From: Pseudemcibacter aquimaris
GTDB lineage: Bacteria > Pseudomonadota > Alphaproteobacteria > Sphingomonadales > Emcibacteraceae
Direction: 5' to 3'
Assembly (NCBI RefSeq): GCF_028869115.1
Contig: NZ_CP079800.1
Span: 1,798,001 to 1,862,000, forward strand
Length of the DNA stretch: 64,000 bases
A program made the position numbers and the translations under genes. Position 1 is the stretch's first letter; every line of letters starts with the position of its first letter. Below the pieces are notes generated by a model. It made no database searches. It worked only from the letters and a program-made list of their open reading frames with translations, and had not been told where the DNA came from. Below, in pieces: positions 1-64,000 of this stretch.

Positions 1-1
1 T

Positions 2-2137
2 CAGGATAATTTTATTCTTACTGATAAAGAAATTATTGATATTTTTGACTTTAATGTAGTCGCAGGAAGCCTTGATAATGCGCTCACCAAAACGACTGAT
101 GTCATCATTAATGAGACCCTTGCCGAAAAATATTTCGGCAACGACAACCCAATTGGCAAAATCATCCCGGCGGATTTTGAACTTTATGAACGCGATTACG
201 AGGTCGTCGCCGTCATCGAAGACACACCAGAAAACAGCATGGTTGATTTTCAAATGATCGGCTTAGTCAATCCAGACGACTGGACCGAGACGCAAACCTT
301 TACAAATTGGATTTCTTTATCCAACCAATTTTATTTTTCTGTGACAGACGGAACGGATATTTCCGTTATTAATGATCAATTACCTGCCTTTGTCGAACGA
401 AATTTCATTGCCCTGCAAAACGTAAAAGACAAAAAGATTTCGGAAATGATATTCTTAGAAGCAGTGAATATTAAGGACATTCATTTAAAAGCCACCGGCG
501 TTGGCGAGTGGAAACCAAAAGGCAATATGACGATGGTGATCATATTTGCGTCTGTTTCCGTTCTAATCTTAATCATTGCTGCGATTAATTTTATGAACCT
601 GTCGACCGCACGCGCGAGCCTTCGTGCAAAAGAAGTTAGTTTGCGTAAAGTTCTGGGTGCATCACGAAAAAACCTGATCATTCAGTTTCTTGGTGAATCC
701 CTGATGATCACCTTTATTGCGTTATTCATTGCGCTTTTGGTCGTCGAAGTTTCATTACCCACTTACAATGAAATCATTAACAAATCCCTTGATATTAATT
801 ATATCTCTGTGGATATTCTGGAATTATTGGGATTTGCCGTTTTAATTGGATTAACGGCGGGTGTTTACCCTGCTTTCTTCTTATCCAATTTTAGACCCGC
901 ACACATTCTTAGGGCCAATAAATCATCAGAAAGCAAGGCATCCAGTTCATTAAGGTCGATACTGGTCATATTCCAGTTCACCATTTCAATCACTCTCTTT
1001 GTTTCAACCGCCGTTGTTTACGGACAGATGCAATATGCCAAAAACATTGAATTCGGCTACGATGAAGAAAACATGTTGATGGTATATGGCGGATGGCGTG
1101 ATGAGGTTAGCCAAAAAAGAGAGCTACTGATCACTGAATTTGAACGCTTACCCAATGTGACATCCGTCACAACGTCTTTCCTTAGACCCGGCAGAGAGGG
1201 CGCAAACATCACCGGATACAGAACCGCTGATATGGATGTTAACGACAGCACCGTAATCAACAACACGATGATAGGATACGGTTTTTTTGAAACATATGGC
1301 GTAAAACTTCTGGCGGGGCGCGAATATAACCAAGACAGGCCGGACGCCATCGCAGATGACGATGACATCAAAAATGGCGCAAGCGCACATGGCGCGGTCA
1401 TGATCAACGAAGCCGGGCTTGGACGTTATGGTTTTAGTTCCCCTGAAGAGGCAGTGGGCGAATATCTATACCAAGACATTGGCGACGACGGAAATTTCCA
1501 AAGAGAATTTGAAATCATCGGCGTCATTCCAAATGTTTATTTTGATAGCCTTAAATATGAAATCAAACCCGAAGTATTCCAATTAAGCGTGGAACGATTT
1601 GGCACCTTTTCCATTCGTTTTACAGGCGATCCTGTTTCAATCGTTGATGATGTTCGCAACATCTGGAACCAAGAGTTACAAACGGTTGAATTTGAATATG
1701 AACATGTGATCGATAGCCTTGCGGGGCAATACGAAAAAGAAGAAGGCGAAATGACCATGTTCGCCACATTCAGTGGCCTTGCTATCTTCATTGCCTGTCT
1801 TGGCTTGTTTGGCTTGGCTTCATTCACCGCAGAACGCCGCACAAAAGAAATCGGCATCCGTAAAGTCATGGGCGCAAGTGACATTCAAATTGTCAAAATG
1901 CTGATCTTCCAATTTTCAAAACCAGTGATCATTGCAAACATCATCGCGTGGCCGGTTGCCTATCTTGCCATGTCCAGATGGCTTGAGAGCTTCGTATACC
2001 GCATCGATGATATGATCATCATCGCACTATGCCTATTCGCCGGCCTCACCGCCCTACTGATCGCATGGGCAACGGTTGCCGGCAATTCATATTCAGTCGC
2101 CAAAGAAAACCCGATTAAGGCATTAAGGTATGAGTAA
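2..2137 (+). CDS. FtsX/MacB-type ABC transporter permease, 5' truncated by the window edge
   Basis: The frame is open from base 2, so the start lies upstream of the window. The visible part has an extracytoplasmic MacB-like domain, a first FtsX-type membrane block (about 545-900), a second periplasmic domain, and a C-terminal FtsX block. Both FtsX blocks carry the hallmark helix-turn: VSLRKVLGAS near 640 and IGIRKVMGAS near 1860. The protein ends in NPIKALRYE, a typical C-terminus for this family. The family works with a MacB/LolD-like ATPase to move lipoproteins, peptides or toxic compounds by mechanotransmission. No ATPase gene is visible, so the partner must be upstream or elsewhere. The substrate is unknown. 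A related full-length permease lies at 16534. Confidence 0.9.
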   Translation, partial: QDNFILTDKEIIDIFDFNVVAGSLDNALTKTTDVIINETLAEKYFGNDNPIGKIIPADFELYERDYEVVAVIEDTPENSMVDFQMIGLVNPDDWTETQTFTNWISLSNQFYFSVTDGTDISVINDQLPAFVERNFIALQNVKDKKISEMIFLEAVNIKDIHLKATGVGEWKPKGNMTMVIIFASVSVLILIIAAINFMNLSTARASLRAKEVSLRKVLGASRKNLIIQFLGESLMITFIALFIALLVVEVSLPTYNEIINKSLDINYISVDILELLGFAVLIGLTAGVYPAFFLSNFRPAHILRANKSSESKASSSLRSILVIFQFTISITLFVSTAVVYGQMQYAKNIEFGYDEENMLMVYGGWRDEVSQKRELLITEFERLPNVTSVTTSFLRPGREGANITGYRTADMDVNDSTVINNTMIGYGFFETYGVKLLAGREYNQDRPDAIADDDDIKNGASAHGAVMINEAGLGRYGFSSPEEAVGEYLYQDIGDDGNFQREFEIIGVIPNVYFDSLKYEIKPEVFQLSVERFGTFSIRFTGDPVSIVDDVRNIWNQELQTVEFEYEHVIDSLAGQYEKEEGEMTMFATFSGLAIFIACLGLFGLASFTAERRTKEIGIRKVMGASDIQIVKMLIFQFSKPVIIANIIAWPVAYLAMSRWLESFVYRIDDMIIIALCLFAGLTALLIAWATVAGNSYSVAKENPIKALRYE

Positions 2138-2150
2138 CCCCCTCTTCCAT

Positions 2151-2207
2151 CACCCTCGGACTTGATCCGAGGGTCTTGAGATACTCGGGACAAGCCCGAG
2201 TATGACG
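2151..2207. repeat. REP-like palindrome pair
   Basis: Two adjacent imperfect palindromes sit between convergent genes. The first pairs CCCTCGGA with TCCGAGGG around TTGA. The second pairs ATACTCGGG with CCCGAGTAT around ACAAG. The same motifs recur near 36472, 46193 and 10010. In transcripts they could act as 3' stabilisers or weak terminators for both convergent genes. Confidence 0.8.
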
Positions 2208-2215
2208 TTACGCTT

Positions 2216-3799
2216 TTATGCATCAACTATGGCAATCCGGTACATCCAGCGGCCGTATTGATACATACCCAGTGCGGATATGATGCCGATGGCGGCCATG
2301 AGGTACCAAATCCCGCCGACGTTATGGGTCATGTAAAGCTGTTCTGTGATGACACGGGCGCTTTCACCGCTGACCATCACCAAATGATCAAAGGCTTCAC
2401 CGACGGGGATAGCGTCAATGTCGGATATGCTTAAGCCATGCTCCGATAATACTTCGCGGCTGATTTGTTCCTTGGATGACCATTTGCCGTATAGATAAGG
2501 GCCAAAAAAGCTTTCCGCCGTCCAGCCGATGCCAATCGGCATTTGTGAAAAGCCAAGATACATTGCTTTTTTATCTGGTGGGGCGATATTGCCCATAAAT
2601 TCGCTTGATTTCGGGGATGACAGCATTTCCCCAATGGAAAAACAGAATATCGCAAGCACGATAATCCAGGCCGCATTTAACGATCCCATGATGATAAAAG
2701 CGCTGCTCGCGAGGAATGTACCAATGGCCATGCTGTTTGCGGCCTTTAGTCTTCCGGAAAGGCCAGCAACAATAAAACAGCATGTCATAATCAACATTGA
2801 ATTAAAACTGACAAGCCCCACGGGCGTGATCACCTTGCCATCTTCACTCATTCCAAGCAGAAAAATCGCCGTTTCATTGCTTGTACCATCCGCACCAAAC
2901 CATGCGGTCACCAACGGCACGGTATCAACCCAATCACGGAAATAAAGCGGCGCAATGTCCCAGAAAAACATCAGCATCGCCCAAAAGCCACTGAATAGTA
3001 CGATATACCAAATCAGTACCGGATTTTTAAGTTCATCAAGGCTTTCCCGCCATAACGGTTTTTCGTCCTTTGCCTGTGCAAGTCGTTCAAGACGGGCTTG
3101 CTTATCCGGTTCTTTATAAGTAAGAAGCAACAAGAAATTTAAACTGATAATCCCTGCGCAGGCATAAAATACCTGATCCCATGCTAAAACCTGAAGCCGG
3201 ACGGCGATAAGCGGGCCGATCCAGCCACCAATATTCACCGTTTGATAGAATATGCCCCACGCCATTGAACTGTTTTTACGTGATGTGGCCTTAACGATGG
3301 TGCCTTGAATGCCGGGTTTGAATATACCGGTACCAAATGCAACCGTCGCCGCCCCCGCCATAAAACCCCAATATGTGGGCAGCATCGCCATCAGCAAATA
3401 ACCAAGAATTTTAAACACAGTGGAAAAGAAAATCGTTTCTTTATATCCGTAACGATCCGATAACCCGCCGGTAAAAACCGGTGTCCAGGTTTGTATCACC
3501 GCCCAAACGAGAAATATTGTCCCCAGTTCGGTTTCGGTCATGCCAACGCCACCGTTTGATGCGGCATCGGTCGCATAAAGCCCGCTGACCATCCGCGCCC
3601 CATAATAGGCAAGCCGCTCAACCATTTCCATGCCACCGCATATCCAGAAAACATAAGAAAGGCTGGCAATCGATGCCCACAACCCAAGCTGCTTAACATC
3701 CGTTACCGAATTTGATTGGTCATTATCTTGATCTTGCGTATGCCGCCCTCCCCGAGCGGTAATGAATGAGGCAAAATGATTTGATTTGTCATACCCCAT
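2216..3799 (-). CDS. POT/PTR-type major facilitator transporter
   Basis: A polytopic membrane protein of about 527 residues with roughly twelve hydrophobic segments. The N-terminal EMVERLAYYG matches the ExxERFxYYG signature of the proton-dependent oligopeptide transporter family. It is followed by SDRYGYKET (the MFS loop motif), and GTGIFKPGIQG resembles the POT GxGxFKPN segment. A proton-coupled di/tripeptide or related symporter in the inner membrane is therefore likely; the substrate cannot be read from sequence. The start is uncertain. ATG at 3799 and GTG at 3802 are adjacent, neither has a clear Shine-Dalgarno, and both lie inside a hairpin. The first 35 or so residues are polar and not family-like. 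The MAPEG gene lies 33 bases upstream on the same strand, so they may be cotranscribed. Confidence 0.85.
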   Translation of the reverse strand: MGYDKSNHFASFITARGGRHTQDQDNDQSNSVTDVKQLGLWASIASLSYVFWICGGMEMVERLAYYGARMVSGLYATDAASNGGVGMTETELGTIFLVWAVIQTWTPVFTGGLSDRYGYKETIFFSTVFKILGYLLMAMLPTYWGFMAGAATVAFGTGIFKPGIQGTIVKATSRKNSSMAWGIFYQTVNIGGWIGPLIAVRLQVLAWDQVFYACAGIISLNFLLLLTYKEPDKQARLERLAQAKDEKPLWRESLDELKNPVLIWYIVLFSGFWAMLMFFWDIAPLYFRDWVDTVPLVTAWFGADGTSNETAIFLLGMSEDGKVITPVGLVSFNSMLIMTCCFIVAGLSGRLKAANSMAIGTFLASSAFIIMGSLNAAWIIVLAIFCFSIGEMLSSPKSSEFMGNIAPPDKKAMYLGFSQMPIGIGWTAESFFGPYLYGKWSSKEQISREVLSEHGLSISDIDAIPVGEAFDHLVMVSGESARVITEQLYMTHNVGGIWYLMAAIGIISALGMYQYGRWMYRIAIVDA

Positions 3800-3815
3800 C
3801 ACTGGGATATGACAA
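3786..3815 (-). promoter_or_regulatory. Hairpin covering the start of the POT transporter gene
   Basis: TTGTCATA and TATGACAA form an 8-bp inverted repeat. After one mismatch the stem continues with CCC/GGG around a short loop. The candidate start codons (3797-3802) fall in the loop and upper stem. In the mRNA this could hinder ribosome access, or act as an attenuator between the MAPEG gene and the transporter gene. The function is inferred. Confidence 0.45.
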
Positions 3816-3835
3816 TATATTTATTGAATAAAAAC

Positions 3836-4219
3836 TTACGCCATACCCATACCAAGGGAAACAAGGCCCCAGATGATCAGAACAAGCAGCGGCAGGATGC
3901 TTAACGCGAAACCAAGGCTGCGTTTTTTCGGATCTGCCACATATGTTTTTAAATAAATAAAGCGGCCAACGATAAACACAATACCAGCGTAAGCGGCCAC
4001 ATCGGCACGTACATGTGTCGCAAACACCCACATCGCTGGAATCATCGCGACAAGCAGTTCCATTGTGTTCATTTGCACGCGGTAATAACGTTCAAATGTT
4101 TCATCGCCTGTGGTTGCCGGTGCGTCAACGCCATATGTGCCGCGCGCCTTACCCACAAGAACAGCGAAATAAATATATTCGAGTAATGCAATTAAAATAA
4201 CCAGTGATACCAGTTCCAT
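3836..4219 (-). CDS. MAPEG-family membrane protein
   Basis: A 127-residue protein with four hydrophobic helices. The segment ERYYRVQMNTMELL after the first loop matches the MAPEG signature (E/N-x-x-x-R-x-x-x-N-x-x-E), which in this family binds glutathione or lipid. Bacterial members are mostly uncharacterised; some have glutathione transferase or peroxidase activity. Its length is typical. It lies 33 bases upstream of the POT transporter on the same strand. An exact substrate cannot be assigned. Confidence 0.85.
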   Translation of the reverse strand: MELVSLVILIALLEYIYFAVLVGKARGTYGVDAPATTGDETFERYYRVQMNTMELLVAMIPAMWVFATHVRADVAAYAGIVFIVGRFIYLKTYVADPKKRSLGFALSILPLLVLIIWGLVSLGMGMA

Positions 4220-4296
4220 TAAAAATCTCCCTCTATAAGTTTTTGTGACGAAACCCTATGCGAGAAAATCTAAACTGTCAAATGGGTGATCACATT

Positions 4297-4662
4297 TTAA
4301 TAACGGTATTCGTCACCATATTCCGGACGAAGCGGGTCCGGCCCATATTGATTTGGTCCCTCTGTTCCTTTTGAAACGTACCAGAACAATAGTACAAGTG
4401 GCCCGATAAACGGTATAATACCTAATAAAATCCACCATCCACTGCGGTTTCCGTCATGATGACGGCGTACGGTAACGGCCAAATTAGGTATAAAGATCGC
4501 AAGCACATAAATTCCGCTTCCAATATCACCTGCTATTGTGTACGCGATAGAACAAAAAATTATATTGGCAAGCCACCACCACCAAAATTCTGATCTTGAG
4601 GCACGGTCCCTAAAATTCGTATAATTTGAAAAAACACTTGTTATGGCTTCGATTGGATTCAT
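4297..4662 (-). CDS. DUF805 membrane protein
   Basis: A 121-residue protein beginning with NYTNFRDRASRSEFWWWWL, which matches the DUF805 opening (YxxFxGRAxRxEFW). Three or four membrane segments follow, with an internal VRRHHDGNRSGWW (RRLHDxxxSGWW in the family) and a C-terminal GTEGPNQYGPDP. DUF805 proteins are small inner-membrane proteins of unknown function. It lies between the MAPEG gene and the deacetylase gene on the same strand, with gaps under 80 bases. Confidence 0.9.
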   Translation of the reverse strand: MNPIEAITSVFSNYTNFRDRASRSEFWWWWLANIIFCSIAYTIAGDIGSGIYVLAIFIPNLAVTVRRHHDGNRSGWWILLGIIPFIGPLVLLFWYVSKGTEGPNQYGPDPLRPEYGDEYRY

Positions 4663-4698
4663 GTTTTATTCCTTGATTGTTTTAATAACTTCTTGTTT

Positions 4699-5721
4699 TT
4701 ATTGATTCTTCGCGAGCAGTGTGGCTGCGTATTTTTCCCTTACCTTTTGTGAAATCGGCACAACCGTAATGCCCTTATCCGCAAGGGTTGGTAACCATTT
4801 TTTAAGTGCCGCCACGGTTTCCGGATATGGATGGCCGATGGCAACCCCATTTCCGGTTTGTTTTGCGATACGTTCCAGTCGCGCCAGCTGGCCCATGATA
4901 TATTGCTCGTCTTCTGTGTTATCCAGAAACACATCACGGTTGATCACCGGAATTTCATTTTGATCCGCAAGGCTTTCAAGAACGCTGTTTGGGGTCGTTT
5001 TACTGTCTAAAACCAAAAGTTCACTATCTTTAACAACGCCCAGTAACCTATTGACCGCGCTACTATCTTCGGTGAAACGGCTGCCCATATGGTTATTGAT
5101 ACCGATGTAATTTTCAAACTGGCTTAAGTTATAATGAATGCTGTCCATCTGCACATTAACGGGCGTCGATGAAAGAAGTGCATTTGGCCCGGGATCAAGG
5201 CGGCTTTTAGGTTCCATTGGAATATGCACCAAAATATCATGCCCTTTATTATAAGCACGGTTTGCTTGTGGGCTGACGTCGCTTGCGTATGGTAAAAACG
5301 CCAGCGTCATTGGCACATCCATGTCGATCATTTCCGCGGTCATGTCCTTTACAATACCCAGATCATCAATCACGATAACCACCGTATCATGCCCCGCTGG
5401 CACGGGTACAGGGGCTGCGGCAAATTTTTGCCATCGCTGTCCGGCGCGATCATTACGTTCTGGTAATTTTATCGGTGGTGCTTTACGGGTATAACGGTTG
5501 GTTAGGCGTTCAAGAAAGCTTGGCCCCTCATACGGCAGGGTTGCCGTTGAAATGGTGCCCTCGTGGTATGCGTAACGATATTGTTCTTTACGCGTCAATT
5601 CGTTCCATTTTAATAAAATCCCCACGGCACAAAAGCCGATAAAAAGGAAATAAAAGGCCCCCATCGCATATTTGAGCGTTGGTTTTCTGCGTTTCGGTTT
5701 TATGGGCTCTATCTCGTCCAT
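4699..5721 (-). CDS. Divergent polysaccharide deacetylase family protein (YibQ-like)
   Basis: A 340-residue protein with one N-terminal membrane anchor (about residues 19-41) and a periplasmic catalytic domain. Motifs of the divergent polysaccharide deacetylase family are present in order: VVIVIDDLG near 110, HIPMEP near 166, NHMGSRFT near 210, and IGHPYPET near 295. The NodB-like barrel fold suggests hydrolytic removal of acyl groups from a cell-envelope glycan, but no member has a settled substrate. It diverges from parE. In many alphaproteobacteria a related gene follows a C-terminal processing protease; none is visible here. Confidence 0.88.
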   Translation of the reverse strand: MDEIEPIKPKRRKPTLKYAMGAFYFLFIGFCAVGILLKWNELTRKEQYRYAYHEGTISTATLPYEGPSFLERLTNRYTRKAPPIKLPERNDRAGQRWQKFAAAPVPVPAGHDTVVIVIDDLGIVKDMTAEMIDMDVPMTLAFLPYASDVSPQANRAYNKGHDILVHIPMEPKSRLDPGPNALLSSTPVNVQMDSIHYNLSQFENYIGINNHMGSRFTEDSSAVNRLLGVVKDSELLVLDSKTTPNSVLESLADQNEIPVINRDVFLDNTEDEQYIMGQLARLERIAKQTGNGVAIGHPYPETVAALKKWLPTLADKGITVVPISQKVREKYAATLLAKNQ

Positions 5722-5870
5722 GTTGTATTATTATATCCTGAAACTGTAATTCCGATCAATATGCCAAAAAAACATCCAATTTCAATATCTGGGTGTTGAG
5801 ATTTTTTATCATACTCTATAGGGTAACAAAACAGATTAAATAATTTTTATCCGAGTTCACAAAACAACAC

Positions 5871-7850
5871 ATGACTGACTTATTTGAAACATCGGCCGCG
5901 ACCGCCGATTATTCCGCTAAAGACATTGAAGTATTAGAGGGCCTTGAACCTGTTCGTATGCGCCCGGGGATGTATATCGGTGGTACCGATGAACGCGCTC
6001 TCCATCATTTGGTTGCAGAAGTCCTTGATAACAGTATGGATGAGGCCGTCGCCGGACACGCCAGCCGCATCGGCATCACATTAAACGCCGACGGTTCGGT
6101 AACCATCACCGATAATGGCCGCGGTATTCCAACCGACCCCCATCCAAAACATAAGGATAAATCCGCGCTAGAGGTGATTTTCACGACCCTCCATTCCGGT
6201 GGTAAATTTAACAGCAAGGTTTATGAAACATCCGGCGGTCTTCATGGTGTGGGTATTTCGGTTGTAAACGCCCTTTCCGAATGGACGAAAGTCGAAGTCG
6301 CCCGTGATAAACAAATCTGGACGCAGGAATTCGCCCGCGGTAAAGCCCTTGGCCCGATTGCAAATCAGGGTCCGACGCCAAACCGCCGTGGCACAAAGGT
6401 CACATTCCTGCCTGACCATGAAATCTTTGGCGAGGGAAAAACCAAGTTTAAACCCGCCACGCTTTTCAAAATGGCCAGGTCAAAAGCATATCTGTTTAAG
6501 GGTGTTGAAATTCGCTGGTCCTGTGACCCAAGCCTGATCGCGGAAAAAGATAAAGAAACCATTCCGGAAAAAGAAACACTTCATTTCCCGGGTGGTCTTA
6601 ATGATTATCTGAATGTGCTGACCGAAAAACGCAGCACCGTGACCGAGGAAAATTTCCACGGTAAAGTGCCACTGGCCGAAGAAGCAGGCCAAATCGAATG
6701 GGCCATCACATGGCCCGAGTACGGCGAAGGCAGCATTTCATCATACACCAACACCGTCCCAACCCCACAAGGCGGCACCCACGAAAGCGGTGTACGTTCC
6801 GCCCTTCTTAAGGGCATCAAGGCATATGGCGAACTGGTCGGTAATAAAAAAGCAGCCAGCCTAACTGGCGAAGACATTTTCAACGGCGCCTGCGTATTAA
6901 TTTCATTATTCATTAAAAACCCGCAATTCCAGGGCCAAACCAAGGACAAGCTGACCAATCCGGAAGCACAGCGTCTAACGGAAAATGCGCTGCGTGATCA
7001 TTTTGACCATTGGTTATCCGGTTCACCCGCCATGGCCAATGATTTGCTGGGCTGGGCGTTAGAACGTCTTGAAGAACGTCTGCGCCGCCGCGCGGAAAAG
7101 GACGTCAAACGTAAAACCGCCACATCAAAACGTAAATTACGCCTGCCAGGAAAGCTCGCCGATTGTAGTAACGGTGACGCAGAAGGCACAGAAATTTACA
7201 TCGTGGAGGGTGACAGTGCGGGCGGCAGTGCCAAGCAAGCACGCGACCGTAAAACGCAGGCCATTCTGCCGATCCGTGGTAAAATCCTGAATGTGGCATC
7301 GGCCACCCGCGATAAAATTCGCGCCAATCAAGAAATTTCCGATATTAATCAGGCGCTTGGATGCGGCAACGGCGATAAATATAAAGATGATGATTTAAGA
7401 TACGAAAAAGTCATCATCATGACCGATGCGGACGTGGACGGTGCCCATATCGCCACGCTGCTGATTACCATGTTCTATCAGGAAATGCCGGAACTGATTA
7501 AAAACGGTCATTTATATCTGGCGCAACCGCCACTTTACCGTATCGCCCAAGGGGGCCACGTGCGTTACGCCCGTGATGATGACCATAAGGACGAATTAAT
7601 GGCATCCGAGTTTACCGGCCGCGGTAAGATTGAGGTCAGCCGCTTTAAAGGTCTTGGTGAAATGCCGGCCGCACAGCTTAAGGAAACCACAATGACAATG
7701 GGCAAGCGCACATTGTTGAAAGTGGTCATCGAAGAAGGCACCAGACTGGAAACCGCGGAACAAGTGGACCGTCTGATGGGTAAAAAACCGGAACTTAGGT
7801 TCCAATTCATTCAGGAGAACGCCGCCAAGGCAGCCGATCTTGATATTTAA
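5871..7850 (+). CDS. parE: DNA topoisomerase IV subunit B
   Basis: A 659-residue GHKL-type ATPase subunit that powers decatenation of sister chromosomes together with ParC. Seen in order: the N-box EVLDNSMDEA with Asn54, DNGRGIP at 81-87, the ATP lid GLHGVG at 123-128, the TOPRIM glutamate in EIYIVEGDSAGGSA (about 446), the acidic TDADVDGAH cluster (519-525), and the C-terminal RFKGLGEMPAAQL. The length and the absence of a long GyrB-type insert favour ParE over GyrB (usually about 800 residues). It stands alone with divergent or unrelated neighbours. ParC is outside the window. Confidence 0.95.
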   Translation: MTDLFETSAATADYSAKDIEVLEGLEPVRMRPGMYIGGTDERALHHLVAEVLDNSMDEAVAGHASRIGITLNADGSVTITDNGRGIPTDPHPKHKDKSALEVIFTTLHSGGKFNSKVYETSGGLHGVGISVVNALSEWTKVEVARDKQIWTQEFARGKALGPIANQGPTPNRRGTKVTFLPDHEIFGEGKTKFKPATLFKMARSKAYLFKGVEIRWSCDPSLIAEKDKETIPEKETLHFPGGLNDYLNVLTEKRSTVTEENFHGKVPLAEEAGQIEWAITWPEYGEGSISSYTNTVPTPQGGTHESGVRSALLKGIKAYGELVGNKKAASLTGEDIFNGACVLISLFIKNPQFQGQTKDKLTNPEAQRLTENALRDHFDHWLSGSPAMANDLLGWALERLEERLRRRAEKDVKRKTATSKRKLRLPGKLADCSNGDAEGTEIYIVEGDSAGGSAKQARDRKTQAILPIRGKILNVASATRDKIRANQEISDINQALGCGNGDKYKDDDLRYEKVIIMTDADVDGAHIATLLITMFYQEMPELIKNGHLYLAQPPLYRIAQGGHVRYARDDDHKDELMASEFTGRGKIEVSRFKGLGEMPAAQLKETTMTMGKRTLLKVVIEEGTRLETAEQVDRLMGKKPELRFQFIQENAAKAADLDI

Positions 7851-7873
7851 ATTCATATTCGAAGGGAGGAAAT

Positions 7874-9613
7874 ATGAAAAAACTGATCATTCTAATGGGT
7901 GCCATGGTGCTTGCCGCCTGTGGGTCGGAGCAAACCTCTGCCCCGCCAGCAGCAAACGACACTGAACCCAAGGCCGATATGGTTTTAACCAATGGTAATG
8001 TCTTAACCGTTGAAGAAGACATGCCCAAGGCAGAAGCCATCGCCATTGTCGGGGATAAAATCGCCGCCGTTGGCACAAGCGCCGAAATCGCCGCATGGAT
8101 TGGTGACGATACAGAAGTCATCGACCTGTCCGGTCAAACCGCCATTCCCGGCTTCATCGAAGGGCACGGCCATTACACCAGTTATGGTGACAGCTTTTAC
8201 CGCCTAGAACTTCGTTATGATACAAGCTGGCAAGCCATCGTTGATAAGGTCGAACGCGCAGTAGCGGGCGCAGAACCCGGCGAATGGATTGTCGGTCGTG
8301 GCTGGCATCAGGACAAATGGACCGTTAAGGAAGACATCCTTGTGGACGGTATTCCCGTTCATGATAAACTTTCCGCGGTAAGCCCGAATAACCCGGTGAT
8401 GTTAATTCACACATCCGGTCATGCGGTTTTCGCCAATCAGGCGGCCATGGATGCAGCCAACACCGACGGCAGCACCGTTCCACCAGAGGGCGGCGAAATC
8501 GTTCTTAAGGCGGACGGCACACCATCCGGCATGATGCGCGAAGCGGCACAGGACGCCATCCGCGCGGCGCTTGCGGATTATGAAGCCCTACGCACACCGG
8601 AACAGGCAGAGGCAGAATTACGCCGCGCCATCATTACCGCCGGTGAAGAAAGCCTTAAATACGGCATTACATCGTTTCAGGACCTTGGCACCACATATGC
8701 CGAGGTTGATTTATTAAAGAAAATGGCCGACGAAGGCACCATTCCAGTACGTCTCTGGATGGCGTTTGACATTCCGTATGAAGAGCTCGCCCTGCCCGGA
8801 AAGCTCGAAGAATACCGCATGGTTGGTTATGGTAATAACTTCCTGACCGTGCGCGGCATTGGTGAAAAGGTGCTTGACGGTGCCCTTGGTACCCATGGCG
8901 GCTGGCTCTTGGAGCCATATACAGACATGCCGGAAAGTTACGGCCTTAACGTGGTTCCGGTGGATGACATTAAGAAATCCGCTGATCTTGCCCTTGAATA
9001 TGGTTATCAAATGGCCATTCAGGGGATCGGTGACCGCGCCACGCGTGAACTATTGGATATTTACGGCGCGATTAAAGAAGCCAACCCGGATGCGGACTTA
9101 AGATGGCGTATCGAACACCCGCAAGTGATCCACCCGGATGACATTCCGCGTTTCGCGAAATATGACGTGATCCCCGCGGCGCAGGGCATTTTCGCCTGTT
9201 CCGATGGTGGCTGGGTCGAAGACCGCCTTGGTAAAGACCGCACATTAGAGCGCAGTTACCTGTTTAACACGCTTTATGAAGCAGGCCTGACACCAACAAA
9301 CGGCACTGATCCACCCGTAGACGAGATCGACCCGATCGCAAGTTTCAAATGTTCTGTTACACGCGAACTGTCGGACGGTACCATCTTCCAAGGTGGCGAG
9401 GTCTATACCCGCGATGTGGCCCTTTACAGCTACACCATGGGCAACGCCATCGCCGCGTTCGAAGAAGACATCAAAGGATCGATCAAAGTGGGCAAACTAG
9501 CCGACATCGCAATCCTGTCACAGGATATTACCGCGGTCCCAGATAACGCACTGATGGACACCAAAGTAATGAAAACCATCCTTGGCGGTAAAGTGGTGTA
9601 TGAGAGAGAATAG
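7874..9613 (+). CDS. Lipoprotein amidohydrolase, YtcJ-like
   Basis: A 579-residue member of the amidohydrolase superfamily. The N-terminus has a lipoprotein signal with lipobox LAAC, so the enzyme should be anchored in the envelope. The composite beta-sandwich strand (MVLTNGNVLTVEEDMP...) leads to PGFIEGHGH, the metal-binding HxH motif. Later come IGDRATRELL and RIEHPQVI, typical of the YtcJ group, and a C-terminal VGKLADIAIL strand. The substrate is unknown; relatives hydrolyse amides or carbamates. A strong ribosome site GGGAGG precedes the ATG, 23 bases after parE. A canonical terminator follows at 9639. Confidence 0.88.
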   Translation: MKKLIILMGAMVLAACGSEQTSAPPAANDTEPKADMVLTNGNVLTVEEDMPKAEAIAIVGDKIAAVGTSAEIAAWIGDDTEVIDLSGQTAIPGFIEGHGHYTSYGDSFYRLELRYDTSWQAIVDKVERAVAGAEPGEWIVGRGWHQDKWTVKEDILVDGIPVHDKLSAVSPNNPVMLIHTSGHAVFANQAAMDAANTDGSTVPPEGGEIVLKADGTPSGMMREAAQDAIRAALADYEALRTPEQAEAELRRAIITAGEESLKYGITSFQDLGTTYAEVDLLKKMADEGTIPVRLWMAFDIPYEELALPGKLEEYRMVGYGNNFLTVRGIGEKVLDGALGTHGGWLLEPYTDMPESYGLNVVPVDDIKKSADLALEYGYQMAIQGIGDRATRELLDIYGAIKEANPDADLRWRIEHPQVIHPDDIPRFAKYDVIPAAQGIFACSDGGWVEDRLGKDRTLERSYLFNTLYEAGLTPTNGTDPPVDEIDPIASFKCSVTRELSDGTIFQGGEVYTRDVALYSYTMGNAIAAFEEDIKGSIKVGKLADIAILSQDITAVPDNALMDTKVMKTILGGKVVYERE

Positions 9614-9638
9614 ACGGTAACGTCACAACAAAAAAAAC

Positions 9639-9668
9639 AAAGGGCGGTGCATTGCATCGCCCTTTTTT
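9639..9668 (+). terminator. Rho-independent terminator after the amidohydrolase gene
   Basis: A 12-bp stem (AAAGGGCGGTGC paired with GCATCGCCCTTT, one G-U) closes on a 3-base loop and runs into six T residues. The A-rich 5' side would also allow termination in the opposite direction. A close copy lies at 10121. Confidence 0.88.
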
Positions 9669-10120
9669 GTTACACCGCACCATCCAATTATGATCCCCGA
9701 AGACCTCATTCCTTTGAGGTCTGAGAACGGGCCGCCATTAATAATAATTATAGTGGCCCGCGCGAACGTTTTCGCGTAGGGGGAAGCGCGCGAGCGCGGG
9801 GGCAACGCCCCCATCAAACAAAGAAACCTTACAAGCTCCTCACCGTCATACCCGCGAAGGCGGGTATCCAGTACCAGCAAACAAAGCGTGACGTAGTCAC
9901 ACCTTATAGAAAATGGAACGCGAGGGCGCGTGCTTTTTTGTTTCACTGGATTACCCGATCAAGTCGGGTAATGACGGATATGGGATATGTTTTTTATCCC
10001 TCGCCTCGTCACCCTCGGGCCCCACCCGTGGGTCTCATGCTTTTAAAGAGATACTCGGGACGAGCCAGAGTATGAGGGGTGTGGTTCTGTTTTTTTTACG
10101 GCAACGTTACCGTAAAAACA
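9669..10120. repeat. Gene-free hairpin and REP-like repeat cluster
   Basis: No credible gene. Bases 9702-9812 hold five hairpins in a row: 9702-9721 (GACCTCA/TGAGGTC), 9728-9760 (CGGGCC.../...GGCCCG), 9761-9776 (CGCGAA/TTCGCG, perfect), 9787-9798 (CGCGC/GCGCG) and 9798-9812 (GGGGGC/GCCCCC). REP-like palindromes follow: 9850-9865 (ACCCGC/GCGGGT), about 9949-9971 (TTACCCGA/TCGGGTAA), and a degenerate CTCGGG unit at about 10011-10075. Translated frames here only encode the repeats. The dense folding could mean a structured RNA or a miniature mobile element. Confidence 0.75.
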
Positions 10121-10148
10121 AAAGGGCGATGCACTGCACCGCCCTTTA
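10121..10148 (-). terminator. Terminator after the lipoprotein gene pair
   Basis: AAAGGGCG and CGCCCTTT form the base of the stem, with an inner TGCA/TGCA. Read on the minus strand the stem is followed by a T-rich tract, so it should end the transcript of the two lipoprotein genes upstream on that strand. It is nearly the same sequence as the terminator at 9639. Confidence 0.7.
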
Positions 10149-10203
10149 ATTTATTCCATAAAACCCTGATCAAACGAGGGCATTAGAGGATTAAGAAAAT
10201 ATA

Positions 10204-10836
10204 TTAATCCCCAACGCTATTACCGTTTTTTAAAATATCATAGAGCTGCGTGCTAAAGCTATTAACCGTTTTACCAATTGATACTGAAACAGCATCAGCG
10301 CCGCCGCCACAGCCGCCACCTGCGGATCGCATTTCTCTTGTTTCAATATCAATGTCAAACTTTTCATTCACATTTTTAACAACGGTAGCGGATAATTTTG
10401 TTGTTGCAATACATTCCCAACTATATTCTTTTGCCGCGTAACACATTATGCGTACCGAAGCAGGATCAACGTTGATAGCAACTTGATTATTGTTATCTCC
10501 GACATTTTCAATTGAATTTTCCACAGTTTCCAGGTCAACATTTTGATATGCTTTATCAAGAACGGTAGAAACGGCTTCATCAAAGAATGTTTCAATATCA
10601 TAAGGATAACTATGGGCACTACAAAACTGGCCAATTATTTGCGCATCACCAGATAGTTTTGCTTCTTTATGAATTAAAGCTTTATAATCGCCCTGTTTGT
10701 TCTGTTCTGCCAGTGATTGATAGTTAAGATAACTTCTCACTTCTTCTGTGCTTTGGTTATATGAACAGCCACTAAGAGCTGCTAATATGCCAATGATTGA
10801 TGTTGCACGGAAAACCAGTTTACTTTTATTAGTCAC
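10204..10836 (-). CDS. Lipoprotein of unknown function with a Gly/Cys cluster
   Basis: Not recognised. I choose GTG at 10836 because the protein then begins MTNKSKLVFR, followed by a hydrophobic stretch and lipobox LSGC, an ideal lipoprotein signal; GGAAAA precedes it. An upstream in-frame ATG at 10857 would add residues before the signal. The mature protein (about 187 residues) has several cysteines and a C-terminal SAGGGCGGGAD cluster followed by a hydrophobic segment. The start overlaps the end of the upstream lipoprotein gene by 8 bases, so the two are probably translated together and may form one envelope complex. Confidence 0.75.
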   Translation of the reverse strand: MTNKSKLVFRATSIIGILAALSGCSYNQSTEEVRSYLNYQSLAEQNKQGDYKALIHKEAKLSGDAQIIGQFCSAHSYPYDIETFFDEAVSTVLDKAYQNVDLETVENSIENVGDNNNQVAINVDPASVRIMCYAAKEYSWECIATTKLSATVVKNVNEKFDIDIETREMRSAGGGCGGGADAVSVSIGKTVNSFSTQLYDILKNGNSVGD

Positions 10837-11503
10837 TATATTTTCCAGAAAGAACATCAACGATTTTTTCAGAGAATTGCTTGATCATATCGCCTCGAGG
10901 ATCACTGCCACGAACCATTAAACCAAGAAGGCCACCAGCCGCATTCGTATCCATATCAGTAATATGATATTGTCCCAATAAATCGCCTGATTGATTATCT
11001 TTGATTTTAACAAGGCCTGTCATGCTGTCACTACCGCCGATTAAGACAACCGACGCACCATTTGTTAAAGCAAATGAATTAATCGACACATCAAGATCGA
11101 TGTCTCTATTGCCAGAAAATTTACCCGCTAATTCTTCTTTAATTCCGGCTCTAATATCAACTTCGACAGCTGTCATTTCTTCTTTCAAAGATACAATTTT
11201 CTTTTGTGACTTTTCGATATTTTTTTGAGCCACTTTAGCGTTTTCTCTTTTTCTAAAACTTGTACTACCTGTTGGGGTATCAATACGCTTTTGTTGAGTA
11301 GCGATATACTCTTCTTCTTCTGCAATATCATTTTCAACTCTGGCTACAAATTCAGGGCTAAGACCAACGTTGACATTGACCAAATTGAATTGCTGTGTAT
11401 CAACACCTGAAAGAGATTGAATAGGCTGAATATCCTTAGGACCACAAGCAGACAAAGCTGCTAACATTATAATAGTAGAAAAAATTTTGAGACGAGTTTT
11501 CAT
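10829..11503 (-). CDS. Coiled-coil lipoprotein of unknown function
   Basis: Start ATG 11503 is chosen because a GGGGG tract sits upstream at good spacing and the protein then begins MKTRLKIFS with lipobox LSAC. After the anchor comes a charged helical stretch of about 80 residues (EEEEYIATQQKRI ... KKIVSLKEEM), probably coiled coil. A compact C-terminal domain follows (SINSFALTNGAS ... SGDLLGQYHI ... GGLLGLMVRGSD). That part faintly recalls DUF4410/DUF3313-type lipoproteins, but this is a weak impression. It is the first gene of a two-gene unit with the lipoprotein at 10204. Confidence 0.75.
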   Translation of the reverse strand: MKTRLKIFSTIIMLAALSACGPKDIQPIQSLSGVDTQQFNLVNVNVGLSPEFVARVENDIAEEEEYIATQQKRIDTPTGSTSFRKRENAKVAQKNIEKSQKKIVSLKEEMTAVEVDIRAGIKEELAGKFSGNRDIDLDVSINSFALTNGASVVLIGGSDSMTGLVKIKDNQSGDLLGQYHITDMDTNAAGGLLGLMVRGSDPRGDMIKQFSEKIVDVLSGKYSD

Positions 11504-11790
11504 CGTTATCCCCCAATTAGTTATGTTAAAAATACGCATTATTTCTTACATAAGAATAACTTATACGCAAGCCAATTTTTAAATTTCAAAAGAAACCCCA
11601 GAACCACTAGACTTAAGACTTCTGAAAACGCCTATTTTAAGAATTTCAATTTTATCCTTATCAATAAATTCAATGTTCCCAATATCTACGATTCATCAAA
11701 TGCTAAAATTTTCTATGATTTCCCCCAAACTTGACACATCCCCCCTTTTAAGCGATCATTTGTGCCATCCATTCAATTCAAGGGGGTTTT

Positions 11791-12276
11791 ATGATGAATA
11801 TGGGGCAATCGGTATCACAGGGTTATTCTTATAAACGCGGCATTACCGTACAGAAAAATTTCTGGACGCGGTATTGGGTTTATTTCACGACGGCGGATTA
11901 TTTGGGGCTTTTCGTGGGCTTGATGATTTACGGGTATAATTATTATCCGTTTGAATATGATATGGCGCATCGCATTATGCCGGATTTTATGACGTTAATG
12001 TCGGCGACGGGGTCGGTGTTTTTTATTTGGTATATAAAATCATTTTACCTGCCCGTGCAGTTGATCGCATTTTATATGTTTAAAAATGATGCCAGATCAC
12101 AACATGATTACCGCGCCCATTTTCGCATTATCGTCTTGTTAATCCACGCATCCATCATCACCGGCTTTATGACGACCCCGAACGGGAAACAAATTTTTAT
12201 CCCGCTCGGGTGTATTCTCGTCTTTAATGTCGCTGCGTTTTTGTTATTAGAAAACCGGGAACGTCGCCGTTCTTGA
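11791..12276 (+). CDS. Multi-pass membrane protein of unknown function
   Basis: A 161-residue protein not recognised by family. About four hydrophobic segments are visible: YFTTADYLGLFVGLMIYGY, a middle pair from about residue 67 to 95, and a C-terminal IPLGCILVFNVAAFLLL ending in charged residues. The ATG follows an AAGGGGG ribosome site. A possible -35 element TTGACA lies at 11731-11736, but no good -10 was found. Its 3' end overlaps the end of the convergent TPR gene by 53 bases. The 250-base gap upstream is AT-rich and otherwise empty. Confidence 0.7.
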   Translation: MMNMGQSVSQGYSYKRGITVQKNFWTRYWVYFTTADYLGLFVGLMIYGYNYYPFEYDMAHRIMPDFMTLMSATGSVFFIWYIKSFYLPVQLIAFYMFKNDARSQHDYRAHFRIIVLLIHASIITGFMTTPNGKQIFIPLGCILVFNVAAFLLLENRERRRS

Positions 12277-14143
12277 ATAATTGATCCCCAAGCAGGATCA
12301 ATTCAATCAGGTGGCGTTCGTATTTATTGCTCGCGAACATAAGGTCCGGGTATATGTCCGCCTTTAACGGGATACCGTTGGCGGCGGTGAAATCGAGCAA
12401 ATATTTTACCGCGTCATCATGATAAAGCTGCGCACGCATCATTTCCCCGGTTTTAACGTGGTAATACACTTTACCCTTTAAATATTCGATCATTTCGGTG
12501 TTGGGCTGGCGTAATTCATATACGCGGCTGCGGCCAAGGTCTTGTAAGATCATCAATGTTTCTTCTGCGCCCTCAAGGTCCCCTAACCCTAACTGCGCCT
12601 CAAGCAACACGGGGTAATGACGGGCGAGGTCATTTTCCGGCTCATCCCTGACAAGCAAGAAATTATCGCCGTTATGAATACCGCGCGCCAGTAACGCGTG
12701 GTCTCTCGCTTCACTAAATAAACCCAATTTATTATAAAGTTTTGCGAGCCTTAAATGATGTTTAAATTGTAACACTTTGTGCCCTGCGTCCTCGGCATGG
12801 CCCACGGCTTCGAACATATAATCAATGGCAAGGTCCATGCGTCCACGCATTTCCACCGTTTTACTTTCGATTTCCTTTGCGGTAGAAAGTTCGGCAAATC
12901 GGTAATTGATATGATCAAGTTCTTTGTCAACATTCACCATGCGGTTCCGGATGCTTTTGACATCATTTAAAAATGGATAAAGATACGCGCGGGATTGCTG
13001 CGCGCGGCCAAGGTCCTGATTAACCTGATGCAGTTCATTATCAAACCCGCGCAGATCCCCCGCAAGATGGCTTTGCAGGCTTTCATAAACACCGCGTGCA
13101 TGATGCAGATGATCATGGGCGTATTCCAGGGCTGCGGCCTCAAGCACGAAAATCTCGTTTTCCGCGATGCCGCTGTCAAGGTGCGCGGTGACGATTTCAT
13201 TCACCATGGCGTGTGCATCGTCATCATACCCGACTTTAAACGCAAGGCGCACGGCTTGTATTTTTGGCCTAAAATCATTCCAGTAATATTTTGATTTCTG
13301 AATATAATCAAAGGCACGCCTGTCGTTACCCATGTTTTCCTCTAACGTGGACATGGCATGGTAATATTTTCCAAGCAGGGAACTTGGGATGATGTTGTCT
13401 TCCACCTGCATCGCGAGGGTGATGACATTGACCGCGCGCATATATGCCTCGCGGGTGGCGTCCATGTCTTCTTTTATCGATCCGGTAATCGGCACCGTTG
13501 AATAAAACAGGTTATCGCGAAAACGGTTATTGCGGTCACGGTTTAACGCATGCAGATTTTGATAGAAAAGTCTTTCTGTTTCATCACGTTCTTCGTCAAA
13601 CACGTCAAAATCAATATCGCGGTAATAAACGGCCTCGTCGGAAAAAACGCCCTTTTTATAACGACTTAAATGTTCATGGGTGCGCTTTAAATATTCGCGC
13701 TCTAACGCGCTGAACCGCACGGGCCTTTTATAATTTTCCTGAACGAAATATCGGTCGGTGATGCGCATATACCCGTCGATCAATGCTTTTTCATCACGCT
13801 GAAAATTGGCGACTTCGATGGCATTTTCAAGGGTTTCATATGACTGGCGTACCTTACTCACCTGCCATAAATCATCGGCCTGTTTCACCATTTGGTCGGC
13901 ACTTGATGTGCCCAGGAAATGGCGAACGCGTACTTCATTGACGAGCAACACCGCCGATATCACCGAAATAACCGTAAATAGGTTCAGTGCACTATAAGTT
14001 TTAAATTCCATTTTCAGAAAATGATATAATCCGAAAAGCGCGAAAGGAACCCCGACAAATAAGCCCATGAGTTCCCAGACAGAATATATTGAAAATATAT
14101 CTATATCAAAAATTGAATTCCCCATGGGCAAAGTGTAACCCAT
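12224..14143 (-). CDS. Membrane-anchored TPR-like helical repeat protein
   Basis: A 639-residue protein. Two membrane helices (about residues 22-45 and 52-70) are followed by roughly 550 residues of alpha-helical, TPR-like repeats, for example YMFEAVGHAEDAGHK with HLRLAKLYNKLGLFSEARDHA. The topology suggests a scaffold, with the repeat domain on one side of the inner membrane. No enzymatic motif was seen. The start is ATG 14143; a second in-frame ATG lies six codons later. The stop lies inside the convergent gene at 11791, a 53-base tail overlap. It may function with that gene or its orphan neighbours, but nothing in the sequence proves this. Confidence 0.72.
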   Translation of the reverse strand: MGYTLPMGNSIFDIDIFSIYSVWELMGLFVGVPFALFGLYHFLKMEFKTYSALNLFTVISVISAVLLVNEVRVRHFLGTSSADQMVKQADDLWQVSKVRQSYETLENAIEVANFQRDEKALIDGYMRITDRYFVQENYKRPVRFSALEREYLKRTHEHLSRYKKGVFSDEAVYYRDIDFDVFDEERDETERLFYQNLHALNRDRNNRFRDNLFYSTVPITGSIKEDMDATREAYMRAVNVITLAMQVEDNIIPSSLLGKYYHAMSTLEENMGNDRRAFDYIQKSKYYWNDFRPKIQAVRLAFKVGYDDDAHAMVNEIVTAHLDSGIAENEIFVLEAAALEYAHDHLHHARGVYESLQSHLAGDLRGFDNELHQVNQDLGRAQQSRAYLYPFLNDVKSIRNRMVNVDKELDHINYRFAELSTAKEIESKTVEMRGRMDLAIDYMFEAVGHAEDAGHKVLQFKHHLRLAKLYNKLGLFSEARDHALLARGIHNGDNFLLVRDEPENDLARHYPVLLEAQLGLGDLEGAEETLMILQDLGRSRVYELRQPNTEMIEYLKGKVYYHVKTGEMMRAQLYHDDAVKYLLDFTAANGIPLKADIYPDLMFASNKYERHLIELILLGDQLFKNGDVPGFLITKTQRH

Positions 14144-14183
14144 AATTGTAGAGAGTTCAACGTTAGGGTGTTCAGGCGTATTT

Positions 14184-14648
14184 TTACTCGTTAATTTTTC
14201 GCCCTTCCAGTTCTAATTCTGAAATAGGTTCTATTTTGATTATCAAATCAGAAGGTGCATTAATAATAAGATCATCGATTTTAAAAGCATGATGAATATA
14301 TGTAAATTCCTGGCTTTCAAGCACGATTTTGTCTTCGATTATACGTTCGTGAAAACGCAACATATTTGAATTTATCTCACTTGGTATATCTTGATAGCTA
14401 TTATAACCGACGCTGTCATGGGTTGCTTGAATGATAAGCTTTAAGCTCTTATCATCATTATTCTTTTTAATTGTTTGGTTAGGGCAATAACATCTAATTA
14501 TTACATTTCTGACATCTTCGGCATTAATGACTTGAGTGATTGAACCAGATAAAGAAAAATCATTTGATGCAACCACACGTTCGTCCTGTGAGAATACAAA
14601 ACTATTCAAGATAAAGTAAAAAAAGACGATTTTTATGATGAATTTCAT
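14184..14648 (-). CDS. Small exported protein of unknown function
   Basis: Start ATG 14648 follows a TTGGGG ribosome-site-like stretch. It gives a signal peptide (MKFIIKIVFFYFILNSFVFS) and a mature protein of about 134 residues, mostly beta-prone, with two nearby cysteines in RCYCPNQ. No family was recognised. The gene is AT-rich compared with core genes of the window. It lies between two other unknown genes on the same strand, with gaps of 40 and 138 bases. Confidence 0.6.
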   Translation of the reverse strand: MKFIIKIVFFYFILNSFVFSQDERVVASNDFSLSGSITQVINAEDVRNVIIRCYCPNQTIKKNNDDKSLKLIIQATHDSVGYNSYQDIPSEINSNMLRFHERIIEDKIVLESQEFTYIHHAFKIDDLIINAPSDLIIKIEPISELELEGRKINE

Positions 14649-14786
14649 TGTAACCCCAATGTGTTGCACTGTTGATTAATACTTTTGAACAAACAAATAT
14701 TATTTGCGTATAAACCTATCCATATTTTAAATATAAAAAAGATTACTAAGTATGAAGTAAATAATCCTACTGGATCATAATTTTTT

Positions 14787-15407
14787 TTATTCATTTCCTA
14801 CTATCTTTGGCGCTTTAAAGAGTTCCCAATTATCCTTTAAGATATCCAATAAATAAACACCCATAGATGCATGTGGATAATATGGGTTTTCGTTATAATC
14901 GACAAAATGGGAATAATAATCGACAAAATAGGTATATTCATTATGCATAGGGTTCCTATAATACATCAACCAATCACCCCCCGTTTGCTCTTGAAGATAT
15001 TTATCAATTGGACTAACAGACAAGTCATTTTGTCCTACAAAATAATCCGCTACTTTTGCATTAACATGTCGTTCTATACAGCTTTGATTGAACTTAGGTT
15101 TTCTGCTGTCGCGTTCATCTAACATCACAAATAAACGATCTGTGTTTTTCATCAAATTTTCAAAACCTGATATAAATATGCTTATGTTTTCTTTACCACC
15201 CCTGATTTCTACATCGACTTCTAAATCAAGCAACCAACCGCAAAACTCACCTTGTTCATTTTCAAATGACGTACGTTTCAAGATATTGACTATTGCAATT
15301 TTTTCCGCGCTTGCCGCTATCTTTTTAAAATCCGGGGTCGCTAAAGATAACGCGTGCGCACCTATCGTATAAAAATAAGAAATTGCAATGATCAGAATAT
15401 ATTTCAT
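14787..15407 (-). CDS. Exported protein of unknown function
   Basis: A 206-residue protein with a signal peptide (MKYILIIAISYFYTIGAHA). It has three cysteines, and an aromatic C-terminal third containing a small duplication (FVDYYSH then FVDYNEN). This corresponds to a 21-base tandem repeat in the DNA near 14896-14937. A GGGGGTG ribosome site precedes the ATG. The N-terminal half (AEKIAIVNILKRTSF...VDVEIRGG...VMLDERD) resembles proteins that describe themselves only as hypothetical. No function is proposed. Confidence 0.6.
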   Translation of the reverse strand: MKYILIIAISYFYTIGAHALSLATPDFKKIAASAEKIAIVNILKRTSFENEQGEFCGWLLDLEVDVEIRGGKENISIFISGFENLMKNTDRLFVMLDERDSRKPKFNQSCIERHVNAKVADYFVGQNDLSVSPIDKYLQEQTGGDWLMYYRNPMHNEYTYFVDYYSHFVDYNENPYYPHASMGVYLLDILKDNWELFKAPKIVGNE

Positions 15408-15573
15408 TTAAAAAACACCCCCAAAAAACATTATCCTATTTATAAACATTATGCACATAAATGACCAAAGTTTAAAGCACGTTATCATATATGATTATAT
15501 GCGTATGAAATAATAGTTGAACAATTATCTATCCGCGATATTCTTTGTTAGTTATTTTAATTAAACAATATTT

Positions 15574-16404
15574 TTGCATACATGGGGCTGTTTTTTGGAG
15601 TTTTTTTGGCAGTACTTTAGCGACATCAACTCTGGCGTAGTCGGGGGACTATTAGCAGCACCCGCGACAGCCGCGGTCGCATATACTTGTAGATTTAATA
15701 GACCTACACTTTCCAAGTTAATTGGAAACAAACAAACCTTAAACACAGTTAATTGGGATATACTAGGATTTTTAATAATTATCGGTACCTTTATTGGACT
15801 GTTTGTGCTTCTTGTTTTTGGATTTTGGTGGGGCAACAACATCCTGATAGGCTCAATGATTAATGATAATGAAATCAAATTAATCTGGATGTCTGTGGTA
15901 CCAGTGATATTTCCTATATTAGGGCTATCTACATACACCGGTTTAAGATTATTGAGATTAATTGGCTTATCTAAAGGGGGAATGAGTTATAAAAAATATG
16001 CCGCTTACAAAGCAATTCAATATAAAATCGATCCAATAAAACTCCAAAAAAGGCTGCTCCGTCCGCTGCAATTACTTTCATTAACTTTTTTACTGCTAGG
16101 CTCGTTAATTCATGTAAGAATAATTGATAATATACTTTATTACCTTCCTTACCTAAGTTTCAATTATCAAGTCTTTGATCTATCGACAGTGAACAAAATA
16201 ACCTTATATTCTAAAGCATATGCGCCTAACGGAAACATTATTGAAATTCCAAGTCTAGTATTAGAATTTGAAGACGGAAAAAAATTTAATTCAGATGATA
16301 CATCACTCTTTTTTGATGAAGATACAAGAGCAAAATTGACTTCACTTGCCAAAAAATACTCAAATATAGATCCAGAGTTTTCAACTGGTGTTAATACACA
16401 TTAG
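15574..16404 (+). CDS. Multi-pass membrane protein of unknown function, uncertain start
   Basis: About 276 residues with four or more hydrophobic segments and a soluble C-terminal tail of about 80 residues. No family recognised. There is no ATG at the 5' end in this frame. TTG at 15574 is used here; TTG at 15595 is an alternative with GGGGC upstream. An out-of-frame ATG at 15582 gives only 12 codons. The lack of a clean start could mean a non-canonical initiation codon or a damaged 5' end. The gene is AT-rich and diverges from the exported protein at 14787. Confidence 0.55.
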   Translation: MHTWGCFLEFFWQYFSDINSGVVGGLLAAPATAAVAYTCRFNRPTLSKLIGNKQTLNTVNWDILGFLIIIGTFIGLFVLLVFGFWWGNNILIGSMINDNEIKLIWMSVVPVIFPILGLSTYTGLRLLRLIGLSKGGMSYKKYAAYKAIQYKIDPIKLQKRLLRPLQLLSLTFLLLGSLIHVRIIDNILYYLPYLSFNYQVFDLSTVNKITLYSKAYAPNGNIIEIPSLVLEFEDGKKFNSDDTSLFFDEDTRAKLTSLAKKYSNIDPEFSTGVNTH

Positions 16405-16451
16405 TTCTCGCCCCCTTCCTTCATCTTCCCCACAAACAACAAAATCCACAC

Positions 16452-16503
16452 TTGACACATGCTAACTACTAATTTATTAGGAGTTAAAATCCTAATAAAT
16501 TAG
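16452..16503 (+). promoter_or_regulatory. Promoter overlapped by a perfect 14-bp inverted repeat
   Basis: TTGACA (16452-16457), a 17-base spacer and TATTAG (16475-16480) make a good sigma-70-type promoter for the permease at 16534. CTAATTTATTAGGA (16469-16482) and its exact reverse complement (16490-16503) are separated by 7 bases and cover the -10 element and the likely start site. This is the layout of a repressor operator. The regulator is not identified. Confidence 0.72.
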
Positions 16504-16533
16504 GACAAAGAGCTACACATAGGAAAAGTAAGA

Positions 16534-18957
16534 ATGCTGAAGAATTATTTTATATTTGCATGGCGCGGCGTGTTAAAGGACAAGATATCTTTCCTTGTGA
16601 ATGTTATCGGGTTGGTGACCGGGTTTACTCTTTTTGCATTTGCCACTGCCTTTTCATCTTATGAAGCAAATTATGATGGTTTCTTCAAAAATGCCGACAA
16701 TATCGAGGTCGTGAACACGGAATTAAAACCCGGAAATTATTTTGGCCTCACGGTCGTTTACACCACCTTCCCCGGCATGGTGGATATGATCCAGGACAGC
16801 ATTCCGGAAATAAGTGCCGCAACACGCGTCGCGACCTATACATTGGCCACGCACCATTTGGACAAACATTTACCCGTTGATTACAGATTTGTTGACGCAT
16901 CATTTTTTGATATGTTTGATTTGAACATTCTGGCGGGTGATGTGTCACGTTATGGGGCAGATCAAAATATAGTGGCCCTTTCCAAAAGCGAGGCAACGCG
17001 TTGGTTTGGTTCGGTCGATGCCGCGATCGGACAAGATTTACGCCTTAGCGATGACAGAATGGTCAAAATCGTCGCCATATTCCAAGATTTACCGGACAAT
17101 AGCCATTTTAAAAATAACGGGCTAGATGCCATATTACCAATTGACCTTTATGAGCCCCTAACCAACAGGCGCGCCAAAGGCGAATGGGATAATCTTTCCA
17201 ATTCTATCCAGACTTATATTCAATTAGTACCCGGCGTTTCCAAAACATTGCTTCAAAATAAAATGAATGATGTTCTTAGCGCAAACCTTGATCAGGAAAA
17301 AAGGGAAATATTCACCAATGTGATCCTTAGGCCATTACAGGATATGAATATCTTGGCATGGGAACGAACCGGTGTTCCGGCGTTATTAATCGCAAAATCA
17401 GTCGGTATTTTGATCCTTGGCATCGCCGTTTTAAACAGCATCAGTTTATCAAGCGCACGCATGTTGGACCGTAGCCGCGAAATCGGCCTGCGCCGCATTT
17501 TTGGTGCAACACCAACCCAGCTTTCAACACAATTTATTATGGAAAACATCCTTTATGCATTGCTGGCGCTTATGTTTGCGATGATGCTGCTGATTGATTT
17601 AACGCCGTGGGTTGCTGATTTATTGGGGAAAAATTTTATCTTTAATGATTTAATAAGTCTTTCACTGGTTATTGAATTAATTATGGTCGCGCTTTTTGTA
17701 GGGTTATTATCCAGCGCCTATCCCGTGTTCCTGTTTAATGGCTTAATTCGTGGCATTACGCTTCATAGGTCAATTGAGCTAAGCCATTCTGCCACGTGGC
17801 TGCGTAAAAGTTTGGTCACGCTTCAATTTACTGTTGTTTCCGCCCTATTGCTGGCGGTTGTCGTGGTTATTTTTCAAAACAGGCACCTTCTTGAAACAAG
17901 TTTTGAACCGGAAACATCGCATCTTGCTGTGGTCGAAGGAATCGATGTGGAAAGATCGAACCTGATCGCAGAACAAATTGAACGGCTGGATGGGGTTAAA
18001 AGCGTTTCCCGCACTAATTTACCGCCCTTCTCCACTGAACTCAGCATCAGCATCTTCCGAAATCAGGTTGCCGATGATGATCTTCAAATGCAGAGGATTA
18101 TTGTTGATGGCAATTATATGAAACAAATCGGCATTGATTTGCTGGCGGGGCGATATCTTTCGAAAACCCAGAGCGGTGACGAGCTCGTTATGCCAGCGAA
18201 TTTCGAAAGTGATACTGAAATTAACGTTAATGTGGTCATCAATGAAAGCGCCGTCGCCCTATTGGGGTTAGGGTCCGTAGAGGACGCCATTGGCAAAAGC
18301 TTTTACCAAGGGCAAAACCGCAATATCGTGATGACAGTGGCGGGCGTGGTTCCGGATTTAAGACTGGGTGGCCCAATGCAGGCGGTGATGCCTTCTGTAT
18401 TCTATATATCACCACGGAATTTCGAAGCATTGGTTATTGCCTTTAATTCCGCGGAAGCGATGGATTTAAAATCTGTGGAAAATATCGCGGGCCAAATATT
18501 TCCGGGGCGCCGTGTGGGCGTGTTGGCGTTGGATATTGTACGCGAGCAAGCCTTTGAAACATTAAGCCGCACAACATCCGCCATATTCGGTGTCGCACTT
18601 GTTGCGATCATACTGGCACTCGCGGGGCTATATTCACTGACGGCATTTTTATCTGCCTCTCGTCGCCGTGAAATTGGCGTCCGTAAGGTATTAGGGGCGA
18701 GCAGCGCACAAATCGTTCGCTTATTATTATGGCAATTCACGCGACCGGTTATCTTGTCATTAATCGCGGGTTTACCGATCAGTTGGTATCTGCTTACCAC
18801 AAAATATCTGGAACTATTCCCATCCCGCATTGAACTTGGCGGTACGCTACTTGGCATGACGGCAATTACAACGGTGTCATTGGTTGCGGTGACATCCTGT
18901 TATCACGTCCTAAAAACCGCACGAACCCATCCCGCCATTGTCCTGCGCTGCGATTAA
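16534..18957 (+). CDS. FtsX/MacB-type ABC transporter permease
   Basis: An 807-residue protein with the full duplicated layout of large FtsX-type permeases. There is an N-terminal helix, a periplasmic domain, an FtsX block with IGLRRIFGAT (about 310), a second periplasmic domain, and a C-terminal FtsX block with IGVRKVLGAS (about 715). It should act with a separate ATPase, but none lies nearby. It resembles the truncated permease at the start of the window and may be a paralogue. Expression is probably controlled by the inverted repeat over its promoter, which could signal induction by a compound that it exports; that last point is inference. Confidence 0.88.
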   Translation: MLKNYFIFAWRGVLKDKISFLVNVIGLVTGFTLFAFATAFSSYEANYDGFFKNADNIEVVNTELKPGNYFGLTVVYTTFPGMVDMIQDSIPEISAATRVATYTLATHHLDKHLPVDYRFVDASFFDMFDLNILAGDVSRYGADQNIVALSKSEATRWFGSVDAAIGQDLRLSDDRMVKIVAIFQDLPDNSHFKNNGLDAILPIDLYEPLTNRRAKGEWDNLSNSIQTYIQLVPGVSKTLLQNKMNDVLSANLDQEKREIFTNVILRPLQDMNILAWERTGVPALLIAKSVGILILGIAVLNSISLSSARMLDRSREIGLRRIFGATPTQLSTQFIMENILYALLALMFAMMLLIDLTPWVADLLGKNFIFNDLISLSLVIELIMVALFVGLLSSAYPVFLFNGLIRGITLHRSIELSHSATWLRKSLVTLQFTVVSALLLAVVVVIFQNRHLLETSFEPETSHLAVVEGIDVERSNLIAEQIERLDGVKSVSRTNLPPFSTELSISIFRNQVADDDLQMQRIIVDGNYMKQIGIDLLAGRYLSKTQSGDELVMPANFESDTEINVNVVINESAVALLGLGSVEDAIGKSFYQGQNRNIVMTVAGVVPDLRLGGPMQAVMPSVFYISPRNFEALVIAFNSAEAMDLKSVENIAGQIFPGRRVGVLALDIVREQAFETLSRTTSAIFGVALVAIILALAGLYSLTAFLSASRRREIGVRKVLGASSAQIVRLLLWQFTRPVILSLIAGLPISWYLLTTKYLELFPSRIELGGTLLGMTAITTVSLVAVTSCYHVLKTARTHPAIVLRCD

Positions 18958-19038
18958 GTTTAAGGATTTAATGACGGTGTCTATCCGAAAAAAGTATATA
19001 ATGCTCAATAATTATGTCATCAACGAAGGAATAATGTA

Positions 19039-20559
19039 ATGGCTTCAACAACGAAACGCAGAAGCAAATATCAAATAAAGTTAAGTGCCTTTTTATTCAC
19101 CATTTTGTGTGCATTGCTTATTCCAAACATTGTTCGCGCCGGTCAAGCCGAAGCTTCTATGCAAGCCCAGATGACTGAACAGAAATTAAAAACTTATCTT
19201 AATGGCCTTGAAAAAAAGCGTTTTTCGGGTTCGGTCTTGGTTGAATATGACGGAGAAAAAATATTATCGCAAGGATATGGGCTTAGTAACAGAGAGCAAA
19301 AAATTAATTATACTCCCGATACTATTTCGGATATGGGTTCTATAACCAAACATTTTACAGCCGCGGCAATTTTAAAGTTGGAAATGCAGGGTAAACTTTC
19401 AACAACAGACACATTGTCGAAATATTTTTCAACAGTACCTGACGATAAGAAAAACATTAATCTACACCAATTACTTACCCATTCAGCAGGTCTCGCACTA
19501 TATTCAGGAGATGATTTTGAAGCAGTGACTGAAGAAGAATTTATCAACATAGCCTTTAACGAAAAATTGCTTTTTAAACCTGGTTCAACATTTGAATACT
19601 CCAATGTGGGCTATAGCTTGCTAGCCATAATCATTGAACAGGTTTCCGGGACATCTTATGAGAACTATTTAGCTGAAAATATATTTAAGCCTGCTGGTAT
19701 GCTTAATACTGGATACACTAAGCCTGACTTTGACCCTCAAAACATGGCAGTCGGATATAGGGGCAATGAAATATGGGGTAAGCCAAATGAAATGGGCTGG
19801 GATAAAGACGCACCTTATTGGCATCTAAAAGGGAATGGTGGTTTACTCTCAACCGCTGAAGATATGTATAAATGGCACAAAGCATTAAATGAAGAGGCAA
19901 TATTATCAAAGAAAGCAAAAGCAAAATTTTACCACCCCCATGTGTTTGCCGAGGGAGAAAATTCACCTATCCATTACGCCTATGGTTGGTTTATTGAGCA
20001 AACCCCACTTGGAGGTCAATTAATTAATCATAATGGCGGTAATGGGATCATATTTGCGGACTTTCACCGTTATATTGAAAAGGGGGTGACGATTATTATT
20101 TTCTCAAATAACTATGATCAATATGCCCTTAAAATGGCAAAGCAGCTGGCAGGCATTATCTTTGACCCTTCCTTTCAACCTGATGAAAAGCATGGATATA
20201 AATTTTTATCTGAACTACTGGAAACAGATTGGTCTATTGAGCGAATTATAGATTTTATCAAATCAGAAAAATCGTTAAATGTTCCTTCCGATTTTATTAT
20301 TGATGAAAGGTCAATTAATCGCTTGGGTTATCGCCTTATACGTCAAGATAAAACGGATGAAGCGTTGAAGGTCTTTGAGCTCAACACCCAATTGCATCCA
20401 AATTCTGCGAACGTATTTGATAGTTACGGTGAAACGTTGATCAAGATGAACAGAATACAAGAAGGGTTAATTGCCTATAAAAAAGCCTTGGAGATAGACC
20501 CCAATTACCCATTCGCGGATGATGCTCGCATAATTATTAAGCAATATAGCAATAAATAA
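19039..20559 (+). CDS. Class C beta-lactamase-like serine hydrolase with TPR tail
   Basis: A 506-residue exported protein; an N-terminal hydrophobic segment of about residues 14-33 follows a basic start. The beta-lactamase/DD-peptidase fold shows the nucleophile motif SITK (Ser101-Lys104), the second motif YSN (187-189) and a third motif HNGG (331-334) in place of the more usual HxG or KTG. After about residue 400 come TPR-like helices (DKTDEALKVFELNTQLHPN and the following repeat). Family members hydrolyse D-amino acid peptides, esters or beta-lactams; the specific substrate is not evident. An esterase gene follows after 80 bases on the same strand. Confidence 0.88.
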   Translation: MASTTKRRSKYQIKLSAFLFTILCALLIPNIVRAGQAEASMQAQMTEQKLKTYLNGLEKKRFSGSVLVEYDGEKILSQGYGLSNREQKINYTPDTISDMGSITKHFTAAAILKLEMQGKLSTTDTLSKYFSTVPDDKKNINLHQLLTHSAGLALYSGDDFEAVTEEEFINIAFNEKLLFKPGSTFEYSNVGYSLLAIIIEQVSGTSYENYLAENIFKPAGMLNTGYTKPDFDPQNMAVGYRGNEIWGKPNEMGWDKDAPYWHLKGNGGLLSTAEDMYKWHKALNEEAILSKKAKAKFYHPHVFAEGENSPIHYAYGWFIEQTPLGGQLINHNGGNGIIFADFHRYIEKGVTIIIFSNNYDQYALKMAKQLAGIIFDPSFQPDEKHGYKFLSELLETDWSIERIIDFIKSEKSLNVPSDFIIDERSINRLGYRLIRQDKTDEALKVFELNTQLHPNSANVFDSYGETLIKMNRIQEGLIAYKKALEIDPNYPFADDARIIIKQYSNK

Positions 20560-20639
20560 CTACGGCATATCGCAGGCATTCTGATTTTATTTCGTATCAT
20601 ATTGGAATAACTTCATTAATTACATAAAGGTTAGAACAG

Positions 20640-21677
20640 TTGATTAGAAAAACAGTAATTACTATTTATTTTTCATTTCTTTTAATTGCGGCTGCTAGTG
20701 CGAACAACGAAATAAAGATTGATTTTTCTTCGAGTAATTTAGAGGAAGTTCGGCCAATTTATGTCCGCTTGCCAGATGGCTATGACAAAGATTCTGATGA
20801 AAAATATCCAACGCTTTATGTTTTAAACAGTAAGGACAATTTTGACTGGTCTTCCTATATCGTTGAATTGCAAGCTTCTAAAAATGCAATAAAAGATATG
20901 GTGATAGTAGGATTGCCGCATATAGGTAATTATTACGATGACCATTACCCGTTCGCAGAAGAAGACAGTTTAATTTCCAGCCCAAGCGCAGCGAAACATT
21001 CATCTTATATCAGAGAAGAGGTAATTCCATATATCGAAAGTAATTATAATGTAAATCAGGGCAGAGTAATTATTGGCCATTCATTAGCAGGTTTATTTGT
21101 TTCCCACTTATATACAGAATATCCTGACTCATTTTCAACCTTCGTTGCGTTAAGTCCTTCCTTCCAACATGCGCCTCAGATGGCAGAGCATTTCCAAAAT
21201 TTCTTCAATAAAAACGAAAAAGTTTCGAGCCAGATTTATATGGCTTTAGGAAAGCTAGAGCACGAAGGAATCCAAGAAGGATATAATCAAATTCGTCAGG
21301 TATTTGCTGATAATGCCTCACAAGATGTGCAGTATTATATTGGATTTATTGAACATACAGATCATCTGCTTGCTGCGTTTCAAGGAACCTATAATGCACT
21401 TGCGTGGCTTTATGCAGATTATACGATCCAATCAGAAATAGCCCGAAGCTATAGTTACGAAGATTATATCGCCCATTATACTGCCCTATCGAACCGATTG
21501 AATTACCCAATCAAGCCACGCGAAAGGCATATGGCGGGATTTGCACAATTCGTTAGCAGGCGAATGGGAGATGTTGAGGCGGGAATAACAGCACTTCGCG
21601 TCGTACTTCATTATTACCCGGAATCAGAATTGGCGAAAAACTTACTGAATGAATTACAAGGAAGCGAGGAGCATTAG
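20640..21677 (+). CDS. Esterase D/enterochelin-esterase-like alpha/beta hydrolase, exported
   Basis: A 345-residue protein starting at TTG 20640, which gives a normal signal peptide (basic MIRK, then a hydrophobic stretch ending SAN). The putative esterase fold is marked by YPTLYVLN near residue 56, the nucleophile elbow GHSLAG (Ser148) and HTDHL, the likely catalytic histidine, near 260. The final 60 residues look helical and TPR-like. It probably hydrolyses an ester or peptide in the periplasm. It may be cotranscribed with the serine hydrolase gene upstream. A second family member is at 55494. Confidence 0.85.
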   Translation: MIRKTVITIYFSFLLIAAASANNEIKIDFSSSNLEEVRPIYVRLPDGYDKDSDEKYPTLYVLNSKDNFDWSSYIVELQASKNAIKDMVIVGLPHIGNYYDDHYPFAEEDSLISSPSAAKHSSYIREEVIPYIESNYNVNQGRVIIGHSLAGLFVSHLYTEYPDSFSTFVALSPSFQHAPQMAEHFQNFFNKNEKVSSQIYMALGKLEHEGIQEGYNQIRQVFADNASQDVQYYIGFIEHTDHLLAAFQGTYNALAWLYADYTIQSEIARSYSYEDYIAHYTALSNRLNYPIKPRERHMAGFAQFVSRRMGDVEAGITALRVVLHYYPESELAKNLLNELQGSEEH

Positions 21678-21696
21678 ATAGCTGATTTCAAATAAC

Positions 21697-21720
21697 GGCT
21701 TTCGACCCAAAGCGGACATT
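21697..21720. repeat. REP-like palindrome of the TGTCCGC family
   Basis: GGCTTTCGACCCAAAGC followed by GGACATT lies in the gap after the esterase gene. It is the reverse complement of the motif at 28777 and related to the one at 26696. The rest of the 21678-21910 gap is AT-rich with no further feature seen. Confidence 0.6.
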
Positions 21721-21910
21721 CAGTTTATGGTCAATTGTTTGATTTTAAATTTGTCGCGCCTTTTTGTTGCTGATGGATTACTTTTTATAATGAGACGGTA
21801 ATCTCGTTGTTTCGGCAGCTTAAGTCCCCCCTTAGAACATAACCTGTCACCTTTAAAAATGTTTAACTTCAATCGTCTTAACAAAATGGGTTATTATTCA
21901 AACTCTAATT

Positions 21911-22168
21911 TTAAAATATTTCATTCAACTTTTCATCTCGTTTAGCTTGTGAAATAGCATCCTCGAGATTTGTGAAACGTAAAGTTTTGTACTGATATGT
22001 AGTAACGAGAACACGGTTAATACCGTATTTTTCCATTTCCTTATAGGAATTTAATTCTTTAGTTGTAAAACTTAAACTTGATGTTGGATTATTACCTGTT
22101 AAATCTTTTGAATTTGGTATTTGTTTTTCTGACATTGGGCGCTTTTCTATTAAAGGGGTTTGCGACAC
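21911..22168 (-). CDS. Small protein of unknown function
   Basis: Eighty-five residues from a GTG start, or 74 from the internal ATG at residue 12 (MSEKQIPN), which may be the true start. There is no signal peptide. The first half is polar. The second half reads YGINRVLVTTYQYKTLRFTNLEDAISQAKR, a compact segment that resembles small hypothetical proteins of other proteobacteria, though I cannot name a family. It is on the same strand as the ATP-grasp/cysteine-repeat pair, 126 bases downstream, so it may belong to that locus. Confidence 0.55.
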   Translation of the reverse strand: MSQTPLIEKRPMSEKQIPNSKDLTGNNPTSSLSFTTKELNSYKEMEKYGINRVLVTTYQYKTLRFTNLEDAISQAKRDEKLNEIF

Positions 22169-22294
22169 GGAAATTTAATATATTTTCTTTGATATATCCG
22201 TGAATTTGATAGGCACTCATTAATAAACATTGTGAGTAGGAATTTAGTTAAAGTTCTTGATTGCAATAAAACTCTTTAAATCAGAATTTATAAA

Positions 22295-23107
22295 TCACAT
22301 TATCGAACATAGGTCTTTTACTTTTCTAAATGGCTTATTACATTCCCAATCATTCCCACTATAATCAATATGAGAATTTTCAGGTAAATTAATCACTTCA
22401 CAGGTTTTTCCTACTTCAGAATAACCTCTCTTACACTTCCAACCATTTCCCCTGCCATCATCTTCAAGGTATGCGTTTTCAGGTACTTCTATTGCGATAC
22501 ATCGTTCGCTAATTTGCCTATAACCATGTTTACATTCCCAACCTTGACCAAAAGCGGATTTTTGATAATAGCCATTTTCAGGAACAATGATCTTCCTGCA
22601 TTCGTTATCAACGGACTTATATCCATGCTCACAACTCCATTTCCCCCCAAAAGAGTTATTATCAAGATAAGCATTTTCCGGTAATTCTATTTTTTCACAA
22701 GTGCCATTGTTTTCCAAATAACCACGACTACATTCCCATCCTGAACCGTATTCTGAAGCAGTAAGGTAAGCATTGTTAGGAAGAACTATTGCATTGCAAC
22801 TACCGTTCATTTCTCTATATCCATGGTTACAAGCCCACCCTAATCTAAAAGATGAACCTGTTAGATAGGCGTTATCTGGCGCTATTATTTCTGCACATGC
22901 ATTATCTTTTTTAATGAAACCCGGATTGCAACGCCAGCCATCGCCATAGCTTAATTTCTCAGAATTTTCGGGAACGACATCTAAGGCAGATTGAGCAAAA
23001 GTAGTGTTGCTTATAGCAATTAAAGTCATAAAAACTAATGCATGAAAAATTCTAGCATAAGCATTTGTTTCTAGCTGCAAGCTAGCTAAGTTTGATTTTA
23101 TCTTCAT
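22295..23107 (-). CDS. Exported cysteine-rich protein of seven 33-residue repeats
   Basis: A 270-residue protein. ATG 23107 is chosen over the upstream TTG because GGAAAA sits just before it. A Sec signal peptide ends near residue 39 (TTFAQS). The rest is seven repeats beginning at prolines 46, 77, 110, 143, 176, 209 and 242, five of them exactly 33 residues apart. Each unit has P-(E/D/N)-N, then WxC, then GY/F, then Cys. The fourteen cysteines fall in seven pairs, each exactly 11 residues apart, so one disulfide per unit is likely. The start overlaps the end of the ATP-grasp gene, implying translational coupling. The function is unknown. It could be an extracellular binding or structural protein, or a multi-core substrate of the ATP-grasp enzyme. 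Confidence 0.85.
   Translation of the reverse strand: MKIKSNLASLQLETNAYARIFHALVFMTLIAISNTTFAQSALDVVPENSEKLSYGDGWRCNPGFIKKDNACAEIIAPDNAYLTGSSFRLGWACNHGYREMNGSCNAIVLPNNAYLTASEYGSGWECSRGYLENNGTCEKIELPENAYLDNNSFGGKWSCEHGYKSVDNECRKIIVPENGYYQKSAFGQGWECKHGYRQISERCIAIEVPENAYLEDDGRGNGWKCKRGYSEVGKTCEVINLPENSHIDYSGNDWECNKPFRKVKDLCSIM
22298..22972 (-). repeat. In-gene tandem repeat, 99-base period
   Basis: The DNA encoding the seven cysteine repeats. The period is 99 bases for most units, with protein-level conservation much higher than DNA identity. This suggests old duplications kept by selection. Confidence 0.8.
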
Positions 23108-24092
23108 GATTTTTTCCAATAATATTTATATCAATGTTATGCGATCTTTCAATCGCGCCTTGGATCATGAGGCAAATGAGATCATCATATTCTAAATCCG
23201 CTGCAATTTTACAGGCACGAGGGAAATAACTTGATGCCTGTTTTAGACCGGGAACAAGGTTTGCTTCCATAAAATGACAATTACCATGTTTATCCATTTT
23301 TATATCGATACGACCAAAATCCCTTATACCTAGGGCTTTAAATGAGTTTTTGGCAATTTCCTTAACCATTTTCAGGGTTCTGCCATCAATAATCCTTGAA
23401 AGTATTTCTGAATTTTCTGTTTTAACTTTCGAGCCTAAAATTCTTATACCACCTTCTTTTGGAGGAGTTATTTCAATGGGAATTGCCATTAATCGGCCAC
23501 CGGATGCAATTATAGAAACGGTAAACTCCAATCCATCGAGATACTCCTCGACCAATATTGGCTCCATATATTCTTCGTATAAAGCCTCTACTTTTGCTTT
23601 AAATTCACTAAAATTATAGACTAGAGATTGTCTATCAACGCCATTACCATTTGCTGAACCCGATGGTTTTAAGAATAACGGGAAAGGAAGTGGCAGGTCT
23701 TCAGCGTTTTTATATTGATCAGGCAGGGATGTAAAATATTTGCCCGTTGGTATTTCCTCTGCAGAAACTCTTTCTTTTCCAAGAATCTTATTTGAATCAT
23801 ATTGCAAGGTATTCCTAGCCGATCCTGTGTAACTAATCCCGTGTTTATCAAAAAAATCGCTGAGCCAAATAAATTCCCCGCCCTGAATTATCAAATATTT
23901 TACCGCAAGAACGACAATGTCTGGTTTTCTTTTAACAACAGCTTCAAGGTCGGACGGACCATAGCAAACTGTAACAATTGCAGAATGATTCATTCTTAAT
24001 AAAGAGTGTTTGACATTATTACAGGCATGGAATGGACCAAATCCAGTTTCTTTTAAATTATTATTTATATTCGTAATTATTTCTATATTCAT
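23082..24092 (-). CDS. D-Ala-D-Ala ligase-like ATP-grasp enzyme
   Basis: A 336-residue protein. It has an N-terminal Ddl-type domain (YTGS at 88-91, Lys102), the ATP-binding FLKPSGSANGNGV (Lys142), VEEY at 181-184, and metal ligands Asp263, Glu276 and Asn278. These show the same 13 and 2 residue spacing as E. coli DdlB Asp257/Glu270/Asn272. NLVPGLKQASSYFP matches the Ddl NTxPGMTxxSLFP segment. The Ddl omega-loop motif with its conserved Tyr/Lys is not visible where expected (around 205-225), so the acceptor may not be D-alanine. The housekeeping ddl normally sits in the mur/fts cluster. A 44-codon ORF lies 135 bases upstream, and the cysteine-repeat gene overlaps its 3' end. AAAGGT precedes the ATG. 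Confidence 0.85.
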   Translation of the reverse strand: MNIEIITNINNNLKETGFGPFHACNNVKHSLLRMNHSAIVTVCYGPSDLEAVVKRKPDIVVLAVKYLIIQGGEFIWLSDFFDKHGISYTGSARNTLQYDSNKILGKERVSAEEIPTGKYFTSLPDQYKNAEDLPLPFPLFLKPSGSANGNGVDRQSLVYNFSEFKAKVEALYEEYMEPILVEEYLDGLEFTVSIIASGGRLMAIPIEITPPKEGGIRILGSKVKTENSEILSRIIDGRTLKMVKEIAKNSFKALGIRDFGRIDIKMDKHGNCHFMEANLVPGLKQASSYFPRACKIAADLEYDDLICLMIQGAIERSHNIDINIIGKNHEDKIKLS

Positions 24093-24227
24093 ATGATTAC
24101 CTTTTGTGCAACAATCGTCGCCCGATGTAATAAGAAAATGTTACACCGAACGACAAATAGATTTTTAAAAAGAGGTGCTAATGTCGAAAGCTAATTGCTG
24201 CCGTATTTCACTTCTAACAATTAAACT

Positions 24228-24362
24228 TTAATCTGTTTTAGTATCTTCTTTGGGTTTAGCTTTAGGCTGTATGGGACCATTTTTTTTGAGATCGTTGTTA
24301 TGGTCTTTTGTATTATCGTTGCTTTGAGGTATTTTTGTTCTGAAGAGATCTTTGTAGGACAT
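24228..24362 (-). CDS. Candidate 44-residue peptide upstream of the ATP-grasp gene
   Basis: A short ORF with ATG at 24362, preceded by GAAAGG at good spacing, encoding a hydrophilic 44-residue peptide (start MSYKDLFRTKIPQ, end PKPKEDTKTD-like). It has no signal peptide or cysteine. It is Lys/Asp/Asn/Thr rich and ends in acidic and hydroxyl residues. Its place just upstream of an ATP-grasp ligase invites comparison with ligase-modified precursor peptides, but no known core motif was recognised. The rest of the 24093-24464 gap is AT-rich. On the minus strand a weak promoter-like pair (TTGTAT, 17 bases, ATATAT) precedes this ORF. Confidence 0.45.
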   Translation of the reverse strand: MSYKDLFRTKIPQSNDNTKDHNNDLKKNGPIQPKAKPKEDTKTD

Positions 24363-24464
24363 TATAATGCCTTTCATAAAAGCTACAGGAATATGCAGCT
24401 ATGCTATATATGGGGCTAGTTATTATTAATACAAGGGAAGGCATATTAATAACTGCATGAACTG

Positions 24465-26024
24465 CTAATTATTTATATTTTGTCTGCGAATAATTTTTCC
24501 TGGCCTCGCATCAGTTACAACATCCTTATTCCAGACAAGTTCCCCATTGACCCACACAGCAGCAATACCGCTTGAATATTGTAATGAATTTTCAAAAGAG
24601 GCATTGTCCTGAATAGTAGCTGGATTAAAAAGGACCAAATCTGCCGCATAGCCTTTTTTAATTAAACCTCGATCCGTAATTCCAAGATTACTTGCGGGTA
24701 AACTTGTCATTTTTCTAATCGCTTCACTTAAAGAAATAACTTTTTTATCCCTGACATACCGTGCTAGAACACGAGCAAATGCCCCTTGACCCCGTGGATG
24801 GCTATCATCAATGCCGCCATCAGTGGTGATAGCTGTGAAGGGCCATTTCATAAATGCTTCAATGTCCGCGTCGCCAATGTTGCGGCCAATAACGCGTTCA
24901 TGAAGGTTTTCTCGCTCTGCGCGTTGAAGCAGCTCCATCATTAGATCAACAGGATCTTTGTTCTTTTCAATTGCAAGTTCTGATAATGTCTTGCCGATAT
25001 ATGTTGGTTCACCCTCATAATCTGAAATTGTAATGCTGGAGGGAGACGCGATTGAGTTTAAAGCATATTCCGCTGCTTCTCGGTCCTCATAATTTCGAGC
25101 AGGCATTAATATGGCCATGGGGGCCTTCCAGCCATCATACGGGTATATATCCGCTGTGATGTTCAATCCTGATTTGCGAGCATTATCCAGTTTATCGATT
25201 ACAGTTGGTGCGTTTCCATGTATTTCGTACATAGCAAGTTTAATATGACTAATATTCGCGGAAATATCGGCCTCTCGGGCAATTGTAATGACTTCGTCTA
25301 TGGCCTCTGTGACTTTAATATCTTCGCTTCTGATATGGCTTGAATATTTGCCACCATATTCTGCCGCTACTTTAGCGAGTTCGATTACTTCATGGCTATT
25401 TGAATATAAAGAAGGCTCATATTCAAGTCCTGTTGACAAGCCCAGTGCACCCGCTTCCATATCGCGCCGCAACATTATTTTCATCTGGTCAAGCTCATCC
25501 GCTGTCGCTAAACGTTTAAAATCATTTCCCATAACAATTTCACGGTAGGTATCATGAGGGGCAAAATAGGCTAAATTTATCGCTGCAGGTGTTTTTTCAA
25601 ATACTGAAAAACTGTGGTCAATTGATATAAAAGGACTTCCAAATGTTGATGCACCACCGTCCAGACCACTTACAATAGTTGTAATGCCTTGCGCAAGTGC
25701 GCTTTCAGGTGCTGGTTTATTCATAAGTTTAGTATCATGGTGGCTATGCGGATCAATAAACCCAGGTGCAAGTGCTAAGCCGTTCGCATCCCATATAATG
25801 TCATTTTCATTGGCAGTAATATCCCCAATTTTCTTAATCAAACCGCCTTCTATTCTTACATCCGCAAAGTAACTTTTGTCGCCAGTACCATTATAAATAA
25901 ATGCATTTTTAATCAATGTTACTGTACCCGGTAACTCTGATTGTTTATCTACATGAACACTGCAGGAATATATAAATAGCAAAATAAAGTTAAACAATAG
26001 ATGCCTAAGAGGACTGATATTCAT
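24465..26024 (-). CDS. D-aminoacylase-like amidohydrolase, probable lipoprotein
   Basis: A 519-residue member of the N-acyl-D-amino-acid deacylase branch of amidohydrolases. The N-terminus is hydrophobic and ends in IYSC at residue 21, consistent with lipidation. APGFIDPHSHHD (His93, His95) is the first metal site. Further markers are GLSTGLEYEP, SHIRSED, SHIKLAMYE and the C-terminal ITTDGGIDDSHPRGQGAF, typical of D-aminoacylases and dihydroorotase-like relatives. It likely removes the acyl group from N-acyl-D-amino acids, or cleaves D-residue peptides, in the envelope. It lies upstream of the ATP-grasp locus on the same strand, about 100 bases before the 44-codon ORF. Confidence 0.87.
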   Translation of the reverse strand: MNISPLRHLLFNFILLFIYSCSVHVDKQSELPGTVTLIKNAFIYNGTGDKSYFADVRIEGGLIKKIGDITANENDIIWDANGLALAPGFIDPHSHHDTKLMNKPAPESALAQGITTIVSGLDGGASTFGSPFISIDHSFSVFEKTPAAINLAYFAPHDTYREIVMGNDFKRLATADELDQMKIMLRRDMEAGALGLSTGLEYEPSLYSNSHEVIELAKVAAEYGGKYSSHIRSEDIKVTEAIDEVITIAREADISANISHIKLAMYEIHGNAPTVIDKLDNARKSGLNITADIYPYDGWKAPMAILMPARNYEDREAAEYALNSIASPSSITISDYEGEPTYIGKTLSELAIEKNKDPVDLMMELLQRAERENLHERVIGRNIGDADIEAFMKWPFTAITTDGGIDDSHPRGQGAFARVLARYVRDKKVISLSEAIRKMTSLPASNLGITDRGLIKKGYAADLVLFNPATIQDNASFENSLQYSSGIAAVWVNGELVWNKDVVTDARPGKIIRRQNINN

Positions 26025-26416
26025 AATATTTCCTAGTAAGATAAAAGGTGACCTAAATCGAATAAAAACTTAGACATGTGGAAAAACAAATTCTGTTCAT
26101 GATGATAGTAGACCTTGATGAGTAATTGTCCACGCTTTATTTTTTAATGATCTTTGTTGGTATTCATCTTTACGCAACCTATGTATTCATAATATTAAGC
26201 TATTTTAAGAAAAACATTAATTTGGTTGACATAACATCCAATATAGTATCTAAGCGAAACAAGTTTGAATTATACATTTACTAACGCTTCCATTTCTTTT
26301 TCCAAATTATTTGATTTAGTCTCGGTCGATTGACGTAAGTCTAAATCAGGCGGACAAGCTTGTCCGCGATATCGTGGATAAGCAATTTAATAATTAAGTG
26401 CACAAGGAGAAATATT
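26025..26416 (+). promoter_or_regulatory. Divergent intergenic region with structured leader of the cold-shock gene
   Basis: A 392-base gap between the D-aminoacylase and cold-shock genes. TTGACA at 26226-26231 with TATCTA at 26247-26252 (15-base spacer) is a weak promoter candidate, which would give a leader of roughly 160 bases. In that leader, TGATTTAG (26312-26319) pairs with CTAAATCA (26341-26348). GCGGACAAGCTTGTCCGC (26350-26367) is a perfect 18-base palindrome. A strong AAGGAGA (26404-26410) precedes the GTG. Long structured leaders are known for cspA-type genes, where they act as thermosensors. Confidence 0.5.
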
Positions 26417-26623
26417 GTGGCAACAGGAAAAGTAAAATGGTTTAACCATACTAAAGGGTATGGATTTATCGAAACAGAAGATAGAGGTTCTGATGTTTTT
26501 GTACATATCAGTGCTGTAGAACAATCAGACCTATCGACTTTAAATGAAGGTCAATCAATCAGATTTGAAATTCAGGATAAAGATGGTAAAAAATCTGCTT
26601 ATAATTTACAAGAAACTGCATAA
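26417..26623 (+). CDS. Cold-shock domain protein (CspA family)
   Basis: Sixty-eight residues from GTG 26417, chosen because AAGGAGA lies 6 bases upstream and the product then starts [10 protein letters not shown] as in the family. An upstream in-frame ATG would add residues unlike any Csp. The RNP1 motif reads KGYGFIE and RNP2 reads VFVHIS, both with their aromatic residues for single-stranded nucleic acid binding. It acts as an RNA chaperone in the cytoplasm. It ends at a strong terminator. A DUF1294 gene, often fused to this domain in other bacteria, is 1.9 kb downstream on the same strand. Confidence 0.95.
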
Positions 26624-26647
26624 GTAGCTCTTAATAAGATGTTTCCT

Positions 26648-26684
26648 AAAGGCACGGTAGATTTTATCTTCCGTGCCTTTTTTT
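26648..26684 (+). terminator. Terminator of the cold-shock gene
   Basis: A 10-bp stem, AAAGGCACGG (26648-26657) with CCGTGCCTTT (26671-26680), around a 13-base loop and followed by further T residues. Confidence 0.9.
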
Positions 26685-26695
26685 GATCAATTTAA

Positions 26696-26729
26696 CATCC
26701 GCTTCTGGCCGTTAGCAGACATTCGAATG
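26696..26729. repeat. REP-like palindrome of the TGTCCGC family
   Basis: CATCCGCTTCTGGCC followed by GTTAGCAGACATTCG, with CGCT/AGCAG pairing. It is related to the palindromes at 21697 and 28777. Confidence 0.6.
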
Positions 26730-26780
26730 TTAACGGTTACAATAATTGTTGAAGTTTTTTGTGCTATACTCTTTTAGACT

Positions 26781-26879
26781 TTATTTTCGAACGGTTCGGT
26801 AAACTATTACACACCCCACAAACGGCAATATTGCAATCAAAAATAACCCTATATCTAAGTTTCTCAGTGCTGAGTACAT
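26781..26879 (-). CDS. Candidate 32-residue single-helix membrane peptide
   Basis: A minus-strand ORF with ATG at 26879 that encodes a short polar start, one hydrophobic helix (IGLFLIAILPFVGCVIVY) and a basic tail (RTVRK), a convincing single-pass arrangement. No strong ribosome site is visible. It is 73 bases downstream of the methyltransferase stop on the same strand. It may be a real micropeptide or the remnant of a larger membrane gene. Confidence 0.3.
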   Translation of the reverse strand: MYSALRNLDIGLFLIAILPFVGCVIVYRTVRK

Positions 26880-26952
26880 TAACAAACACGTTTTCTTGAG
26901 TGACCACCCAGCGGACACTCGCTCATTTTATTTTTAATATTTCTGCCAAAAT

Positions 26953-27579
26953 TCATTGAGGCTGTGTCAATTTTTTACCAATTACCGTAACCGATGGCAC
27001 AGGAGTACAGGAATACTCTAAAATCTCAATTTCTAAAAACCCGACATCAACCATTAACTTGCGTACTTTCTCTGCCATTTCCAGAGCTTGTAAACGGCTC
27101 GGTCGTTTGGTCCGTGGCATATAAGTAACAGCTGCCGCTCCGTTGCGTGCTAGTATTCGATAAATTTTTTCAATAGCTTCTTTTTGATCTCTAAAAAACT
27201 GGATAACGTTCACACAAAAAACCTTATCGAAGTATTGATCTTCAATCTGGCATGTTTCAAATTGTTCAATCCACAACTCAAGGGTTCCATCAGAAACGGC
27301 TGGCAAGCACGATTTCCTCGATTGGACTATCATCTCTTTAGAATGATCAAGACCTACAAGCTTCCCGCCGTTGATTTTCTTAAGAACCTCGGTCAGCGCT
27401 ACACCCGGACCACATCCAATTTCCAGTACATAATCTTCTGGATTTATACTTAAAGCATCCACTGTAAAAAGGTTTCTTCTAATGTTAGATCCACGATTAG
27501 CCATAATCCAACCGGCAAGTTTACCAATACTGCCAGTTGGATGTCTAAATTGGCCCACAATGTACTTTCTAAGCGACAT
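26953..27579 (-). CDS. Class I SAM-dependent methyltransferase
   Basis: A 208-residue protein with the SAM-binding motif I VLEIGCGPGVAL near residue 51, the acidic motif II end in LVGLDHS, and post-motif segments FDKVFCVNVIQFF and ILARNGAAAVTYMPR. It belongs to the UbiE/COQ5-like Methyltransf_11/25 group. The acceptor is not evident and could be a small molecule or a xenobiotic. It is the last gene of the MarR-led operon, 23 bases after the small membrane protein gene. A link to detoxification is inferred from the MarR control. Confidence 0.88.
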   Translation of the reverse strand: MSLRKYIVGQFRHPTGSIGKLAGWIMANRGSNIRRNLFTVDALSINPEDYVLEIGCGPGVALTEVLKKINGGKLVGLDHSKEMIVQSRKSCLPAVSDGTLELWIEQFETCQIEDQYFDKVFCVNVIQFFRDQKEAIEKIYRILARNGAAAVTYMPRTKRPSRLQALEMAEKVRKLMVDVGFLEIEILEYSCTPVPSVTVIGKKLTQPQ

Positions 27580-27602
27580 TCTAAAATCAAACTGTTTGCA
27601 AA

Positions 27603-27839
27603 TTAATGAGGTCGGTTATTGGGTCTACGTCGCCCAATATTTAGAACAAAAACCAAAAACGCAATGTTTGTCGCAAACATAAAAGCATGCTTGAATTGGA
27701 TGGATTGCAAGCCAAATAATTCTGTAAGTGTACTGTTCCATGACCAGAGTAGTAATACACTCCACATTAAGAGTGCAATCACTGCTAAAAAGGCACACTT
27801 TACCATTTTATTTTTACTCAATTCGTTTTCACTATTCAT
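27603..27839 (-). CDS. Small two-helix membrane protein in a MarR operon
   Basis: Seventy-eight residues from ATG 27839, which overlaps the end of the marR-type gene by 8 bases and has GGAG 8 bases upstream. A TTG five codons earlier is less likely. Two hydrophobic helices are visible (CAFLAVIALLMWSVLLLW and AFMFATNIAFLVFVL), with a basic C-terminus (GRRRPNNRPH). No family recognised. Being coupled to the repressor and placed before the methyltransferase, it probably serves the same response. Confidence 0.75.
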   Translation of the reverse strand: MNSENELSKNKMVKCAFLAVIALLMWSVLLLWSWNSTLTELFGLQSIQFKHAFMFATNIAFLVFVLNIGRRRPNNRPH

Positions 27840-28278
27840 TTTCAACTCCTTCAAGTAGTGAGGTTAATTTATTGATCACACTGGACGCTGTCGCAATTTC
27901 CCGTTCGGTGAATTTAGTAGAAATTTCCTTCATGAAATCTTTTTCACGACGGAGAACCACTTCAAATTTGCACCTTCCCAATTTAGAAAGTGAAATTAGG
28001 AACGTACGTTTGTCTTTTGGATTGTTGTCACTGTTGACCAGACCATGTTGAGACAGGTTATTTACGATTACCTGGATGTGTTGACGCGAAACGCTCTTGC
28101 TTCTTGCAATGTCGGGAACCGTTATTGCGTTATCTGGATAAAGAGTTTCCATAACCGCCCGTGCCGATGCATTTACGCCAATATCGCTATGTAATTCATC
28201 CGCAGTAAATTTAAGCACGTTAAAACAATGTCGAATTTCGTCTATTACTAACTTTATATTAATTGTATCAGTACTCAT
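27832..28278 (-). CDS. MarR-family transcriptional regulator
   Basis: A 148-residue winged-helix protein. The recognition region SVSRQHIQVIVNNLSQHGLV and the wing NPKDKRTFLISLSKLG match the MarR layout. Helices at both ends should form the dimer interface. Two 15-bp inverted repeats (GACAA-N5-TTGTC) lie in its promoter, so it most likely represses its own operon, which also encodes a small membrane protein and a methyltransferase. The ligand is unknown; the family usually responds to phenolic compounds or oxidants. Confidence 0.9.
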   Translation of the reverse strand: MSTDTINIKLVIDEIRHCFNVLKFTADELHSDIGVNASARAVMETLYPDNAITVPDIARSKSVSRQHIQVIVNNLSQHGLVNSDNNPKDKRTFLISLSKLGRCKFEVVLRREKDFMKEISTKFTEREIATASSVINKLTSLLEGVENE

Positions 28279-28310
28279 AAATGGTCTTTCAAGTTGCTAG
28301 TCACTGGCTA

Positions 28311-28361
28311 AATATATAATACGACAATATACTTGTCAAAATATTCGACAACATTATTGTC
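28311..28361 (-). promoter_or_regulatory. Promoter of the marR-type operon with two operators
   Basis: On the minus strand TTGACA (28334-28339), 17 bases, and TATATT (28311-28316) form a near-consensus promoter. GACAATATACTTGTC (28323-28337) covers the spacer and the -35 end. GACAACATTATTGTC (28347-28361) lies just upstream, 24 bp centre to centre. Both are GACAA-N5-TTGTC palindromes, as expected for a dimeric MarR protein blocking RNA polymerase. Confidence 0.78.
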
Positions 28362-28421
28362 AAATAATTATTAACATATTGTATTTAATGTGCTTATTCA
28401 TAAGTAGATAGTTTGTAATAC

Positions 28422-28449
28422 TTGGTTGGTGCGGAATATTCGATATAAT
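28422..28449 (+). promoter_or_regulatory. Candidate promoter of the DUF1294 gene
   Basis: TTGGTT (28422-28427), a 16-base spacer, and a perfect TATAAT (28444-28449), 45 bases before the TTG start. It does not overlap the MarR operators. Confidence 0.5.
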
Positions 28450-28493
28450 GTACCAGAAAATTATCTAATTTTTAGAGCAATTAAAGGAGGTTA

Positions 28494-28709
28494 TTGACCT
28501 TTATTTTATACCGCTCAGATAAAATTTCTGCACGAAATGGACAACAACGAACCCCAGAAAATACACTGCACTTTCTCTCTTGTTTAGGTGGATGGCCTGG
28601 TGCATTATTCGCACAACAGAAATTTCGACACAAAAATAAAAAGCAATCATTTTTAATCTTATTCTGGATAACCGTAATTATAAACTGCACAGCTTTTTAT
28701 GGCTTTTAA
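28494..28709 (+). CDS. Short DUF1294 membrane protein
   Basis: Seventy-one residues from TTG 28494. AAGGAGG lies only 3 bases upstream, and a TAA stop 12 bases upstream of the TTG closes the frame, so no earlier start exists. DUF1294 is recognised by LYRSDK, RTPENTLHFLSCLGGWPGALFAQQ and FRHKNKKQSF, then a C-terminal membrane helix. Usual members have a full membrane helix before LYxxDK; here only three or four residues remain, so the protein is N-terminally short. DUF1294 is often fused behind a cold-shock domain. The function is unknown. Confidence 0.82.
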   Translation: MTFILYRSDKISARNGQQRTPENTLHFLSCLGGWPGALFAQQKFRHKNKKQSFLILFWITVIINCTAFYGF

Positions 28710-28776
28710 CACCCCAGGGATTAAATAATCTCAATGTTGTTTTAGATAATTACTTTTAAACAAGGACAATTATTCT

Positions 28777-28806
28777 AATGTCCGCTTCGGGTCGAAAGCA
28801 GACATT
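28777..28806. repeat. REP-like palindrome of the TGTCCGC family
   Basis: A 30-base element beginning AATGTCCGCTT and ending AAGCAGACATT, a near-perfect inverted repeat with one mismatched pair and an 8-base centre. It is related to the copies at 21697 and 26696. Confidence 0.65.
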
Positions 28807-28815
28807 ATGCTATGG

Positions 28816-28840
28816 ATAAAGACCCTATATGTGTCTTTAT
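28816..28840. terminator. Weak candidate terminator between convergent genes
   Basis: ATAAAGAC (28816-28823) pairs with GTCTTTAT (28833-28840) around a 9-base loop, between the DUF1294 gene and the convergent propeller gene. The stem is AT-rich, so efficiency is doubtful. Confidence 0.35.
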
Positions 28841-28888
28841 TATTGTCACATTCGCGAAAAAGATTACAGTAAAATTGATCCTGTAATG

Positions 28889-29851
28889 TCACTCAATATT
28901 TTTATCATAAATTGATGTTTGGGTTAGGTTGGTTTCACTGCCGCCTGCTGCAGGAATGATGAATATATCATTATGGTTAAGGTTATTATGTCTGACGCTA
29001 TTAAAGGCAATAAATTTATTATCTGGTGACCAATTGGGATTTGTATCCCTGACATTATTATCCGTCAGTTGCCGTAAATTTGTGCCATCTGAATTTATGG
29101 TATAAAGCTCGGCACTTGTGATGCCATCCTTCGCGAAACTGAATGAAATTTTGTTGCCGCCATTTGTAAGGGATATGCCATAGAATGAACTGTTTTCCTC
29201 TTTATTCATTGAAATGACTTCTATTGTGTTTTGACCGTCGCCATCGGCGATATAAATTTTATGGTCCGATACAAATGCAATGTGGCTGCCGTCTCTGGAA
29301 ATATATGGAAATTTGATTGATTTAAATTCTTTCAATATTTGCTTAGCTTTGCGCGTCACAAAATCATATTTATAAAGTTTGGTTTCCTTATAATCACGAA
29401 AAGCATTTTGTGTCAGATACACCAAGGATTTGTTATCCTCGGTTTTGCTGAACCAAAGCGCCCATTCACCTGCCTTTGGATTTACGTTTGTAAGTGGTTC
29501 GTAACTGCCATCTTTTAAATTATGGTGATAAATATTCGCCCCGCCGAATGGTTCCGTTGCGTCCCGATCAGACACCACAATAAGGCCTTCTTGATGAAAC
29601 GGCAGCACCCACCAATTGCGATGATCGCTACTTGTAATTTTGGTTTGATTGCTGCCGTCCACATTCATTTTATAACTTTGCGCCGGAACATCATATGCTT
29701 TACCCGGCGTTATTCCCCGGTAAGAATAAAAGTAAATATAATTGCCATCATCACTAAACACGGGCGCAATGTCATCATTCGCCATAACGTCATTCATGAA
29801 CGTCAGGCAAAATAAGCTAACTATTGACAAGTATACGAAACTCTTGTTCAT
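28889..29851 (-). CDS. Exported TolB/PD40-type beta-propeller protein
   Basis: A 320-residue protein with a signal peptide (MNKSFVYLSIVSLFCLTFMNDVMA region). Repeated propeller motifs of the WD40-like PD40 type are present: PVFSDDGNYIYF, FPYISRDGSHIAFVS and NPNWSPDNKFIAFNS, with NVDGSNQTKIT and NSDGTNLRQLT between them. Such proteins bind partners in the periplasm. It diverges from the CadC-like regulator at 29977 over a 125-base gap holding three phased direct repeats, so that regulator may control it. Confidence 0.82.
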   Translation of the reverse strand: MNKSFVYLSIVSLFCLTFMNDVMANDDIAPVFSDDGNYIYFYSYRGITPGKAYDVPAQSYKMNVDGSNQTKITSSDHRNWWVLPFHQEGLIVVSDRDATEPFGGANIYHHNLKDGSYEPLTNVNPKAGEWALWFSKTEDNKSLVYLTQNAFRDYKETKLYKYDFVTRKAKQILKEFKSIKFPYISRDGSHIAFVSDHKIYIADGDGQNTIEVISMNKEENSSFYGISLTNGGNKISFSFAKDGITSAELYTINSDGTNLRQLTDNNVRDTNPNWSPDNKFIAFNSVRHNNLNHNDIFIIPAAGGSETNLTQTSIYDKNIE

Positions 29852-29933
29852 AATTGGTTATTCCTTATGGTTTTTAAATTCGGTTCTCGGTCGTAATTTA
29901 ATAAAATGGAGATAGAGCCTGTCATTAAATTTT

Positions 29934-29961
29934 TGGTGAAATTTGGTGAATAAGTGGTGAA
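29934..29961. promoter_or_regulatory. Three helically phased direct repeats between divergent genes
   Basis: TGGTGAA occurs at 29934-29940, 29944-29950 and 29955-29961, spaced 10 and 11 bases, so the copies lie on the same face of the helix. OmpR/PhoB-type winged-helix proteins bind tandem direct repeats with about 11-bp spacing. The adjacent gene at 29977 encodes such a domain. Autoregulation and control of the divergent propeller gene are inferred. Confidence 0.5.
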
Positions 29962-29976
29962 AGTGATGGTTATTCA

Positions 29977-30963
29977 ATGAGTTATGATAAATCCAAGATG
30001 ATATCATTAGGAGACATTCAAGTTGACCTTGAAGCCGAAACTTGCACAAAAAACGGCGCCCGCCTCAATCTGTCGCCGCTTTCATTTAAACTTCTTGCGT
30101 GTTTGATTGAGCATGATGGCGAGGCAGTTTCATCAGAATTATTAAAAGAAAAAGTCTGGCAAGGGATTGCTGTCACGGACGATGGCTTAAAACAAAGAGT
30201 ACGGATTTTACGAAAGGCATTGGGTGACGACGGAGAAACGCCAAAAATAATCGGCGCTGAACGCCATAAAGGTTATAAGCTTTTAATATCCCCTAAGCCA
30301 TTAAATACAAGTAATCCTATCCTCATCAAGGGTCTGGCCTTATCATTTATTGTTATCGCCATAATATTTTCAAGTTTTTTCTGGGAAGATAAAAAATCAA
30401 TAAGACTTGTTGTGATGCCCTTTGAAACAGAAGATGTTGATCAACAATCTCTCTTATTTACCAGAGGGCTAACCTATGAATTAATTTCCAGAATTAATTC
30501 GATGCCCGTTTTATCCACAGTCAATCTTACCAGTGCTGGCCTTTATGCAGATAAGAGAGCGCGTGATGTGGCGAAAGAATTTAATGCCGATGCCATTATT
30601 GAAGGAAGCGTTTTACGCCAAGAAGGATATTTAAAAGTTAATGTTCAAATGACCGATGGGGAAAGCGAAGAGGTAATTTGGTCCAGCATTTACGAAAAAT
30701 CAATGCCCGATATATTTGAAATTCAACGGGATATTACATTTCATATAGCGCTGGTTTTAAATCAAGATTTTGACCGAAGTACCGCAGAACATCTTAAAAT
30801 CTTCCCAACCGAAAATATTGAGGCATACTCCCTCTTCATTCAAGCGCTGGGATACGAGGGGCAAATGCACGATGAAGCCGTCAATTTATTAGAAAGAGCC
30901 ATTGACCTTGACCCCGAATTTAAAGAAGCAGAAGACTTGCTGATAAAAATAAATGACAATTAA
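29977..30963 (+). CDS. CadC-like membrane-bound winged-helix regulator
   Basis: A 328-residue protein. An OmpR/PhoB-type DNA-binding domain lies at residues 10-105 (LNLSPLSFKLLACLIEHDGE, VSSELLKEKVW, VRILRKALGDDG, IIGAERHKGYKL). One membrane helix (about 113-133) follows. The periplasmic domain resembles the TolB-N-like domain of CadC and adenylate-cyclase relatives (VVMPFE, LTYELISRI, ADAIIEGSV), with TPR-like residues at the end. It should sense an envelope signal and act on DNA while membrane-bound, without phosphorylation. A small exported protein gene follows after 12 bases, probably in the same operon. Confidence 0.88.
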   Translation: MSYDKSKMISLGDIQVDLEAETCTKNGARLNLSPLSFKLLACLIEHDGEAVSSELLKEKVWQGIAVTDDGLKQRVRILRKALGDDGETPKIIGAERHKGYKLLISPKPLNTSNPILIKGLALSFIVIAIIFSSFFWEDKKSIRLVVMPFETEDVDQQSLLFTRGLTYELISRINSMPVLSTVNLTSAGLYADKRARDVAKEFNADAIIEGSVLRQEGYLKVNVQMTDGESEEVIWSSIYEKSMPDIFEIQRDITFHIALVLNQDFDRSTAEHLKIFPTENIEAYSLFIQALGYEGQMHDEAVNLLERAIDLDPEFKEAEDLLIKINDN

Positions 30964-30975
30964 ACAGGAACCGTT

Positions 30976-31473
30976 ATGAAAAATTTATATAAAATCACAA
31001 TCGCCATAGTGGTCTTGAATTTATTCGGTATTACGTATGCGACTGCAAACGACTTTAAGCCATCCACGATAGATTTTGATCAAGACCTAAATGCATCACG
31101 TTTATCATTAAAGCAAATATGTGAAAGCATTGATGAACGAGAATTTAACCCACCAGAAATTCCAGGCACCAAAGAAAGCCATGTTCAACTGGATTGTCAG
31201 GGCTTTATGTTTGAAGGGCAAAAAAGATTGGCTGAATTTGTATTTCGTGACGGAAAACTGGCGCTTGTCTGGGTATTGCTTGATGAAAGCGTTATGGATG
31301 ACATGGAAGTAAAAATGATAAAATTATTAGGCGAACCTAGCCACGTTTCAGCAGAATTCACAGCCTTTAGCGCGAAAAACGCGGCCTTGATCAAAGAAAA
31401 AACGGAAGTGGTTTTTTATGCACCGATGATGTCAGAAATGTTTGACGCATGGTTTGCCAATCCAGTGATGTAA
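30976..31473 (+). CDS. Small exported protein, CadC-like operon
   Basis: A 165-residue protein with a signal peptide (MKNLYKITIAIVVLNLFGITYATA). The mature part has two cysteines and an alternating alpha/beta pattern (QLDCQGFMFEGQKRLAEFVFRDGKLALVWVLL). No family recognised. Its place directly after the membrane-bound regulator suggests that it might modulate or report to that sensor in the periplasm; this is inference. Confidence 0.7.
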   Translation: MKNLYKITIAIVVLNLFGITYATANDFKPSTIDFDQDLNASRLSLKQICESIDEREFNPPEIPGTKESHVQLDCQGFMFEGQKRLAEFVFRDGKLALVWVLLDESVMDDMEVKMIKLLGEPSHVSAEFTAFSAKNAALIKEKTEVVFYAPMMSEMFDAWFANPVM

Positions 31474-31568
31474 ATACCCATTAACACCGTCTTCACAGTT
31501 ATGTGTTTTGACTTGAATGCAGAATTATTCATAGTGAATTTATCTTAAATTTAAACGGATTTAAAAAA

Positions 31569-32063
31569 ATGAATAATATTTTCAAATTTGCCCTAATGCT
31601 TATGATGTTCTGCACATTCATCAACCGATCTGCCCACGCGCAGGATAACCCCTTTGGTACGGAAACGGTTAATCATATTGGCCTAGCGGTTAGTAAGCTT
31701 GATGAAAGCGTAAGTTTTTTCGTTGATACACTTGGTTGGGAAAAAGTGGGCGGTGATCCGGATTACCCCGCTGTATTTGTTGCAAATGGTAAAATGATGA
31801 TTACATTGTGGCAAGTGGAAGACCCAGCAACAGCTACACCATTTCATAGACGCAAAAATATCGGCCTACATCACCTTGCGATCACCGTTGAAAGCCTTGA
31901 AAAATTACATGCGCTATATGACAAAATTAAAAATATGGACAATATCCATATTGAATTTGCACCAGAACATATGGGCAATGGGCCAACCACACATATGATG
32001 ATAAATGAACCAAGCGGTATTAGACTGGAATTCATTGTTCCCGGTGGCCGCATTAGAAACTAA
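31569..32063 (+). CDS. Exported VOC (glyoxalase/dioxygenase) family protein
   Basis: A 164-residue protein with a signal peptide ending near AHAQD, then a single vicinal-oxygen-chelate domain. NHIGLAVSKLDESVSFFVDTLGWEKV is the first module and LHHLAITVESLEKLHALYDKI the second, ending in PSGIRLEFIVPGG. The histidines and terminal glutamate (LEF) sit where VOC metal ligands usually lie. The substrate is unknown. Export of a VOC protein is less common than cytosolic location. Confidence 0.82.
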   Translation: MNNIFKFALMLMMFCTFINRSAHAQDNPFGTETVNHIGLAVSKLDESVSFFVDTLGWEKVGGDPDYPAVFVANGKMMITLWQVEDPATATPFHRRKNIGLHHLAITVESLEKLHALYDKIKNMDNIHIEFAPEHMGNGPTTHMMINEPSGIRLEFIVPGGRIRN

Positions 32064-32159
32064 TAAGAGAACTTTTTATAATGGCGTAATCATCAATTTA
32101 CACAATACCATTTTGTCGTTATCCTCACTTGGCACAATCATAATAACAGGGGATTAAAC

Positions 32160-34058
32160 ATGAAATTCATTAAACTAATTTCAATCGTGTTATTGCTTCA
32201 AGCCTGTAGCGAACAATCTGATGTCGCGCCCATGACGGCTGATACTGATCATCAGACCTACACAGCAGAAGATTTTTATAAAACCATCAGCATCGGCGGA
32301 TCGTCAATTAATCATGACGGCACGGCGGTTCTCATAAGTTCCGATGAAACGGGGATTTATAACGCATACCGTATGCCGCTTGATGGATCCCCGGCAGAGC
32401 AGCTCACCAACAGCACAGTTGAAAGCACATATGCAATTTCATGGTTCCCCGGTGATGACCGCATTCTTTATTTCGCAGACCAGGGCGGTAATGAAAATGA
32501 TCATGTTTATGTGCGTGAACTTAATGGATCGTCAAAAGATCTTACCCCCGGTGAAAATGTGAAAGCAATTTTCGCTGAATGGAGCGACGATGACCAATCC
32601 TTTTACATCATGACCAATGAACGCGACCCTCGTTATTATGACATTTATAAATATCAGGTGAGCGATTATTCCCGTGAACTGATTTTTGAAAATAACGATG
32701 GATATTCACCGCAAGGCATAACCGGTGATGGCCGTTGGATTGCTCTGCGTCTTGAATATAACAACACGGACAGTGATGTTTTTCTTATTGATCTCGCATC
32801 CGAAGATCAAGCGCCGATCAATGCCACTGCGCATGAGGGCGAAGTTGATCATTCCATCTATGATTTTACCGCGGACAATAGCAAACTGATATACGCCACC
32901 AACGAATTCGGTGAATATAATCAGGCATGGTCCTATGATCTGGAAAGTGGCGAACGCGCACTTCATTTTAAAAATGATAATTGGGATGTGAGCTTCCTTT
33001 ATTTTTCGGATGACGGCAAATATCAAGTTGCCGGCGTAAACGAGGATGCGTCAACCAAAGTAACCATTACCGATACAGAAAGCGGTGCTGACGTTATTAT
33101 GCCCCCGCTTCCGGCGGGTGATCTTCGTAGTGTTAATTTCACTGACGATAGCCGCAAAATGGTGTTTTACATCAATTCGGATACGTCACCATCGAACCTT
33201 TATGTCCATGAAATTGGCACGGACACGGCAACACGCCTTACCAATTCAGGGAACCCGGATATCGATGAAAACATCCTTGTCCCAAGCGAGGTCGTCAGAT
33301 TCAAAAGCTATGACGGGCTTGAAATTCCGGGGCTTCTTTATAAGCCGAAACAGGCAAGCGCAACGAATAAAGTTCCGGCGATTGTTTATGTCCATGGTGG
33401 CCCCGGTGGCCAAAGCCGAAAAGGGTATAACCCAACGGTTCAGCATCTTGTGAATAATGGTTACGCGGTCATGCGTATTAATAACCGTGGTTCAAGTGGT
33501 TATGGAAAAACATTCTATCATATGGATGATAAGAAACACGGCGACGTGGATTTAAAAGACGTGGTTTATAATAAATATTACCTTCAATCCCTTGATTGGG
33601 TTGATGCGGATAAAATCGGCGTCATGGGCGGCAGTTATGGTGGTTATATGGTTATGGCGGCCATGGCCTTTACCGATGAATTTAATGTTGGTGTAAATAT
33701 TTTTGGTGTAACCAACTGGGTTAGAACATTAAAAAGCATCCCTGCCCATTGGGAAGCCGCCCGTAAAGGACTTTATGACGAACTTGGCGATCCGGAAACC
33801 GATGAAGAACGGCTACATAACATTTCGCCTGTTTTCTTTGGTCATCAGGTAAAATCACCTGTACTTGTGGTGCAAGGATCAAATGACCCGCGCGTCTTGC
33901 AAATCGAAAGCGACGACATGGTCGCTGCCATCCGCGAAGGCGGCACATATGTGGATTATCTGATCTTTGATGACGAAGGGCACGGCTTTAGCAAACGCGA
34001 CAACCGCATCGAAGCATCGAATAAATATCTTGAATTTTTAGATGGGTATTTAAAGTAA
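32160..34058 (+). CDS. S9 family peptidase (prolyl oligopeptidase type), lipoprotein
   Basis: A 632-residue protein with lipobox LLQAC near residue 16. The N-terminal half is a seven-bladed propeller of the WD40-like type. The C-terminal half is an alpha/beta hydrolase domain. The catalytic triad can be read as Ser492 in GGSYGGYM, Asp576 in GSNDPRV and His608 in EGHGFSK. The oxyanion stretch VHGGPGGQSRKGY is also present. It cleaves peptides, probably after Pro or Ala, in the periplasm. The TauE-type gene starts 10 bases after the stop. Confidence 0.92.
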   Translation: MKFIKLISIVLLLQACSEQSDVAPMTADTDHQTYTAEDFYKTISIGGSSINHDGTAVLISSDETGIYNAYRMPLDGSPAEQLTNSTVESTYAISWFPGDDRILYFADQGGNENDHVYVRELNGSSKDLTPGENVKAIFAEWSDDDQSFYIMTNERDPRYYDIYKYQVSDYSRELIFENNDGYSPQGITGDGRWIALRLEYNNTDSDVFLIDLASEDQAPINATAHEGEVDHSIYDFTADNSKLIYATNEFGEYNQAWSYDLESGERALHFKNDNWDVSFLYFSDDGKYQVAGVNEDASTKVTITDTESGADVIMPPLPAGDLRSVNFTDDSRKMVFYINSDTSPSNLYVHEIGTDTATRLTNSGNPDIDENILVPSEVVRFKSYDGLEIPGLLYKPKQASATNKVPAIVYVHGGPGGQSRKGYNPTVQHLVNNGYAVMRINNRGSSGYGKTFYHMDDKKHGDVDLKDVVYNKYYLQSLDWVDADKIGVMGGSYGGYMVMAAMAFTDEFNVGVNIFGVTNWVRTLKSIPAHWEAARKGLYDELGDPETDEERLHNISPVFFGHQVKSPVLVVQGSNDPRVLQIESDDMVAAIREGGTYVDYLIFDDEGHGFSKRDNRIEASNKYLEFLDGYLK

Positions 34059-34068
34059 AACTAAAATT

Positions 34069-34803
34069 ATGTCTTTAAGTTTACTACCTGAATTTGGGCC
34101 ATGGATGATCTGCGCCATCGCGGTATTCATAGGAACCCTTGTTCAACGATTATCTGGCGCTGGATACGGAATGCTCGCGGCCCCGATGATGGCATTGGTT
34201 GCCCCCGAATGGTTACCGGGAACCATCGTTTTGGTTGGTTTCTTCATTGGGGCAGGTTCAATGTTAAATGCCCGTGACGCCGTTCAGTGGAAGGATTTAC
34301 CACCGGGTTTCGCCGGTCGCATATTGGGCGCAGGCATTGCAGCATACATCGCCGCCGCCGTCGTGGGGACGGATTTATTATCAATCATTGTCGGGTTCAT
34401 TGTATTATTTGCAGTGGCACTTAATTTGATTGGTCTTAACATTTCAATCACGCGTAAATCTTTATTCATTGCTGGTGGTATTGGTGGCATCATGGGTACG
34501 CTTACCGGGATTGGCGCGCCGCCCATGGCGATCCTTTATTCCAATGTTGAAACCAGAAGGTCAGCCGCGACGCAGAATGCATTTTATAGTTTCGGGTCAT
34601 TGACCGCGATAGCTGCACTTGGCATTGGTGGTGTTCTTACATTGTCGCAACTTGCCTTTGCTGCATCCCTCGCCCCTTTGGTTCCACTTGCTTTATGGAT
34701 ATCGCGCCCGCTTGCCATTCGGTTTGAACGCGGTGCAATTCGCCCTTGGGCACTCGGCATGGCAACAATTTCGGCTTTAATATTGCTAAGTCATAGTCTT
34801 TAG
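34069..34803 (+). CDS. TauE/SafE-family anion exporter
   Basis: A 244-residue membrane protein with about seven or eight hydrophobic segments. It begins with the family's LVQRLSGAGYGMLAAPMMAL and has the internal repeat GGIGGIMGTLTGIGAPPMAIL, which together correspond to the duplicated TauE/SafE motif. Relatives export sulfite, sulfoacetate or other organic anions. It lies 10 bases downstream of the S9 peptidase gene and may be cotranscribed; no metabolic link is evident. Confidence 0.88.
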   Translation: MSLSLLPEFGPWMICAIAVFIGTLVQRLSGAGYGMLAAPMMALVAPEWLPGTIVLVGFFIGAGSMLNARDAVQWKDLPPGFAGRILGAGIAAYIAAAVVGTDLLSIIVGFIVLFAVALNLIGLNISITRKSLFIAGGIGGIMGTLTGIGAPPMAILYSNVETRRSAATQNAFYSFGSLTAIAALGIGGVLTLSQLAFAASLAPLVPLALWISRPLAIRFERGAIRPWALGMATISALILLSHSL

Positions 34804-34890
34804 CGTGATTTAATTTGCGCTTCTTTATTTCCGTCGGTAGACTTCCTGAAAATGAATAAAGCATATAATTAAAATTAAGGAAAATGTGAC

Positions 34891-35502
34891 ATGGGTATTG
34901 AATTTTTGGCCACCTCCATTGCGGTGATATTGCTTCCGGGGATTGGGGTTTTATATTGTATTGCGATCGGTCTTGGGCGCGGGTTTAACGCGAGCCTGAT
35001 GGCGGCGATTGGTTGTACGCTTGGGATTGTTCCGGCGGCGATTGCCAGTATCATTGGCCTTGCGGCGATTTTCCATACAAGCGCACTCGCGTTTCAGGTG
35101 GTTAAATATCTGGGTGTTTTATATATGCTTTATATGGCGTGGAACATCGTTCGTGATGGCGGCGCGCTGGATATTAAGGAAGAAAAAAACAAAGACAGCA
35201 TGATCCGTATTGCCATTCGCGGTACGCTGATCAATATTTTAAATCCGAAGCTTTCGTTATTTTTCCTCGCCTTTTTACCGCAATTTGTTGATGCGGGTCA
35301 CGAACAGGCCACACAAGCAATGGTGATGCTTGCGGGTGTCTTTATGCTGCTGACGTTCATTGTGTTTACCGGATATGGATTATGCGCGTCCCTCGCCCAT
35401 GAATATGTCGTCCGCCGCCCGAGAGTATTAAAATGGTTAAAACGGTCCTTTGCTGCGACATTCGGGTTCCTTGGGGTACGGTTGGCGTTGAGTGAGCGGT
35501 GA
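34891..35502 (+). CDS. LysE/RhtB-family amino acid exporter
   Basis: A 203-residue protein with six hydrophobic helices. The N-terminal LLPGIGVLYCIAIGLGRG matches the family's PGPxxxxxxxxGxxxG pattern, with Pro retained but the following residues altered. ILNPKLSLFFLAFLPQFV is the diagnostic central motif. It should export an amino acid or homoserine-type compound. An AAGGAAA ribosome site precedes the ATG. Confidence 0.9.
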   Translation: MGIEFLATSIAVILLPGIGVLYCIAIGLGRGFNASLMAAIGCTLGIVPAAIASIIGLAAIFHTSALAFQVVKYLGVLYMLYMAWNIVRDGGALDIKEEKNKDSMIRIAIRGTLINILNPKLSLFFLAFLPQFVDAGHEQATQAMVMLAGVFMLLTFIVFTGYGLCASLAHEYVVRRPRVLKWLKRSFAATFGFLGVRLALSER

Positions 35503-35576
35503 TCTTTATATAAAACAAGCTTGCCAGTAATAATAATTCAAGTTAGCTTTACTCATTCCATCATTGGGGGACAATA

Positions 35577-36437
35577 ATGAATTATCTTGCAAAATCTTTT
35601 AAATTACTGACGTCAACAATCATTCTATTGTTAGGCGTAAATCACGCAAATGCGGAACGGGCAATCATTAGCCATGACCGCAAGGCAGATGGCTTTTGGA
35701 AAACTGAACGTGCAAAATTTCTTGATGACCCTATTTTTAACGATAAGCTTCTTGAAGCTGCTAGTAATACATCTAGTAAAAATGAAATTTCCACACCACA
35801 GGAAGCTTCTGCAAAAATCACACAATTGATCTTAGCAGAGCTAAGCAGTGAAAAAGGCGTACATATTGAAACCGCCCTTGCAACATTAGGGGCTTTATCT
35901 GGTTTTTCCTGTCAGATGGCCATTAGAGAGGCATTCGTAAAATCTGGTAAAATTTCGCTAGACGATGCCTTTGTCGTTGTTGAAACCAACAGCAACGAAA
36001 AATTTTATATGGGCCCACTATTAAATGAGTGCATTGTATCGAATAAACAAGGACAGCATTCGGTATGGGGCTTCATCGGTGGTGCTGTACAAAGTCTTGA
36101 AAAACCATTACCTGAACTGGAACCAATATTTGCTCGAACAAGCGCAACGATCGGCGGCGATGAATTTGCAAAATTTGAAGTTGCTGATAAAAATCAACCT
36201 CATTTTCCAAGTGAAGAATTGCTATGGAAGTATTGGAATATTACGAGAAACATACTGATGGTCAATGATCAGGACCCAATGTTCTGGCCTTTTATACTCG
36301 GAATATCTACTCAACAGATTATCCTTCAAGGAAAGAATGCTATTGACCCTTCATTAGCAGCAAAAATCGCCATGGAAGCGGCAATACCAATGTCAAAAAT
36401 TGACCCACAACGTATCCATGCAGCATCTTTAGAATAG
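35577..36437 (+). CDS. Exported protein of unknown function
   Basis: A 286-residue protein with a signal peptide (LLTSTIILLLGVNHANA). The mature region contains ETALATLGALSGFSCQMAIREAFVKSG, DAFVVVETNSNEKFYMGPLLN, SVWGFIGGAVQ and a C-terminal AAKIAMEAAIPMSKIDP. These recall a hypothetical protein family seen in rhizobia and other proteobacteria that, as I remember it, lacks a signal peptide. No enzymatic motif is evident. ATTGGGGGA precedes the ATG. A REP-like pair and the enolase terminator follow. Confidence 0.68.
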   Translation: MNYLAKSFKLLTSTIILLLGVNHANAERAIISHDRKADGFWKTERAKFLDDPIFNDKLLEAASNTSSKNEISTPQEASAKITQLILAELSSEKGVHIETALATLGALSGFSCQMAIREAFVKSGKISLDDAFVVVETNSNEKFYMGPLLNECIVSNKQGQHSVWGFIGGAVQSLEKPLPELEPIFARTSATIGGDEFAKFEVADKNQPHFPSEELLWKYWNITRNILMVNDQDPMFWPFILGISTQQIILQGKNAIDPSLAAKIAMEAAIPMSKIDPQRIHAASLE

Positions 36438-36471
36438 ATGAAATCTCTAAATTTTCGTTAATCATAAACTC

Positions 36472-36531
36472 GTCACCCTCGGGCTTGTCCCGTGGGTCTT
36501 GAGATACTCGGGACAAGCCCGAGTATGACGG
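36472..36531. repeat. REP-like palindrome pair
   Basis: A CCCTCGGGCTTGTCCCG unit is followed by ATACTCGGG...CCCGAGTAT, in the gap between convergent genes. It matches the pair at 2151 closely. Confidence 0.8.
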
Positions 36532-36544
36532 AAAGTAGTAATAA

Positions 36545-36578
36545 AAAAAGCCTCTACACTTTCGTATAGAGGCTTTTT
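36545..36578 (-). terminator. Bidirectional terminator downstream of eno
   Basis: AAAAAGCCTCTA (36545-36556) pairs with TAGAGGCTTTTT (36567-36578) around a 10-base loop. A and T tracts on both sides allow use by eno on the minus strand and the exported-protein gene on the plus strand. Confidence 0.9.
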
Positions 36579-36598
36579 CATTTTAATTCATATTGCCA

Positions 36599-39529
<2,931 letters not shown>

Positions 39530-39567
39530 CTAACAATCCAGAAAATGAATTTAAATATTAGTCTATA

Positions 39568-39595
39568 TAAAAACAAACGGCACCAGTGGTGCCGT
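39568..39595 (-). terminator. Terminator after secG
   Basis: ACGGCACC/GGTGCCGT forms a strong stem with a 3-base loop. On the minus strand it runs into TTGTTTTTA. It should end most secG transcripts before pyrG, which suggests that pyrG also has its own promoter. Confidence 0.85.
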
Positions 39596-39602
39596 CTGCG
39601 AA

Positions 39603-39932
39603 TTAGTTTGATTGTGGTACTTGAGGCTCAGTCGGTGCAGGCAGCTCAGGAACCGCTGGCTGTGTTACAGCAGCCGGTGCCGCTTCATCCAGAACGGATG
39701 ATGTCGCAGAGTCCTGTTTGGCAAGCCATGCCAGAACCAAGCTCGTTACAAAGAAACAAGCCACAAAAATAGTTGTAAGTTTCGTGAGCAGATTCGCCGC
39801 TGAACGGCCTGTCATCATGCTGCCCTGTCCACCACCGATACCCAGTGCGCCACCTTCGGACTGTTGTAAAAGAACAGTCACAACAAGCGCTACCGCTAGC
39901 ATCAAATGTATAACAAGAACGACTTCTTGCAT
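39603..39932 (-). CDS. secG: Protein translocase subunit SecG
   Basis: A 109-residue protein with two membrane helices: residues about 3-23 and about 50-70 (TTIFVACFFVTSLVLAWL). Between them is the family signature LLQQSEGGALGIGGGQ, followed by a short variable Ala/Pro-rich tail. It is the auxiliary subunit of the SecYEG channel. It lies between tpiA and pyrG on the same strand, as in many alphaproteobacteria. Confidence 0.95.
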   Translation of the reverse strand: MQEVVLVIHLMLAVALVVTVLLQQSEGGALGIGGGQGSMMTGRSAANLLTKLTTIFVACFFVTSLVLAWLAKQDSATSSVLDEAAPAAVTQPAVPELPAPTEPQVPQSN

Positions 39933-40040
39933 TTTCTTACTCTCTTAAATTAATAGTTATCACCTTGTGGTAATATAATGATCCCACAGGTCTTTACAAG
40001 TGGCTTTTACTTGAAACTTATCCGCTTGGCTAGTGTTATT

Positions 40041-40799
40041 TTAGCCAATTTCATCATATGCAGAAATAATTCCGTAAAAGTCATCCGCTTTAAGGCTTGC
40101 ACCACCCACAAGCGCACCGTTTACATTCGGAACGCTCATCAGTTCATTTGCGTTGGATGCCTTAACGGAACCACCATAAAGAATACGGATTTTGGCGCCA
40201 TCTGCACCAAAGCGGGTCTCAAGAACCGCGCGGATTTCAGCGTGAATTTCTTCAACGTCACCTGCTGTTGGTACTTTACCTGTTCCAATCGCCCAAACCG
40301 GTTCATATGCAATTGTTGTATTGTCCGCTGTTGCGTCATCCGGAATGGATGCTTTAACCTGACTTGTTACAACGCTTACCGCGTCCCCTGCTTCGCGTTC
40401 ATCAATGGTTTCACCAACACAAATAATTGCTGTCGCACCTGTTGCTTGTGCGGCTGATGCCTTTGCCTTAACGGTTTCATTGCTTTCACCGTGGTCTGCG
40501 CGGCGTTCTGAATGGCCGACGATGATATGTTCGCAACCAAATTCACGGATCATTTCAGCTGAAATATCACCAGTATGGGCGCCAGATATGTTCATGTGGC
40601 AATCCTGTGCACCAATCGCAACATTTTCAGCACCCAAATCCGCCAAAGTGCCGATCAATGTATAAGGCGGGCAAATAAGCACGTCGCATTTTGCACCATT
40701 TTCATTCACAAGATCGTTTAACTTGCTGATTTCTGCGCTTGCGGCCTTAAGGCCGTTCATTTTCCAGTTGCCGGCAACCAGTGCTTTTGGGGCAGTCAT
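40041..40799 (-). CDS. tpiA: Triosephosphate isomerase
   Basis: A 252-residue TIM-barrel enzyme that interconverts dihydroxyacetone phosphate and glyceraldehyde 3-phosphate. ATG 40799 is preferred over ATG 40829 because AAGGGA lies about 10 bases upstream and the product then begins MTAPKALVAGNWKMNG as in the family. The catalytic residues are visible: Lys in GNWKMNG, His in VGHSERR and Glu in AYEPVWAIGTGK, with the phosphate loop YGGSVKASNA. It diverges from the PpiD-like gene over 200 bases. Confidence 0.96.
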   Translation of the reverse strand: MTAPKALVAGNWKMNGLKAASAEISKLNDLVNENGAKCDVLICPPYTLIGTLADLGAENVAIGAQDCHMNISGAHTGDISAEMIREFGCEHIIVGHSERRADHGESNETVKAKASAAQATGATAIICVGETIDEREAGDAVSVVTSQVKASIPDDATADNTTIAYEPVWAIGTGKVPTAGDVEEIHAEIRAVLETRFGADGAKIRILYGGSVKASNANELMSVPNVNGALVGGASLKADDFYGIISAYDEIG

Positions 40800-40999
40800 A
40801 TCGGTCATTTCCCTTATGTTAATTTCCATTACGCACTGACTAGCAGATATTTATTTCGATTTCCACATGGTTTATTGAAAAAACGCTGCTTTTATGGTTG
40901 CGATTAGGGGCAACGCTCACTATTATGCCGCAATTATTTATACGCGTTTAAAATATAACATCACGCGACAGAAAAATTAAAAGAATACAGGTTAATTGA

Positions 41000-42931
41000 A
41001 TGTTTGAATTTTTCAGAAAAGGCATGGGCTCTATTTTTGCCGGTGCACTACTTGCTATCCTGATCGCCAGTTTCGCATTATTTGGAATTGGTGACCCGCT
41101 ATCCACCCTTGGTGGTTCTGACGTTGCGGAAGTCGGCGACGAGAAAATCACAATGAATGAATTTTCGCGTACCTTCGATATGGATTTCCGTCAGACACAG
41201 GCCCGCTTCGGTGAAACCTTTACCATGGATCTTGCGGTACAATTCGGTTTCGGCAATCAGGTGCTATCGCAAATGGTTGACCGTAAATCATTTGATGTGG
41301 CGGCAAAACAGCTTGGTATTCGTGTTACGGATGAAGAACTACGTAATTACATTCTTTCCATTCCTGCATTTCAGGATGGCACAGGCGCATTCAACCGCAG
41401 CTTTTTCCAGCAAACTGCCCGTTCGCAAGGATATTCAGAAAGCCAGTTCGAAGATTTAATGCGCGGTGACCTTGTTCGCGGTAAATTCGTTGATAGCTTA
41501 ACAAGCAACCTTGTGACACCGGCAATCGCCGCTGAAACACTGACAAAATATACAACCGAGGAACGCACCGCAGAAGTGCTAACCATCCCGGCAAGTAAAA
41601 TGACAGCAATCGGCGAAGCAGACGATGAAACGCTGACAACATTTTATAACGATAATAACCCGCTTTATATGGCGCCGGAATATCGTGACATCAGCTATTT
41701 CGAAATTTCAGCATCCGATCTTGCCGCAACCATCGAAGTGACCGATGAAGCGGTTCGTGAAATGTATGAAAGCCGTATTATGAGCTACACCACAGAAGAA
41801 GAGCGTGGTTTTATGCAGATGCTTCTGGATGATATGGATGCGGCGAATGCAGCGATTGCGGAACTTCAGGGCGGCAAATCATTTGAAGACGTTCTATCCG
41901 ACCGCACTGGCGACACCGCAGAAGACGCAACGTTCGAACCACAATCACGTGATGATTTTGTTGGTCTTTACGGCGAAGATGCCGCAAATGAGCTTTATGC
42001 CCTAAATTCCGGTGAATACACAAGCCCGGTTGAAACAGGGTTCGGTGTTTATATTTTCAAACTCGGTGAAGTAAAAGAAGGCGCCGTTTCATCATTCGAA
42101 GATGTAAAAGACGGTCTGCTTGCCGATATTAAAAATGAACGCGCCATTGACCAGCTTTTTGATGTGCGTAACACAATTGATGACGAACTGGCCGCTGGTG
42201 CACCGTTAGCCGATATTGCATCCGTCATTAACGCAGAAGTTAAAACAGTGACAAACGTATCTATCGAAGGCATCATGCCAGACGGCAACGCATCAAGCGA
42301 TCTGCCGCTGATTGTTGATTTCCTTGATGTAGCATTTAGCCGCCAAGTTGGTGACGAACTTGAATTATACGAAGGAATTTCAAACAAGTTTTATATGCTT
42401 GATGTTGATAACATTGTTGATTCAACCCTTAAACCATTTGACGAGGTAAAAGACCAGGTCACCGCAGACTGGGCACAAAACCGCCGCGTGACACTGGCAA
42501 CGGAGCTATCCGACCGTATCATTGAAGAATTAAGCGCGGAAGGTGCAGAAGCAAAAGAACTGGCCGAATATCAAAATGTTGATAGCGGTGAATTTGACCT
42601 AAGCAGCGTGACCGTTGACAGACCGAATGCGGAAAACACCGTTGCTGCAGACATTCATTCAAGCATTTTCGGCCAGGACATTGGCGGCATTCAAAAAATC
42701 GCAGCCGCAAATGGCGACGGTTTCGTGATTGTGCGTGTGAAGGACAGAATGCTTTCCGCCGATGTGGAAGAAGCGGCCCTTGAAGGCACAAAAGAACAGA
42801 TCAAAAATACAATGCTTAATGATTTGATGGCGGCATATACCCTTCATTTATATGAAGAGCTTCCCGTCACAACGTATGAGAACAATTTACAATTGATCCT
42901 TGATCAACTTGTTTCACAAACAGCGCAGTAA
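41000..42931 (+). CDS. PpiD-like periplasmic foldase (SurA-N/PpiC)
   Basis: A 643-residue protein with one N-terminal membrane anchor (about 12-32). A SurA-N-like chaperone domain follows (VGDEKITMNEFSR..., residues about 45-180). A PpiC-type parvulin domain covers about residues 255-365 (EERGFMQMLLDDMDAANAAIAEL, TSPVETGFGVYIFKL). A long helical C-terminal region ends the protein. The classical parvulin HxxH/GDLG residues are not obvious, so it may act as a chaperone more than an isomerase. It would help newly exported proteins at the inner membrane. trpE starts 11 bases after its stop. Confidence 0.9.
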   Translation: MFEFFRKGMGSIFAGALLAILIASFALFGIGDPLSTLGGSDVAEVGDEKITMNEFSRTFDMDFRQTQARFGETFTMDLAVQFGFGNQVLSQMVDRKSFDVAAKQLGIRVTDEELRNYILSIPAFQDGTGAFNRSFFQQTARSQGYSESQFEDLMRGDLVRGKFVDSLTSNLVTPAIAAETLTKYTTEERTAEVLTIPASKMTAIGEADDETLTTFYNDNNPLYMAPEYRDISYFEISASDLAATIEVTDEAVREMYESRIMSYTTEEERGFMQMLLDDMDAANAAIAELQGGKSFEDVLSDRTGDTAEDATFEPQSRDDFVGLYGEDAANELYALNSGEYTSPVETGFGVYIFKLGEVKEGAVSSFEDVKDGLLADIKNERAIDQLFDVRNTIDDELAAGAPLADIASVINAEVKTVTNVSIEGIMPDGNASSDLPLIVDFLDVAFSRQVGDELELYEGISNKFYMLDVDNIVDSTLKPFDEVKDQVTADWAQNRRVTLATELSDRIIEELSAEGAEAKELAEYQNVDSGEFDLSSVTVDRPNAENTVAADIHSSIFGQDIGGIQKIAAANGDGFVIVRVKDRMLSADVEEAALEGTKEQIKNTMLNDLMAAYTLHLYEELPVTTYENNLQLILDQLVSQTAQ

Positions 42932-42942
42932 ATATAAACGTC

Positions 42943-44460
42943 ATGACCACTTTTCCCGAAAAGTCCGATTTCCTGAAATCCTATAACGCGGGAAAAGCGG
43001 CCGTGGTATGGACAACCATGGTCGCCGATCTTGAAACATCGGTCAGCGCGTATTTAAAACTCGCGGAAGGCGAAGAATACGCAAGCCTGCTTGAATCGGT
43101 TGAAGGCGGCGCCATTCGTGGCCGTTATACCTTTATCGGCCTTAAGCCGGACATTATGTGGCGCGCAGAAGCCAATAAGGCCGAAATTAACCGCCGTGCC
43201 CTTTCCGGTGTTCGGGATGAGGATTTTACCCCTTGTGAAAAAGGGGCGCTGGATAGCCTGCGTGACCTGTTCGCGGAAAGCCTGATTGACTTACCCGAAG
43301 GAATGCCACCAAGTGCCGCTGGTCTGATCGGTTATATGGGTTATGATTGTGTGCGTCTGATGGAATCATTACCGGAAAGCAAACCAGACGTGATCGGCAC
43401 ACCCGACAGCATGTTTATGCGCCCGACCATTATGGTCGTGTTTGATAGCGTGACGGACCTGATCACCATTGTGACGCCAGTTCGCCCGGATGATAGCGTT
43501 GACGGTGAGACCGCCTATATGCGTGCGGAAGAACGCCTGAACGACATTATCGCGAGACTGGGCCAACCACTGGCCGGACAGCGAACAGATAATCAAGACA
43601 TTCATTTTGAAGAGCCAACATCAAACACAAGCCACGCTGAATTTGAAAAAATGGTGGCACGCGCCAAAGAATATATCGCCGCAGGGGATATTTTCCAGGT
43701 GGTGTTAAGCCAGCGTTTCAGCATGCCGTTTGATTTGCCGCCCTTTTCATTATACCGCGCGTTACGCCGCACCAACCCGTCACCATTTTTATATTATCTA
43801 AAATTCGGTGATTTTTCCATTGTCGGCTCAAGCCCGGAAATCCTTGTGCGCTTGCGTGATGACGAAGTGACCATCAGACCAATTGCCGGAACCCGCCCCC
43901 GTGGTAAGGACGCCGCCGGTGACCGCGCCAATGCAAAAGACCTGCTTGCCGATCCAAAGGAAATCGCAGAACATTTAATGCTGCTGGACCTTGGCCGTAA
44001 TGATGTGGGGCGCGTCAGTAAAGTTGGCACGGTGAATGTCACCGATAAAATGATCATCGAATATTATTCCCATGTGATGCATATCGTTTCAAACGTCACG
44101 GGTGAAATTGCACCCGAATATGATGCGCTTAAGGCCCTCGCCGCTGGGTTCCCCGCCGGAACCGTGTCCGGCGCACCAAAGGTCCGCGCCATGGAAATCA
44201 TCGATGAACTGGAAAAAGAAAAGCGTGGCATTTACGCGGGCGCCGTGGGCTATTTTTCCGCCGACGGCAGCATGGACACCTGTATCGTCCTAAGAACCGC
44301 CATCGTTAAAGACGGCACCATGTACGTCCAAGCCGGCGCCGGCGTCGTCGCCGATAGCAACTGGGAAAGCGAATACCAAGAATGCCAACATAAAGCGAGA
44401 GCACTCGTGAGAGCAGCTGAAGAAGCCGTACAGTTCGCGGAACTTGGTAGCGGACAGTAG
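42943..44460 (+). CDS. trpE: Anthranilate synthase component I
   Basis: A 505-residue chorismate-binding enzyme for the first step of tryptophan synthesis. Motifs: LLESVEGGAIRGRYTFIG (N-terminal, tryptophan feedback region LLES), GSSPEILVRL, RPIAGTRPRG, DLGRNDVGRVS, AAGFPAGTVSGAPKVRAMEII, and QAGAGVVADS. The ATG lies 11 bases after the PpiD-like gene, with no strong ribosome site of its own, suggesting coupling. The glutamine amidotransferase partner trpG, and trpD/trpC, are not downstream as usual; a REP cluster and an unrelated hydrolase gene follow. Confidence 0.96.
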   Translation: MTTFPEKSDFLKSYNAGKAAVVWTTMVADLETSVSAYLKLAEGEEYASLLESVEGGAIRGRYTFIGLKPDIMWRAEANKAEINRRALSGVRDEDFTPCEKGALDSLRDLFAESLIDLPEGMPPSAAGLIGYMGYDCVRLMESLPESKPDVIGTPDSMFMRPTIMVVFDSVTDLITIVTPVRPDDSVDGETAYMRAEERLNDIIARLGQPLAGQRTDNQDIHFEEPTSNTSHAEFEKMVARAKEYIAAGDIFQVVLSQRFSMPFDLPPFSLYRALRRTNPSPFLYYLKFGDFSIVGSSPEILVRLRDDEVTIRPIAGTRPRGKDAAGDRANAKDLLADPKEIAEHLMLLDLGRNDVGRVSKVGTVNVTDKMIIEYYSHVMHIVSNVTGEIAPEYDALKALAAGFPAGTVSGAPKVRAMEIIDELEKEKRGIYAGAVGYFSADGSMDTCIVLRTAIVKDGTMYVQAGAGVVADSNWESEYQECQHKARALVRAAEEAVQFAELGSGQ

Positions 44461-44811
44461 TTTCCTCCACAGTCGTCATTCCGGACTTGATCCGGAATCC
44501 ACGGAATCCTATCAATGGATAGATTTATTTTGTTTTGAAATGGATTACCCGATCAAGTCGGGTAATGACAACATTTGTGGGAGGGTGGGTTATACCAACT
44601 CTTACCCGTCATTCCGGACCCGTAGCGCAGCGAAGGAATTGATCCGGAATCCATCTTGATAACTGAAAAATCTATTTTGATTAGAAATGGATTCCGGATC
44701 AAGTCCGGAATGACCGTGTGTTGGTATGGTTGTTCCAGAATTTGTTTAAAATACCCGCGTGACATCCCCGTTCTTTTCTGTTTAAACTAATCAAAACAAA
44801 CAATAAAAAGA
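44461..44811. repeat. Gene-free region with two inverted pairs of REP-like units
   Basis: Four palindromic units alternate in orientation: 44475-44500 (TCCGGACTTGATCCGGA), 44541-44569 (TTACCCGATCAAGTCGGGTAA), 44607-44652 (TCCGGA...ATCCGGA interrupted by GCAGCGAAGG) and 44688-44714 (TTCCGGATCAAGTCCGGAA). GTCATTCC/GGATTCC-type flanks mark the ends. This resembles bacterial interspersed mosaic elements. No gene or clear promoter was seen. Confidence 0.8.
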
Positions 44812-46182
44812 ATGACGATGAAGCTTACCTTTCTTGGTGCGACGGGCACGGTTACTGGGTCGAAATATTTACTGGAATATGGTGGTAAAAAGCTGCTGAT
44901 TGATTGCGGGCTTTTTCAGGGGTTCAAGGAACTGCGCCTGCGCAACCGTGCGGGGTTGCCGATTGATCCGGCGGATATTGACGCTGTGATACTGACCCAT
45001 GCCCATATTGATCATTCGGGTTATGTGCCATTACTTGTTAAAAACGGCTTTACCGGCCCCATTTACGCCAGTGCGGCAACCATGGACCTGTGTAAAATAT
45101 TGCTGCCCGATAGCGGCTACCTGCAGGAGGAAGACGCGAGACGCGCAAACCGATACGGATACACCCGCCACAGCCCCGCCATGCCATTATACACACAGGA
45201 AGACGCGGAAATTTCGCTTGAAAATTTCAAACCCGTAGATTTTGGCAGTCCCGTTTATATTCAGGACGATTTACATTTTACCCTGTCCCGCGCCGGGCAT
45301 ATATTGGGCGCCAGTTTTATTTCATTAAAGGCGGGCAATAAAACCATTACATTTTCCGGTGATCTTGGGCGCGCGGGCGACGCGTTAATGCATGATCCGG
45401 CGGCGCTGAATAATACGGATTATCTTTTAATCGAAAGCACATATGGCGACAGGCTTCACGCGGAAACGGACCCGGCGGAAAAATTCGGTGAGGTCATCCG
45501 CAAAACCGCGGCCCGTGGTGGAACGGTGTTAATTCCCACCTTTGCCGTGGGGCGTGCGCAAACCATACTTTATCATTTAAAAAAATTAACCGAGGCAAAG
45601 AAAATTCCCGCCATCCCAATTTTTATGGATAGCCCAATGGCATTAAACGCCACCAATTTGATGTGCCGCCATAAATCGGAACACAGGCTTTCCGAAAGTT
45701 ATTGTGCGGATGTGTGTAACATTGCCGCCTATACCCGCACGCGTGAGGATTCAAAAGCATTAAACGCCAATTCAATGCCAAAGGTCATCATATCCGCAAG
45801 CGGCATGTTAACGGGTGGCCGTGTGCTTCATCATTTAAAAGATTTAATGGGTGATCCGAAAAATACGGTCCTATTCACCGGATTTCAAGCGGGCGGCACC
45901 CGCGGCGAAGCCATGCTGGACGGTGAAGACATGATTAAAATCCACGGCCATATGCATAAGGTACGTGCCGATGTGGAACTGGTGGAAAATCTGTCGGCCC
46001 ATGCCGATAAAGATGAAATTATAACCTGGCTTAAAAATTTCCGTAAAGCCCCCGCAAAAACATTCATCACCCACGGTGAACCATCATCAAGCGCGGCGCT
46101 TAGAAAAGCGATTATTGATGAGCTGGGCTGGAACGCGAAAGATTTGATCATTCCTGAATATGAGCAGGTTGAGATGCTTTAA
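44812..46182 (+). CDS. MBL-fold/beta-CASP RNA-processing-type hydrolase
   Basis: A 456-residue protein. The metallo-beta-lactamase core has LTHAHIDHSGY (His63, His65, Asp67, His68), SRAGHILGASFI and FSGDLGR. The beta-CASP domain follows (LLIESTYGDR, VLIPTFAVGRAQTIL, IFMDSPMA). The C-terminal Zn-binding RMMBL segment contains VLFTGFQAGGTRG, LSAHADKDEI and THGEPSSS. It belongs to the bacterial CPSF-73/Ysh1-like group, which acts as RNA endo- or exonuclease. It is not RNase J, which is longer. It occupies the place where trpG would be expected. Confidence 0.92.
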   Translation: MTMKLTFLGATGTVTGSKYLLEYGGKKLLIDCGLFQGFKELRLRNRAGLPIDPADIDAVILTHAHIDHSGYVPLLVKNGFTGPIYASAATMDLCKILLPDSGYLQEEDARRANRYGYTRHSPAMPLYTQEDAEISLENFKPVDFGSPVYIQDDLHFTLSRAGHILGASFISLKAGNKTITFSGDLGRAGDALMHDPAALNNTDYLLIESTYGDRLHAETDPAEKFGEVIRKTAARGGTVLIPTFAVGRAQTILYHLKKLTEAKKIPAIPIFMDSPMALNATNLMCRHKSEHRLSESYCADVCNIAAYTRTREDSKALNANSMPKVIISASGMLTGGRVLHHLKDLMGDPKNTVLFTGFQAGGTRGEAMLDGEDMIKIHGHMHKVRADVELVENLSAHADKDEIITWLKNFRKAPAKTFITHGEPSSSAALRKAIIDELGWNAKDLIIPEYEQVEML

Positions 46183-46192
46183 GCATTCCCCC

Positions 46193-46268
46193 TCACCGTC
46201 ATACTCGGGCTTGTCCCGAGTATCTCTTGTCCAAGCTATGAGACCCTCGGAACAAGTCCGAGGGTGAC
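46193..46268. repeat. REP-like palindrome pair
   Basis: ATACTCGGG...CCCGAGTAT and CCCTCGGAACAAGTCCGAGGG are separated by 24 bases, between convergent genes. It is the same family as at 2151 and 36472, in the opposite order. Confidence 0.8.
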
Positions 46269-46287
46269 AAAGGTTAGGTTTATTTAA

Positions 46288-49200
46288 TTAATCACCATTC
46301 CACTGCGGAACGCCGCGGCCTGGTGTCCATGGGGCGTTGGCAGCTTCCATTTGGTTATGCAGGTCGCGTAACGGGCCATTCACAAGTGTGTTTAATTTTT
46401 GATGCACATCTGTGAATTTTTCCGCCGCAATCCTATAACTGTCACGGTGGTTTGTTGATGGATCGCTGCTTGAGCTCCAGAATGAACCGACAATGCGGCT
46501 GATGCGTGACAGGATCGATGGCGCACGTTGGATGTTCATATCCGATAACATCTGATCATTTATCAGTGTGATCTTTAATGCTGCCAATTCAATTTCCATT
46601 TCACGCAGCGACGCAAACATGCCCGCCGTTGCATTTGGTGTTTCAAGCATTGCTTTTTCAAGGTACTTAAGCTGTTCTTCAACATCATTCACCACACGGG
46701 CGGAACCAAGGGCCGCGCGCTGTAATTTACGCACATCACGTTGGAATGCCTGTAAGCCCGCCGGATCATTCGCCGGAAGCGCTTTATTATTCAGTGGGTA
46801 AAGCGCAAAGCCTTCCGAACCGGTCAGCGATGTTTCAACACCATCCTGATATTTCACAAGTGACACTGAATATGTACCCGGCAATACCATGTCGCCGTAT
46901 GGGCCAATGCCCCAACGGTTTTCGCTCGCATCACCTAGTCTTGTTGGCTCAAGCCCCGGATAACGACCGTTCCAACTGATACGGTGAAGACCGGCTGAAC
47001 TGTTCCCCTTAACACGGGCAACGATATTGCCTGACGCGTCACGCACAACAAGGAACACTTGCGGTTTCTTTTGCAGTGCTTCTGCGCGTAATGTCGCCAT
47101 ATCAGGGTATGACGTTGAACCGCCCGCCGTTGTTGTTTCAAGGTCGGCAGCAACACGGCGTTCTTTGTCGGTCTTCATGCTTTCTGATAAATGATACGTA
47201 AAGACTGCACCAACCGGTGGGTTCGGCGCGGAATAGTATGCATGACCCTGTGTACCGTTACGGCCCCAAACAAGTCTTTCTTTTTCGATATAAAGTGGCG
47301 CATCCTTCACCGGGTAAAGGCTTGCTGCATCCGCAATGCGTTCATCATCCATATGACGCAGCGGATCAATATTATCCAGCACAAAGAAACCACGGCCGAA
47401 TGTTCCGGCGACAAGATCACTTTCATCTTCTTGAATGGTGATATCCTGGAACGCGATTGTCGGCACGTTTCCTTTTAATCTTACCCAGTCATCACCACCA
47501 TTAACCGATGTCCAAAGACCAAGTTCCGTACCCACAAAAAGTAATTCCGGATCAACATGATCCTGAATGATGGTCCAGACCGTATGACGTTCCGGCAGGT
47601 TTGATGCGATTGATGTCCAGCGGCGACCACGGTCCGTACTTTTTAAAACATATGGGGTAAAATCACCGCTTTTATAATGGTTAAAGGTAATATAAACCGT
47701 GTCGGCATCATGTTTATCTGCCATCACGTCAGAAACATATGCATATTCCGGCACACCTGGGAATTCTTCAATTTTACGCCAGCTTTCACCGCCGTTATCA
47801 GAAACCTGCAATAATCCGTCATCGGTACCCGCATATAAAAGTCCCGCGACAACCGGGGATTCATCGAATGCAACGATTTGGCCCCAGCGTGAACTTGCCG
47901 AATTTTTATGAAGTGCTTCCGGCCCCCAAACGCGGTCCATAATTGGTAATGTGTTACGGTCAATACCACGACTTAAATCATCACTGATCCTTTTCCATGT
48001 GCTACCGTAATCATCACTGACGAACAGGTAATTACCCGCAAAATAAAGACGTTTACCGTCATGCGGGCTGATTAATATTGGTGCATTCCAGTGCCATTTA
48101 AATGGTGGTAGCCCCTCTTCCTGTTGCGGTTGAATATTTTGTACTTCGCCGCTTGCCTTATCAAAACGAACAAGGTTTCCGTATTGCGATTGCGTATAGA
48201 CGATATTTTCATTATCCGGATCAATTTCAACACCGAAACCGTCACCGCCGATGGTGTTAAACCAATCCGCATTGGTGATACCGTTATAATTGATGGTACG
48301 GCTTGGGCCGCCTTGTGTGGCGTTATCCTGCGTGCCGCCATAAATGTTATAGAACGGCTTTGCATTATCCACAGCAACGCGGTAAAACTGCGCCAGCGGT
48401 AAGTTATCAATATAATTCCATGTTTTTGAATGGTCCCAGCTTTGATATAAACCGCCATCAGTACCAAGCAGCATGTAATTCGGATCTTTTGGATCAAGAT
48501 AGATGAAATGATGATCCGAATGGATATGTTCCCAGCTTAAATCATGCCATGTTGCACCGCCATCATCGGTATAACGGGTGTTGAAATCCACCGAATAAAC
48601 ACGGTCAAAACGGCTTGGGTCCACGAATATTTCTGTGTAATACTGCGGGTCAACGTTAAGTTCGTTGCTCATTCTGTTCCAGCTTTCACCGCCATCGCTT
48701 GAACGGAAAAAAACGCTTTGGCTACCTGCGGAAATCATGGCGTAAAGTACGTTGCGGTCCTGCGGTGAAATGTTAAGGCCAATACGTCCCACATTACCAG
48801 TCGGCAGGCCTTTCATAATTTTTTTCCATGTTTTACCGCCGTCCGTGGATTTATATGCTGCTGATTCCGGGCCGCCCGCAACAAGACGCGCCACATGGCG
48901 ACGACGTTGATAGGATGACGCATAAATCGTATCAGGATCGCTGTCATGGAACACCACATCTGAAATACCGGTGTGTTCGCTGATCTCAAGGATCAGTTCC
49001 CAATTTTCACCGCCATCAGTGGTTTTATAAAGACCGCGTTCACCGCCCTTATCCCAAAGCGGACCTTGTGCGGCCACATAAACAACATCGCTGTCACGCG
49101 GGTCGATCAGGATTTTACCAATATGCTCGGATGTATGAAGTCCCATGTTGGTCCAGCTTTTACCGGCATCAAGGCTTTTATAAACGCCATTACCCATACC

Positions 49201-49551
49201 GACCGCGCGCTGCGCATTATTTTCCCCTGTGCCCAGCCAGATGACATTGGAATTATCAGGATCGATTGTCACATAACCCGTTGAATATGCTTCATAATCA
49301 TCGAAAATCGGTGTCCATGTTGTACCGGAATTTACCGTTTTCCATAATCCACCGGATGCCACAGCCACATACCATGTGCTTGTGTCATTCTGGTCAACCG
49401 CCACATGTGAAATACGCCCGGACATAAACCCAGGACCAAGGTTTCTAAGTTCTAACCCTGACAGTGTATCTTCATCGATTGAAATTTCCGCGGCCGCCTG
49501 TCCCGTGACAGAAATCATCGCGCACATAATCATCAGCAATGTTTTTTTCAT
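46288..49551 (-). CDS. Large exported VPS10/sortilin-like BNR propeller protein
   Basis: A 1087-residue protein with a signal peptide (MKKTLLMIMCAMISVTGQAAA). Many BNR/Asp-box repeats of the S/T-x-D-x-G-x-T/S-W type are visible, such as SLDAGKSWTNM, TTDGGENWELI, STDGGKTWKKI, SSDGGESWNRM, DDGGATWHDL, SDDYGSTWKRI and STDRGRRWTSI. They form two sialidase/xyloglucanase-like propellers over the first 750 residues. A C-terminal domain of about 300 residues includes PGTYSVSLVKYQDG and ends in a helical region. Such proteins are annotated as glycosyl hydrolases or sortilin-like, often with no proven activity. It stands alone and convergent to the MBL gene. Confidence 0.88.
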   Translation of the reverse strand: MKKTLLMIMCAMISVTGQAAAEISIDEDTLSGLELRNLGPGFMSGRISHVAVDQNDTSTWYVAVASGGLWKTVNSGTTWTPIFDDYEAYSTGYVTIDPDNSNVIWLGTGENNAQRAVGMGNGVYKSLDAGKSWTNMGLHTSEHIGKILIDPRDSDVVYVAAQGPLWDKGGERGLYKTTDGGENWELILEISEHTGISDVVFHDSDPDTIYASSYQRRRHVARLVAGGPESAAYKSTDGGKTWKKIMKGLPTGNVGRIGLNISPQDRNVLYAMISAGSQSVFFRSSDGGESWNRMSNELNVDPQYYTEIFVDPSRFDRVYSVDFNTRYTDDGGATWHDLSWEHIHSDHHFIYLDPKDPNYMLLGTDGGLYQSWDHSKTWNYIDNLPLAQFYRVAVDNAKPFYNIYGGTQDNATQGGPSRTINYNGITNADWFNTIGGDGFGVEIDPDNENIVYTQSQYGNLVRFDKASGEVQNIQPQQEEGLPPFKWHWNAPILISPHDGKRLYFAGNYLFVSDDYGSTWKRISDDLSRGIDRNTLPIMDRVWGPEALHKNSASSRWGQIVAFDESPVVAGLLYAGTDDGLLQVSDNGGESWRKIEEFPGVPEYAYVSDVMADKHDADTVYITFNHYKSGDFTPYVLKSTDRGRRWTSIASNLPERHTVWTIIQDHVDPELLFVGTELGLWTSVNGGDDWVRLKGNVPTIAFQDITIQEDESDLVAGTFGRGFFVLDNIDPLRHMDDERIADAASLYPVKDAPLYIEKERLVWGRNGTQGHAYYSAPNPPVGAVFTYHLSESMKTDKERRVAADLETTTAGGSTSYPDMATLRAEALQKKPQVFLVVRDASGNIVARVKGNSSAGLHRISWNGRYPGLEPTRLGDASENRWGIGPYGDMVLPGTYSVSLVKYQDGVETSLTGSEGFALYPLNNKALPANDPAGLQAFQRDVRKLQRAALGSARVVNDVEEQLKYLEKAMLETPNATAGMFASLREMEIELAALKITLINDQMLSDMNIQRAPSILSRISRIVGSFWSSSSDPSTNHRDSYRIAAEKFTDVHQKLNTLVNGPLRDLHNQMEAANAPWTPGRGVPQWNGD

Positions 49552-49689
49552 AACATCTCCCCTTTAAAGTCTTCCCAAGAATGGATCGTATATTTTATAC
49601 AATTAACTGTACAGAATGATATTAAAGGAGACAACCGAAAAAACGGCGTCGGCCATCATTGAATGTAATTGTTTTCAGGATTTGAACAA

Positions 49690-50154
49690 TTATTTATTCT
49701 TTTGAACCAAACGTTCGAGCGCCTGCAGGAAATTTGAACGGTCTTGTTTGGTGAACGCCGCATTATAATGACCGCGAATTTGGCCTTGTTTGCCCTCACC
49801 CATTTCGCGCTGTTCTGCGCGAATATCACGCACCGCAAGGGCGACACCGATATTATCGTTGGTAAATTCCTTACCCGTTGGCCCAATGACAAGCGCATTT
49901 TTCTTAAGACACCTATCCGCAAGCGGAATATCAGCCGTAATGGCGATATCCTTTTCACCAATTTGTTCCGCGATCCAGTTATCGGCTTCATCCGCGCCTT
50001 CTGATACGACGATTTTTTGCACCAAAGGCCCAACGTCCATGCGCATCCATTGATTGCTCACCAAAAAAACTTGCGCTTCATGACGGTACGCCACACGCAG
50101 CACTTCGTCTTTAACCGGACAGGCATCGGCATCAACATAAATGGAAAGTGTCAT
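49690..50154 (-). CDS. YaiI/YqxD family protein (DUF188)
   Basis: A 154-residue protein starting MTLSIYVDADACPVKDE, the diagnostic opening of the family. DEADNWIAEQ, ITADIPLADRCLKK, and NDNIGVALAVRDI follow. The acidic pattern suggests a PIN-like/NYN nuclease fold, but the function is unproven. It lies 13 bases after the histidine kinase gene on the same strand, so the two are probably cotranscribed. Confidence 0.92.
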   Translation of the reverse strand: MTLSIYVDADACPVKDEVLRVAYRHEAQVFLVSNQWMRMDVGPLVQKIVVSEGADEADNWIAEQIGEKDIAITADIPLADRCLKKNALVIGPTGKEFTNDNIGVALAVRDIRAEQREMGEGKQGQIRGHYNAAFTKQDRSNFLQALERLVQKNK

Positions 50155-50167
50155 TCTTTTCGCCAGG

Positions 50168-51367
50168 TTAGTATTCTTTTCGCTCGCTTATAGGGCAAAG
50201 GATCGGAAAAGTCACGGTTGCAATCGTGCCGATATGTTCCTGGCTTTCGAACATCAACGTTCCACCATGGGCATCAACCAATGATTTCACAATCGAAAGA
50301 CCAAGCCCTGTGCCGGGTGCGGCGATCATGGCTTCTTCCTGACCGCGGAAAAACGGATTGGTGATTTTTCTTAAATCTTTTTCCGGGATGCCGATCCCTT
50401 CGTCACAGACTTTAATCACCATATGATCTCTTCTGTGGGACGCCTTGATGAGAACAGCACTTTTTTCGGTGGAAAATTTAATCGCATTTGAAATCAGGTT
50501 ATTTAAAACCTGTTTTAATGAACGCCTGTCGGCGAATAATTCCGGCAGATCTTCTTCGATATCAAGATTGATTTCCACCTCGCGGCGCTGGGCGATGACC
50601 TTTAACGAACTGACGCAACGTTGAATAAAAACATCAACATCGATCATTTCTTTCGTAAGTATGCGTTTGTCGGCCTCGATTTCTGAAATATCAAGCACAT
50701 CATTAATCAAATCCAACAGATGATGACCGCTTTCATAAATATCGGCAATATAATCCCTATATCGGTCATTACCGATTTTACCAAAGCTTTCGGATTTAAT
50801 AATTTCAGAAAAGCCAATGATAGCGTTCAGTGGCGTTCTGAATTCGTGGGACATGGTCGCAAGGAAATTGGATTTCACATTGTTGGCGCGTTCCGCCATA
50901 AATTTTGCTTCTTCAAGGGCGATATAAGCTTCATATTGATCAGTGACGTCACGGGAAACGGCAACAGCCTCGATAATTTCACCGCTCTTCTCACTATTAT
51001 ATATGGGGGCGCAATGTTGGCTCATGCGGCGCTTACTACCACGAAGTCCGGTTATATTAAATTCAACATCGGTGGTTTTACCGGCATAGGCATCATCAAT
51101 GCTTTTCTTAAAAACACTGTGGTATTCCTCGTCGACAACACCAAATAGGTCTGCACCGCGCACTTCGTCCATATGATAGCAATCGATCATTTCAAGACCG
51201 GCCAGGTTCATATCAACAAGTTTATAATCACGGCTGACGATTTTTACACAGTCAGGCTGACTGTCAACAATGGCCCTAAGGCGTGCTGCGTCGTTACGAT
51301 ACCCCAACAAGTCTTGCTTGGCATACGGTAACCAGTTTTCATCTTTAATCGAATATTGGCGTGCCAT
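50168..51367 (-). CDS. Soluble PAS-domain sensor histidine kinase
   Basis: A 399-residue protein without membrane segments. A PAS domain lies at about residues 25-145 (RAIVDSQPDCVKIVSRDYKLVDMN). The HisKA dimerisation helix has the phospho-acceptor His174 in MSHEFRTPLNAI. The HATPase domain has the N box VLNNLISNAIKFS, G1 CDEGIGIP and G2 GTGLGLSIVKSL. It should sense a cytoplasmic signal, perhaps small-molecule or redox. No response regulator gene is adjacent, so the partner is elsewhere. It heads a short operon with the DUF188 gene. Confidence 0.93.
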   Translation of the reverse strand: MARQYSIKDENWLPYAKQDLLGYRNDAARLRAIVDSQPDCVKIVSRDYKLVDMNLAGLEMIDCYHMDEVRGADLFGVVDEEYHSVFKKSIDDAYAGKTTDVEFNITGLRGSKRRMSQHCAPIYNSEKSGEIIEAVAVSRDVTDQYEAYIALEEAKFMAERANNVKSNFLATMSHEFRTPLNAIIGFSEIIKSESFGKIGNDRYRDYIADIYESGHHLLDLINDVLDISEIEADKRILTKEMIDVDVFIQRCVSSLKVIAQRREVEINLDIEEDLPELFADRRSLKQVLNNLISNAIKFSTEKSAVLIKASHRRDHMVIKVCDEGIGIPEKDLRKITNPFFRGQEEAMIAAPGTGLGLSIVKSLVDAHGGTLMFESQEHIGTIATVTFPILCPISERKEY

Positions 51368-51432
51368 ATTAGCTATTTTTTCCCAAACCTCTCATAACTT
51401 CCGTCGCTATATTGAAGAGAGAGGTACAAATT

Positions 51433-51449
51433 GACAAGTATTATTTGTC
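51433..51449. promoter_or_regulatory. Palindrome resembling the MarR operators
   Basis: GACAAGTATTATTTGTC, with GACAA/TTGTC arms and a 7-base centre. It is part of TTGACA...TATATT on the plus strand, closely like the marR-type promoter at 28311 except for a 2-base insertion. It lies in the 287-base gap between the histidine kinase gene and the TPR protein gene. It may be coincidence. Confidence 0.3.
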
Positions 51450-51654
51450 GTTATATTAAAAAAAGCGAATATTCCTCCATGCCGGAATTTTTTATAATTC
51501 CTTTCGGCCCCGAAACTATTTTACAGATAATAAAAACTTGAACAGTAATTGTTATTCTACCTAATTTTAGTCAAATTTTCAAGTTATGAAAAAAACTTGT
51601 GATCCTGATCATTTATATTTAAGAATAATCGCAAGATTTAAGGACATTATTATC

Positions 51655-52137
51655 ATGAAAAATATCGCCGTTTTTGCAATCACTGCCGCACTTTCATTTT
51701 CTGCTTACGCACAAGCACCAAGCGCGGAAGACATTAACAAATCTGTCGCCGAAGAAGACAAAGCAAAAATCGCCATGATGAAAAATGATCTGGAAACCGC
51801 ATATGTTCATATGAAAAATGCAGCGCAACTTGATCCAACCAATTCAACATTTTTCAATAGCGTCGCATACCTCGCCATGAAAAACGGTGAACCGGAAAAG
51901 GCCATTGAATTTCTGGAAAATGCCAAAAAACTGGATCAGGATAGTTTCGGTGAAGGTCATCCAAATGTCGCTGCAGTGATAAACAACATGGCATCCGTAT
52001 ACAGCAGCATGGGAAATCATGACAAGGCCGTCGAACATTACCAGCAAGCATATGACATGGTTGCGGCCGCCCTTGGTGAAAAACACCCACAAGCCGAAAA
52101 CATTAAAAACCTGCTTGAAAATGAAAAAGCGAAATAA
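51655..52137 (+). CDS. Small exported TPR protein
   Basis: A 160-residue protein. ATG 51655 is chosen because AAGGA lies upstream and the product then starts with a clean signal peptide (MKNIAVFAITAALSFSAYAQA). An upstream in-frame ATG would bury the signal. The mature part has three or four TPR units, for example PEKAIEFLENAKKLDQDSF and HDKAVEHYQQAYDMVAAALGEKHPQ, of the type seen in kinesin-light-chain-like repeats. It is a likely periplasmic adaptor with unknown partner. Confidence 0.82.
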   Translation: MKNIAVFAITAALSFSAYAQAPSAEDINKSVAEEDKAKIAMMKNDLETAYVHMKNAAQLDPTNSTFFNSVAYLAMKNGEPEKAIEFLENAKKLDQDSFGEGHPNVAAVINNMASVYSSMGNHDKAVEHYQQAYDMVAAALGEKHPQAENIKNLLENEKAK

Positions 52138-52225
52138 CGCTTAACGGGTTAAACTTAACCCAAATCAAGGACAATTTCTGGTCATTTGTATAGAATCCAC
52201 CTATAGTAATTCTTAGGAGGAAGAC

Positions 52226-53041
52226 ATGTACAAGACAATCTTACTTCCCGTTGAGGGGGTCGAACAATCAGCACCATGTGAAAAAATGGCGTTAAGGATT
52301 GGGCGTGATTTTTCATCACATATCAAAGGATTAAGGATCGTACCAACACTACAATCCTTGCAAGCAATCACGGAACATCATTATCTGACATATGATGTCT
52401 ATGAACAGATTTTGGAAAATCAAGCCGAAGAGTTAAGACGTGATAAGGAAGCATTCATAAGAACACTTGATCAAGTGCCGCTTGAATATGAATGGATCGA
52501 GGAAGAAGGCGATTTCCTTTCCCATTTAAAGGCGCACGCGCGAACGGCCGACCTTGCGATTGTGCCACAAGGATCAGATGAACTTGGTGATGTGATGGGC
52601 GACATACCGTCATTCATTCTTGATTGCGGCATACCGACGCTCGCGGTTCCCAAAGTCGCGAGAGAGGATACATTCGCAGAGAATATCTTCATCGCATGGA
52701 ACGGCGGCAAGGAAAGCATCAGGGCCGTACATGGCGCCATGCCATTGCTGAAAAAAGCAGCGAATGTAACGGTGTTATCGATCGCAGAAGAAAAAAAGGA
52801 TGAAATCGTCACCGCGGATGTGTGTAAATATCTTGCTCATCATGATGTAAATGTGAAAGGCATGACGGAAGGTTTACATTATGACCCGGGTGCAAAGCTT
52901 ATGGAAATATGTCTTGAAAATAATGCGGACTTGATTGTCGCTGGTGCCTGGGCACATACAAGGCTTGCGGAACTGATATATGGCGGTGTGACAAAAACAC
53001 TGTTTAACAATCAGGAAATACCGGTGCTATTCGCCCATTAG
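52226..53041 (+). CDS. Tandem-domain universal stress protein
   Basis: A 271-residue protein with two UspA-like domains. The first begins MYKTILLPVEGVEQS and the second begins near residue 150 with IFIAWNGGKESIRAVHGAMPLL, ending in the nucleotide-binding stretch DLIVAGAWAHTRLAELIYGGVTKTL. The second domain thus keeps a G-x2-G-x9-G-like loop (as G-x-W-x-H-x-R-x-x-E). It is expected to respond to stress or growth arrest. AGGAGG precedes the ATG, and a strong terminator follows. Confidence 0.9.
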   Translation: MYKTILLPVEGVEQSAPCEKMALRIGRDFSSHIKGLRIVPTLQSLQAITEHHYLTYDVYEQILENQAEELRRDKEAFIRTLDQVPLEYEWIEEEGDFLSHLKAHARTADLAIVPQGSDELGDVMGDIPSFILDCGIPTLAVPKVAREDTFAENIFIAWNGGKESIRAVHGAMPLLKKAANVTVLSIAEEKKDEIVTADVCKYLAHHDVNVKGMTEGLHYDPGAKLMEICLENNADLIVAGAWAHTRLAELIYGGVTKTLFNNQEIPVLFAH

Positions 53042-53045
53042 CCAT

Positions 53046-53081
53046 AAAAAAAAGCCGCCTGCACATCTGCAAGCGGCTTTT
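53046..53081. terminator. Bidirectional terminator between the usp-type gene and ndk
   Basis: AAAAGCCGC and GCGGCTTTT form the base of the stem, with an inner TGCA/TGCA pairing and A/T tracts on both sides. It serves two convergent genes. Confidence 0.9.
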
Positions 53082-53101
53082 CAAATACATTATATCTCTA
53101 A

Positions 53102-53524
53102 TTAACCAACGATTTCTGAATCGTTGAAGAAATATTCGATTTCGATTTTTGCATTTTCAAGGCTGTCTGAACCGTGAACTGAGTTTTCACCGATGTCCAG
53201 TGCGTATGTTTTACGGATTGTGCCTTCGTCTGCTTCTGCTGGATTTGTTGCGCCCATGATTTCACGGTTACGTGCAACAGCATCTTCACCTTCAAGAACC
53301 TGAACAACAACTGGTTCTGACATCATGAACTCAACTAGTTCACCGAAGAATGGACGCTCTTTATGTACAGCGTAGAAGCCTTCAGCTTTTTCACGAGTAA
53401 GGTGAACACGCTTGCTTGCGACAACACGAAGACCACCGTCTTCAAGCATTTTTGTGATTGCGCCTGTTAGGTTGCGTTTTGTTGCATCAGGCTTGATGAT
53501 TGAAAATGTACGTTGTAGTGCCAT
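53102..53524 (-). CDS. ndk: Nucleoside diphosphate kinase
   Basis: A 140-residue enzyme that balances nucleoside triphosphate pools by phosphate transfer through a histidine. The N-terminus is [19 protein letters not shown], and the signature NSVHGSDS contains the phospho-histidine His117, the same position as in E. coli. [12 protein letters not shown] and [17 protein letters not shown] are also present. The length is normal. It diverges from the ABC-F gene, and AAGGAA precedes the ATG. Confidence 0.97.
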
Positions 53525-53641
53525 TTTTTATTCCTTGAAAAAGTTTTACCAATAATTGCGCGCCTTATAGTGGGTATTTCGCCAAACTTCAATGTTTTTT
53601 TAGTGATTGTTTTTTTAAGGTGATCTGTTAAAACCCCATGC

Positions 53642-55504
53642 ATGTTACAAATTACCGACCTCACATACCGAATTGCCGGAAAATTGATCCTTGATAAGGC
53701 CAGTGTCACTGTTCCTGCGGGACACAAGGTTGGTATTGTCGGGCGCAATGGTGCTGGTAAAACCACGCTTTATAAATTGATCCTTGGGGAACTGGAAAGT
53801 GACGACGGTAATATCCGTATCCAGAAGAACGCCCGCATTGGACAAGTGGCCCAAGAAGCACCCGGCGGCCCGGAAACACTGCTTGAAACGGTGCTCGCGG
53901 CAGATAAGGAATTAAACGCCCTTCATAGTGAAGCCGAAACATGTGATGATCCGCACCGAATTGCGGAAATTCATGAACGATTACAGGATATTGGCGCCTA
54001 TGATGCCGAGGCCCGCGCAGCAAGCATTCTATCGGGACTTGGGTTTAATGACGATGCACAACGAAGAGCATGCAGCGAATTTTCCGGTGGTTGGCGCATG
54101 CGTGTGGCCCTTGCCTGCACATTATTCACACGCCCTGATTTATTGTTACTCGATGAGCCAACAAACTATCTTGATCTCGAAGGCGTGCTATGGCTTGAAA
54201 ATTTCATCAGGAATTACCCATACACCATTCTGATCATCAGCCATGACCGTGACTTACTTAACAGTTCCACAAGCAGCATTGTCCATCTTGAACAACGAAG
54301 CCTTAGTTTTTATGGCGGTAATTTCGATAAATTTGAAAAAACATACCGAGAGCAACGGGAACTTCAACGCGCGGCCATAAAAAAGCAAACTGCCGAACGC
54401 GAACATATTCAAAAATATATCGACCGTTTCCGTTATAAAGCCAGTAAGGCAAAACAGGCCCAAAGCCGTATTAAAATGCTGGAAAAGATGGAACCGCTCG
54501 CGGCCCTCGCCGAAGAACATACCGTTCAGTTTAATTTTCCAAATCCGACGGAGCTGGCACCACCGCTCATCAATATGGAAAAAGCCGCCGTCGGATACGA
54601 AGACGGCAAACCGATCCTGAGAAACCTGAACCTGCGTATTGATATGGATGACCGTATTGCGCTGCTTGGGCAAAATGGTAACGGTAAATCCACCTTTGCC
54701 AAGCTGATATCGGGCAGATTAGATGCAATGGACGGTACCGTTAAAAGTTCCAGAAAACTGGGCATCGGTTATTTCGCACAACATCAACAGGATGAACTGG
54801 ATCCAAACGGCACCCCCCTTACCCACCTTGCCCAGTTAATGAAGGGCAAAACCACAACACAAGTCCGCGCAAGACTTGGCGGGTTCGGTTTTGGTGAGGA
54901 TAAAGCAGATAATAAAATCGCAACCCTTTCCGGTGGTGAAAAAGCGCGCCTTTTATTCGCGCTGATGAGTTTCCATGCACCACAGATGATCATCCTTGAT
55001 GAACCGACAAACCATCTGGACATGGATAGCAGGCAAGCCCTAATCCATGCCATTAATGATTATGAAGGCGCCGTGATCCTGATCAGCCATGATAGCTATC
55101 TGGTTGAGGCCTGCGCAGACCGTATCATGGTCGTTGAAAATGGCGGCGTTAATCCGTTCGATGGTGACATCAACGATTATAAGAAGCTGGTTTTAACCAA
55201 TAAAGGCGCGAACACGAAAAAAGAGAAAAAAGAAAAACCAGCCAAGCCACCCAAAAAGGCCGATGACGTTCATCTTAAAAAATTAAAAACCGAGCTTGAT
55301 GCCACAGAAACAGAAGTCGAGAGATTAACGGCTGAGATTAAAAAATATAATCGCGCGCTGAATAATCCAAAACTTTATGATCAAGCCGACCCAAATGCCG
55401 CAAAAGCATTACAAAAATTCACAAAAGAAAAAGCCGACCTTGAGAAAGCGTTAGAAATAGCAGAAGAGCGTTGGATGGAACTTGAGGATAAAATCAACGC
55501 GTAG
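53642..55504 (+). CDS. ABC-F family ATPase (Uup/YheS-like)
   Basis: A 620-residue soluble protein with two ABC domains. Walker A is GRNGAGKTT at about 34-42 and GQNGNGKST near 345. The ABC signatures are FSGGWRMR and LSGGEKAR, and Walker B is LLLDEPTNYLDLEG and IILDEPTNHLDMD. The linker between the domains has the P-site tRNA interaction motif type (ERE...IDRFRYKASKAKQAQSR). A C-terminal Lys-rich coiled coil spans about 525-620. Such proteins act on ribosomes or in DNA/tRNA-related maintenance, not in membrane transport. The 3' end overlaps the convergent esterase gene by 11 bases. Confidence 0.93.
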   Translation: MLQITDLTYRIAGKLILDKASVTVPAGHKVGIVGRNGAGKTTLYKLILGELESDDGNIRIQKNARIGQVAQEAPGGPETLLETVLAADKELNALHSEAETCDDPHRIAEIHERLQDIGAYDAEARAASILSGLGFNDDAQRRACSEFSGGWRMRVALACTLFTRPDLLLLDEPTNYLDLEGVLWLENFIRNYPYTILIISHDRDLLNSSTSSIVHLEQRSLSFYGGNFDKFEKTYREQRELQRAAIKKQTAEREHIQKYIDRFRYKASKAKQAQSRIKMLEKMEPLAALAEEHTVQFNFPNPTELAPPLINMEKAAVGYEDGKPILRNLNLRIDMDDRIALLGQNGNGKSTFAKLISGRLDAMDGTVKSSRKLGIGYFAQHQQDELDPNGTPLTHLAQLMKGKTTTQVRARLGGFGFGEDKADNKIATLSGGEKARLLFALMSFHAPQMIILDEPTNHLDMDSRQALIHAINDYEGAVILISHDSYLVEACADRIMVVENGGVNPFDGDINDYKKLVLTNKGANTKKEKKEKPAKPPKKADDVHLKKLKTELDATETEVERLTAEIKKYNRALNNPKLYDQADPNAAKALQKFTKEKADLEKALEIAEERWMELEDKINA

Positions 55505-56243
55505 CAAAAAATGTTAAAAGCGCATCATCCATCAATGGCCGCCAATTTTCCCAGACGTGATCCTTATTCACCTGAATATAGTTTAAATCATATCCTTTTT
55601 CATCAAGCTGTCTTTTAAAGCGGCGCACCGCGCGTCTGTTATCGTTTTCATTGCCGACGCTCATGAACATTTTAAGGGGTAAATGATCCGCTTTTTTATA
55701 TTCTTCGGTCAGCAATTTTAAGAAATAGCTATTGGCCGGTGAATGCATGGAAATGCCGGAAAATGTGCCATATGCCATAAGTCCGAAACAGGCCGCATTG
55801 AAACCACCAAATGAAACACCCTGAATAACACGGTCATCACGGGACTGACTGACCGGATAATTTTGTTCGATTTGCTTTACAAGTTCCGTGACATAAAAGC
55901 GTGCATAATTTTCATTGCACCATAGCTCGTCCTTGCGTCTGTTGATTTTAAGATTATCGGGATCACGGGCATCAACAAAAACAGCAACAACCGGCTTCAT
56001 TTTTCCAGCGGCGATTAATCGGTCCAGTACTTTTACCATGCGGCCATGTTTGATGTAATCATGGCCATCGGTGACATAAATGCTTGGAATGTCATTTAAG
56101 TTTTCAATATTTTCTGGGGTATAAACACGGTATTGAATATCATATCCCAGCACATCGCTACTGATACGGAAATTGTCGCTTAAATGCCCCGCGGCAAAAG
56201 CGTACGTTTGAAAAAGAAAATATATCAGAAAGTATCTAAACAT
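55494..56243 (-). CDS. Putative exported esterase (alpha/beta hydrolase)
   Basis: A 249-residue protein with a signal peptide (MFRYFLIYFLFQTYAFAAG). It is an esterase D-like fold of the same family as the protein at 20640. IPSIYVTDGHDYIKHG is followed by the nucleophile elbow GVSFGG near 146. The final KDHVWENWRPLMDDALLTFF contains the probable catalytic His. The substrate is unknown. Its stop lies inside the end of the ABC-F gene (11-base convergent overlap). Confidence 0.85.
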   Translation of the reverse strand: MFRYFLIYFLFQTYAFAAGHLSDNFRISSDVLGYDIQYRVYTPENIENLNDIPSIYVTDGHDYIKHGRMVKVLDRLIAAGKMKPVVAVFVDARDPDNLKINRRKDELWCNENYARFYVTELVKQIEQNYPVSQSRDDRVIQGVSFGGFNAACFGLMAYGTFSGISMHSPANSYFLKLLTEEYKKADHLPLKMFMSVGNENDNRRAVRRFKRQLDEKGYDLNYIQVNKDHVWENWRPLMDDALLTFFATR

Positions 56244-56314
56244 GGATGCATAGTATCAAATGATGATGCATCCATGAAATAACATTTAAGTGAAGTTATG
56301 CGAGAATTATATGA

Positions 56315-56761
56315 TCAGGCTTTCTTGGTCCAACCGCCATTTTCTGTTTGCTGCCAATAGGTAAGATCATAACCACTGTCTTTATACCCTTTCCAGCGTT
56401 CACGTGCCTCTTCCACCGCAGTTGGGTTGTTACCATCAAACATTTCAAGCACCCGATTATAACCGGATAATAATTCTGTCGTTGCCCCGTCCGTCAATAC
56501 AAGCACATCCGCGCTTGCCGGATTATCATCACCCGTGGTGATATATATTGGCTGATCTTCCGGGTATTTTCCCTTTTCCGTATCATGGGCAAGGAAACAT
56601 TCTTTATCAAATGTCCATAACACCTGATCAATGTCATCCATATGCACGACACTGGGAACCTTGATCACCGCTTTCATATTCGCTTCCCGCACCTTTGATA
56701 AAAGTTTGGGAAGCGCAACATGAAGTGGCTGTAATGTCAGATGATAAAAACTGATTTCCAT
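56315..56761 (-). CDS. holC: DNA polymerase III subunit chi
   Basis: A 148-residue protein that starts MEISFYHLTLQPLHVALPKLL and contains VDQ-like WTFDKECFLAHDT, QPIYITTGDDNPASADVLVLTDGA and ARERWKGYKDSG. This is the HolC pattern, in which the protein links the clamp loader to single-stranded DNA-binding protein. It follows pepA after 20 bases, the conserved pepA-holC order of proteobacteria. Confidence 0.93.
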   Translation of the reverse strand: MEISFYHLTLQPLHVALPKLLSKVREANMKAVIKVPSVVHMDDIDQVLWTFDKECFLAHDTEKGKYPEDQPIYITTGDDNPASADVLVLTDGATTELLSGYNRVLEMFDGNNPTAVEEARERWKGYKDSGYDLTYWQQTENGGWTKKA

Positions 56762-56781
56762 CTTGAATTAATCTTCTTAAA

Positions 56782-58263
56782 TTAATCTTCGAAGTTATTC
56801 TGCACCAAACGGTCAAGAAGACGCACGCCATATCCGGTCGCCCCTTTTTCCGCAACATCAGATGGTTTTTGGCGCCATGCTGTGCCCGCGATATCAAGAT
56901 GCGCCCACGGTGTTTCATTCACAAAACGCTGAAGGAATTGTGCAGCCGTGATACTGCCACCATATTTTCCGCCAATGTTCTTCATATCCGCAATATCAGA
57001 ATTGATCATTTTATCAAACCCGTCGGTCAGCGGCATACGCCATAATGGCTCGTCCACATCTTTACCGGCTTGATCCAGCATTTCACAAAGTTCGTCACTG
57101 TTTGAAAACATGCCTGCGAATTCCTGCCCAAGCGCCACCATCATCGCGCCTGTTAATGTAGCAAGATCAACGATGAATTTTGGCTTATAACGGTCCTGCG
57201 TGTACCAAAGACAATCCGCCAGTACAAGACGGCCTTCCGCGTCTGTGTTTAAGACCTCAATGGTTTGACCGGACATGGAACCAACAACATCACCCGGACG
57301 CTGCGCTGTGCTGGACGGCATATTTTCAACAAGACCAACAACACCGATAACGTTTGCTTTGGCCTTACGTCCAGCGATTGCCTTCATCGCGCCAACGACG
57401 GCGGCACTACCGCCCATGTCGAACTTCATATCCCCCATGCCCGCACCGGGCTTAAGGGAAATACCACCAGTATCAAATGTCACACCCTTACCAACAAATG
57501 CAACTGGTGCTTCGTCCGGATTATCAGATCCTTTCCAGTGCATAAGAACCATCAATGATTCACTGGCACTACCCTGCCCAACACCTAGAAGGGATTCCAT
57601 ACCCAAATCTTCCATTGTGTCTTCATCAAGGACCTCTACTTCGATCCCCATGTTGGTCAGTTCTTTAATCTGCGCGGCGTAACTTTCCGGATAAACAACG
57701 TTACCCGGTTCCGTCACAAGATCACGGGCCCAGAATACACCATCAGCGACCCTATCCATTGTTTCAAATTTTGCCGCTGCTTCGTCCGCGCCGTGCGTTT
57801 GGAATGTGACCTGTTCAACGGATGGTTTTTTGATGTTTTTCTCGGTTGTGAAATATTTATCAAATTTATATGCACGAAGGCGCATACCAAGGGCCGCGCT
57901 TTCGGCCATTTTGCCAACAACCACGGTTACATTCTTTTCACCGGAATACATTAATTTCACGATGACTTTGCCGCCGATTTGTTCTGCTTTTAACGGATTT
58001 AATTTATCCATTTCACCAAGACCAACCAGCAAAATTCGGCTTGCTGCCACACCAGATGGGGCAATTAATTCAATCATTTGGCCGAAATTACCTTTAAAAT
58101 CGGTTGCCTCTGCCGCCTTAGTTAATGCGCCGTCTGTTGCCTTATCAAGATCCACAGCTGGTGGGCGGAATTCATATCCGTCATCATTCTTTAGCGAGAA
58201 TACTACAACGGCCCCGTCGATGTTTGCGTAATCCTTGTCAATTTCGGTGAAGTTTATTTTCAT
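56782..58263 (-). CDS. pepA: Leucyl (cytosol) aminopeptidase
   Basis: A 493-residue M17 metallopeptidase. ATG 58263 is chosen because GAGG lies 7 bases upstream; the upstream TTG is part of that ribosome site. The catalytic domain has VGKGVTFDTGGISLKP with metal-binding Lys and Asp, MKFDMGGSAAV, and the family signature NTDAEGRLVLADCL. The N-terminal domain is typical in size. It removes N-terminal residues from peptides in the cytoplasm. It diverges from lptD and is followed by holC. Confidence 0.96.
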   Translation of the reverse strand: MKINFTEIDKDYANIDGAVVVFSLKNDDGYEFRPPAVDLDKATDGALTKAAEATDFKGNFGQMIELIAPSGVAASRILLVGLGEMDKLNPLKAEQIGGKVIVKLMYSGEKNVTVVVGKMAESAALGMRLRAYKFDKYFTTEKNIKKPSVEQVTFQTHGADEAAAKFETMDRVADGVFWARDLVTEPGNVVYPESYAAQIKELTNMGIEVEVLDEDTMEDLGMESLLGVGQGSASESLMVLMHWKGSDNPDEAPVAFVGKGVTFDTGGISLKPGAGMGDMKFDMGGSAAVVGAMKAIAGRKAKANVIGVVGLVENMPSSTAQRPGDVVGSMSGQTIEVLNTDAEGRLVLADCLWYTQDRYKPKFIVDLATLTGAMMVALGQEFAGMFSNSDELCEMLDQAGKDVDEPLWRMPLTDGFDKMINSDIADMKNIGGKYGGSITAAQFLQRFVNETPWAHLDIAGTAWRQKPSDVAEKGATGYGVRLLDRLVQNNFED

Positions 58264-58421
58264 TTTTTGCCTCAATTTCGTCTAGCTTGGCTTTTATAGA
58301 AGTTCATTCATTAAAGAGATAAAGTGTGAATTCACGCTTATCAAGTGAAATAGATAACAATATTGTGGATTTTAATTTTATTCGCTGTACCATCGTGAAA
58401 AAAATATGTAATTAGGGCCTC

Positions 58422-60617
58422 ATGAACAAAACACTAAAAATATTGGCACTATCTTTTCTGACGTCCAGCGGTCTTTCTGCTGTGGCATCTGCCCAAGAAA
58501 CAGCAATAGTCCAAAACAGCCAAATTGAATTTGCGGCTGATAAAATTGTGTATGATCAAGACGCCAATGTCATTACCGCAACCGGAAATGTTATTTTACA
58601 TCAAAACGGTAACCGCCTTAACGCGGAAATGATTACATATAACGCGTCCACGGGCGAGGTTAAAGCAGACGGCGGCATCACCATCACCGAAACAAATGGT
58701 AATATCCTTTATATGGAAGATGCCGTGCTTAATGGTGACTTCAAATCGGGCTTTATCAATAACACACGCGTTATTTTTACCGATGGTTCAAGATTAATCG
58801 CCCTTAATGGTGAAAGACAGGGTGGTTTAACCGTTCTTAGAAACGCGACCTATAGCCCTTGTGAAATGTGTCTTGAAAGTGGTGATGAAAAACCGACCTG
58901 GCATATTAAAGCCGATGAAATAACCCACGATAGTGATGATAAAACAATCCGTTATCAAAACGTAAGGCTGGAAATTGCGGGAATTCCTGTTTTTTATTCC
59001 CCCTATTTCGCGCATCCTGACCCAACAGTTCGCGCAAGAACCGGCATATTACCACCAACAAAACTGGGCCGTTCAACGGAACTCGGTGCTTATATCCAAA
59101 TTCCATATTATTTTGACCTTGGCCAGTCACAGGATTTTACGTTTGAGCCAATCATCACCAGCCGCGAAGGTGTCGTGTTTGCAGGAACCCACCGCAAACA
59201 TGTTGGTAACGGCATTTTTGAAACAACCGCATCCATTGCCAATGTCAATGAACGTGATAATAACTTTAATAAAACTGGCGACCATGAATTGCGTGGTCAT
59301 ATTTTTTCCAAAGGCGCGTTTGATTTAAACAGTCTGGAAAAATTTGGCGGTGACTGGCAATGGGATTATGCGGTCAATTGGGTATCTGATGATACCTATT
59401 TAAGACGTTATTACAATGACCGATCAGACGTGCTGCAAAGCCACGCCAAAATCGAACGGTTCTGGGATAAAAACTATGCGACCGTTGGCACCTATGTTTT
59501 TCAGGGCCTAGACGAAGAAGATGACATCAACCTGACGGCGCAAGCATTACCATCATTCGCCATTAACATGAATCAGGACACTGGTTTTTTAAACAGTAAG
59601 ATCACATTTGACGCAAGCGGCGTACAGGTTTACCGCGCCGAAGGGATGCGCAGCCGCCGTTTCAGCACAAAAGCCGGATGGGAACTTCCGTTTCAATCAC
59701 GCTTAGGTGATTTTTATAAAATTACCGCAAGTGTCAGAAATGATTTTTATAATAACAGCAACACCGATTTTCCGGACCAAATCCAATATGCCGGCATAGA
59801 AGGTGGTCATTCAAGATTTCTGCCAAAACTCGCGTTTGACTGGCGCATGCCATTCTTAAAATCGACCGGCAGCAATAGCCAAGTGTTAGAGCCGATGTTC
59901 TCGATTATTGTTGCGCCAACAAAACCGAACCTACCGGAAAATGTTGTTAACTTTTCCAACGAAGACAGCCGCAATTTCGAATTTGATGAAAACAACCTAT
60001 TCAGCCACAACCGCTTTAACGGTTATGACCGCTGGGAAGGTGGAACGCGCATGAATTATGGCCTTCGTTATAATTTATATACCGATAACGTCAACATGAT
60101 CGCCACGATCGGTCAAAGCGTGCGCCTTAATAACACCGAAACATTTCCGGTTGGTTCCGGATACGAAGGTAAGGCATCTGACTTTGTAGGACGTGTTGAC
60201 CTGACGATTGGTGAATATATTGATTATGTCCACAGGTTCAGACTTGATAAAAATTCTTTGGCGCTTAGACGTAATGAAATGCTTTTATCGGGCGGCCCCA
60301 AATGGATGAAAGCATCGGTCAGGTATCTTGACCTTGATCTTGAAAATGCCGCAGATCTTATTGGTACAGAGCTTGAAAACAGACGCGAAATCGGTACGGG
60401 TCTTAGTGTAAACTTTGATGAAAACTGGTCCGCGCGTGGCTCATGGGTTAAGGATCTTTTGAATGATAAAACCATTTCATATGACGCAGGTATTATTTAT
60501 CAGGATGACTGCCTTGAATTTGGCCTAACATACGAACGTCGCTTTACCAGTGACCGTGATATCGCCCCGTCAAGCACCGTCCATTTCAGAATTGTGCTTA
60601 AAAACCTTGGCGGATAA
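58422..60617 (+). CDS. lptD: LPS-assembly protein LptD
   Basis: A 731-residue outer-membrane protein with a signal peptide ending near ASAQE. An N-terminal OstA/LptA-like domain (IEFAADKIVYDQDANVITATGNVILHQ, residues about 28-150) is followed by a beta-barrel rich in aromatic strands to the C-terminus. Cysteines in SPCEMC (near 147-150) and YQDDC near the C-terminus are candidates for the inter-domain disulfides known from E. coli LptD. It inserts LPS into the outer leaflet with LptE. surA follows after 110 bases. The usual upstream lptF and lptG are missing. Confidence 0.94.
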   Translation: MNKTLKILALSFLTSSGLSAVASAQETAIVQNSQIEFAADKIVYDQDANVITATGNVILHQNGNRLNAEMITYNASTGEVKADGGITITETNGNILYMEDAVLNGDFKSGFINNTRVIFTDGSRLIALNGERQGGLTVLRNATYSPCEMCLESGDEKPTWHIKADEITHDSDDKTIRYQNVRLEIAGIPVFYSPYFAHPDPTVRARTGILPPTKLGRSTELGAYIQIPYYFDLGQSQDFTFEPIITSREGVVFAGTHRKHVGNGIFETTASIANVNERDNNFNKTGDHELRGHIFSKGAFDLNSLEKFGGDWQWDYAVNWVSDDTYLRRYYNDRSDVLQSHAKIERFWDKNYATVGTYVFQGLDEEDDINLTAQALPSFAINMNQDTGFLNSKITFDASGVQVYRAEGMRSRRFSTKAGWELPFQSRLGDFYKITASVRNDFYNNSNTDFPDQIQYAGIEGGHSRFLPKLAFDWRMPFLKSTGSNSQVLEPMFSIIVAPTKPNLPENVVNFSNEDSRNFEFDENNLFSHNRFNGYDRWEGGTRMNYGLRYNLYTDNVNMIATIGQSVRLNNTETFPVGSGYEGKASDFVGRVDLTIGEYIDYVHRFRLDKNSLALRRNEMLLSGGPKWMKASVRYLDLDLENAADLIGTELENRREIGTGLSVNFDENWSARGSWVKDLLNDKTISYDAGIIYQDDCLEFGLTYERRFTSDRDIAPSSTVHFRIVLKNLGG

Positions 60618-60727
60618 TAATATTTTGGCATAAAATGAACATAATTATAGAACAGAATTTCTTTTCGATATATAAAGGCGTGTTAAAAATTTATATTGAG
60701 CAAATTGTCAGGAAATAAAAGAATAGT

Positions 60728-62026
60728 ATGACCATGATTAACTATAAGAAACATATCAGAAATTTACTGATCGCTTCGGCTGGATTTTCATTATTTTCTA
60801 CACAAAGCTTATTTGCTCAACAACAGGCACAACTTGATGATGTTCAGGAAATTGTTGCCCTTGTTAATGACGATCTTATCAGTGTTTATGATTTAAGACA
60901 GCGAGCATTACTGTTAATGCTGTTCAGTGGCCGAACAACTGTTTCCGGTGAGCAACAAGCAATTCTTCAAAACCAAGCCATGAACGCCTTAATCGATGAC
61001 CATCTTAAGTTACAAGAGGCCAGCGAATATGATGCCGTTATGGACAATGCCCAGTTAGAAGGCGCCTTTGAAAATTATGCTGCGCAAGTCGGCATTACCG
61101 GTGAACAACTTGAACAACAGCTTGAACTTGCTGGCATTAAGAAAAGCTCACTATTATTTCAATTGAACGGTACGATATCATGGCAGGGTGTTGTAAACGG
61201 CCTTCTTGAGCCACAAGTAAACATCACTGATGACGAAGTGTATAATGCCATTGAAACACTGGAACAAAACCGCGGTAAAGACGAATACCGCGTCAGTGAA
61301 ATTTTCCTTCTGGTTACAAACAATGAAGCAAGAGAGGAAAGCATTGCAACCGCAAACGCAATCTATCAACAGCTTCAGGCAGAGGCACCATTCAATGCTA
61401 TGGCACAACAGTTCTCACAGTCATCTACATCGGCCGTTGGCGGTGATATGGGCTGGGTCATGGAAACTGAAATTCCGGTTGAAGTAAGAGATAAAATTCT
61501 TTCGATGGAAAAAGGTGAAATTTCTGAACCTGTAATCACTGAAGATGGTATTTATATTCTTCAGGTAACAGACCAAAGAAAAATCCTAACCGTTACAGAA
61601 GATGACAACCAAGTGAACCTTGTCACCATGTTTTTTGAACAGGAAGAAGAATCTGAACAGTTCGCTAATGACCTTAATAACAAGCTACAAGCAGCATATG
61701 GTGATGAAAATTTCTGCACCAACATCGAAGCGAATGCGGCGAGCATTGGTGGTGGCATCATTGAAACTATCGGCGGAATCAGAGTTGGCGATTTGAACCC
61801 TGGTGTTAAAGAACAAATCATACCACTGGATACCAATGAAGGTACCAACGTAATCCGCGAAGAAGGTGGATACAGATCATTTGTTGTATGCGGCAAATCC
61901 GTTGCGCAGGAAATGAACCCTGATTTTGATACTATTTTGGATAATATGACACGTACACGTCTTCAGCTTTTTGCAAGACGTCACCTGCGTGACCTTAGAA
62001 GAGACGCAATTATCGATTACAGATAA
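60728..62026 (+). CDS. surA: SurA-type periplasmic chaperone/peptidyl-prolyl isomerase
   Basis: A 432-residue protein with a signal peptide ending near LFAQQ, a SurA N-terminal chaperone domain (EIVALVNDDLISVYDLRQRALLL), and one clear PpiC parvulin domain (about residues 190-285: RVSEIFLLV ... GGDMGWVMETEIP ... GIYILQVTD). A second parvulin domain is degenerate or absent, since the C-terminal 140 residues show no such motif. It escorts outer-membrane proteins such as LptD, which its neighbour encodes. Confidence 0.93.
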   Translation: MTMINYKKHIRNLLIASAGFSLFSTQSLFAQQQAQLDDVQEIVALVNDDLISVYDLRQRALLLMLFSGRTTVSGEQQAILQNQAMNALIDDHLKLQEASEYDAVMDNAQLEGAFENYAAQVGITGEQLEQQLELAGIKKSSLLFQLNGTISWQGVVNGLLEPQVNITDDEVYNAIETLEQNRGKDEYRVSEIFLLVTNNEAREESIATANAIYQQLQAEAPFNAMAQQFSQSSTSAVGGDMGWVMETEIPVEVRDKILSMEKGEISEPVITEDGIYILQVTDQRKILTVTEDDNQVNLVTMFFEQEEESEQFANDLNNKLQAAYGDENFCTNIEANAASIGGGIIETIGGIRVGDLNPGVKEQIIPLDTNEGTNVIREEGGYRSFVVCGKSVAQEMNPDFDTILDNMTRTRLQLFARRHLRDLRRDAIIDYR

Positions 62027-62043
62027 TATAAAAGAAGGGTGCC

Positions 62044-63081
62044 ATGGAGGGACAAGAAAACAGACTGCCCATTGCCGTTACCATTGGTGAACCTTCTGGC
62101 ATTGGCCCTGAAATTATCATAAAAACCTGGTTTAAAAGACGGGAACATAATCTTCCGCCCTTTTTTGTGATCGGAAGCCCCACGTCCATTCAACAGCACG
62201 CAAATCAAATCAAGCTGCCAATCCCGATCGAAATCATACAGTCACCAAGCGAATGTTATCAGGTATATAACAAGGCATTACCGGTGATTGATTTGGAACT
62301 TGATGGTGAATGCCAATTCGCCGTACCACAAGCAAGTACCGCCCCTATGGTTATTGGTGCCATTGATAAGGCCGTTGATTACATCATCATGGGCCAGGCC
62401 CGCGCTATGGTCACAGCCCCAATTCATAAAGCTGCGCTTTACGCGGAAGGGTTTAATTCACCGGGACATACGGAATATCTGGCGGAAAGATGTACATATC
62501 ATTTACAGGAAGAATTCCATCCCGTTATGATGCTCGCGAGCGAGGAATTATGCGTCGTTCCGCTTACCATTCATGAACCACTTCATAAGGTACCGGAACT
62601 TATTAATCATGCGCTTCTTGTGCGCACGATCGGCATCATTCACGATTCTATGAAGAAATATTTCGGTCTTAAAACCCCACGCATCGCGGTAAGCGGTCTT
62701 AACCCGCATGCCGGCGAAAATAATTCAATGGGTACAGAAGACAGCCAAATTATATTACCCGCTATACAGGCGCTACAGAATAAAGGGCTTGATATTGTCG
62801 GCCCGCTTCCGGCAGATACCATGTTCCATAAAGCGGCCCGCGATAGGTATGATGTCGCCCTTTGTATGTATCATGATCAGGCGCTGATCCCCATTAAAAC
62901 CATCGATTTTGATGCGGGCGTTAACGTGACACTTGGACTGCCGATTGTAAGAACATCACCCGATCATGGAACCGCGCTGAATATTGCTGGACGCAATGTG
63001 GCAAACCCAACCAGCATCATCAATTCCATGAAGCTGGCCGATAGAATGTCCAAATTTTTACCGCAGCAGGAAGAATACTAA
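62044..63081 (+). CDS. pdxA: 4-hydroxythreonine-4-phosphate dehydrogenase
   Basis: A 345-residue enzyme of pyridoxal 5'-phosphate synthesis. Motifs: GEPSGIGPEI at the start; TAPIHKAALYAEGFNSPGHTEYLA with the metal-binding His; SGLNPHAGE; MYHDQALIPIKTIDFDAGVNVTLGLPIVRTSPDHGTA, which carries another metal-binding His and the substrate loop. The start ATG follows GAAGGG closely. It lies 17 bases after surA, and rsmA starts 2 bases after its stop, so the four genes form one operon. Confidence 0.96.
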   Translation: MEGQENRLPIAVTIGEPSGIGPEIIIKTWFKRREHNLPPFFVIGSPTSIQQHANQIKLPIPIEIIQSPSECYQVYNKALPVIDLELDGECQFAVPQASTAPMVIGAIDKAVDYIIMGQARAMVTAPIHKAALYAEGFNSPGHTEYLAERCTYHLQEEFHPVMMLASEELCVVPLTIHEPLHKVPELINHALLVRTIGIIHDSMKKYFGLKTPRIAVSGLNPHAGENNSMGTEDSQIILPAIQALQNKGLDIVGPLPADTMFHKAARDRYDVALCMYHDQALIPIKTIDFDAGVNVTLGLPIVRTSPDHGTALNIAGRNVANPTSIINSMKLADRMSKFLPQQEEY

Positions 63082-63083
63082 CC

Positions 63084-63926
63084 ATGTATGATGATGGTTT
63101 ACCGCCGCTGCGTGATGTGATCAATGAACATGGATTACAAGCCAAAAAATCACTCGGGCAAAATTTTCTAACGGATTTAAATTTAACCGGAAAAATCGCG
63201 CGTTCAGCGGGCGATCTTGAAAATTCTATTATTTACGAGGTTGGCCCGGGACCAGGCGCCCTCACCCGTGGGTTACTCATGAACGGTGCAAGCCGTGTTG
63301 TCGCCGTTGAAATGGATCATCGATGTATTGACGCCCTTGCAAAAGTGTCGGATGCCTATGATGGCCGCCTTACGGTGCATGAGGGCGATGCCATGCAAAT
63401 GGATGAAGCATCCCTGATTGGTGACACAGGCGGTAAAGACGTCCATGTCGTTGCCAATCTGCCTTATAATGTGGGAACCGCGTTATTGGTTAAATGGATG
63501 ACAGGGGAAAACTGGAAACCATGGTTTAAATCATTAACCCTGATGTTCCAGAAAGAGGTGGGCGAACGCATCATCGCAGAGCCACGCACCAAGGCATACG
63601 GACGGTTGTCCGTATTATGCCAGTACCGTGCCGATTGCCGTATTCTTTTTGATATTCCAAGGCAGGCCTTTATCCCACCACCCAAGGTAACATCGGCCAT
63701 CGTTCAAATCATTCCACGTGATGAAGCAGCGGACGCGCCAAAGCAAAAAACACTGGAACGTGTTGTTTCCGCAGCCTTTAACCAGCGCCGAAAAATGTTA
63801 CGCGCCAGCCTTAAAGGGCTTGGTACCGATCCAATCCCGAAATTAGAAGCTGCAGGCATTAAAGAAACAGCCCGCGCAGAAGAACTTTCAATTGACGATT
63901 TCTGCAGACTTGCCAATCAATATTAA
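63084..63926 (+). CDS. rsmA: 16S rRNA (adenine1518-N6/adenine1519-N6)-dimethyltransferase
   Basis: A 280-residue methyltransferase (KsgA) that dimethylates two adjacent adenines near the 3' end of 16S rRNA during 30S maturation. Motifs: AKKSLGQNFL, the SAM-binding EVGPGPGALTRGLL, VVAVEMDHR and the catalytic NLPYN, then MFQKEVGERI and the C-terminal RRKMLRASLKGL. The length is normal. The start is nearly contiguous with the pdxA stop. Confidence 0.96.
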   Translation: MYDDGLPPLRDVINEHGLQAKKSLGQNFLTDLNLTGKIARSAGDLENSIIYEVGPGPGALTRGLLMNGASRVVAVEMDHRCIDALAKVSDAYDGRLTVHEGDAMQMDEASLIGDTGGKDVHVVANLPYNVGTALLVKWMTGENWKPWFKSLTLMFQKEVGERIIAEPRTKAYGRLSVLCQYRADCRILFDIPRQAFIPPPKVTSAIVQIIPRDEAADAPKQKTLERVVSAAFNQRRKMLRASLKGLGTDPIPKLEAAGIKETARAEELSIDDFCRLANQY

Positions 63927-63960
63927 ATAGGTCAAAATCAATAAAAATAAGGAGACCATA

Positions 63961-64000
63961 ATGGAACTTGCCCAACCCGCTATCCTCGCTGAAGAAACAA
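63961..64000 (+). CDS. Start of an unidentified gene cut by the window end
   Basis: ATG 63961 is preceded by AAGGAGA with a 5-base gap, an excellent ribosome site. Thirteen codons are visible (MELAQPAILAEET), too few to identify a family. It is the next gene after rsmA on the same strand, 34 bases downstream. Confidence 0.6.
   Translation, partial: MELAQPAILAEET

Follow-up and report, generated by a model that had tools for sequence, protein, structure and literature searches.

Organization of the locus

Four genes lie on one strand of the window (the whole 64,000-nucleotide stretch of DNA analyzed here, part of a 3.37 Mb host genome in a single contig) between positions 21911 and 24362, and are transcribed on the minus strand in the order MSY, ligase, repeat protein and YGI (Table 1). 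A preliminary description had listed four ORFs on one strand, the start of the repeat gene overlapping the ligase gene, and a small protein of 74-85 residues. All four were recovered at or near the positions first given and the repeat gene was confirmed to overlap the ligase stop; the small protein has 74 residues, and the 85-residue form is obtained from an upstream GTG without counterpart in relatives. The four-gene order and sequence were retained in two further species of the genus (G001 and G004). When the same-genus species were compared, the ligase and the repeat protein had dN/dS values of 0.12-0.18, YGI of 0.18-0.74 and MSY of 0.19-0.46, with fewer sites available for the two small proteins; the first 18 residues of MSY were the most conserved. 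The preserved order and sequence, together with dN/dS values showing purifying selection in three related species, indicate that all four ORFs look like real genes.

Table 1. Genes of the locus (window coordinates) and members of a further small protein family at other loci; G and L numbers denote genomes and loci
Feature	Position	Strand	Characteristics
44-aa peptide, 'MSY'	24228..24362	-	MSYKDLFRTKIPQSNDNT..., MSYKDLFRTK...; conserved N-terminus, Lys/Pro/Asp-rich tail
Ddl-fold ATP-grasp ligase, 336 aa	23082..24092	-	divergent subfamily; PF07478, AlphaFold model, structure matches
Cysteine-repeat protein (predicted exported), 274 aa from TTG	22295..23119	-	seven W-x-C...C repeats
'YGI' protein, 74 aa	21911..22135	-	MEKYGI...FRYTxLxDAxxQAKR; predicted helix-hairpin-helix
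KSVTFAHPF family	L015:5895-6299, L058:3431-3715, L060:8530-9177, L062:7495-7926 and 8600-9166		
KSVTFAHPF family	L113:7322-7768, L114:8685-9137		L113 member: no Pfam match

No Rfam family was detected in the entire window, no defence family was assigned to the operon proteins by PADLOC, and a promoter/terminator scan of the sequence gave no usable excess over shuffles. Several of these genes have in common the start context (M/L)KGxxM, which corresponds to an AAAGG-like ribosome site immediately before the ATG (window 24362-24377; L014:11923; L061:7889; L126:5853; L063:14635). A putative esterase gene (PF00756) adjoins YGI on the opposite strand (window 20640-21677); it has homologues in the ligase neighbourhoods of G052, G076 and G086 but none in that of G004.

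The ligase

The best Pfam match of the ligase was Dala_Dala_lig_C (PF07478, E=1.3e-20), and its scores fell far under the cut-off of every NCBIfam Ddl model (89.8 bits vs 243 for NF002378; 73.6 bits vs 245.65 for TIGR01205). The AlphaFold (AF2) model had a mean pLDDT of 83.6, and when it was used in a structure search, the best matches were all Ddl over the whole chain, with Z up to 29.4 and 20-22% identity. The ATP/Mg residues (K102, K142, E182, E189, R261, D263, E276 and N278) were kept in 11/11 aligned ligases and, by alignment, in the genome's own Ddl. Both its sequence and its fold place the ligase in the D-Ala-D-Ala ligase group; the Ddl-like ATP-grasp enzyme first proposed was thus borne out by Pfam match, fold and ATP/Mg residues. 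A canonical ddl is located elsewhere in the same genome, in murB-ddl-ftsQ, and the ligase lies outside the mur cluster. Ddl-group ligases are known chiefly from cell-wall synthesis, plus some antibiotic pathways.

The roles of the Ddl ATP/Mg and D-Ala-binding positions were taken from PMC6899670. The D-Ala-binding set (Glu15/22, His63/70, the Ser-Leu acceptor pair and the omega-loop Tyr) was not found in the ligase. When aligned with the genome's own Ddl, the second Glu of SEREVS was replaced by G or N and the His by K65, the Ser-Leu acceptor pair was changed or deleted, and in the omega loop only the Lys was retained (as K224), not the Tyr; the N-terminus and the omega loop, where the model has pLDDT <50, are aligned with less certainty. 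The replacement residues are themselves conserved within the subfamily (K65-Y66, W76 and Y289-F290-x-R292). Because the ligase retains the ATP/Mg residues but has others in place of those that recognize D-Ala, we infer an enzyme that is most likely an active ligase for substrates other than D-Ala.

The ligase subfamily was rare and patchy. It was found in 6/298 genomes of the order, 5/289 of the class and 3/259 of the phylum (overlapping samples, each count including the window's own genome), with a few more near G799. It was also encoded, with no repeat protein, on four IMG/VR contigs of T4-like marine phages (L133:1890-2942; L134-L136:4866-5951). L133 additionally carries a T4-type single-strand binding protein and a DNA end protector; the ligase neighbours on L134-L136 are sugar-aminotransferase, nucleotide-sugar epimerase and glycosyltransferase-like genes, a setting more in keeping with chemistry on small molecules or glycans than with a RiPP. 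Plasmid matches did not exceed about 30% identity and were distant Ddl or other ATP-grasp proteins. In both G052 copies the ligase is followed by a gene for a PKHD-type 2OG-Fe(II) oxygenase (L011:11644-12210, L012:8764-9258), and a homologue (L049:6497-7060) lies upstream of the G546 repeat protein, which has no ligase.

The cysteine-repeat protein

The seven W-x-C repeats are ~33 aa each and contain 14 Cys. The true start is more probably a conserved inner ATG at about 23107 than the TTG. The N-terminus resembles a signal peptide ending ...TFA/QS, and export of the protein is predicted. One repeat of the window protein scored 25.5 bits against EGF_MSP1_1 (PF12946), under the cut-off of 27, and a paralogue in G086 scored 29.5 bits, over it; a PDB sequence search gave weak MSP1/EGF similarity only (E=0.08). 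The six-Cys EGF pattern was not found, each repeat having two Cys.

The repeat protein was present in about 4-17% of the genomes surveyed. Among the loci in its tree, 8/35 had the ligase and 27/35 had none. A DEAD-box helicase or CspA gene was directly upstream of 12/35 repeat genes, i.e., more often than the ligase pairing was seen. The repeat gene directly follows cspA at L052, L053, L063, L103 and L012, and a DEAD-box helicase gene at L050, L104, L105, L107, L108, L109 and L112. In a residue comparison, the ligase-linked repeat proteins had no convincing private conserved residue, tail or C-terminal signature. No repeat protein was confirmed in viral contigs by tblastn.

The small proteins

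Members of the YGI family were detected in 12/100 relatives from the order and in 10/279 genomes of the class. YGI is close to the ligase in G000, G001, G004, both G052 copies, G076 and G086, and touches it in G052. It also occurs with the repeat protein without the ligase (G056, G072, G082 and G558), with the ligase without the repeat protein (G508, where the ligase is 100 bp after the YGI gene), and without either, beside hflKC or nhaA (G337 and G559). YGI proteins adjoin hflK-hflC and/or nhaA at L126, L127, L129, L061 and L062. A folded domain is predicted for the YGI core. Foldseek found no significant match to its model in the PDB, a result that for a small model does not show a new fold.

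MSY was present in G001, G004 and G086, and a weaker form adjoins repeat proteins without the ligase in G082 and G010. Downstream of the ligase in G086 is a second cassette consisting of MSY, an eight-repeat protein and its own YGI (L014:11923-14277). Beside the G011 YGI gene, L063:8450-8669 is a likely repeat-protein remnant, with an intact copy about 5 kb off. Genes for a further family of small proteins (KSVTFAHPF...GTY...EGLTF) are repeatedly found alongside those for YGI and repeat proteins (Table 1).

Pairing of the ligase with the repeat protein

The preliminary description had asked whether the ligase and the repeat protein co-occur, and had held a ligase found mostly without its partner in relatives to count against the pair. 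A repeat protein was near the ligase at eight loci in seven genomes (G000, G001, G004, G052 twice, G076, G086 and G799). The ligase was without it in the phages and in seven bacterial genomes (G537, G445, G319, G508, G755, G855 and G910), although the G537 ligase is close to a contig end, so that a downstream partner could be missed. The pairing recurs, and the adverse outcome was about half realized.

On the repeat tree, the ligase-linked repeat proteins were spread over four distinct positions, as were the repeat-linked ligases on the ligase tree. Grouping into one clade was rejected for both (p-AU 9.5e-71 and 1.6e-5, respectively); as the AU test presumes groups named before the tree is seen and long branches are present, these p-values are strong, not exact. 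Each tree needed four state changes. With one origin rejected by both trees and four changes on each, the link is recurrent but not obligate. Three gene orders were observed: ligase then repeat protein, with overlapping genes, in the window clade and G799; repeat protein, YGI and ligase in G052; and repeat protein, an alanine-dehydrogenase-like gene and ligase in G076 and G086. Given a repeat protein in about 4-17% of genomes, chance pairing within a few kb would be expected about once in several thousand per lineage; this figure is a rough estimate rather than the outcome of a statistical test. The association is genuine, exceeds chance and arose at least four separate times, but the two proteins are not dependent on each other. 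Searches of the open-access literature found no account of such a pairing.

In other genomes the partner genes adjoin cspA, DEAD-box helicase, hflKC or nhaA genes, which hints at a role under cold, envelope or other stress. Lone ligases were found after cspA in G319 and G537. However, this setting may be incidental, as neither cspA nor a YGI or repeat gene lies close to the lone ligases of G445, G755, G855 and G910. In the window itself, the CspA gene (26360-26623) is encoded on the opposite strand, past another gene.

Interpretation of the locus

The explanation that we prefer, tentatively and at somewhat less than an even chance, is that the ligase is an amino-acid/peptide ligase of new specificity in a variable, possibly stress-linked gene set with the predicted exported disulfide-repeat protein. 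It would be an ATP-dependent enzyme descended from the D-Ala-D-Ala ligase group that converts a small carboxylic (amino) acid into an activated acyl phosphate and then couples the acyl group to an amine. The product would be a small dipeptide-like compound, not a cross-linked ribosomal peptide. The ligase gene would belong to a loose, often-exchanged neighbourhood with the disulfide-type repeat protein, YGI and the 44-aa peptide, and the ligase product and the repeat protein may act in the same envelope process. The catalysis, the small-molecule substrates, the stress setting and the envelope process shared with the repeat protein are all features that we infer. A more specific scheme is an envelope/cold-stress system in which the amino-acid conjugate of a retooled Ddl is used by or attached to the repeat protein, YGI and MSY are cytosolic partners, and the ligase was taken up by T4-like marine phages; we consider this scheme improbable.

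The genes could instead share just regulation or a favoured insertion site (e.g., downstream of cspA), with no joint biochemical pathway. Ligase, repeat and YGI genes each adjoin cspA in different genomes, so a shared docking site could yield recurrent pairing. Yet three pairing lineages out of four (window, G076/G086 and G799) lack cspA beside the pair, and their genes still overlap or form one run, leaving this account rather unlikely, if worth keeping in view. The independent pairings and the gene overlap would also be expected if the ligase modified the repeat protein before or during export, by an added amino acid or a cross-link, as a protein-tagging system. Such a role agrees poorly with the many repeat loci without a ligase (27/35), with the seven bacterial genomes that have the ligase alone and with the absence of a private residue or C-terminal signature in ligase-linked repeat proteins, and a cytosolic enzyme would be needed to act on a Sec substrate. 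Its probability is accordingly low.

We give equally little weight to a RiPP-like or RimK-like role, in which the ligase would modify one of the small proteins, YGI or the 44-aa peptide. YGI is near the ligase at the loci named above (G000, G001, G004, both of G052, G076 and G086) and in G508, but none was found near the ligase in G799, G537, G445, G319, G755, G855, G910 or the phages; it often occurs where there is no ligase, e.g., next to hflKC/nhaA, and its core, predicted to be folded, has no GG or repeated core motif. Descent from Ddl, and the alanine-dehydrogenase-like gene that adjoins the ligase in G076 and G086, would fit an enzyme making an altered peptidoglycan stem terminus, like the Van ligases, with the repeat protein linked to the cell wall. 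This is highly improbable given the replaced D-Ala sites, the lack of VanX, VanH or MurF-like genes in the neighbourhoods read and the occurrence of the ligase in T4-like phages.

A graspetide-like enzyme with a dedicated substrate, as originally suggested for this locus, was not supported, because the enzyme is Ddl-type and no candidate precursor is always alongside it; the partners are separable, and the repeat proteins have no ligase-specific residue. In place of a RimK/MvdD-like ATP-grasp, PF07478 was the best Pfam match, and no RimK-type family appeared up to E=1. No MSY, YGI or repeat gene was found near the G445, G755, G855 and G910 ligases, and MSY, YGI and repeat genes each occur without the ligase too. 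Neither a GG site nor a repeated T/S/K-D/E core was seen in MSY or YGI, the YGI core being predicted to fold; this core-motif comparison is weaker than the other graspetide tests because graspetide cores are diverse (PMC8939145).

The locus presents a rare Ddl subfamily of patchy occurrence, whose substrate site is altered and which became associated at least four times with a family of predicted exported proteins. A substrate for the ligase would offer an entry point to four protein families: the repeat protein, YGI, MSY and the KSVTFAHPF small protein.

Comparison with known systems

The ligase resembles the microviridin-type graspetide synthetases in being an ATP-grasp enzyme with small ORFs and a repetitive protein as neighbours; it differs in being Ddl-type rather than RimK-like, in having no constant precursor and in the absence of a GG site or repeated core. 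The repeat protein shares with EGF_MSP1_1 (PF12946) the local similarity of one repeat, but it is a bacterial protein, predicted to be exported, with two Cys per ~33-aa repeat against six per EGF domain. The closest relatives are the Ddl enzymes (PF07478, TIGR01205). The ligase differs from these in scoring under the NCBIfam cut-offs, in its replaced D-Ala residues and in its position outside the mur cluster, whereas it has in common with them the whole-chain fold, the ATP and Mg residues and the equivalents of Arg261 and Lys224.
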